A stretch of 35,795 nucleotides of DNA from an uncultured Parabacteroides sp. (GTDB lineage Bacteria > Bacteroidota > Bacteroidia > Bacteroidales > Tannerellaceae): assembly GCA_947036995.1 (NCBI GenBank), contig CAMQTD010000008.1, positions 1-35,795 on the forward strand, in the 5' to 3' direction. The notes beneath the pieces are model-generated. The model did not search any database. It saw only the letters and a program-made list of their open reading frames with translations, and had not been told where the DNA came from. Position numbers and translations under genes: made by a program. Shown one piece after another: positions 1 through 35,795 of this stretch; the first letter of the stretch is position 1; each line of letters starts with the position of its first letter.

Positions 1-769
1 GCTGTGGGTGTTCGCATACTAAGCGAAAAGCACTCTCGTAATAGCCACGTTTGATACGCTGCACATCCATATATAATACGGGAAAGTTTAGTTTATGGGC
101 AATACGCTCTGGTCCAGAATAGATCGGAGTTTCCTGATTTAGGAAGCGACTCCAATAGTGGATGTTAGCTCTTGAGGGCGTTTGGTCTGCCATAAAGCCT
201 ACTAAGGCATGCTCTTGTCGCTTTTTCAGACCTACCATCTCACGCACTACATTATTCTTTGGCAGACAAAACGAACCGAATTTGCTACGCAACTGAATAA
301 ATAGTTTATCGAAAGCTTTGCTTTTAAGCGGACGGTATATTTGATACATGGATACACCCTCTAACCATAAAGGGGCAGAAGAGAACCATTCCCAATTTCC
401 ATAATGCCCGAAGTAAATGATAAAGGTTGTGTGTCCTTTAGCAATCAGATCGCTTACTAACTCTGGGTTGGTAATGTGTGCACGTCGCTGTATTTCGGAC
501 TTTGAGATATGCAATAGCTTGATTGTCTCCACAATATAATCGCAAAAGTGGTGATAGAAGTCTCGCTCTAATTGTTTCAACTCGGCACTAGTTTTCTCAG
601 GAAAGGAGTTCTTTAAGTTACTCCGCACCACACGCAAGCGATACCCAATCACCTTATATATTATCAGATAAAATAGATCTGATAATACATAAAGTACACG
701 TAAGGGTAAAAGGGCATGGATTAATGCCCAAATATATAATAATGAATAGGTGAAACTACGCATATGCAT
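1..769 (-). CDS. LpxL/HtrB-family lysophospholipid (lipid A) acyltransferase, partial
   Basis: The reading frame is open from an ATG at 769 (a second in-frame ATG lies at 763) to the left edge, so about 256 codons are seen and the C-terminus is missing. Counting from the ATG at 763, residues 7-36 are a hydrophobic N-terminal anchor. The acyltransferase signature HX4E is at about 120-125 (HYGNWE, in FGHYGNWEW). Further on, the frame reads FMADQTPSRANIHYW and then a GPERIA stretch, both typical of the LpxL/LpxM family. By family, the enzyme adds a secondary acyl chain to lipid A or a related lipid on the inner face of the inner membrane; acyl donor and position cannot be read from the sequence. 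It starts 9 nt after the mtaB stop and is probably co-transcribed with it. Confidence 0.88.
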   Translation of the reverse strand, partial: MHMRSFTYSLLYIWALIHALLPLRVLYVLSDLFYLIIYKVIGYRLRVVRSNLKNSFPEKTSAELKQLERDFYHHFCDYIVETIKLLHISKSEIQRRAHITNPELVSDLIAKGHTTFIIYFGHYGNWEWFSSAPLWLEGVSMYQIYRPLKSKAFDKLFIQLRSKFGSFCLPKNNVVREMVGLKKRQEHALVGFMADQTPSRANIHYWSRFLNQETPIYSGPERIAHKLNFPVLYMDVQRIKRGYYESAFRLVCEHPQ

Positions 770-778
770 CTCTTTTAT

Positions 779-2107
779 TTATAATGAATCGACCAATGAA
801 ACGGTTAGGGCTGTGCGCTCTTCGTTCCACGCTTGAAGTTGTACGTTACATACTTGATTAAGCAGTGCTGCGTTATACGGAAGCTCTACTTTTACATAGT
901 TTTCCGTAAAGCCGTGCATTAACTCCCCCTCGGGCGTATCTTCGAACAGTACTTTCTTGCATGTTCCGATCTGCGAAGTGTAGAATGCTTGTAGCTTTTG
1001 ATCCGAAAGATCTAACACCTGAGCGCTGCGTGCATGTTTTGCTTGGGGCGAAACTTCGTGCGCAATCTTGAGTGCTTGTGTGCCAGGACGCTCCGAGTAA
1101 CTGAATACGTGCAGTTGCGTGATGTCTAATGTTTCGATGTATTGACGTGCTTCGTCGAACAGTTCGTCCGTTTCGCCACGTGTGCCCACGATAACGTCTA
1201 CACCGATAAAGGCGTGAGGCAAGATCGCTTTAATCTTCGTGATCTTATGTGTAAAGAGTTCCGTCGTATATCTACGACGCATCAACGCTAACACGGCATC
1301 ACTACCCGACTGCAATGGAATATGAAAGTGTGGGGCAAAGCGTTTAGAGGCAGCTACAAAATCGATCACTTCGTCGGTTATCAAATTGGGTTCGATAGAC
1401 GAGATACGGTAGCGTTCGATGCCTTCTACGTTGTCTAATGCTTTGATTAGGTCGATAAAGGTTTCGTTGGTAGATTTACCAAAGTCGCCAATATTGACAC
1501 CTGTCAATACGATTTCTTTGCCTCCGCTGGCTGCCACCTCTTGCGCTTGGGCAACTAATTGTGCGATCGTTCCGTTACGGCTACGTCCACGGGCAAAAGG
1601 GATGGTGCAGTAAGAGCAGAAATAATCACATCCATCTTGTACTTTTAAGAAGTGGCGCGTACGTCCTTCTTCAGAACAAGAGGGGGTAAAGGTGCGTATA
1701 TCTTTAGAGTCTGAGGATACGATTAATCCACCGTCAGTCTTTTTGGTTAAGTCGTCGAGGTATTGGATAATATCTAATTTCTGCTCGGCACCCAATACGA
1801 GGTCTACACCTTCAATGTGCGACACCTCTTCGGGCTTGAGTTGTGCGTAACATCCCGTAGCAACAACGAATGCACCAGGGTGCAACTTGCCGATTTTACG
1901 GATTGTCTGTCTACATTTCTTGTCTGCAAGCTCGGTTACAGAACAGGTATTAACGATACAAATATTCGCCTTTTCGCCTTTGCGGGCTCTGCGAACACCT
2001 TGTGCAGTTAATAATTTACCTATAGCCGATGTTTCGGCAAAGTTGAGCTTGCAACCCAATGTATAGTAGGCTGCTATCTTATTTTCAAATACGGATTTAT
2101 CTATCAT
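779..2107 (-). CDS. mtaB: tRNA (N6-threonylcarbamoyl-A37)-C2 methylthiotransferase MtaB
   Basis: 442 aa, the normal length for the MiaB/MtaB/RimO family. The N-terminal UPF0004 domain has its three cluster-binding cysteines at C19 (GCKLN), C55 (NTCSV) and C86 (ATGCYAQ). The radical-SAM CxxxCxxC is C160-C164-C167 (CDYFCSYC). The last 70 or so residues look like a TRAM RNA-binding domain. The short linker, the GCKLN start and the overall layout fit MtaB (which converts t6A37 to ms2t6A37 in ANN-decoding tRNAs) better than RimO or MiaB, but the three are close relatives. A TAnnTTTG promoter box lies about 20 nt upstream, and the acyltransferase gene follows after 9 nt. Its codons look somewhat richer in G+C than the rest of the window. 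Confidence 0.9.
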   Translation of the reverse strand: MIDKSVFENKIAAYYTLGCKLNFAETSAIGKLLTAQGVRRARKGEKANICIVNTCSVTELADKKCRQTIRKIGKLHPGAFVVATGCYAQLKPEEVSHIEGVDLVLGAEQKLDIIQYLDDLTKKTDGGLIVSSDSKDIRTFTPSCSEEGRTRHFLKVQDGCDYFCSYCTIPFARGRSRNGTIAQLVAQAQEVAASGGKEIVLTGVNIGDFGKSTNETFIDLIKALDNVEGIERYRISSIEPNLITDEVIDFVAASKRFAPHFHIPLQSGSDAVLALMRRRYTTELFTHKITKIKAILPHAFIGVDVIVGTRGETDELFDEARQYIETLDITQLHVFSYSERPGTQALKIAHEVSPQAKHARSAQVLDLSDQKLQAFYTSQIGTCKKVLFEDTPEGELMHGFTENYVKVELPYNAALLNQVCNVQLQAWNEERTALTVSLVDSL

Positions 2108-2126
2108 TTTAAGCTATATTACTACG

Positions 2127-2134
2127 CAAAGTTA
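2127..2134 (-). promoter_or_regulatory. -7 box of the mtaB promoter
   Basis: The minus strand reads TAACTTTG, an exact match to the Bacteroidota -7 consensus TAnnTTTG, and would start transcription at about 2120, giving a leader of about 13 nt before the mtaB ATG. I do not see a convincing TTTG-type -33 box at the usual 19-21 nt, so only the -7 element is called. Confidence 0.6.
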
Positions 2135-2164
2135 TACAAAATGGGCAAGTAATCACACATTTAT

Positions 2165-2196
2165 GTTGTGTATCTGCAATTATGTAACTATTTTTG
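2165..2196 (+). promoter_or_regulatory. Promoter of the acyl-CoA ligase gene
   Basis: A -33 box GTTG (2165-2168) and a -7 box TATTTTTG (2189-2196, matching TAnnTTTG) are separated by 20 nt, the spacing expected for the Bacteroidota primary sigma factor. Transcription should begin at about 2200-2203, leaving a leader of 16-20 nt. This lies downstream of the upstream in-frame ATG at 2163 and so decides the start of the next gene. The promoter is back to back with that of mtaB. Confidence 0.72.
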
Positions 2197-2219
2197 CACA
2201 AATTACACTCAAGTGTGCT

Positions 2220-3884
2220 ATGATCAAAGAAAATTTTATTAAGATTTATGAGAAGAGTTTCAAAGAAAATTGGGATCTTCCGGCTTTAACAAATTACAGT
2301 AAAAACGAGACCTATGCTTACAGTGATGTAGCGCTAGAGGTTGCAAAAATACATCTACTCTTTAAAGAGTGTCAAATCAGAAAAGGAGATAAAATCGCCC
2401 TTGTCGGAAAAGATACTGCACAGTGGTGTATCACCTATATGGCTGCCGTTACATATGGCGCAATTATTGTACCTATACTTCAAGATTTTAATCCGAACGA
2501 TATACATCATATTATTAATCATTCCGAATCCGTTTTCTTGTTTGCAAGTAACCGCATTTGGGACTCACTAGAGGAGGAGAAAATACAAAACATCAGAGCT
2601 GTATTCTCTCTTTCAGATTTTAGATGTGTACATCAACGTGATGGTGAATATATTCAGAAGTTTGTAAATCATATCGATGAGAAGATGGCAGAGCGCTATC
2701 CTAACGGATTTACAAAGGATGATGTCCGCTATGTAACACAGGGTAATGATAAAATTGTACTCCTAAACTATACATCCGGAACAACTGGTTTTAGTAAGGG
2801 TGTAATGATTACAGGAAATAACCTAGCGGGAAATGTAACATTTGCAAGAGATCGTGAAATTTTAGTGAAAGGGGACGAAGAGCTTTGCTTTTTACCACTC
2901 GCACATACCTATAGCTGTGCTTTTAATTTCTTATTGCCCTTGGCAGTAGGTGTGCACGTTACACTTTTAGGCAAGGTTCCATCTCCCAAAATATTACTAA
3001 AGGCACTAGAAGAGGTAAAACCAAACCTCATACTCAGTGTGCCGCTTATCTTGGAAAAGATATATAAGAAAACAATCCTTCCACAGCTAAACAAACGCTC
3101 TGTTAAGATTGCACTGAATATCCCATACGTTGGAGATCGCGTATATGCTAAGTTTCAAGAGAAACTAATGATCGCCTTTGGTGGACGATTAAGAGAGATT
3201 ATTATCGGAGGTGCGCCACTGAATGGTGAGGTAGAAGATTTTTTACGCAAAATAAATTTCCCCCTAACTGTTGGATACGGAATGACAGAATGTGGTCCGC
3301 TAATCAGTTATGATAAACCAGCAGACTTCATAGCAGGTTCGTGCGGACAGGTATTGAAGGATATTATGCAAGTACGCATAGATTCGAGCGATCCATACAA
3401 CATAGCAGGTGAAATTCAAGTATCAGGAGAAAACGTAATGCTCGGATATTATAAAAATAAAGAAGCTACGCAAGAAATATTCACTGAAGATAATTGGTTG
3501 AGAACGGGCGATCTTGGAACAATAGATCACGACAACCGTATCTATATCCGTGGACGTAGCAAATCAATGATTCTAGGTGCAAGTGGTCAGAATATTTATC
3601 CAGAAGAAATTGAGGCTAAATTGAATAACCTTCCGTTTGTAATGGAAAGTTTAGTGATCGAAAAAGGTCAGAAGTTAGTCGCTCTAGTATACCCAGATTA
3701 CGATTCGCTAGATGATGCTGGTGTGGTACACGATGATATTCAAGCTGTAATGGATGAGAATAGAAAAGAGCTAAATAAAATTGTTGCTCCTTTTGAGTCG
3801 ATCTCAGCAATTCAACTATACCCAACGGAGTTTGAGAAAACACCTAAGAAAAGTATTAAGCGTTATTTATATAATAACTATTGA
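2220..3884 (+). CDS. AMP-forming acyl-CoA synthetase (long-chain fatty acid-CoA ligase type)
   Basis: 554 aa from the ATG at 2220. An in-frame ATG at 2163 lies upstream of the promoter and is rejected. The ANL-superfamily motifs appear in order: the P-loop-like YTSGTTGFSKG at about 182-193, YGMTECGP at about 351-358, the RTGDLG hinge-side motif near 427, the GRSKSMILGASGQNIYPEEIE hinge region that follows, and a C-terminal KKSIKR containing the likely adenylation lysine. By family it activates a carboxylic acid (probably a medium- or long-chain fatty acid) to acyl-AMP and then the CoA thioester in the cytoplasm. No signal peptide or membrane segment is seen. It is the only plus-strand gene here and appears monocistronic. 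The exact substrate is unknown; an O-succinylbenzoate or acyl-ACP ligase is less likely. Confidence 0.85.
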   Translation: MIKENFIKIYEKSFKENWDLPALTNYSKNETYAYSDVALEVAKIHLLFKECQIRKGDKIALVGKDTAQWCITYMAAVTYGAIIVPILQDFNPNDIHHIINHSESVFLFASNRIWDSLEEEKIQNIRAVFSLSDFRCVHQRDGEYIQKFVNHIDEKMAERYPNGFTKDDVRYVTQGNDKIVLLNYTSGTTGFSKGVMITGNNLAGNVTFARDREILVKGDEELCFLPLAHTYSCAFNFLLPLAVGVHVTLLGKVPSPKILLKALEEVKPNLILSVPLILEKIYKKTILPQLNKRSVKIALNIPYVGDRVYAKFQEKLMIAFGGRLREIIIGGAPLNGEVEDFLRKINFPLTVGYGMTECGPLISYDKPADFIAGSCGQVLKDIMQVRIDSSDPYNIAGEIQVSGENVMLGYYKNKEATQEIFTEDNWLRTGDLGTIDHDNRIYIRGRSKSMILGASGQNIYPEEIEAKLNNLPFVMESLVIEKGQKLVALVYPDYDSLDDAGVVHDDIQAVMDENRKELNKIVAPFESISAIQLYPTEFEKTPKKSIKRYLYNNY

Positions 3885-3886
3885 TC

Positions 3887-3960
3887 AAAAAAAAAGCTAG
3901 CGAAGTACCTTATCGAATGCTTTATTTTAAATAAAGTTCGATAAGATACTTCGCTAGCTT
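3887..3960 (-). terminator. Long intrinsic terminator of the apbE operon, facing a convergent gene
   Basis: Arms of 24 bases (3894-3917 and 3937-3960) pair with a single non-Watson-Crick position, and a second inner palindrome (CTTTATTT/AAATAAAG) extends the stem to about 32 pairs. On the minus strand the hairpin is followed by nine Ts (plus-strand A-run 3887-3895), a textbook intrinsic terminator. The one imperfect pair is G-U in the minus transcript but C-A in the plus transcript, and there is no T-run on the plus side. It is therefore built mainly for the leftward operon, although the stem could also stop the rightward ligase transcript. Confidence 0.88.
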
Positions 3961-3969
3961 AATATAAGA

Positions 3970-4003
3970 AACAGCTCGTTTATGCTTATAAACGTGTGCT
4001 GTT
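3970..4003 (-). terminator. Second hairpin directly after the 84-aa membrane protein gene
   Basis: AACAGC (3970-3975) pairs with GCTGTT (3998-4003), and CGTTTAT with ATAAACG inside, giving two helices of 6 and 7 pairs around a short loop. It starts 4 nt after the stop codon of the 84-aa gene. The minus-strand tail has only a weak T-run, so it may be a 3'-end stabiliser or a helper of the stronger terminator at 3887-3960. Confidence 0.45.
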
Positions 4004-4007
4004 TTAT

Positions 4008-4262
4008 CTATCGCTTCTTCGCTTGAATATTCTTAAGTATATAATGTTGTGTTATATAAATTACGAAACGAATTATAACTGTTGCTCCATAAACCAATGC
4101 TGTTAGAATCAATACACGTACCATTTGTGTCCAAAGTTCGCTCCATGGTGTTGAGAACTGAATAATGGCATATACATTTACCAAACAGACTACTAAGAAT
4201 GAGACTAACAAATAAAACAACTCAACTTGCTGACGTTTAACTGTAAAAAGGATATCTTTCAT
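4008..4262 (-). CDS. Small two-helix membrane protein of unknown function
   Basis: 84 aa. Residues about 14-36 form a strongly hydrophobic helix (FYLLVSFLVVCLVNVYAII), and residues about 46-74 form a second one (VRVLILTALVYGATVIIRFVI). The N-terminus (KDILFTVKRQQ) and C-terminus (KNIQAKKR) are basic, which predicts a hairpin with both ends in the cytoplasm. I recognise no family. The gene begins 2 nt after the stop of the exported Gfo/Idh oxidoreductase and is the last gene of that operon, so it is probably translated with it. The tight coupling suggests a shared function, but nothing in the protein shows which. Confidence 0.75.
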   Translation of the reverse strand: MKDILFTVKRQQVELFYLLVSFLVVCLVNVYAIIQFSTPWSELWTQMVRVLILTALVYGATVIIRFVIYITQHYILKNIQAKKR

Positions 4263-4264
4263 AA

Positions 4265-5593
4265 TTACATAAAGTTTAAGTAAGGAATTTTATATGCGTC
4301 AGGGAACGTTATTACGCGCTGCTCTTCGATAGCTTGTAAGCCTAGTAGGGCTAATACGGAAGAGTAATAGGCCTCTTCGACAAGGTTCGGCGCATTCTCG
4401 CCTGTGATAGCTGAGGTACAGAAGGCTTCAAGCAATTCAAAAGATCCATCACCGACAGCTCCAACCGAAGATGATCCTGAGGTAGTGCTTGCATTTTCGT
4501 CTATTAAGAATCCTTTGTTTACATTCGCTGTTTCTGGTACCCAACTCGGACCTGCAAAGGCTACATCGTCTAAAACTTTATGCTCTATCTGATTTATTAA
4601 TTGCATAATACCTGGGGCTGGTTCGGCTTCGTCAAAGTAATAGCGACCTTTTTCTAATTCGACTGTACCTTTAGTTCCTAATATCTGCTCTTCTAAACCG
4701 TTGAATTTATTGGAGATAAGCGATTCGTAATTCATCGTTACACCGTTGGCATAGCTGTAGATTAAGCTAACATTGTCGTAAACTTCGCGCTCATCTTTCC
4801 AATGAACAATACTTCCTGTACCCATAATCTTATCTGGAATCATCTGCATCGCCCAGTTACCAACTTGTAGTTGATGTGTGGCTAACTCAGTCATTAATCC
4901 ACCTGATAGGTCTTTGTAAAGTCTCCAGTTAATCTGTTTTTCAAGATCAGGAGAGGTTACAGGACGTTTCCAATCGTTATTTCTGAACCAATAACTACGA
5001 ACACCACAAACATCACCAAGTACGCCTTTATGAATCATCTCCATCGCTTTCAAATATTTAGTATCGAAAAGACGTTGCTGTCCGATATATAATACCTTCC
5101 CCGAATTCTTATAAGCTCTGTACATCGCTAGACAATCATCTAATGTTAGAGCCATCGACTTCTCACAAAAAACATGTTTACCAGCTGCTAAAGCATCAAT
5201 TGTAAGTGGAGCATGTGCAAAAAGTGGGGCTGCAATAAGTACTGCTTGAATATCTTTACATTCCAACAGTTTATGATAATCGTCGAACGTACGCGCGTGT
5301 GGAAAAATAGCAGATGCTATACTTAGATTTGGTGCGTAATTATCGCAAAGTGCAACAACTTCAACGTGGTCCATCTTTAGTAGATTATTCATGTGGTATT
5401 GACCACGTGATCCGGTACCAATAATGGCTAATTTGACTTTCTGTTTATCAACTTTCATTTTTTCTTCTTCTTTACAAGATTGAAGCCAGGGAAAAGTAGA
5501 GAATAGTACACCAGCCGTACCAAGCGTACCAGCGTGTTTGATAAAGTCTCTACGACCTGTATCAATAGGATTTATATTAGTTAGTGATTTCAT
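4265..5593 (-). CDS. Gfo/Idh/MocA-family oxidoreductase with Tat lipoprotein signal
   Basis: 442 aa. The N-terminus carries a twin-arginine motif (GRRDFIK, R14-R15), a hydrophobic stretch and a lipobox-like LQSC with C40. This predicts Tat export of a folded protein that is then lipidated and held on the periplasmic side of the inner membrane or in the outer membrane. The Rossmann motif GTGSRG (59-64) binds NAD(P). The family's EKP motif is EKS here (144-146), and GGLMTELATHQ (231-241) supplies the usual active-site histidine region. By family it oxidises or reduces a sugar or related polyol, probably with tightly bound NAD(P) since it leaves the cytoplasm; the substrate is unknown. Its start overlaps the apbE stop by 4 nt. 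GH109-type glycosidase activity is possible in this superfamily, but I see no specific support. Confidence 0.86.
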   Translation of the reverse strand: MKSLTNINPIDTGRRDFIKHAGTLGTAGVLFSTFPWLQSCKEEEKMKVDKQKVKLAIIGTGSRGQYHMNNLLKMDHVEVVALCDNYAPNLSIASAIFPHARTFDDYHKLLECKDIQAVLIAAPLFAHAPLTIDALAAGKHVFCEKSMALTLDDCLAMYRAYKNSGKVLYIGQQRLFDTKYLKAMEMIHKGVLGDVCGVRSYWFRNNDWKRPVTSPDLEKQINWRLYKDLSGGLMTELATHQLQVGNWAMQMIPDKIMGTGSIVHWKDEREVYDNVSLIYSYANGVTMNYESLISNKFNGLEEQILGTKGTVELEKGRYYFDEAEPAPGIMQLINQIEHKVLDDVAFAGPSWVPETANVNKGFLIDENASTTSGSSSVGAVGDGSFELLEAFCTSAITGENAPNLVEEAYYSSVLALLGLQAIEEQRVITFPDAYKIPYLNFM

Positions 5594-6399
5594 AATTCGT
5601 TATATATTTTATATTTATCTAATTCAAAATTGAGTGCAATCGTTTCAAACTGACTTGCAGTCGCTACCATAGCAACAGTAGATAACACCTCCACATCCAA
5701 AGGATTTGCAGCTACGACATAGCTCATTTTCCTAGAATCAATAAATGTCCGATCCAAAGGATTGCAAATATGGACAGGGTGAGAGGGCATGTTTCCCGAA
5801 ACAGATAACGATTGATTAATGAGTGGAAGATTCACTAGCAGTTGCTCTTTATTATATGGATTACTAACACCAACATTCCAAGTAGATGCAAGTGGATGTT
5901 CGCCAAGTGCAGTTATAGAACTATCGCCGAAATTTAAAAATGCAGAAGTAATCGAATGTGCTGCTAAGGTATCCAAAATAGTCTGCAAAGCAAAACCCTT
6001 GGCATATCCTCCAAAATCAAGCGATACATCTTTTGATTTAAAAGCAACAGTGTGCACAGCTGGATCTAATATCACAGAATCTGCAAATCCTAAGGTAATA
6101 TCAAATAATCCAGCAGTGAGATGATTATAGTGTTGAGCGGATAACAATACATTCCACATTAAAGGATCAACATGAACAGGGGAATGTATAGCACGTGCAT
6201 TCAGTAACGAAACAGTACTTGTGGCATCAAAACGATTAAAGATAGACTCCAAGCGTTCAACTGTTTCATAAATATCTTTCCATACGTCTGCTAAAAATAC
6301 CTCTGATGCACCAAACAGCAGCACATCAAAACGAGTCCCCATTAGATGAGGTACCGAAGCATGATATAGATTAGATGAAGAATAAAAGTGTGTATACAT
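5590..6399 (-). CDS. apbE: ApbE-family FAD:protein FMN transferase
   Basis: 269 aa from the ATG at 6399; the frame also extends to a TTG at 6411, which is less likely. ApbE hallmarks are MGTRFDV (about 20-26), an IFNRFD...VSLLN region, DFGGYAKGFA (about 126-135, the flavin-binding core), HICNPLDR, and LDVEVLSTVAM near the C-terminus, which holds the metal-binding Asp/Thr pair of the family. The enzyme moves FMN from FAD onto a Thr or Ser of a target protein. Many family members are exported lipoproteins, but this one has no signal peptide, so it may act in the cytoplasm. It is the first gene of an operon with the exported oxidoreductase (4-nt overlap). I find no canonical flavinylation motif in its two operon partners, so its target is probably elsewhere (Nqr or Rnf subunits are the usual ones). 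Confidence 0.87.
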   Translation of the reverse strand: MYTHFYSSSNLYHASVPHLMGTRFDVLLFGASEVFLADVWKDIYETVERLESIFNRFDATSTVSLLNARAIHSPVHVDPLMWNVLLSAQHYNHLTAGLFDITLGFADSVILDPAVHTVAFKSKDVSLDFGGYAKGFALQTILDTLAAHSITSAFLNFGDSSITALGEHPLASTWNVGVSNPYNKEQLLVNLPLINQSLSVSGNMPSHPVHICNPLDRTFIDSRKMSYVVAANPLDVEVLSTVAMVATASQFETIALNFELDKYKIYNEL

Positions 6400-6423
6400 G
6401 ATGATAAGCAAAGCTATTTACCA

Positions 6424-6431
6424 CAAATATA
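6424..6431 (-). promoter_or_regulatory. -7 box of the apbE promoter
   Basis: The minus strand reads TATATTTG, matching TAnnTTTG, and would give a leader of about 18 nt before the ATG at 6399. A second match, TAGCTTTG, overlaps 6409-6416; if used it would leave only a few bases of leader. A TTTG-like -33 box is weak for both. Either way, transcription would start downstream of or near the TTG at 6411, which supports the ATG at 6399. Confidence 0.5.
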
Positions 6432-6486
6432 TACAAAAAAAGATCGATTATTAAATTGAAAATGAAAAAGTGAGATAGATGTCAAT

Positions 6487-6537
6487 AAAAAAACTCTTTA
6501 TGTCACAATCCTGTAGAATTGTGAACATAAAGAGTTT
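6487..6537 (-). terminator. Intrinsic terminator of the ribosomal supercluster
   Basis: AAACTCTTTATG (6491-6502) pairs perfectly with CATAAAGAGTTT (6526-6537), and an inner CACAAT/ATTGTG helix continues the stem. The minus strand then runs into seven Ts (6487-6493). It lies about 40 nt downstream of the rplQ stop, which places the end of the str-S10-spc-alpha transcript here. Confidence 0.9.
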
Positions 6538-6578
6538 ATATATTGATACAAGTAGCAAGTAAATGCTAACTGTATAGC

Positions 6579-7046
6579 TTATTCTGCAACAACAACTGCA
6601 TCGTCTGCAGCAGTCTCAACATCAGCTTTTTTCTTAGAACGTCTTGCTCTAGTAGCTTTTGGTGCAACAGTTTCTTTAGCCATATTGTCGTTGAAATCAA
6701 CCAATTCGATGAAACACATTGCTGCGTTATCACCAAGACGATGACCAGTTTTGATTATTCTTGTATAACCACCTGGACGATCACCAATTTTTTGTGCGAT
6801 CTCTTGGAACAATTCTGTTACTGCATACTTATCTTGCAATGTGCTAAATACAATTCTTCTTGAACTTGTAGAGTCGTCTTTTGATCTTGTGATCAAAGGC
6901 TCGATAAATTTGCGAAGCGCTTTAGCTTTAGCTGTAGTAGTAAAAATTCTCTTGTGCTGAATTAAAGAAGATGCCATGTTAGAAAGCATCGCAGCACGGT
7001 GAGTATTAGTACGACCTAAATGATTGAATTTTTTATTATGTCTCAT
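6579..7046 (-). CDS. rplQ: 50S ribosomal protein bL17
   Basis: 155 aa. The N-terminal about 120 residues are the conserved bL17 core ([17 protein letters not shown] at the start, [18 protein letters not shown] towards its end). A tail of about 35 residues follows, first Lys/Arg-rich and then Ala/Asp/Val-rich and acidic; the E. coli protein (127 aa) lacks it, and I believe such extensions are common in Bacteroidota. The protein sits near the polypeptide exit tunnel. The gene starts 4 nt after rpoA and is the last of the supercluster, just before the terminator. Confidence 0.97.
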
Positions 7047-7050
7047 AGGT

Positions 7051-8043
7051 TTACTCTTTGTCTAATTTATATTTCGTGATATCCATACCGAATGATAGAT
7101 TTAGATTTTCTAGCAATTCATCTAACTCAGTGAGTGATTTCTTACCAAAATTTCTAAACTTCAATAAGTCATTTTTATTGAATTTAACCAATTCTCCTAA
7201 TGTTTCAACATCAGCTGCTTTCAAACAATTCAATGCTCTTACAGATAGATCCATATCAGATAATTTGCTCTTAAGCAATTGTCTCATATGAAGAACTTCC
7301 TCATCAAACTCCTCATTGCCATCTACATCAACAGTTTCAATTGCAATTTTCTCATCAGAGAAAAGCATGAAGTGGTGAATTAAGATTTTTGCAGCTTCTT
7401 TTAAAGCCTCTTTAGGATGAATAGATCCGTCAGTAGTAATATCAAGAATCAATTTTTCGTAGTCAGTCTTTTGCTCAACTCTAAAATTCTCAACAGTGAA
7501 TTTAACATTACGAATTGGAGTAAAGATAGAATCAACAGCAATTACTTGAAGATCTGCATTCGCATCTCTATTTTCGTCAGCTGGAACATAACCTCTACCT
7601 TTGTCGATTGTTAATTCAATTTGGAAACTACTGTTAGCATCCAAATGACAAACTACTAACTCAGGATTCAATACTTCAAACCCGGTTAATTGATTATTAA
7701 TATCGCCAGCTTTGAACACTTCGGAACCCGAAACAGTAATACTTACTTTTTCACTCTCAATATCGTCTACAATATGTTTAAATCTTACTTGTTTAAGATT
7801 TAAAATAATGTTAGTTACATCTTCAATAACTCCAGCAATTGTACCAAATTCATGGTCAACACCTTCGATCTTTACAGAAGTAATAGCAAAACCATCTAAA
7901 GACGAAAGAAGAATACGGCGCAAAGCATTACCTACTGTAATGCCATAACCAGGTTCCAGCGGACGAAACTCAAACTTACCAAAGAAGTTATCCGCTTCTA
8001 TCATTAATACTTTATCGGGCTTTTGAAATGCTAATATCGCCAT
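7051..8043 (-). CDS. rpoA: RNA polymerase alpha subunit
   Basis: 330 aa, full length. The alpha-NTD (about 1-230) has the assembly motifs [20 protein letters not shown] and the [13 protein letters not shown] helix. The alpha-CTD (about 250-330) shows [19 protein letters not shown] and [19 protein letters not shown], the DNA- and activator-binding fold; the Arg of SVRALN corresponds to E. coli R265. The alpha dimer nucleates core polymerase and binds upstream DNA. The position between rpsD and rplQ is the standard alpha-operon order. The initiation codon lies 11 nt after the rpsD stop. Confidence 0.98.
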
Positions 8044-8054
8044 GGAATCAATTA

Positions 8055-8660
8055 TTATTTAGAATACAATTCTACGATTAACTGCTCTTTAATGCTTTCA
8101 GGAATGTCAACTCTTTCTGGTACGTGAATTAACTTACCAGTTGAAGAAGCTTGATCCCACTCTATCCAAGGGTACTTACTGTGATTAAATCCAGCTAATG
8201 CATCAGCAATAATTTCAAGAGATTTAGATTTCTCTCTTACTGCGATGATTTGACCAGGCTTAACTGCATAAGAAGGAATGTTTACAACCTTACCATCAAC
8301 AGTGATGTGACGGTGAGAAACAAGCTGACGAGCTGCAGATCTAGTAGGTGCAATACCTAAACGATAAACAACATTATCTAAACGCATTTCTAACAATTGT
8401 AATAAAACCTCACCAGTAATACCTTTATGACGAGATGCTTTCTCGAACATATTTCTAAATTGTTTCTCTAATACACCATAAGTGTATTTAGCTTTTTGCT
8501 TCTCACGAAGCTGGGTGCCGTATTCAGAAGTTTTCTTCTTTCTAGCGTTTCCGTGTTGTCCTGGAGGATAATTCTTTTTCAAAAGAACTTTATCTGCTCC
8601 AAAAATAGCTTCACCAAATTTTCTAGCAATTCTGCTCTTTGGTCCTGTATATCTAGCCAT
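8055..8660 (-). CDS. rpsD: 30S ribosomal protein uS4
   Basis: 201 aa. It begins [17 protein letters not shown] and lacks the N-terminal zinc-binding cysteines, so it is the zinc-independent (C-) type. The S4 RNA-binding domain is at about 90-155 ([29 protein letters not shown]). uS4 is a primary 16S rRNA binder that starts 30S assembly. In E. coli it represses the alpha operon and in Bacillus its own gene. Here a 116-nt structured gap precedes it, whereas other gaps in the alpha operon are much shorter, which suggests separate control. Confidence 0.97.
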
Positions 8661-8776
8661 ATTTTAATAATTTAATTTTCTATTTAAACCAACCCCGTGC
8701 AGGAACGATTGATGAGATGATTACGAATAATCAACTCACAATCATTGATTCAATGATAAAAGAATGATTAGTAATT
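8661..8776 (-). promoter_or_regulatory. Structured leader before rpsD; candidate uS4-responsive RNA element
   Basis: In the transcribed direction the first hairpin is ATCATTGAATCAATGAT (8757-8741; 7 pairs, 3-base loop). It shares three bases with a second, larger hairpin (8743-8707) with helices of 5, 4 and 6 pairs separated by single bulged or mismatched bases and capped by a UUCG tetraloop. Downstream is an unpaired CCTGCACGGGG-type stretch and an A/T-rich run into the rpsD ATG. No TAnnTTTG promoter is visible. Being the longest gap inside the alpha operon and directly before the family's usual autoregulator, it is a good r-protein leader candidate. The two hairpins may stack or compete. 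Confidence 0.6.
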
Positions 8777-9166
8777 TTATACTCTTCTCTTCTTAGGAGG
8801 ACGACAACCGTTGTGTGGAAGTGGAGTAACATCTACAATTTCAGTTACTTCAATACCTGCACCGTGAATAGTCCTGATAGCTGACTCACGACCATTACCT
8901 GGTCCTTTAACATACACTTTAACTTTTCTAAGTCCAAGATCAAATGCTACTTTAGCACAATCTTGAGCTGCCATTTGAGCAGCATAAGGTGTATTCTTTT
9001 TCGAACTTCTAAAACCCATCTTACCAGCAGAAGACCAGCTGATCACTTGACCTTCGCTGTTTGCTAGAGAGATAATAATATTGTTGAACGATGAATGGAT
9101 ATGAGCTTGTCCGTAAGCGTCTACCTTTACATTTCTTTTTTTCGTTGCGACTGATTTCTTTGCCAT
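8777..9166 (-). CDS. rpsK: 30S ribosomal protein uS11
   Basis: 129 aa, full length. It shows [16 protein letters not shown] near the N-terminus, the conserved [20 protein letters not shown] block, and the basic C-terminal tail [16 protein letters not shown] that contacts 16S rRNA on the 30S platform. The gene lies 11 nt downstream of rpsM; after it comes the 116-nt gap before rpsD. Confidence 0.98.
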
Positions 9167-9177
9167 ATCAACTCTTA

Positions 9178-9558
9178 TTATTTAGTAGCTTTTTTCTTAT
9201 TTGCAACTGTTTTTTTCTTACCTTTTCTAGTACGAGCATTATTCTTCGTGCTCTGACCTCTTAATGGCAATCCAATACGGTGACGAACACCTCTGTAACA
9301 ACCAATATCCATTAAACGCTTAATGTTCAAGCTAATCTCAGAACGAAGATCTCCTTCAACTCTAAACTCAGCACCGATTATCTCGCGTACTTTAGCAGCT
9401 TGATCGTCTGTCCAGTCTTTAACCTTAATATCACGATCTACACCAGCTTTTTCCAAAACTGTGTTTGCTCTACTACGACCTATTCCAAAGATATAAGTCA
9501 AGGCCACTTCACCTCTTTTGTTCTGTGGCAAGTCTACACCAACTATTCTTATAGCCAT
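9178..9558 (-). CDS. rpsM: 30S ribosomal protein uS13
   Basis: 126 aa. It has the helix-two-turns-helix core ([21 protein letters not shown]) and [14 protein letters not shown], followed by a Lys/Arg-rich tail ending in [12 protein letters not shown] that reaches the P-site tRNA in known structures. It lies in the 30S head and forms intersubunit bridges. First 30S gene after rpmJ, as in the usual infA-rpmJ-rpsM order. Confidence 0.98.
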
Positions 9559-9592
9559 ATTACTTACTAATAATTATTTCAAAAATAATAAA

Positions 9593-9709
9593 TTATCCTT
9601 GACGTTGTTTATACTTAGGATTCTTCTTGTTAATAACATATAAACGCCCTTTTCTTCTTACAATTTTGCAATCAGCGGTACGTTTCTTTAAAGATGCTCT
9701 TACTTTCAT
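9593..9709 (-). CDS. rpmJ: 50S ribosomal protein bL36
   Basis: A 38-aa frame from the ATG at 9709 to TAA at 9593 begins [20 protein letters not shown] and ends NPKYKQRQG, an unmistakable bL36. Only one of the four zinc ligands of the C+ form remains (C14); the others are Thr, Asn and Tyr, so it is the zinc-independent form. It sits between infA (12-nt gap) and rpsM (34-nt gap), its standard place, and is too short to be picked up by ordinary length cut-offs. Confidence 0.96.
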
Positions 9710-9721
9710 ATCTTTATTTTT

Positions 9722-9940
9722 TTATTTGTATCTAAAAGCAATTCTTCCTTTTGTCAAATCATATGGAGACATCTCCACTCTAACCTTATCTCCTGGAAGA
9801 ATTTTAATGTAATGCATACGCATTTTTCCAGATATATGAGCCGTTATCTCATGTCCATTTTCTAATTCAACACGAAACATCGCATTAGATAATGCTTCAA
9901 TAATAACTCCATCTTGTTCAATTGCCGACTGTTTAGCCAT
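9722..9940 (-). CDS. infA: Translation initiation factor IF-1
   Basis: 72 aa, a single S1/OB-fold: [20 protein letters not shown], then [20 protein letters not shown] and [18 protein letters not shown], all hallmarks of IF-1. It binds the 30S A site and helps IF-2 and IF-3 select initiator tRNA. It starts 4 nt after map and leads into rpmJ, the common map-infA-rpmJ order of this phylum. Confidence 0.98.
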
Positions 9941-9944
9941 AAAT

Positions 9945-10736
9945 CTAATAATTAATTGCAGTTTCGTTTAAAACTTTTTCTATATAATCAAATGAAGATA
10001 AAATTTGAACATCACCATCTACAATTGCTATGCAATGTTCAAAGTGTGCCGAAGGTTTACGATCTCTTGTACGAATCGTCCATCCATCTTTTTCAAAAAT
10101 TACATTCTTAGTTCCCATATTGATCATCGGTTCTATGCAAATACACATACCCGATTTCAATAATATACCTGAACCATGTTTACCATAGTTAGGAACTTCA
10201 GGAGCCTCATGCATTTTTCTGCCGATGCCATGCCCTACTAATTCCCTTACAACCGAATAGCCTTTTGATTCACAATAAGATTGAACCGCATGACTTACAT
10301 TACCCAGTCTTACACCATCTCCTACTACAGAGATCGCTTTATAAAGTGATTCTTTCGTTGTGCGTAGTAAATCCTGAATAGCTGGATCAACTTCACCTAC
10401 ACAAAATGTATAAGCAGAATCGCCAACAAAACCATTCATAAAAGTACCACAATCAACAGAAACGATATCACCTTCTTTAAGAATTGTAGAAGCTGAAGGT
10501 ATACCATGCACAACGTGATCATTCACTGATGTACAAAGAGAGTTTGGAAATCCACCATAGCCTAAAAAGGCTGGGGTGGCACCATTATCTCTGATAAATG
10601 CTTCAGCAACTTTATCTAATTCGAGTGTCGAAACTCCTGGTTTAATCACTTTAGCAACCTCGGCTAAAGTTTTACCAACGAGTTGATTTGATAATCGCAT
10701 CAACTCTATTTCTTCATTTGTTTTTAAATAAATCAT
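9945..10736 (-). CDS. map: Type I methionine aminopeptidase
   Basis: 263 aa. The five metal ligands of the family are visible in order: two Asp in [17 protein letters not shown], the His in [13 protein letters not shown], the Glu in CICIEPMIN, and the Glu in [10 protein letters not shown]. It has no N-terminal SH3-type extension, so it is a type Ia-like bacterial enzyme. It removes the initiator Met from nascent chains when the second residue is small. It follows secY by 4 nt; adk, which lies between secY and map in many other bacteria, is absent. Confidence 0.97.
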
Positions 10737-10740
10737 GGTT

Positions 10741-12078
10741 TTAATTTACCGCAACTGAACCAGAACGACCTTTAATTCTTCCAGATTTAAGAAGCCCATC
10801 ATAATGACGCATTAATAGATGACTTTCTACTTGTTGTAAAGTATCAAGAACTACACCTACTAAGATCAATAATGAAGTACCCCCAAAAAATTGAGAGAAT
10901 TGCATACTTACACCTAAAACTTGCGCAAATGCAGGCATAATTGCAACTAATGCAAGAAATATTGCACCAGGTAAAGTAATACGATCCATTATAGTATCTA
11001 AATAATCTTTAGTATGACTACCAGGTTTGATACCTGGTATAAAACCATTATTTCTTTTTAAATCATCAGCCATTTGTGTAGGATTGATGGTTATTGCAGT
11101 ATAGAAATAGGTGAATAGAATAATCAACATTGCGAAAACAAAGTTGTATAAAAATCCAGTATTATCCATAAAAGCAGACCAAAAGCCTCCAGCCTCTGTA
11201 TTTGAAAAGCCAACAATAGAGATAGGAATGAACATGATAGCTTGAGCAAAGATAATTGGCATAACGTTAGCAGCATTTACCTTTAAAGGAATATACTGTC
11301 TTGCTCCACCAAATTGTTTACTTCCAACTATTTTTTTAGCATATTGAACAGGTATCTTTCTTGTTCCTTGAACAAGTAAAATAGCACCAGCAATAACTGC
11401 CAAAAGAAACACACTCTCAAATAAGAACATAACTAAACCTCCAGTTTTCTCATTAATTCTAGAAACAAGTTCTTCGAATATAGAAAGCGGTAGTCTAGCA
11501 ATAATACCTATAAGAATTATAAATGAGATTCCATTTCCAATTCCTTTGTCTGTTATTTTTTCTCCTAACCAAAGGATAAACATGCTTCCTGCAGCAAGTA
11601 TTACCGTAGAAGAAATGGTAAACCATAATCCTTCAGGTAGTGCTGCTCCTGCACTTTTAAGTTGAACACTTAAGTTAATAAGATATGTTGGTCCTTGAAA
11701 CATCAGAATCAAAACAGTCAAATATCTAGTCCATTGGTTAATCTTCCTTCTACCACTCTCACCTTCACGTTGAAGTTTCTGAAAAGAAGGCACAGCAATA
11801 GCTAACAATTGCATAACAATTGATGCTGAGATATAAGGCATAATTCCTAACGCAAAAATTGAAGCGTTAGAAAATGCACCACCAGAGAACATATCTAAAA
11901 GAGCTAATAAACCACCTCTAGTTTGTTCTTGTAACGACGATAAAGCCTGTGGATCGATACCTGGAAGAACTACATAAGTACCAAAGCGGTATACCGCAAT
12001 TAATAACAGAGTAGTGAGGATCCGATTGCGCAGATCCTCAATATTCCAAATATTTTTAATTGTTTCAATTACTCTCAT
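10741..12078 (-). CDS. secY: Protein translocase subunit SecY
   Basis: 445 aa with ten predicted membrane helices. Typical features are RILTTLLLIAVYRFGTYV at the first helix, the plug-region GGLLALLDMFSGGAF, the NGISFIILIGI helix, the cytoplasmic loop with QFGGARQYIPLKVN, and the C-terminal SHLLMRHYDGLLKSGRIKGR. SecY forms the protein-conducting channel with SecE and SecG in the inner membrane. It lies 3 nt after rplO at the end of the spc block, as in most bacteria. Confidence 0.98.
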   Translation of the reverse strand: MRVIETIKNIWNIEDLRNRILTTLLLIAVYRFGTYVVLPGIDPQALSSLQEQTRGGLLALLDMFSGGAFSNASIFALGIMPYISASIVMQLLAIAVPSFQKLQREGESGRRKINQWTRYLTVLILMFQGPTYLINLSVQLKSAGAALPEGLWFTISSTVILAAGSMFILWLGEKITDKGIGNGISFIILIGIIARLPLSIFEELVSRINEKTGGLVMFLFESVFLLAVIAGAILLVQGTRKIPVQYAKKIVGSKQFGGARQYIPLKVNAANVMPIIFAQAIMFIPISIVGFSNTEAGGFWSAFMDNTGFLYNFVFAMLIILFTYFYTAITINPTQMADDLKRNNGFIPGIKPGSHTKDYLDTIMDRITLPGAIFLALVAIMPAFAQVLGVSMQFSQFFGGTSLLILVGVVLDTLQQVESHLLMRHYDGLLKSGRIKGRSGSVAVN

Positions 12079-12081
12079 AAC

Positions 12082-12528
12082 TTAGAGTTTAACAATGGTT
12101 CCACCAGCAGCCAAAATAGCAGCTTCAGCTGATTTTGAAAAACCGTTAGCCTCGACCTCTACTTTCGCAGTAAGTACTCCAGTACCTAAAATCTTAACAA
12201 GTTGAGTAGAAGAGATAAATCCTGCTGCGCGAAGCTCAGCAACACCAATCTTAGACAACTCTTGCCCTTCAGCTAAAAGTTGGATAGTTGATAGATTTAC
12301 AGCTTTATATTCTACTCTGTTAATGTTTTTAAAACCAAATTTAGGTAATCTTCTTTGAATTGGCATCTGACCACCTTCAAATCCGACTTTCTTAGAATAA
12401 CCAGATCTAGACTTAGCACCTTTATGACCTCTAGTAGAAGTACCACCTAAACCAGAACCCTGACCACGTCCGATTCTTTTTCTAGTTTTTGTAGATCCTT
12501 CTGCAGGTTTTAAATTTGATAAATTCAT
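12082..12528 (-). CDS. rplO: 50S ribosomal protein uL15
   Basis: 148 aa. The N-terminal half is a Gly/Arg/Lys-rich extension (KRIGRGQGSGLGGTSTRG, GYSKKVGFEGGQMPIQRRLP) that threads into 23S rRNA. The C-terminal half is the globular domain ending in AAGGTIVKL. It is a late assembly protein of the large subunit. It lies 29 nt after rpmD and 3 nt before secY. Confidence 0.98.
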   Translation of the reverse strand: MNLSNLKPAEGSTKTRKRIGRGQGSGLGGTSTRGHKGAKSRSGYSKKVGFEGGQMPIQRRLPKFGFKNINRVEYKAVNLSTIQLLAEGQELSKIGVAELRAAGFISSTQLVKILGTGVLTAKVEVEANGFSKSAEAAILAAGGTIVKL

Positions 12529-12557
12529 ATCGTATTTATTATTTTTTCAACCAATTA

Positions 12558-12734
12558 TTACTTAATAATTGAAACTAAATGTTTCACTTTCTCAATCATA
12601 CCCAAGATGGCAGGAGAAGCATCATGCTCTACTACTTTATTCATCTTTCTCAGTCCAAGTGCATCTAAAGTTAATTTTTGAACTCTAGGACACTTAATTC
12701 TGCTCTTTACTTGCTTAATTTTTATTGTTTCCAT
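12558..12734 (-). CDS. rpmD: 50S ribosomal protein uL30
   Basis: 58 aa from the ATG at 12734. The frame stays open to a TTG at 12746, but the start METIKIKQVKSRIKCPRVQK is the family norm and the extra four residues would crowd the rpsE stop. The core includes LGLRKMNKVVEHDASPAILGMI, typical of short bacterial uL30. Standard position between rpsE and rplO. Confidence 0.96.
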   Translation of the reverse strand: METIKIKQVKSRIKCPRVQKLTLDALGLRKMNKVVEHDASPAILGMIEKVKHLVSIIK

Positions 12735-12747
12735 TATATTATTCAAA

Positions 12748-13266
12748 TTAACCTCTAAATACTTTTTCTACAGATATACCTCTATTTTGAGCAACTGAAA
12801 GTGGGCTTCTTAACTCACCTAAAGCTGCAATTGTTGCCTTTACAAGGTTATGTGGATTAGATGATCCTTTAGACTTAGCCAAAACATCAGTAATACCTAC
12901 ACTCTCAAGTACCGCACGCATCGCACCACCAGCTTTAACTCCAGTACCGTGAGATGCTGGTTTAACAAATACTTCAGCACCACCAAATTTAGCTAATTGC
13001 TCATGAGGGATAGTACCTTTGTATACTGGGACTTTGATTAAGTTTTTCTTTGCAGCTTCAACGCCTTTAGCAATTGCTGTTGTAACTTCACCAGCTTTAC
13101 CAAGACCCCAACCTACAACACCATTCTCGTCACCTACTACAACGATAGCAGCAAAACTGAAAGTACGACCACCCTTTGTAACTTTCGTTACACGGTTGAT
13201 TGCTACCAATCGATCCTTCAACTCTATGTCGTTAGTCGATTTAACTCTATTATTAATTCCTGCCAT
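12748..13266 (-). CDS. rpsE: 30S ribosomal protein uS5
   Basis: 172 aa. The N-terminal dsRBD-like domain contains [21 protein letters not shown] and [17 protein letters not shown]. The C-terminal domain contains the [15 protein letters not shown] and [15 protein letters not shown] motifs. uS5 helps form the mRNA entry channel and influences decoding accuracy. It follows rplR by 5 nt. Confidence 0.98.
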
Positions 13267-13271
13267 CTTTA

Positions 13272-13616
13272 TTAAAATTTAAGACCGCTATTTCTAGCAG
13301 CATCAGCTAATTGTTTAACTCTTCCATGATACAGGTAACCGTTACGGTCAAACACTACTGTTTGTACTCCTGCTTCTAAAGAAACTTTAGCTATTTGTTC
13401 TCCAACTTTAATAGCAACTTCTTTCTTTGGTGCGCTAACTTCCATCTTCAATGATGAAGCAGATGCAAGCGTTTTACCAGTTGTGTCGTCAATAACTTGA
13501 GCATAAATCTGTTTGTTACTTCTAAACACAGTTAAACGCGGACGCTCAGTAGTTCCTGAGATTTTGTTACGTACGCTTCGTTTTATCTTTAATCTTCTTT
13601 CTTCCTTTGTTGTCAT
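13272..13616 (-). CDS. rplR: 50S ribosomal protein uL18
   Basis: 114 aa. The start [16 protein letters not shown], the [20 protein letters not shown] strand and the C-terminal [22 protein letters not shown] are family signatures. uL18 binds 5S rRNA together with uL5 and bL25-type proteins in the central protuberance. The gene lies 21 nt downstream of rplF. Confidence 0.98.
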
Positions 13617-13637
13617 GCTAATTTCAGTTTACGTAGA

Positions 13638-14189
13638 TTACTTACCTGCTGACTTACCGGACTTTCTACGAATAATTTCGCCAACAAACCTGATACCTTT
13701 ACCTTTATATGGTTCAGGCATTCTAAAAGAGCGAATTTTCGAACAAACTTGTCCTAGTAGCTGCTTGTCTGCCGATTCAAGGATAATAAGAGGATTCTTA
13801 TTTCTCTCTGATTTCGTTTCAACAATAATTTCTTTTGGTAATTTTAAAAAGATATTGTGGGTAAAACCTAAAGATAAATCTAATACTTGACCAGCATTAG
13901 AAGCTCTGTAACCTACTCCAACTAATTCTAACTCTTTTTTGTATCCTTCTGATACACCAATAACCATATTATTGATTAACGAACGGTATAGACCATGCAA
14001 AGCACGATGCTTTTTGTCGTCTGAAGGTCTTGCAACTAGAATAACACCCTCTTCGAATGTTACAATCATATCGCTACTAACCTCTTGAACGAGTTCTCCT
14101 TTTGTACCTTTAACAGTAACAACACCATTGTTGATTGTTACGTTAACTCCTGCTGGTACTTGAATTGGCAATTTTCCTATTCTTGACAT
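13638..14189 (-). CDS. rplF: 50S ribosomal protein uL6
   Basis: 183 aa from the ATG at 14189 (MSRIGKLPIQVPAGV). A longer frame reaches 14237, but that would overlap rpsH, and a perfect AGGAGG with 7-nt spacing sits directly in front of the ATG at 14189, which settles the start. Two copies of the uL6 fold are present; the second ends with MPEPYKGKGIRFVGE, the conserved 23S-contacting motif. The clear Shine-Dalgarno sequence is unusual among the genes in this window. Confidence 0.97.
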   Translation of the reverse strand: MSRIGKLPIQVPAGVNVTINNGVVTVKGTKGELVQEVSSDMIVTFEEGVILVARPSDDKKHRALHGLYRSLINNMVIGVSEGYKKELELVGVGYRASNAGQVLDLSLGFTHNIFLKLPKEIIVETKSERNKNPLIILESADKQLLGQVCSKIRSFRMPEPYKGKGIRFVGEIIRRKSGKSAGK

Positions 14190-14196
14190 ACTTTTT

Positions 14197-14202
14197 CCTC
14201 CT
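14197..14202 (-). promoter_or_regulatory. Perfect Shine-Dalgarno AGGAGG before rplF
   Basis: The minus strand reads AGGAGG, then 7 nt, then ATG. Most genes here have only A-rich leaders, as usual for Bacteroidota, so this consensus site stands out and fixes the rplF start. Confidence 0.85.
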
Positions 14203-14205
14203 AAA

Positions 14206-14601
14206 TTAATAAACGTAACATAAAACTTCGCCACCAATTTTTAGTTCACGGGCTTCTTTGTCAGTCATAACACCTTTAGAAGTAGAAAGTACAGCAATAC
14301 CCAAACCGTTCAATACTCTTGGCATGTCTTTGTACCCAACATATTTACGTAAACCTGGAGTAGAAACTCTACCGAGTTTCTTAATTGCATTAACCTTGTT
14401 AACTTGGTCATACTTTAAGGCAATCTTAATTGAACCTTGTGGACCTTCTTCTACAAACTTAAAATTAAGAATGTAGCCTTTGTCAAAAAGAATCTTTGTA
14501 AGTTCTTTTTTTAAATTTGACGACGGCACTTCAACAACTCTGTGTTTTGCCTTAATTGCATTACGCAATCTTGTCAAATAATCTGCAATAGGATCTGTCA
14601 T
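14206..14601 (-). CDS. rpsH: 30S ribosomal protein uS8
   Basis: 131 aa. The N-terminal DPIADYLTRLRNAIKAKH and the C-terminal block LGIAVLSTSKGVMTDKEAR, ending GGEVLCYVY, are diagnostic. uS8 binds helix 21 of 16S rRNA early in assembly. In E. coli it represses the spc operon; here the 57-nt gap before it contains a small hairpin (14622-14636), one possible regulatory site. Confidence 0.98.
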   Translation of the reverse strand: MTDPIADYLTRLRNAIKAKHRVVEVPSSNLKKELTKILFDKGYILNFKFVEEGPQGSIKIALKYDQVNKVNAIKKLGRVSTPGLRKYVGYKDMPRVLNGLGIAVLSTSKGVMTDKEARELKIGGEVLCYVY

Positions 14602-14621
14602 ATAATAATTAATTAAATTGA

Positions 14622-14636
14622 TCCAGAAAATCTGGA
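14622..14636 (-). other. Small hairpin in the rpsN-rpsH gap
   Basis: TCCAGA (14622-14627) pairs with TCTGGA (14631-14636) across a 3-base loop in a gap of 57 nt that otherwise is A/T-only filler. Role unknown; a translational control site or an mRNA-processing point are both possible. The stem is short enough to be chance. Confidence 0.35.
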
Positions 14637-14658
14637 CAATATTTAAACAAAAAATAAT

Positions 14659-14928
14659 TTACCAACTTGCTTTTCTTACTCCAGGGATTAAACCTGCAGA
14701 AGCCATTTCTCTAAATTGAATACGAGAAACTCCAAACTGACGAATAAAACCTTTAGGTCTACCAGTAATACTACAACGATTGTGTAATCTTACAGGAGAA
14801 GCGTTTTTAGGTAAAGCTTGTAAAGCATCATAATTTCCTTCAGCTTTAAGCTGAGCTCTTTTATCTGCATATTTCGCTACCAGTTTAGCTCTTTTAACCT
14901 CACGGGCTTTCATTGATTCTTTAGCCAT
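14659..14928 (-). CDS. rpsN: 30S ribosomal protein uS14 (zinc-independent form)
   Basis: 89 aa, the longer zinc-free type: [16 protein letters not shown] at the start, then [19 protein letters not shown], with no CxxC pairs, and the C-terminal [11 protein letters not shown]. It is located in the 30S head near uS3 and uS10. The gene starts 2 nt after rplE. Confidence 0.97.
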
Positions 14929-14930
14929 AA

Positions 14931-15491
14931 CTACTTACTCTTTTTTGCGTTTTTAAAAGGCAAACCAAATTCTCTCATTAGAGCATAACCTTCTTCATCT
15001 GTTTGCGCAGAAGTTACAAAGGTAATATTCATTCCCAATATTTTAGTAATATTTTCAATATTAATTTCAGGGAAAATGATTTGCTCTTGAATACCCAAGG
15101 TATAGTTACCACGGCCATCCAATTTACTTTCGATACCTTTGAAGTCACGGATACGTGGTAAAGCAATTCTTACAAGTCTTTCTAAAAACTCATACATTTG
15201 CTCTCTACGCAAAGTTACCATAACACCAATAGGCATTTTTTTACGCAACTTAAAGTTAGATATATCTTTCTTAGATAAAGTAGCAACAGCTTTTTGACCT
15301 GTAATCGTAGACAATTCGCTAATCGCAACATCTATGATTTTTTTGTCAGCAGCAGCCATACCCAAACCTTGATTAATAACTATCTTTTTTAACACAGGCG
15401 CTTGCATTACTGATTTGTAACCAAACTCTTCCATCAATGCAGGAATAATCCTATCTTGATAATCTTTCTTAAGACTGGCAGTGTTACTCAT
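14931..15491 (-). CDS. rplE: 50S ribosomal protein uL5
   Basis: 186 aa. It has [17 protein letters not shown] near the N-terminus, [35 protein letters not shown] and the C-terminal [14 protein letters not shown]. uL5 carries 5S rRNA and touches the P-site tRNA elbow. Its ATG shares one base with the rplX stop (TAATG), indicating translational coupling, and an AGGAG lies 8 nt upstream within the end of rplX. Confidence 0.98.
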
Positions 15492-15811
15492 TACTTAATC
15501 TCCTCTCCTGATTTTTTAGAATAACGTACTAAAACTCCATTCTCATCCAATTTTCTACCAATTCTTGTAGCTTCACCTGATTTAGGATCAACTACATTTA
15601 AATTGGAAATATGGATAGGAGCTTCTTTCTTTTCAATTCCTCCTTGCGGATTTTTTGCATTAGGCTTGGTGTGCTTAGACACCATATTAATACCTTCAAC
15701 AACGGCACGACTGTTTTTTACAACCATCTGTAAAACACGACCAGTCTTACCCTTATCTACTCCAGTATTAACGAATACAACATCGCCCTTCTTTATATGT
15801 AATTTGCTCAT
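15491..15811 (-). CDS. rplX: 50S ribosomal protein uL24
   Basis: 106 aa. The KOW motif is at the N-terminus ([26 protein letters not shown]), followed by the [20 protein letters not shown] loop and [20 protein letters not shown]. uL24 starts 50S assembly by binding domain I of 23S rRNA. It follows rplN by 18 nt and overlaps rplE by one base. Confidence 0.98.
15500..15504 (-). promoter_or_regulatory. Shine-Dalgarno-like AGGAG before rplE
   Basis: The minus strand has two adjacent AGGAG copies (15509-15505 and 15504-15500); the nearer one is 8 nt from the rplE ATG. Both fall inside the last codons of rplX (Gly-Glu-Glu), so protein coding could explain them without a role in initiation. Confidence 0.5.
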
Positions 15812-15829
15812 TACCTATTTTTTTACTAA

Positions 15830-16195
15830 TTAAAGTACCTCTGGCGCTAATGAAACAATTTTCATATTTGTTGCACGAAGTTCTCTTGCAACTGGGCCAA
15901 AAATACGACTACCTCGGATATCACCACCTGCATTCAAAAGAACACAAGCATTATCATCAAAACGAATATAAGAACCGTCTTGACGGCGAATTTCTTTTTT
16001 TGTACGTACAATAATAGCTTTAGTAACTGTACCCTTCTTAACATCGCTAGAAGGGATTACATTTTTAATTGCTACTACGATAACGTCTCCAACTGAAGCA
16101 TAACGCTTTCTTGTTCCGCCCAAAACGCGGATACACATAGCCTCTTTAGCTCCACTATTGTCTGCTACGACTAATCTTGATTCTTGTTGTATCAT
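15830..16195 (-). CDS. rplN: 50S ribosomal protein uL14
   Basis: 121 aa. [20 protein letters not shown] opens the protein, followed by the [14 protein letters not shown] strand, [20 protein letters not shown] and a C-terminal [11 protein letters not shown]. uL14 sits at the subunit interface (bridges B5/B8) and is where the silencing factor RsfS binds. It follows rpsQ by one base. Confidence 0.98.
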
Positions 16196-16196
16196 G

Positions 16197-16454
16197 TTAC
16201 TTAGCTCTTTCTATTATTTGAACTAATCTCCATCTCTTGGTCTTGCTCAATGGACGAGTTTCCATAATTTTCACAGTATCACCAATATTACACTCATTAT
16301 TTTCATCATGAGCATGATATTTTTTAGTTTTGTTTACAAACTTACCGTAAATAGGATGTTTCTCTTTCCATTTGATAGCAACAGTGATGCTTTTAACCAT
16401 CTTGTTACTAGCAACAACACCAGTTCTCTCTTTTCTTAATCTTCTAGTTTCCAT
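16197..16454 (-). CDS. rpsQ: 30S ribosomal protein uS17
   Basis: 85 aa OB-fold protein: [19 protein letters not shown], then [19 protein letters not shown], and [20 protein letters not shown]. It is a primary 16S rRNA binder in the lower 30S body. It follows rpmC by 15 nt and precedes rplN by 1 nt. Confidence 0.98.
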
Positions 16455-16469
16455 CAGGCTCTATTGATT

Positions 16470-16664
16470 TTATTTGTTAAGTTCTCTTTGACGTAACTCT
16501 GTTTTCAAACGAGCTACCAACCTGCGTTGTTGCATAATTTGTGCAGGGTTATCCAAAGGAGAGATTGCATGGTTGATAACTTTCTGATCTAGAATAGTTA
16601 CTTCTGCATCAATTCTCTCTAACAATTCCTTTGTACTTAATTCTCTAATTTCTGCAATCTTCAT
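16470..16664 (-). CDS. rpmC: 50S ribosomal protein uL29
   Basis: 64 aa, two long helices: MKIAEIRELSTKELLERID and the C-terminal NPAQIMQQRRLVARLKTEL. uL29 lies beside the polypeptide exit tunnel, next to uL23, and is part of the docking site for trigger factor and SRP. It follows rplP by 5 nt. Confidence 0.98.
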   Translation of the reverse strand: MKIAEIRELSTKELLERIDAEVTILDQKVINHAISPLDNPAQIMQQRRLVARLKTELRQRELNK

Positions 16665-16669
16665 AACAA

Positions 16670-17104
16670 TTACACATTTTGATTTTGAACATCATAGTCA
16701 CGTCGAACTACAAACTTAGTAGTAACTGGAAGCTTTTGAGCAGCCAAGCGTAATGCTTCTTTAGCTGTTTCAAAAGAAACTCCTTCAATCTCGAAAATCA
16801 AACGACCTGGAGTAACGGGAGCCACAAAACCTTCTGGCGCACCTTTACCTTTACCCATACGTACCTCTGCAGGCTTCTTTGTAATTGGCTTATCTGGGAA
16901 AATTCTTACCCAAACTTGACCTTGACGCTGCATATGACGCGTTACTGCAATACGGGCTGCCTCAATTTGACGACCTGTAATCCATTTCGTCTCTAATGAC
17001 TTTATTCCAAAAGAACCAAAAGCCAACTGAGTACCGCGTTGAGCATTGCCCTTCATGCGACCTTTTTGTTGTCTTCTGAACTTTGTCTTTTTTGGTTGTA
17101 ACAT
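16670..17104 (-). CDS. rplP: 50S ribosomal protein uL16
   Basis: 144 aa. [19 protein letters not shown], then [38 protein letters not shown] and the loop [18 protein letters not shown] that approaches the peptidyl-transferase centre and tRNAs. Essential for late 50S maturation. It follows rpsC by 19 nt. Confidence 0.98.
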
Positions 17105-17123
17105 CTGTTCTTTATTCTAACGT

Positions 17124-17858
17124 TTAACGATTAGGTTTTCTTCTTTTGAAGTTCTTCTCTCTACTGCCACCAGCATTATCAGTTCTACGACCTGCATCTT
17201 TTGTAGAAGTAAAGTTCGGAGATAAATCTCTTTTACCATATACTTCGCCTTTGCAAATCCAAACTTTAACACCAAGTAAACCTACCTTTGTTAACGCTTC
17301 AGCAAGAGCATAATCAATGTCAGCTCTAAGTGTATGCAACGGAGTTCTTCCTTCTTTATACATTTCTGAACGAGCCATTTCAGCACCATTCAAACGACCA
17401 GAAACTTGCACTTTAATACCCTCTGCACCCATTCTCATGGTAGCTGCAATCGCCATCTTGATGGCACGACGGTAAGCAATCTTACCTTCTAATTGACGAG
17501 CAATATTATTAGCAACAATAACAGCATCCAGTTCAGGTCTTTTTACTTCAAAGATGTTAATTTGAACCTCTTTGTCAGTAATTTTTTTCAACTCCTCTTT
17601 CAATTTGTCTACTTCTTGACCACCTTTACCAATAATGATACCTGGACGTGACGTACATACAGTAATTGTAACCAATTTCAATGTACGTTCAATAACAATA
17701 CGTGATACACTTGCTTTAGCTAAACGAGCATTTAAATATTTACGAATTTTGCTATCTTCTAACAAAGTTTCGCCATATTTATTGCCGCCATACCAATTGG
17801 AATCCCAACCACGGATAATTCCTAAACGATTACTAATCGGATTAACTTTTTGTCCCAT
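17124..17858 (-). CDS. rpsC: 30S ribosomal protein uS3
   Basis: 244 aa. [20 protein letters not shown] at the start, the KH-domain GxxG loop in [20 protein letters not shown], and the C-terminal domain with [18 protein letters not shown] and [13 protein letters not shown]. An Arg/Lys/Gly-rich tail of about 20 residues ends the protein. uS3 lines the mRNA entry channel and has helicase-related residues there. It follows rplV by 6 nt. Confidence 0.98.
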
Positions 17859-17864
17859 CTACAA

Positions 17865-18272
17865 TTAATTTTGACTCTCGTTATTACGTGTATCTACAAA
17901 CAGAGAAACGTGATTCGAGCGTTTACGAATTCTGTATCCTCTTCCTTGTGGAGCTGGTCTCATTCTCTTCAACATTGTAGCAGAATCTACACTTACTGAA
18001 GTTATGAACAACTCACCACTATCTGCTTTGCGCTCATTCTTCTGTTCCCAATTGGCAACAGCAGAACGAAGCAATTTCTCTACTCTAGCAGCAGCTTCTT
18101 TATTAGAAAACTTCAAAACACCAAGGGCTCTACTAACTTCCATTCCACGAATCATATCTACAACTAAGCGCATTTTACGCGGTGAAGTAGGTACATTCTG
18201 CAATGTAGCAAAATACATGGTTTTTTGGGCTTCTTTTCTTTTTTCGGCTGATATTCTTTTTCTAGCACCCAT
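17865..18272 (-). CDS. rplV: 50S ribosomal protein uL22
   Basis: 135 aa. [20 protein letters not shown] is the signature helix, and the beta-hairpin ([19 protein letters not shown]) reaches into the exit tunnel, where macrolide resistance changes map in other bacteria. There is an N-terminal basic extension of about 18 residues ([18 protein letters not shown]) before the usual start of the core. It follows rpsS after a 45-nt gap that contains a weak TTCAG/CTGAA hairpin (18292-18304). Confidence 0.97.
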
Positions 18273-18317
18273 TTAATTGATTCTTTTTTATTTCAGACCC
18301 TGAATTCCTGTTAGTAA

Positions 18318-18587
18318 TTACTTTTTCTTGTTACCACCATGACCACGGAATGTACGAGTTGGTGAAAACTCACCTAACTTGTGACCAACCATGTTTTCGG
18401 TTACAAAAACAGGAATAAATTTATTTCCATTATGAACTGCAATAGTATGGCCTACAAAATCAGGCGAAATCATTGAAGCTCTTGCCCATGTCTTAATTAC
18501 AGCTTTTTTATCTGACTCATTTAATGTCAGTACTTTCTTTTCAAGCTTTATATTAATATACGGGCCTTTTTTTAACGAACGACTCAT
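18318..18587 (-). CDS. rpsS: 30S ribosomal protein uS19
   Basis: 89 aa. [38 protein letters not shown], and [20 protein letters not shown] are all family signatures. uS19 forms a complex with uS13 in the 30S head and contacts the A-site tRNA region. It follows rplB by 20 nt. Confidence 0.98.
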
Positions 18588-18607
18588 AGTTTACTTAATT
18601 AATCAGT

Positions 18608-19432
18608 TTACTTCTTTCTTCTCTCAACAATATACTTAGAAGAGTGCTTCTTAGGTGCTCTTGTTTTCAAGCCCTTAGCTAATAAGCCTTTTCTAGATCT
18701 AGGATGACCTCCAGACGAACGTCCTTCACCACCACCCATTGGGTGATCAACTGGATTCATTACAACTCCACGGTTACGAGGACGACGACCAAGCCATCTT
18801 GAGCGACCGGCTTTACCTGATTTCTCAAGTGCGTGATCAGAGTTACCAACACTTCCAACTGTAGCTTTACAAGATGAAAGAATCTTACGTGTTTCCCCTG
18901 AAGGCATTCTCAAAATCACATAGTCACCTTCTCTTGAAGTTAGCTGTGCAAAAGCACCTGCCGAACGAACCAATTTAGCACCTTGTCCTGGACGTAATTC
19001 AACGTTGTGAACAATAGTACCAACTGGTATGTTTACTAAAGGTAAAGTATTACCTACTTCAGGAGCTGCTTCGCTACCTGACATCACTGTTTGACCAACT
19101 TCCAATCCGTTTGGAGCAATAATATAACTTTTTGCTCCGTCAACGTAATACAATAAAGCGATACGAGAAGTACGATTTGGATCATACTCAATCGTTTTTA
19201 CTGTAGCAGGAATGCCATCCTTGTTTCTCTTGAAATCGATAAAACGATACTTTTGCTTATGACCACCACCTAAGTAGCGCATTGTCATTTTACCAGTGTT
19301 GTTACGACCTCCGGTATTTTTTTTACCTATTACAAGAGACTTTTCTGGTGTACTTGCAGTGATTGTATCAAATGCACCAATAACTTTGTGTCTCTGCCCC
19401 GGTGTTGTGGGCTTTAATTTCCGTATTCCCAT
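18608..19432 (-). CDS. rplB: 50S ribosomal protein uL2
   Basis: 274 aa. It has the OB-fold and SH3-like domains and the C-terminal extension with [19 protein letters not shown], whose His is the conserved residue near the peptidyl-transferase centre, ending [10 protein letters not shown]. uL2 joins the subunits (bridge B7b) and is required for peptidyl transfer. It follows rplW by 8 nt. Confidence 0.98.
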
Positions 19433-19440
19433 TTTTCTAT

Positions 19441-19734
19441 TTAGATATTACTAAAGAAATCAATTGATTCACCGTCTTTCAACGTTACGATGGCTTTCTT
19501 AAAAGAAGATTGTTTACCGTGAACAACGCCAGCTTTTGTATTACGACTTTTTCTCTTTCCAGAGTAATTCATCGTGTTTACGTCCACTACTGTTACTTTA
19601 TACATATCTTCAATAGCCTGTTTAATTTGCAACTTATTAGCAGCAGGAGAAACTCTAAAACCAAAACGATTTGACATCTTCTCGGTAATTGCAGTTTGCT
19701 TCTCTGTTACAATAGGTTTAATAATAATTCCCAT
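19441..19734 (-). CDS. rplW: 50S ribosomal protein uL23
   Basis: 97 aa. [20 protein letters not shown] is the family start, [20 protein letters not shown] the core, and [11 protein letters not shown] the internal loop. uL23 sits at the tunnel exit and is the ribosomal docking site of trigger factor, whose gene (tig) begins the opposite end of this window. A perfect AGGAGG lies 6 nt before the ATG, overlapping the last codon of rplD. Confidence 0.97.
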
Positions 19735-19740
19735 TATTTT

Positions 19741-19746
19741 CCTCCT
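19741..19746 (-). promoter_or_regulatory. Perfect Shine-Dalgarno AGGAGG before rplW
   Basis: The minus strand reads AGGAGG, then 6 nt, then ATG. It lies almost wholly in the 11-nt gap after the rplD stop, so it is not imposed by coding. Together with the site before rplF it is one of only two full consensus sites I found in front of ribosomal genes here. Confidence 0.85.
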
Positions 19747-20375
19747 TATGCTTTAAAAAGATTTTCAATAGCAGCAACTGAACTTTCTGTAAGAACTAAA
19801 CAACCAGTATTTAGGATCTTATAAGTATTTAATTCAGAAGCAGTTATAATACTTGTCTTTTCAAGATTACGAGAAGACAAATATACAAAATTATTTCTCT
19901 CAGAAAGCACCAAAAGAAGCTTTTTATCAGCGACTTTCAGATTTTTTGTGATAGTGATAAATTCCTTAGTTTTAGGAGTTTCCATATTGAAATTTTCCAC
20001 AACTAAAATTGCATCGCTTTGTGCTTTGTAAGTCAAAGCAGATCTACGAGCAAGACCTTTCACCTTTTTGTTAAGTTTGAACTCATAGTCTCTTGGTCTA
20101 GGACCGAAACAACGAGCACCACCTACTAAAAGAGGAGATTTAATATCACCACGACGAGCACCGCCGCCACCTTTTTGCTTAATAAGCTTACGTCTACTAC
20201 CTGACAATTCACTTCTCTCTTTCGATTTGTGAGTTCCTTGACGTTGGTTAGCCAAATACTGCTTTACATCTAAGTAAATAGCATGATCATTTGGTTCAAT
20301 ACCAAAGATAGCATCGCTTAAAGTTACCTTTCTTCCGGTATCTTCACCTTTTACATTATATACGCTCAGTTCCAT
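19746..20375 (-). CDS. rplD: 50S ribosomal protein uL4
   Basis: 209 aa. [19 protein letters not shown] opens it. The extended tunnel loop contains [20 protein letters not shown] and [20 protein letters not shown]. The C-terminal domain has [19 protein letters not shown]. uL4 helps line the exit tunnel; in E. coli it represses the S10 operon by transcription attenuation. Its ATG overlaps the rplC stop by one base, indicating coupled translation. Confidence 0.98.
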
Positions 20376-20992
20376 TATTTTTCAATTAATAAGATTGAAC
20401 CTTTAGCACCTGGAACAGAACCTTTAATCAATAAAAGATTGTGTTCTGGTATTACTTTGATCACTTGAAGATTTTGAACAGTAACTCTTTCGTTACCCAT
20501 TTGTCCGGCCATACGCATTCCTTTGAATACTCTTGCAGGATAAGAACATGCACCAATAGAACCTGGAGCACGAAGACGGTTATGTTGACCGTGAGTCGCT
20601 TGACCCACACCAGCAAAACCATGACGCTTAACAACACCTTGGAAACCTTTTCCTTTAGATGTACCTGCAATATCAACAAATAATGAATCTTCAAATAAAT
20701 CTACAGTGATAACATCACCTAGATTGTATTTTACTTCGTAATTCTTGAACTCGGCCAAGTGTCTCTTTGGTGTTACTCCAGCTTTCTTGAAGTGACCCAT
20801 TTCTGGGTTAGTAGTATGTTTCTCCTTTTTGTCTTGGAAACCTACTTGAACAGCTTCGTAGCCATCCACTTCAATTGATTTAACCTGAGTAACTACACAA
20901 GGACCAACTTCGATAACAGTGCATGGAAGATTTTTTCCATCGGCGCTGAAAACGGATGTCATTCCGATTTTTTTTCCTAATAATCCTGGCAT
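20375..20992 (-). CDS. rplC: 50S ribosomal protein uL3
   Basis: 205 aa, the short bacterial form. [20 protein letters not shown], then [19 protein letters not shown], and [19 protein letters not shown], including the Gln that is N5-methylated by PrmB in E. coli. uL3 is an early 23S binder near the peptidyl-transferase centre. It follows rpsJ by 21 nt. Confidence 0.98.
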
Positions 20993-21013
20993 TTCACTAA
21001 TTTTTTAAATAAC

Positions 21014-21319
21014 TCACACTTTAATTTCTACTTCTACTCCACTAGGCAATTCTAGTTTCATCAATGCATCAACTGTCTTTGCAGTTGAACTATAAATATC
21101 AATTAATCTCTTATAAGAAGATAATTGAAACTGCTCACGCGCCTTTTTGTTTACAAAAGTCGAACGGTTCACAGTAAAAATACGCTTATGCGTTGGAAGG
21201 GGGATAGGACCGCTAACTACCGCACCGGTCGCCTTCACAGTCTTTACGATCTTCTCTGCAGACTTGTCTACAAGAGTATAATCGTAAGACTTAAGTTTAA
21301 TTCTGATCTTTTGGCTCAT
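21014..21319 (-). CDS. rpsJ: 30S ribosomal protein uS10
   Basis: 101 aa. [20 protein letters not shown], then [20 protein letters not shown], and the C-terminal [16 protein letters not shown]. uS10 belongs to the 30S head and also takes part in NusB/NusG-dependent antitermination. It follows fusA directly (21 nt); tuf, which lies between them in many bacteria, is absent. Confidence 0.98.
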
Positions 21320-21340
21320 ATCTATTTATATGTTTCTTAA

Positions 21341-23470
21341 TTATTTGATCAAATCTACGCGACCATTAACTTCAGCTAATACCTCCTTAGCAATCGATCC
21401 CGATACTGGAGAATAGTGAGAAAATGCCATTGTAGATGTTGCACGTCCAGATGTAATTGTACGTAAAGCCGTAACATAACCGAACATTTCTGCAAGTGGT
21501 GTTTTTGCTTTAACGATTCTTGCACCAGAACGATTTGACTCCATTCCTTCTACTTGACCGCGACGCTTATTTAAGTCACCAATTACATCACCCATACTTT
21601 CTTCTGGTGTAACAACTTCTATCTTCATGATTGGCTCCATCAAAGCAGGACCTGCTTTTTCTGATGCACTCTTGAATGCTAGAACGCCACAAAGTTCGAA
21701 AGACAATTGATCAGAGTCAACTGGGTGGAAAGATCCATCAATCAAAGTTACCTTCAATGTATCTAGAGCATAACCTGCCAAAACACCATTCTTCATTGCT
21801 TTCAAGAATCCTTTTTGAACAGAAGGGACAAATTCCTTAGGAATATTACCACCTTTAACCTCATCAATAAATTGTAATTCGCCTTCGAATGACTCATCAG
21901 CTGGCTCAACGCGAACGATGATATCAGCAAATTTACCACGACCTCCAGATTGTTTTTTGTAAACCTCACGAAGCTCAACTGATTTCGTGATAGCCTCTTT
22001 ATAAGATACTTGTGGACGTCCTTGGTTACATTCCACTTTGAACTCGCGACGCAAACGGTCTACGATGATATCCAAGTGAAGCTCACCCATTCCGCTAATA
22101 ACTGTTTGACCAGTATCTTCGTGTGTTTGAACACGGAACGTTGGATCCTCTTCAGCTAATTTAGCTAGACCCATACCTAATTTATCCATATCTTTTTGAG
22201 TTTTAGGCTCAATAGAAATACCGATAACTGGCTCAGGGAAGTCCATAGACTCAAGAGTGATTGGATTGTTTTCGTCACAAAGTGTATCACCTGTACGAAT
22301 ATCTTTAAAACCAACACCAGCACCAATATCACCACAACCAATCACGTCCATAGGATTTTGCTTGTTTGAGTGCATCTGGAATAAACGTGAAATACGTTCT
22401 TTTTTACCTGATCTTGTATTGTATACATAAGAACCTGCTGGAAGCTCTCCCGAATAAACGCGGAAGAAACAAAGACGACCAACAAAAGGGTCTGTTGCGA
22501 TCTTAAATGCCAAAGCACAAAGAGGCTCATCACCTGAAGCTTTACGAGTCAAAACAATCTCACTATCATCTGGATCTAATCCTTCAACAAATTCTGCATC
22601 AGCAGGACTTGGTAGGTAATCACATACAGCATCTAGTAATTTTTGAACACCTTTGTTTTTGAATGATGATCCACAAATCATTGGATTGATTTGCATAGAT
22701 AACGTACCCTTACGGATAGCGCTCTTGATCTCATCTTCAGTAATAGTAGCAGGATCGTCAAAAAATTTCTCCATTAAAGCATCGTCACACTCAGCTAAAA
22801 CTTCAAGCATTTTTTCTCTCCACTCTTGAGCTTCTGCTAACAAGTTTGCTGGAATCTCTTCTTCAGAGTAATCAGCACCCATTGTTTCATCATGCCAAAG
22901 AATAGCTTTCATTACAACTAAGTCAACCACTCCTTTGAATGTCTCTTCAGCTCCAATTGGAATTTGAATAGCACAAGGATTAGCACCTAGAACATCTTTC
23001 AACTGACGTACAACTTCGAAGAAGTTTGCACCAGAACGGTCCATCTTATTAACATAACCAATACGTGGCACATTATATTTATCAGCTTGTCTCCAAACTG
23101 TTTCAGATTGAGGTTCAACTCCACCTACAGCACAAAATGCTGCAACTGCACCATCAAGAATACGTAAAGATCTTTCAACCTCTACAGTAAAGTCAACGTG
23201 TCCTGGAGTATCAATTAAATTGATTTTGAAATTATTATCTTCGTGTTTCCAAAAAGTAGTTGTAGCAGCAGAGGTAATAGTAATACCACGCTCTTGCTCT
23301 TGAGCCATCCAGTCCATAGTTGCAGCACCGTCATGAACTTCACCAATCTTGTGAGTCAATCCTGTGTAAAAAAGAATACGCTCAGAAGTCGTAGTCTTTC
23401 CTGCATCAATATGCGCCATGATACCAATATTTCTGGTATATGGTAGTTGTGAATCTAATGCTTTTGCCAT
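21341..23470 (-). CDS. fusA: Elongation factor G
   Basis: 709 aa, full length with the five EF-G domains. The GTPase motifs are intact: [15 protein letters not shown] (G1), [11 protein letters not shown] (switch I/G2), DTPGHVDF (G3) and NKMD (G4). Domains III-V include [17 protein letters not shown] and [17 protein letters not shown] drives tRNA-mRNA translocation and, with RRF, ribosome recycling. Position after rpsG shows that it is the canonical str-operon copy rather than an EF-G2 paralogue. Confidence 0.98.
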
Positions 23471-23491
23471 TTTATTTTTTCTTATTTTGAA

Positions 23492-23968
23492 TTAGAATCT
23501 AAAGTGTGCAAATGCGCGGTTAGCTTCAGCCATACGGTGCATATCTTCCTTACGTTTGTAAGCACCACCTTGGTTGTTGAATGCATCAACAATTTCAGCA
23601 GATAACTTATCAGCCATAGTCTTACCACCTCTCTTGCGAGAATAAAGGATAAGATTTTTCATACATACGGATTCTTTACGATCAGCGCGGATCTCTGTAG
23701 GAACTTGAAACGTAGCCCCACCTACACGGCGTGACTTCACCTCTACTTGTGGTGTAATATTATCTAAAGCAGCTTTCCAAATCTCTAACGCTGATTTCTC
23801 TTCGTTAGGCAATTTAGTTTTAACTGTTTCTAATGCAGAATAAAAAATCTCGAAGGCAGTATTTTTCTTGCCATCGTACATTAAATGGTTAACGAATTTC
23901 GTTACCGTTACATCACCGAAAACAGGATCTGGAAGGATCTGTCTTTTCTTTGGTTTTGCTTTTCTCAT
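23492..23968 (-). CDS. rpsG: 30S ribosomal protein uS7
   Basis: 158 aa. [19 protein letters not shown], then [40 protein letters not shown], and [15 protein letters not shown] at the end. uS7 is the primary binder that organises the 30S head, contacting E- and P-site tRNA. In E. coli it represses its own operon by binding the rpsL-rpsG intergenic RNA. Here the equivalent gap is 156 nt and contains a well-formed hairpin. Confidence 0.98.
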
Positions 23969-24124
23969 TATTATACAAAAATTTTGTTCTTGTTTTTGGT
24001 TGCCTCTTATTTTTTGACTTCAATATTCCCGCTGGAACATTTACTCAACCTGTAGCCTATCCAATTAAACTCAAACCAGTTTTAAATCTTTAAAAAATTC
24101 TCTGTTTGAATAGCGTAATCTAAA
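23969..24124 (-). promoter_or_regulatory. Structured rpsL-rpsG intergenic region; candidate uS7-binding leader
   Basis: In the transcribed direction a hairpin ATGTTCC-AGCG-GGAATAT (24040-24023; 7 pairs including one G-U) lies inside a longer-range pair, GGTTG (24050-24046) with CAACC (24002-23998). The flanks are A/T-rich, and a smooth A-rich run leads into the rpsG ATG. No promoter box is seen. Position matches the E. coli uS7 autoregulatory site between the same two genes. From memory, uS7-type leaders have been proposed for Bacteroidia; I could not check this against an RNA family model. Confidence 0.6.
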
Positions 24125-24532
24125 TTACTTCTTCTTACCTTTTGCTGCTGCTGGTGCACCTGCTTTAGGTCGTTTAGCTCCGTATTTAGAACGTCTTTGC
24201 GTACGTCCACTAACACCTGCTGTATCTAAAGTACCGCGAACGATATGGTAACGTACTCCTGGAAGGTCTTTAACACGACCACCACGTACTAGTACGATTG
24301 AGTGCTCTTGTAAGTTGTGTCCTTCTCCTGGAATATAAGAGTTCACTTCTTTTCCGTTTGTTAAACGAACTCTCGCAACTTTACGCATCGCAGAGTTAGG
24401 TTTTTTTGGTGTTGTTGTATAAACTCTCACACATACACCACGTCTTTGAGGACATGAATCCAATGCTGGAGATTTACCTTTAACAACCAAAGCTACCCTT
24501 CCTTTTCTAACTAATTGCTGAATTGTAGGCAT
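24125..24532 (-). CDS. rpsL: 30S ribosomal protein uS12
   Basis: 135 aa. [20 protein letters not shown], then [20 protein letters not shown], and [19 protein letters not shown]. The lysines of TPKKPN and GRVKDL (K43 and K88 in E. coli numbering) are wild type, so no classical streptomycin-resistance change is present. The Asp of KDLPG is the one that RimO methylthiolates in other bacteria. The Ala/Lys-rich tail (PAAAKGKKK) is somewhat longer than in E. coli. First gene of the supercluster. Confidence 0.98.
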
Positions 24533-24658
24533 TTTTTCTTTTTTTTAAACTTTGAATCTGTTATTATTATGTTGTTTTATTAACTTCACAATTTTAAAGC
24601 ACTGTAAATAGCTCTAAGCCATCCTAAAAACAGAATAAATCTACTTAGTGCACTAAAA
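24533..24658 (-). promoter_or_regulatory. Leader of the str operon before rpsL; candidate uS12-responsive element
   Basis: From the predicted start at about 24658 the leader runs about 126 nt. GCACT pairs with AGTGC, and AGTAG with CTATT just inside, forming an imperfect stem around a loop that contains a small GGCT/AGCT hairpin. The second half is A/T-rich and unstructured up to the ATG. The length and folding exceed what a plain Bacteroidota leader needs. A binding partner is inferred from position only. Confidence 0.5.
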
Positions 24659-24663
24659 CGTTA

Positions 24664-24694
24664 CAAAGTTACGTAAATGTTTCGGTTATACAAC
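24664..24694 (-). promoter_or_regulatory. Main promoter of the ribosomal supercluster
   Basis: On the minus strand the -33 box GTTG (24694-24691) and the -7 box TAACTTTG (24671-24664) are 19 nt apart, a near-perfect Bacteroidota primary promoter. Start predicted at about 24657-24660. I see no other full-consensus promoter between here and the terminator at 6487, but I did not scan every internal position. Confidence 0.85.
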
Positions 24695-24969
24695 GGGTGA
24701 AAACAAGAAGAATAATAATTATTAGTAAGTATTAACATCTTAAGCAAAAGCTGCTACTAAACAATTGCACAGCACCCTGATTGAAATCATTTATTGATTT
24801 TAGAACACATATAAAACGTATACCCTCCCTTCGACAAATACAATATTTGAAGCAAAGCATGCAGTTTATTACCGAATATAGCCAAACATTCCTATAATCA
24901 CATATTATGCAGTTTATTTTATTAAATTCGAAAAGCCACCCCCGTCATTCGTATTTCAAAGTAAGGATA
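24695..24969 (-). other. Non-coding stretch between mutL and the str promoter
   Basis: No coding frame of note in either direction. It holds a 12-base direct repeat (ATGCAGTTTATT on the plus strand at 24859-24870 and 24907-24918, start-to-start 48 bases) and a weak AAATCA/TGATTT hairpin (24784-24800). I found no convincing intrinsic terminator after mutL, so the upstream operon may read into the ribosomal cluster or stop by Rho. Confidence 0.5.
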
Positions 24970-26826
24970 TTAACGCTTAAAACGAGACTGAATCTCATCA
25001 TCAGCAAGCATTGAAATAATAACTTGTCCTTCTGGAGTAAAACTTGACGAAGTCGACCCGAACAAATCAGCAATCAAATGATCCATCTCTTCATTCGAAA
25101 GTGATTTACCATATGATATTGCCGAACTTTTGGCTAAAGCAAGTGCAATTGATTCCGAAATAATATCACAATGTTCACAACCTGTTTCAAGTGCCCTCGA
25201 TACTACATCTTGTAACAACTTAATATGATCAGAATTCTCGAATCCAATTGGGAAAGCTAGAATCGAATAGTTGTTACTGCCAAGAAAATTCAATTCAATA
25301 CCTGCATAGTTCAAGGCATCAAGTAAAGAAGGTATAATAGACATTTCAATTTGTGTAAACTGAATTATCTCCGGAAACAGCAAGCGTTGTGCATGAATAC
25401 AATTATTCTTAATATTTTTCAATAAGCCATCATACAATACACGCGTATGTGCCCTATGCTGATCAATCAATGCTAAACCTGATTTTAGCGAGGTGACAAT
25501 ATATTTTGATTTATATTGATAGCACTGCGTAAACGATTCTGACGAATGCGTATCTGCCGATTCAACATCAAAGAAAGTTGAGTTTTCAATTTGTGGAACA
25601 GTTAACGTCGGAATTTCTTCAAGTGCACTAGACAAAGCATCCTCTTTGTTCACTTCAAACTCATGAAACAGCGATGCCCAATCCGGAGATGGCTCCACTG
25701 GTGTTACATTAAAGGGGTTGTAGCTATTGTTAACTTCGACTGTAGGCGAATATCCTCTACTCATTTTAGATGACACTTCTGAAAAAACAGGAATTGAAAC
25801 AGCATCTTGTAAATCAAAATCGATCGATGGTATTGAGCTTGATTTTGCCAAAGACTCTTTAATTGCTGATTGAATAATTTGCCATATTGGCAATTCATTT
25901 TCAAATTTAATCTCTGTTTTTGTTGGATGTATATTTACATCAATCGTAGAAGGATCAATTGTCAAGTAGATAAAATAATCAGGCATCTCTCCCACAGGAA
26001 TCAAATGTTCATAAGAAGCAATTACGGCTTTGTGAAAATAGGGATGTTTCATGTAACGACCATTGACAAAAAAACAATTTAACGCACCACGTTTACGTGT
26101 TGAGTCTGGTCGTGCCACAAAGCCTAATATATCGACTAATGACGTAGAAACTTCTAGCGGAAGCAGTTTATTATTTAGATTTTTACCAAAAACAGAAATA
26201 ATACGTTGTCGCAGTACTGAGCTTTCCAATGCAAAAACCTCTACGTTATTATGCGTTAACTGAAACGAGATCGTGGGATAAACAAGTGCAACGCGTTCAA
26301 ATTCTGTAATAATATTTCGAAACTCAGTCTCATTTGATTTTAAAAATTTACGTCTAGCAGGCACATTAAAAAATAAGTTCTTAACAGAAAAGATCGATCC
26401 TGTATCACAAGATACAACCTCGGTTCCAGTTACCTTAGAACCTGCTATAGAAATGCAAAAACCTAATTCAGCATTCTCCTGGCGTGTTTTGAGTTCCACA
26501 TGAGCTACTGCAGCAATAGAGGCTAATGCTTCTCCTCTGAATCCCAATGTTTCGAGTAAGAACAGGTCGTCAGCGGTAGAAATCTTCGAAGTTGCATGAC
26601 GTTCAAAAGCCATACGAGCATCTGTTTCAGACATCCCTTTACCATTATCTATCACTTGAATCAACGTCTTTCCCGAATCAATTACAACCACATGAATTGC
26701 TGTCGCTCCTGCATCAATTGCATTTTCAACTAGCTCCTTCACTACAGATGCTGGACGTTGTATAACCTCTCCTGCAGCAATTTGGTTCGCGATCCCATCT
26801 GGGAGTAAATGAATTACATCACTCAT
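24970..26826 (-). CDS. mutL: DNA mismatch repair protein MutL
   Basis: 618 aa. The N-terminal GHKL ATPase has all its motifs: ELVENAIDAGA (about 31-41), DNGKGM (about 60), TSKI and LGFRGEALASIAAVA (about 95). The transducer domain follows, with NCFFVNGRYMKHPYFHKAV and DVNIHPTKTEIKFENE. The C-terminal dimerisation domain contains DQHRAHTRVLYD (about 453) where endonuclease-type MutL has DQHAxxExxxxE, and FTPEGQV (about 596) where the zinc motif CPHGRP would be. So it probably lacks the nicking activity. It couples MutS recognition to downstream repair. The ATG overlaps the preceding small gene by 4 nt; it is the last gene of the envelope-chaperone operon. Confidence 0.96.
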   Translation of the reverse strand: MSDVIHLLPDGIANQIAAGEVIQRPASVVKELVENAIDAGATAIHVVVIDSGKTLIQVIDNGKGMSETDARMAFERHATSKISTADDLFLLETLGFRGEALASIAAVAHVELKTRQENAELGFCISIAGSKVTGTEVVSCDTGSIFSVKNLFFNVPARRKFLKSNETEFRNIITEFERVALVYPTISFQLTHNNVEVFALESSVLRQRIISVFGKNLNNKLLPLEVSTSLVDILGFVARPDSTRKRGALNCFFVNGRYMKHPYFHKAVIASYEHLIPVGEMPDYFIYLTIDPSTIDVNIHPTKTEIKFENELPIWQIIQSAIKESLAKSSSIPSIDFDLQDAVSIPVFSEVSSKMSRGYSPTVEVNNSYNPFNVTPVEPSPDWASLFHEFEVNKEDALSSALEEIPTLTVPQIENSTFFDVESADTHSSESFTQCYQYKSKYIVTSLKSGLALIDQHRAHTRVLYDGLLKNIKNNCIHAQRLLFPEIIQFTQIEMSIIPSLLDALNYAGIELNFLGSNNYSILAFPIGFENSDHIKLLQDVVSRALETGCEHCDIISESIALALAKSSAISYGKSLSNEEMDHLIADLFGSTSSSFTPEGQVIISMLADDEIQSRFKR

Positions 26827-27128
26827 TTTAAAAATATAAACCAGAAAACGACTAACAATAAAGCCAATACTATCGCTAACTTCACATTTACATATTTACG
26901 ACTTTGTGTAGTTTCACCCGCTTCAACTCTTTTTTTCAAATGTGTTGTTCCATGAATAAAGGTACCTTTTATATTTGGTTTATACTCTTCATCAGATACA
27001 ACAATACCCATCTCTTTTTTTGTTTTAAGGATACGTTCATCTAAAGCCTCTTTTCTTGAATCCCAATAAATTGGTTTATGATTAAAGGAACGAGGACGTC
27101 GGTTATTGTAAAATGATAGTAAAGCCAT
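26823..27128 (-). CDS. Small protein with C-terminal membrane anchor, unknown function
   Basis: 101 aa. A soluble basic region (about 1-78) with RPRSFNHKPIYWDSRKEALD and a charged helix is followed by one strong hydrophobic segment at 83-100 (VKLAIVLALLLVVFWFIF) at the very C-terminus. This predicts a tail-anchored protein with the bulk in the cytoplasm. I know similar conserved proteins next to mutL in Bacteroidales but no function. The gene lies 26 nt after the OstA-like gene and overlaps mutL by 4 nt, so the two are likely co-translated. Confidence 0.82.
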   Translation of the reverse strand: MALLSFYNNRRPRSFNHKPIYWDSRKEALDERILKTKKEMGIVVSDEEYKPNIKGTFIHGTTHLKKRVEAGETTQSRKYVNVKLAIVLALLLVVFWFIFLK

Positions 27129-27154
27129 AATAATTCCTTTTTAATATATTGATC

Positions 27155-28756
27155 TTATCGCACAAATTTAGAACTTCTTTTTGGAGAATCACCTGCTGCT
27201 CTTTTAATTTTTGTGAAAATATCCTGTTTATCCTTCGGACGAAGATATTCAAACCATTTAAAATCTTGCAAAAACTTAGATTCTGCAAGAATCTCAGCCA
27301 ATGGTGTCATCTTACCTTCTACTGCAGGCCAAAACTTTATACGTTCCAATTTATTCTCTTTTAAGAGGATTGATAGAAAACCACTCTTTGTTTTGTTATT
27401 ACCAATAATCCCTTTACCCTCTTCAATTGGATAGTAAATTGATTCGGCACTACCTTCAATTAAAATTTCTCGTAGCTCCCCCTTCTCAAAAAAAGCTTTA
27501 AGATCATTCCCTTTCATCTGATTATAGTATGCAGAGTCTATTTCTTGTACTGAAAATGCATACTCTTTTACATGAATAAAATCGATTGTGCTATCATTCG
27601 GATAAATATGAATGGTATCTCCACTTAATTGCTGCGTTTGATTCCATAAAATGGGATTTTTGTACATACAAAGAACTGAATCTCGCGTACTATATTGCAT
27701 AGAATCACATACGCCCTGTATATCCGTACGAAAAAAACGCACACCATCATAAGCTCTCATCTCTCTATAAATTGAGTCTACTGTTTGCATTATTATTGAG
27801 TCTGCATGCAAGTACAGTGTATCCTGCGTCGAAGCTTCGACTAACATAGCTTTTTCTGTAGCAAAAGCATATTGAGTCTTTTCGTTATAGTATCCATAAT
27901 CCCCATAAAGCTCAACTTGTTGCAGTGTATCTTTAATAAACATATTACCAAAAGCCTCTCCTACTCCCAATGCTCGATTGAATGAAACTGAATCTCCCTC
28001 CAGTATCTTTGATCCTGAAACAATACGAGATCGATCTAATAACATTGAAGTATTCTTTGCTGTATCGTACCATCCAAGCGAAGAGTAAACAGTAGTACTA
28101 TCCGAAACAATAGTAGATGGACCTAATATTGTTGCTATTTTATATTCTGTATTGTAGCGTAGCGTATCCGAAAAAAGCATCATTTGAGGATTTTCAAGTA
28201 CCACGCTATCATTAAAAATGGCTAATTGTGTTGTTGGAGAATATTCGCCAAAATAGGACGAAAGTTCATTCTCTGCATCAACAATTATTCCTCCATCAAA
28301 ATAATAACCCAAATCGGTCAAGCGATCATAGTTTAAGCTATCCGTAAAGAGTGTAACATCACGGTTAAGCATACGCACATTAACACGTATCTTTGCTAGC
28401 TGCGTGTTACCATTATAATGCAAATAATCACCATAGATAAACAATGTATCACCTTGTTCTAACCTTACATTTCCAAATGCTTCGAGTGTATTATCTAATT
28501 CATAGAAATAGGCACTATCACAGAACATATACGAACTATCGTGTCTGAAAACAACGTTCCCTACAAGTAATTGCGCATCTGCGATACGATCTTTATCAAA
28601 AGAAAGTCTATCAACATGCTCAATATAGATCATCTTCTTAGGAGTCGAATCTGAAGGATCTACATTCTGAGCAAAACCTGAAAAAACAAACAGGCACAGA
28701 ACAACGAATAGTAGTATTTTGTGCCTGTCGAATATTTTTATTGAAATTTTATGCAT
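27155..28756 (-). CDS. OstA/LptA-like periplasmic beta-repeat protein
   Basis: 533 aa. There is an N-terminal signal peptide (hydrophobic core at about 15-28, ending FSGFAQ). Then OstA/LptA-type beta-repeats: AQLLVGNVVFRHDSSYMFCD, EAFGNVRLEQGDTLFIYGD, GVGEAFGNMFIKDTLQQVEL and further copies up to about 440, many containing the motif GN-V with D-S-L. The C-terminal 100 residues are basic with fewer repeats. LptA-type proteins bridge the periplasm for LPS transport. This one is about three times longer than E. coli LptA (185 aa) and might span more of the bridge alone, but lacks the LptD barrel. It lies 18 nt after the SurA-like gene. Confidence 0.85.
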   Translation of the reverse strand: MHKISIKIFDRHKILLFVVLCLFVFSGFAQNVDPSDSTPKKMIYIEHVDRLSFDKDRIADAQLLVGNVVFRHDSSYMFCDSAYFYELDNTLEAFGNVRLEQGDTLFIYGDYLHYNGNTQLAKIRVNVRMLNRDVTLFTDSLNYDRLTDLGYYFDGGIIVDAENELSSYFGEYSPTTQLAIFNDSVVLENPQMMLFSDTLRYNTEYKIATILGPSTIVSDSTTVYSSLGWYDTAKNTSMLLDRSRIVSGSKILEGDSVSFNRALGVGEAFGNMFIKDTLQQVELYGDYGYYNEKTQYAFATEKAMLVEASTQDTLYLHADSIIMQTVDSIYREMRAYDGVRFFRTDIQGVCDSMQYSTRDSVLCMYKNPILWNQTQQLSGDTIHIYPNDSTIDFIHVKEYAFSVQEIDSAYYNQMKGNDLKAFFEKGELREILIEGSAESIYYPIEEGKGIIGNNKTKSGFLSILLKENKLERIKFWPAVEGKMTPLAEILAESKFLQDFKWFEYLRPKDKQDIFTKIKRAAGDSPKRSSKFVR

Positions 28757-28774
28757 AATTTAATTGATCAATGA

Positions 28775-30136
28775 TCACTCTTTTACCCAGCCTGCATATT
28801 TAAATTCACACTTCTGCCAATCTGGGGCAATACGTACATACGTATCTTTTTGTTTCTCAATAATCCATTTATCCAATACTTCGGCACGTTTTTTTGACTC
28901 TACAATAGATTTCAGCGCTTGAAAATCGTCAGACATATTTGCTTTATGTCCTTCAACTTTATTTGTAAGTTTGACAATCGCAACGATCTCTTTTTGATTT
29001 GCATTAATCATGACGAAAGGTTTAGAGATATCGCCAATTTTCATTTCATAAACAAGCTTACCTATCTCTTGTGGTAATTCGTGCATCTCAAAATCAGACG
29101 TATTCATGTATTGACCTTCTGGATTTTGATTCACCATTATACCTTTATTGTTTCGTGTATTTTTGTCATAAGAAACAAAAGTTGCTGCTTCTTCAAAAGG
29201 GAATTTTGCTGCAACTAAGTCAGCATGTAGTGAATCCATCTTTACAATCGCCTCATTAATCTCTTTTTCAGCAGCTTTCGGCTTTAACAGTATATGTTTA
29301 CAGTTAATACGATCTCCACGTTTTTCAATTAATTGAATAATATGAAAGCCATATTCAGTCTCAACAATTTTAGATACGCGCTTAGTATCTGACAAGTTGA
29401 AAGCCACATTTGCAAATTCAGGTAGTAAAGAGCCTTTACCCGTAAAACCAAGCTCTCCTCCTCTTTTTGCAGATTCTGGATCTTCAGAATACATACGAGC
29501 TAGTGATGAAAATTCTCTTTCTCCAGAATTTATTTGCTCTGTAAATTCGCGTAGTCTTGCTTTAATAGCATCAGTCTCTTCAAAAGGAATTTTAGGCTCC
29601 CTGGTAATAATCTGTACATTTACAGTTGTTGGAATAAAAGGTAAACTATCTTGAGGAAGTTTGTTATAATATTTACGCACATCAGAAGGTGTCAACTTAA
29701 TTTCACCAATAATCTGTTGCTGCATCTGCTGAACGATCTGTTGTTCTTTGATCATCTCTTTACGATCGTCTTTAATTTGAGAAATCTTTTTGTTGAAATA
29801 TTCCTCCAATTTCTCCTTAGATCCGATCTGATTCGCTGCATAATTCAACCAACGTTCAGTATCTTGAATCACTTGTGATTCATTTACAACGATACTATCC
29901 AATTCAGCTTGGTGAAGGTATAATTTCTGTATCGCCATTTGCTCTGGAATTACACAGTACGGATCACCATCCAATCGAGCGCCCTCATTTTGCATAAAAA
30001 GACGTTGAGATTCTACATCTGAGCGTAAAATAGCTTCATCTCCCACTACCCAAACAATCTCATCAATTACATTTTGTTGTGCAAAAAGCACACTTGAACA
30101 GCATGTTAAAACAAATAAACTCAAAAAACGTCTCAT
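28775..30136 (-). CDS. SurA-type periplasmic chaperone with two parvulin domains
   Basis: 453 aa. The signal peptide (MRRFLSLFVLTCCSSVLFAQ) is followed by a SurA-like N-domain (VIDEIVWVVGDEAILRSDVE at about 22-41, with a coiled, Gln-rich helix near 130). The first parvulin domain is at about 165-280, with SLARMYSEDPESAKRGGELG and LSDTKRVSKIVETEYGFHII. The second, more degenerate one is at about 283-395 (CKHILLKP, then DISKPFVMIN). The layout matches E. coli SurA. It should guide unfolded outer-membrane proteins to the Bam complex. Between a SurA-like lipoprotein (30 nt upstream) and the OstA-like gene. Confidence 0.9.
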   Translation of the reverse strand: MRRFLSLFVLTCCSSVLFAQQNVIDEIVWVVGDEAILRSDVESQRLFMQNEGARLDGDPYCVIPEQMAIQKLYLHQAELDSIVVNESQVIQDTERWLNYAANQIGSKEKLEEYFNKKISQIKDDRKEMIKEQQIVQQMQQQIIGEIKLTPSDVRKYYNKLPQDSLPFIPTTVNVQIITREPKIPFEETDAIKARLREFTEQINSGEREFSSLARMYSEDPESAKRGGELGFTGKGSLLPEFANVAFNLSDTKRVSKIVETEYGFHIIQLIEKRGDRINCKHILLKPKAAEKEINEAIVKMDSLHADLVAAKFPFEEAATFVSYDKNTRNNKGIMVNQNPEGQYMNTSDFEMHELPQEIGKLVYEMKIGDISKPFVMINANQKEIVAIVKLTNKVEGHKANMSDDFQALKSIVESKKRAEVLDKWIIEKQKDTYVRIAPDWQKCEFKYAGWVKE

Positions 30137-30166
30137 TTAATATCTTTTTATTTATACACTTCTTTT

Positions 30167-31015
30167 TTATTCAGAAACATACGCATCTCCCGAAAGGATA
30201 GCCTGGTTATATAACTCATTTTCAAAATCTCGTAAAAAAACAATCCGTCTTTCATTAATCAATGCCTCATGAATCTTTGGCTTTGCATATTCAAACGGCT
30301 CCAATGCTCCTTTCAATAAGAATTCATTGATACTGACTAAATAAACATATGAAGAATCTTCAATATTAATCGATCTGTTGTTCTTTAAATAACGCGTCGG
30401 ATTATCTATCTTGGTTGGTAATTTATTTATCACATCACCAAAATCAATCCATCTATCATAAAAATATTCATATTTGACAGCATATTGCAAGCTGTACTTT
30501 TCTATTTTCTCAATATCTTCTTCTTCAAACGACTTCAACGTTTTTTCAATGTCGTTCAAATTTGGTGCATCTTTCGGTATTTTAAGAAACAATCCTTTTA
30601 TTAGATTCCGATCCAACAAAAAATCCGACGAGTGATCTGCTAAATGACTTTTCATATCTTCTTCAGAAATTTGTGGCGACAATTTAGTCTTGACCAGCAT
30701 CTCTTGATAACGATATTTCAAAAGAGCATCCCGATAAGCATTCACCAATGCATCAATCTCAGGCTGTTTATTCGATAAATTATGTTCAGCATGTGTAACA
30801 ACCAGTTCGTCGGTTACCCACTTCCTTATATAATTTTCCATAATCAATAAACTATCAACTGAGCCCGACGATGTAACCATCAATGTTGATAAATCTTTTA
30901 AATATAACTCCTTTCCATGCACCTTTGCCACCAACTCTTTATTTTCTTCGTTAGATGGTGATACACAACTTATAGATGAAAGGATCAAAAGGATACAAAA
31001 AAGTGATATATTCAT
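30167..31015 (-). CDS. SurA N-domain-like lipoprotein without a PPIase domain
   Basis: 282 aa. A lipobox (LSSISC, C17) follows a short hydrophobic signal, predicting a lipoprotein. The rest is mostly helical and resembles SurA/PrsA N-domains (KVHGKELYLKDLS, then YIRKWVTDELVVTHAEHNL). No parvulin core is visible: the GGxLG/PVxS-type motifs are missing. I infer a chaperone-like helper of the next gene. First gene of the five-gene operon; a promoter box is just upstream. The family assignment is by appearance and is tentative. Confidence 0.72.
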   Translation of the reverse strand: MNISLFCILLILSSISCVSPSNEENKELVAKVHGKELYLKDLSTLMVTSSGSVDSLLIMENYIRKWVTDELVVTHAEHNLSNKQPEIDALVNAYRDALLKYRYQEMLVKTKLSPQISEEDMKSHLADHSSDFLLDRNLIKGLFLKIPKDAPNLNDIEKTLKSFEEEDIEKIEKYSLQYAVKYEYFYDRWIDFGDVINKLPTKIDNPTRYLKNNRSINIEDSSYVYLVSINEFLLKGALEPFEYAKPKIHEALINERRIVFLRDFENELYNQAILSGDAYVSE

Positions 31016-31041
31016 TTTCTTCTCATTTTTTAATCAAAGGG

Positions 31042-31066
31042 CAAATATAAGTATGCCACAAAAATA
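31042..31066 (-). promoter_or_regulatory. Promoter region of the SurA/OstA-like/mutL operon
   Basis: Two TAnnTTTG matches lie close together on the minus strand: TATTTTTG (31066-31059) and TATATTTG (31049-31042), the latter giving a leader of about 20 nt. No clear -33 box is seen for either. Confidence 0.55.
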
Positions 31067-31160
31067 GCACTATTCTAAGATAAAATATAATATATCTAGA
31101 ATATGATTGTCCTAAATTACTCTTTTTTATATTATAGAGATCAATTTAGCCATTTTAAAC

Positions 31161-31196
31161 AGAAAAAAAGTCGGAAATGCAAAACACTTCCGACTT
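31161..31196 (-). terminator. Intrinsic terminator after recQ
   Basis: AAGTCGGAA (31168-31176) pairs perfectly with TTCCGACTT (31188-31196), and the minus strand continues as seven Ts (31163-31169). It is about 20 nt after the recQ stop and closes the clpP-clpX-recQ operon. Confidence 0.88.
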
Positions 31197-31216
31197 AAAT
31201 ATAAATTCTAGACAAC

Positions 31217-33397
31217 TTAATTTGCCATTTCAGATAAAAACTTAATTCGAACTAAACGAATCTCCTCTTCAGTATAGTCTGCTCCTAGCTCATCAATAGC
31301 CTCCGACAAACCATCTGTTTCAGATTCTTGAAAATATTCAAATACCTCTTGAATATGATCCTCGTCCATTACTTCATTCAAGAAATAATCAATACTGATA
31401 CGTGTTCCTGAATAAACAATTGCTTCAATTTCAGTCAACAACTCTGTCAGATCTAATCCTTTTGTCAATGCCAAATCATCCAATGCGACTTTGCGGTCGA
31501 TGCTTTGAACAATAAACACTTTCAATTTAGACTTGTTAGCCACTGTACGAACTCTCAAATCCTCTGGACGTTCAATATCATTCTCGTCAACATGACTTTT
31601 AATCAACGAAACAAACTCCTCACCATAACGTTTTGCTTTACCTGCACCTACACCTGGTATATTTTGCAATTCTTCTATCGTGATCGGATAAGTTGTTGCC
31701 ATTGCTTCAAGCGATGGATCTTGGAAAATAACAAATGGAGGGACACCCAATCGTTTCGAAAGTTTTTTACGCAAATCCTTCATCATTGAATAAAGTACTG
31801 GATCAACTGCGCAAGAACCTCCTCCTCTTATTGGAGCCTCATCATCCTCTTCCTCAAACTCATTATCTTCGGTTATTTTAAAAGAAACCGGCTTGGTCAT
31901 AAACGATTTACCTTGCTTAGTCATTTTAAGCAAACCATAGTTTTCAATATCCTTATCTAAATAACCCGCAATTAATCCTTGACGGATCACAGCATGCCAA
32001 ATCTTATCATCTTCATCCTGTCCTGAACCAAAAACATCCATTTCTTGGTGATTATACGACTGGATTTCTGATGTCTCTTTACCGATTAACATATTCACTA
32101 CATAATCGGCTTTTACTTTTTCTTTTAATGCAACTACCACTTCCAGGACAGCCACAAGTAATTCTTTTGCTTCCACTTGCTTTTTAGGGTTCAAACAATT
32201 ATCACAACATCCACAATTTTCTTCTTGGAATTCTTCGCCAAAGTAATGCAAAAGCACTTTACGCCTACAGACAGAGGTTTCCGAAAAAGCAGCTGTTTCT
32301 TGCAACAGCTGGCGACCAATTTCTTGTTCGGCAATCGGTTTTCCCTGCATAAACTTTTCAAGTTTTTGAAGATCTTTGTAAGCATAGAATGCAACACATC
32401 GTCCTTCTCCACCATCACGTCCTGCACGACCTGTTTCTTGATAATAACCTTCAAGACTCTTCGGAATATCATAATGTATTACAAAACGCACATCAGGCTT
32501 ATCAATTCCCATACCAAATGCAATCGTAGCCACAATCACATCTACCTTTTCCATCAGAAAAGCATCTTGATTGGCCGATCGCATATGAGAATCCATACCT
32601 GCATGGTAAGGTAATACTTTAATCCCATTTGCTTTTAGTATATCCGAAAACTCTTCTACTTTTTTTCTACTTAAGCAATAAACAATACCAGATTTACCTT
32701 CTTGGGATTTAATATATTTAATAATTTCACGATCGATGTTACTTTTTTTCTGTCTAATCTCATAATAAAGATTCGACCTATTAAAAGATGACTTGAAAAC
32801 ACGTGCATCTACCATACCTAGGTTCTTCTGAATATCATGCTGAACTTTCGGTGTTGCAGTAGCTGTTAGTGCAATCAATGGACGTTTGCCTATTTCTGCG
32901 ATAATGGGACGAATTCTGCGGTATTCTGGTCGGAAGTCGTGCCCCCATTCAGAAATACAGTGTGCTTCGTCAACGGCATAAAACGAAATCTTAATATTGC
33001 GCAAGAACTCAATGTTCTCCTCTTTAGTCAATGATTCTGGAGCCACATAAAGCAGTTTTGTTTTACCACTTAATATATCCGCCTTCACGTGATCAATAGC
33101 CGTTTTATTTAACGACGAATTGATAAAATGAGCAACACCATCCTGTTCACTAAAATTGCGCATAGCATCTACTTGATTTTTCATCAACGCAATAAGAGGT
33201 GAAATAACAATCGCTGTCCCTTCCATCATCAACGAAGGGAGCTGATAGCATAGTGATTTACCACCACCTGTCGGCATTAATACAAAAGAATCTTCTCCTG
33301 CTAACACATTTTTAATAATCTCCTCTTGATTGCCTTTAAAGGTGCCAAATCCAAAATATCGCTTTAATTCTTCTGTCAAACTATCCATCTTTGCCAT
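31217..33397 (-). CDS. recQ: ATP-dependent DNA helicase RecQ
   Basis: 726 aa from the ATG at 33397 (the frame also reaches a TTG at 33403). The superfamily 2 helicase core has MPTGGGKSLCYQLP (Walker A, K47), AVDEAHCISEWGHDFRPEYR (DEAH, about 141) and ETGRAGRDGG. The RecQ zinc site is CRRKVLLHYF...CGCCDNC (about 375-403). An acidic linker (EEEDDEAP) leads to an HRDC domain at about 535-605 (VPPFVIFQDPSLEAMA, IPGVGAGKAKRYGEEF). A helix-rich extension of about 110 residues beyond HRDC makes it longer than E. coli RecQ (about 610 aa). It unwinds DNA 3'-5' in recombination repair. It is 45 nt downstream of clpX. Confidence 0.95.
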   Translation of the reverse strand: MAKMDSLTEELKRYFGFGTFKGNQEEIIKNVLAGEDSFVLMPTGGGKSLCYQLPSLMMEGTAIVISPLIALMKNQVDAMRNFSEQDGVAHFINSSLNKTAIDHVKADILSGKTKLLYVAPESLTKEENIEFLRNIKISFYAVDEAHCISEWGHDFRPEYRRIRPIIAEIGKRPLIALTATATPKVQHDIQKNLGMVDARVFKSSFNRSNLYYEIRQKKSNIDREIIKYIKSQEGKSGIVYCLSRKKVEEFSDILKANGIKVLPYHAGMDSHMRSANQDAFLMEKVDVIVATIAFGMGIDKPDVRFVIHYDIPKSLEGYYQETGRAGRDGGEGRCVAFYAYKDLQKLEKFMQGKPIAEQEIGRQLLQETAAFSETSVCRRKVLLHYFGEEFQEENCGCCDNCLNPKKQVEAKELLVAVLEVVVALKEKVKADYVVNMLIGKETSEIQSYNHQEMDVFGSGQDEDDKIWHAVIRQGLIAGYLDKDIENYGLLKMTKQGKSFMTKPVSFKITEDNEFEEEDDEAPIRGGGSCAVDPVLYSMMKDLRKKLSKRLGVPPFVIFQDPSLEAMATTYPITIEELQNIPGVGAGKAKRYGEEFVSLIKSHVDENDIERPEDLRVRTVANKSKLKVFIVQSIDRKVALDDLALTKGLDLTELLTEIEAIVYSGTRISIDYFLNEVMDEDHIQEVFEYFQESETDGLSEAIDELGADYTEEEIRLVRIKFLSEMAN

Positions 33398-33442
33398 ACT
33401 CAAAATATATTTTGTGTAATCATCGGTTTTTTATACGTTAAG

Positions 33443-34666
33443 CTATAAACGAGCTACATCTGACTTCGCAAATTGAGCACTCGCATATTGTAAGGTTACA
33501 TGTAATACGGTTTCATCCAAAGAAGGCATACTGAACATAGCGTCCATCATGATTGCTTCAACAATCGAACGTAATCCACGTGCTCCTAATTTAAATTCTA
33601 ACGCTTTATCAACAATAAATTCATAAACATCCTCATCAAACGAAAGAGCTATTTTGTCCATTTCGAACAATTTTACATATTGTTTGATTATTGAATTTTT
33701 AGGATCAGTTAAAATCGAACGGAGGGTTACTCTATCCAATGGATTCAGATATGTTAGAATCGGTAAACGTCCGATAATCTCTGGGATTAAACCAAATGAT
33801 TTCAAATCTGTTGGCGTAATATATTTTAATATATTCGTCTTATCCACACTGTTACTCACACTACTTGCTGCATATCCTACAACGCGTGTATTGAGTCGTT
33901 GTGCAATTTTCTTTTCAATACCATCAAATGCTCCACCGCAAATAAAAAGAATATTCTTTGTATTTACTGGTATCATCTTTTGGTCGGGATGCTTACGGCC
34001 TCCTTGAGGTGGCACATTTACAACCGTACCTTCTAGTAATTTGAGCAATCCTTGCTGTACACCTTCACCGCTTACATCACGTGTGATGGATGGGTTATCA
34101 CCTTTACGAGCGATTTTATCGATTTCGTCAATAAAAACAATACCACGTTCGGCTGCAGGGACATCATAATCTGCTGCTTGCAATAAGCGCGTCAACAAAC
34201 TTTCAATATCTTCACCCACATAACCAGCTTCAGTTAAAACAGTAGCATCTACGATTGTAAATGGCACATGCAGTAATTTAGCGATCGTTTTGGCAAGAAG
34301 CGTTTTTCCTGTACCCGTAGCACCTACCATGATAACATTCGATTTTTCAATCTCAACATCATCATCCGTTACTTTCTGCAGTAAGCGTTTGTAGTGATTA
34401 TAGATCGAAACCGCTAGGTAACGCTTCGCATCGTCTTGACCAATTACATATTGGTCTACAAACGTTTTAATTGCATCAGGTTTAGGCAGATCATTTTGCG
34501 TAAAACTAAATGAGCCCTTATTTTTAGACGCTTGTAGTTCCTTTACAATATTATGAGCCTGCTCAGCACATTCGTCGCAAATAAAGCCAGTCTGTCCATC
34601 TATCAAAAGATTGGTTGCTGCTCTACCCCTCCCACAAAAGCTGCATGAATCAGTTTTTTTAGCCAT
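33443..34666 (-). CDS. clpX: ATP-dependent Clp protease ATP-binding subunit ClpX
   Basis: 407 aa. The N-terminal zinc-binding domain has C8-x2-C11 and a second pair at about 30 and 33 (FICDECAEQ). The AAA+ module has Walker [14 protein letters not shown] (about 115), the pore-loop GYVGED, Walker [12 protein letters not shown] and the sensor arginine in LGARGLRS. ClpX unfolds tagged proteins and feeds them to ClpP. It starts 19 nt after clpP, the standard order. Confidence 0.97.
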
Positions 34667-34685
34667 GATTAATACTTTATAATTA

Positions 34686-35348
34686 TTATTTGCGTGTTAA
34701 AATTTCGTCAATCATACCATATTCTTTAGCCTCTGCCGAAGTCATCCAGTAGTCGCGATCACTATCACGCTCTACATCTTCAAAGGGTTTACCCGAATGT
34801 GATGAAATGATGGTGTAAAGTTCTTTTTTTACTTTCGCAATTTCGCGTGCTGCAATCTCTATATCCGACGCCTGCCCTTGCGTTCCACCAAGAGGTTGGT
34901 GAATCATTACACGAGAGTGTGTCAAAGCCGAACGTTTCCCTGGCTCACCTGCAACTAAAAGCACTGATGCCATAGATGCTGCAATACCTGTACAAATAGT
35001 AGAAATCTCGCTACCTACAAACTGCATTGTATCATAAATACCATATCCAGCATAAACAGATCCTCCAGGAGAGTTTATATAAATAGAAATATCTTTACCT
35101 GGATCACTCGAATCTAAATAAAGCAACTGCGCTTGAATAACATTTGCTGTATAATCATCAATTTGTGTTCCTAAAAAAATAATTCGATCCATCATCAACC
35201 GCGAAAACACATCCATTTGAGCCACGTTTAATTGACGCTCTTCAATGATTGTTGGTGAGATGTAACTACTCGAAATATTCATGTAGCTATCAAGTGCACC
35301 ACCATTCATACGTAGGTGCTTCGTAGCATATTTTTTAAATTCGTCCAT
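34686..35348 (-). CDS. clpP: ATP-dependent Clp protease proteolytic subunit ClpP
   Basis: 220 aa. The catalytic triad can be placed by alignment with E. coli at S125 (GIAASMASV), H150 (VMIHQPLGG) and D199 (DSDRDYW), with the same spacing of 25 and 49 residues. About 28 extra N-terminal residues precede the usual core, like the propeptide of E. coli ClpP. It forms the double-heptamer protease chamber that works with ClpX. It is first in its operon, with a promoter at 35431-35462 and a leader of about 78 nt. Confidence 0.97.
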   Translation of the reverse strand: MDEFKKYATKHLRMNGGALDSYMNISSSYISPTIIEERQLNVAQMDVFSRLMMDRIIFLGTQIDDYTANVIQAQLLYLDSSDPGKDISIYINSPGGSVYAGYGIYDTMQFVGSEISTICTGIAASMASVLLVAGEPGKRSALTHSRVMIHQPLGGTQGQASDIEIAAREIAKVKKELYTIISSHSGKPFEDVERDSDRDYWMTSAEAKEYGMIDEILTRK

Positions 35349-35398
35349 AAAGTCAATTCTTTTTTATGTAAAAGTAAAACGTCAGTTTAAATAGAAGA

Positions 35399-35412
35399 AG
35401 GGATTCCTCCCT
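35399..35412 (-). other. GGAA-loop hairpin in the clpP leader
   Basis: AGGGA-GGAA-TCCCT forms a 5-pair stem with a GNRA-type tetraloop in the minus transcript, about 50 nt before the clpP ATG; a flanking GAA/TTC pair may extend it. The leader is longer than most in this window, so post-transcriptional control is possible, but no partner is suggested. Confidence 0.4.
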
Positions 35413-35430
35413 ATATTCTCTACAGAAAAA

Positions 35431-35462
35431 CAAAGTTATAAATAAATTTCTTATTGAAACAA
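35431..35462 (-). promoter_or_regulatory. Promoter of the clpP-clpX-recQ operon
   Basis: On the minus strand TTG (35462-35460) and TAACTTTG (35438-35431) are 21 nt apart, a good Bacteroidota primary promoter. It predicts a start near 35425. It separates clpP from tig despite their adjacency. Confidence 0.75.
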
Positions 35463-35517
35463 TTTTTTTGCTTTCTGGAAAAAATATTTAGAGAGAAATC
35501 CCTACTATTATAATAAA

Positions 35518-35535
35518 TCCGCTCAATTAAGCGGA
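35518..35535 (-). terminator. Probable weak terminator after tig
   Basis: TCCGCT (35518-35523) pairs with AGCGGA (35530-35535) with a 6-base loop, 12 nt after the tig stop. The minus-strand tail is T-rich but broken (TTATTAT), so termination may be partial. Confidence 0.5.
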
Positions 35536-35547
35536 AAAATCATATTC

Positions 35548-35795
35548 CTATTCAAAAAGTTTACCAAATTCTTCGGCAGACACCTCTTTTACGTCAAGTG
35601 TTACTAGTTCTTTGATACAGGCAGCTAACTTCTCTTCGATCGCACGGTCTACGATATTACGCGCAGTATCTTTGTTTTTCAACATATCTTTAGCGTAGTT
35701 TTCTAGCATCTCTTCTGGTACAGTCATCATACCATATTGAGCAAATTGAGCTTGAGCAACACGTTTCGCGAAAGCGATAATGTCAGCTTCTTCAA
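35548..35795 (-). CDS. tig: Trigger factor, C-terminal end (partial)
   Basis: The frame is open from the right edge to the stop at 35548, about 81 codons. It reads VAQAQFAQYG, then PEEMLENYAKDMLKNKDTA and IEEKLAACIKELVTLD, and ends EEFGKLFE, as I know the C-terminus of Bacteroidales trigger factor. This is part of the helical chaperone arm region. Trigger factor binds uL23 at the tunnel exit and shields nascent chains. An internal ATG at 35730 is not the real start. Downstream neighbour clpP, as in many bacteria. Confidence 0.85.
   Translation of the reverse strand, partial: EEADIIAFAKRVAQAQFAQYGMMTVPEEMLENYAKDMLKNKDTARNIVDRAIEEKLAACIKELVTLDVKEVSAEEFGKLFE

Follow-up and report, generated by a model that had tools for sequence, protein, structure and literature searches.

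In Escherichia coli (Gammaproteobacteria), ribosomal protein uS4 autoregulates the alpha operon via a structure in the mRNA, and the element described here would, by analogy, likewise be a control RNA of the uS4 type on the alpha operon. The S4 leaders of Bacillus (Firmicutes) and Fusobacteriales, which carry GUAA, resemble it in their known or predicted uS4 ligand but have another scaffold, described as imitating rRNA. According to Eckert and Weinberg (2020; PMC7247131), the E. coli leader is structurally unrelated to that of Firmicutes and dissimilar to a motif from Bacteroidia, whose ligand uS4 was assigned by analogy and is thus a prediction. Their Table 1 gives rpsD, rpoA, and rplQ as the genes regulated by this motif. 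The S4 leader of Flavobacteria in the same paper shares with our element the phylum, the downstream genes, and a hairpin, but its authors do not regard it as meaningfully similar to the Bacteroidia motif. The literature searched yielded no published experiment on the binding of uS4 to the motif from Bacteroidia. The motif corresponds to the S4-Bacteroidia leader of Rfam (RF03139), the uS4 leader motif for Bacteroidia that the preliminary description of this DNA had correctly mentioned as proposed.

The window, i.e., the whole stretch of 35.8 kb that was analyzed, contains an alpha operon with ordinary gene order (rpsM, rpsK, rpsD, rpoA, rplQ) on the minus strand. The gap between rpsK (8777-9166) and rpsD (8055-8660) measures 116 nt (8661-8776) and is indeed, as claimed earlier, the longest in the operon; the other gaps have about 4 nt (rpoA-rplQ), 11 nt (rpsD-rpoA and rpsM-rpsK), and about 33 nt (rpmJ-rpsM). 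The gap contains no intrinsic terminator, and promoter-like sites occur there at chance level. The 116 nt have no convincing duplicate within the same genome, and a search for near copies in 393 genomes of the order returned only short, low-complexity matches. The assembly is fragmented (226 contigs, 80% complete), so that the gap may contain a local sequencing error; the genes flanking it are intact. The genus is sampled by this one genome only.

The comparison with Rfam suggested in the preliminary description gave a divided result. In 80 of the 125 genomes of Tannerellaceae, the family of the window, RF03139 scores above its gathering cut-off (34.7 bits), and the matches inspected are located just upstream of rpsD. 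By contrast, RF03139 does not match the window at the gathering cut-off or at E<=10, nor does it exceed the cut-off anywhere in the genome. The Rfam set of 4227 families yielded no match in the window to any of its models for the S4 leaders of E. coli, Bacillus, Fusobacteriales, Clostridia, and Flavobacteria, as far as the set includes them; at E<=10, there were only chance matches to snoRNAs, miRNAs, and viral families, and nothing relevant.

The affiliation of the element is evident from its relatives. Alignment A1 comprises 28 leaders from the family and its near neighbors, with the window left out. Its consensus has 22 pairs in three helices, P1 (7 pairs), P2 (8), and P3 (7), the last of which is the Rfam hairpin. 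In A1, 91.6% of the cells are paired (84.2% in shuffles), two-sided changes occur at 14 of the 22 pairs, and none of 500 shuffles reaches any of the five measures; slid controls pair at 27-47%. The GUG/CAC of P2 is the best conserved part. Covariance model R1, built from A1 and therefore free of the window, has a single match in the 35.8 kb, on the minus strand directly upstream of rpsD in the block rpsD-rpoA-rplQ (first feature below); without filters, the second-best local score in the window is 7.8 bits. Since R1 gives about 20 to 71 bits for core-retaining leaders of other Bacteroidales, the window falls inside the range of the family. The features are as follows:

8671-8767, minus strand: complete leader element, a homologue of the S4-Bacteroidia leader plus flanking helices (R1, 37.7 bits, E=4e-8)
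8747-8753, minus strand: 5' strand of P1, UUGAAUC; pairs with 8684-8690 (7 of 7 pairs); helix covaries in relatives
8684-8690, minus strand: 3' strand of P1, GGUUUAA; 7 of 7 pairs; 23 nt before the rpsD start codon
8737-8741, minus strand: 5' strand of P2, UUGUG, with the invariant G of GUG; 6 of 8 P2 pairs in register
8695-8699, minus strand: 3' strand of P2, CACGG; covariation in relatives and 6 of 8 pairs in register
8726-8732, minus strand: ancestral position of P3, 5' strand GAUUAUU (GAUUgCA in relatives); 5 of 7 pairs in register
8707-8713, minus strand: ancestral position of P3, 3' strand AUCAAUC (UGcAAUC in relatives), from the R1 match
8718-8733, minus strand: apical hairpin UGAUUA-UUCG-UAAUCA, specific to the window; in minimum-energy and centroid folds
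8714-8719, minus strand: position of the conserved CCUCUC loop, CAUCUC in the window, from the R1 alignment
8700-8708, minus strand: position of the invariant core UCGCGGCUG, UCGUUCCUG in the window; three changes at 8703-8705
8741-8757, minus strand: hairpin 1 of the preliminary description (7 pairs); alternative to P1, absent from the minimum-energy fold and from relatives
8707-8743, minus strand: hairpin 2 of the preliminary description (15 pairs); alternative pairing in place of P2 and the ancestral P3
8055-8660, minus strand: rpsD (uS4), presumed regulated gene and source of the ligand; the protein was also used to find relatives
7051-8043, minus strand: rpoA, further downstream in this operon; identified by sequence and gene order
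6579-7046, minus strand: rplQ, downstream in the same operon; identity from gene order

Because a model built without the window matches it at E=4e-8, the element is a homologue of a known leader and not an independent solution, and the earlier idea that this phylum had found a third, independent uS4 solution fails. Judging from its sequence, the element is a divergent homologue of the published leader. The earlier reading as a uS4 leader thus stands insofar as the element belongs to this leader lineage; its independence and the conservation of the pairings drawn do not.

The resemblance to RF03139 comprises the position in front of rpsD-rpoA-rplQ, a sequence and fold recognizable over 98 model positions, the GAUU and AAUCG of the P3 stem, and the GUGA and CUGCAC flanks. 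The outer helices are largely intact, with 7 of 7 pairs in P1 and 6 of 8 in P2, including the GUG/CAC end. The differences, besides a score below the Rfam threshold, lie further inward. The 7-bp hairpin GAUUgCA/UGcAAUC of RF03139 is broken in the window, where two mismatches leave 5 of 7 pairs, and has probably been replaced by the UUCG hairpin UGAUUA-UUCG-UAAUCA, which was not found in relatives and provides the GAUU strand of P3 with a nearer partner. Instead of the unpaired CGCGGCUG that follows the hairpin of RF03139 and the CCUCUC loop, the window has CGUUCCUG and CAUCUC. The core is invariant in all 28 aligned relatives and altered only in the window, where GCGGCUG has become GUUCCUG. 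Altogether, the window departs from the relatives at 4 of 16 invariant columns (one in P3, three in the core); in a leave-one-out test, each of the other sequences has two such departures at most. Among the nine changes at columns conserved at >=90%, eight fall on model positions 41-65 (P3 and apex, loop, and core), a clustering unlike uniform decay.

Both hairpins of the preliminary description can form in the transcribed strand as drawn. Hairpin 1 has seven pairs (AUCAUUG/CAAUGAU, 8757-8741, -4.3 kcal/mol), hairpin 2 has 5+4+6=15 pairs and a UUCG loop (GAUUG+UGAG+UGAUUA / UAAUCA+CUCA+CAAUC, 8743-8707, -14.5 kcal/mol), and three bases are common to both. However, they are not the structure conserved in relatives, where strong covariation backs P1, P2, and P3 instead; hairpin 1 overlaps the 5' strand of P1, and P2 and P3 are replaced by the two lower helices of hairpin 2. 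In the minimum-energy fold of the window RNA, hairpin 2 is enclosed by a long outer helix, UUGAAUCAAU/GUUGGUUUAA, and hairpin 1 is absent. As the first GAUUG is able to pair with the old AAUC strand, hairpin 2 is predicted to be more stable than the conserved register, for which P1 and P2 with the new apical hairpin reach -7.5 kcal/mol. The folding energy of the gap is -23.1 kcal/mol on the minus strand; 4 of 200 dinucleotide shuffles are as good (z -2.43; z -3.2 in a second shuffle run), and the z-score is within the range of the family's leaders. Compared with shuffles of its own sequence, the plus strand is nearly as well folded (-18.0 kcal/mol, z -1.73), so that the strand bias previously put forward as a sign of selection on RNA carries little weight.

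The rpsK-rpsD gaps of the family fall almost entirely into two classes, with mostly 102-127 nt and GCGGCUG or 15-63 nt and no leader. The gap of the window is long but lacks GCGGCUG, and is alone in this among the long gaps recognizable as S4-Bacteroidia leaders. Long gaps without GCGGCUG exist in the wider Bacteroidales (L027, L030, L060, and L070) but are not recognizable members of the leader family, as R1 does not match them. In a tree of uS11 and uS4, the window is located among leader-bearing Bacteroidales, in a part without resolution; the change in the window is therefore most simply seen as derived. The Tannerellaceae with a gap of 15-63 nt and no leader are L016, L020, L023, L024, L115-L122, and L124-L130. 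Their scattered distribution on the tree suggests repeated loss of the leader in this family.

The element is thus either a rewired uS4 leader that still works, which we favor, or a leader caught early in its loss. On balance, the gap probably represents a lineage-specific, rewired, and still functional descendant of the S4-Bacteroidia leader, because length, P1, P2, and folding stability are retained; the gap also has the same place and size as the leaders of relatives. The changes at 4 of 16 invariant columns, read from the sequence and accompanied by no compensating change in uS4, count against a working leader, as does the lower predicted stability of the conserved register relative to the alternative hairpin. 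Decay is a real option, since the leader is missing from many Tannerellaceae, and its apparently repeated loss in the family keeps the margin modest. If the uS4-binding core had been lost recently, the gap would be drifting toward the short gap of other Tannerellaceae, and the remaining hairpins would have no regulatory role. This is a serious contender, though the less probable one: the invariant core GCGGCUG is gone only here among recognizable leaders, leaderless genomes with gaps of 15-63 nt occur at several separate places on the tree, and uS4 is unchanged at conserved sites apart from two conservative substitutions (V150I and L178I). It accords poorly with the full length of the element, with its complete P1 and mostly retained P2, with a folding z-score typical of the family, and with changes that are clustered rather than spread; moreover, after long neglect at a divergence of about 9% or more in the uS4 protein, the element should have become unrecognizable.

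Two further explanations deserve less weight than either a rewired or a decaying leader. The RNA might still regulate but respond to another ribosomal protein, an RNase, or the translation machinery instead of uS4. The ligand of the family is only predicted (PMC7247131) and the window has lost the invariant core, both of which leave room for such a change, but positive evidence is lacking and the gene order is ordinary, and we consider it improbable. That the gap is an A+T-rich spacer with unrelated chance hairpins, or contains a repeat or terminator, is very improbable. Although the folding z-score by itself reaches only about -2.4, this explanation conflicts with the R1 match at E=4e-8 and with the lack of a terminator or a convincing second copy, and is already refuted as far as homology is concerned.

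If the favored reading of a rewired, working leader is correct, uS4 in excess of free 16S rRNA would, by analogy, bind the leader element in the mRNA. The outer stem, bound or stabilized 23 nt before the start codon of rpsD, might then hinder the loading of 30S subunits on the A+T-rich initiation region, which would lower the output of uS4 and possibly also of the downstream genes rpoA and rplQ. Control at the level of translation is preferred, since the gap has no intrinsic terminator. According to PMC9976891, ribosomes of Bacteroidia do not recognize Shine-Dalgarno sequences, which makes masking of such a sequence unlikely; together with the lack of a terminator and the distance of the P1 base from the start codon, this leaves interference with 30S loading as the simplest route. 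With the core lost, recognition in the window must have shifted or been lost; in a working leader, the outer stems, the new apex, and the GUGA and CUGCAC strands would have to serve for recognition in place of GCGGCUG. That one lineage of Tannerellaceae exchanged the invariant recognition core and the apical stem for a new hairpin while both outer scaffold and function were kept is a tentative and rather doubtful proposition. If true, it would mean that the site recognized by the protein in a conserved leader has been swapped in nature.

Since the leader family is already published, the finding is modest in itself and, apart from one peculiarity, largely known biology. Nevertheless, a member that lacks the invariant core is a natural experiment on the part of the leader recognized by uS4, and may show such a leader in the course of being lost. 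One partial core was encountered outside the leader family: the gap of L027, from a distant family of the order, is leader-like and contains CCUCUUACCGCGGC in an otherwise different sequence that R1 does not match. The family core CGCGGCUGC is complementary over 9 nt to the 530 loop of 16S rRNA (GCAGCCGCG; 16S from L145); this is likely a chance match, because about 10% of shuffled cores match over the same length and the window lacks the match. The 16S gene of the window genome was not found in its assembly.

RF03139 models only the 34-nt hairpin (P3) and the core, and the covarying structure is far larger, with 15 further pairs in P1 and P2; the short model overlooks diverged members such as the leader in the window. 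When 20 of the more distant, core-retaining leaders of other Bacteroidales were aligned to R1, two-sided changes appeared at 20 of the 22 pairs, in an alignment that leans towards structure. With MAFFT alone, 15 distant leaders recovered P3 but not P1 and P2, whose support at this distance comes from the model-fitted alignment. Across Bacteroidales, there is covariation in the flanking helix of P1 and P2, with up to 15 pairs (A1 columns 19-35 with 80-96; A3), by which the Rfam model could be extended.
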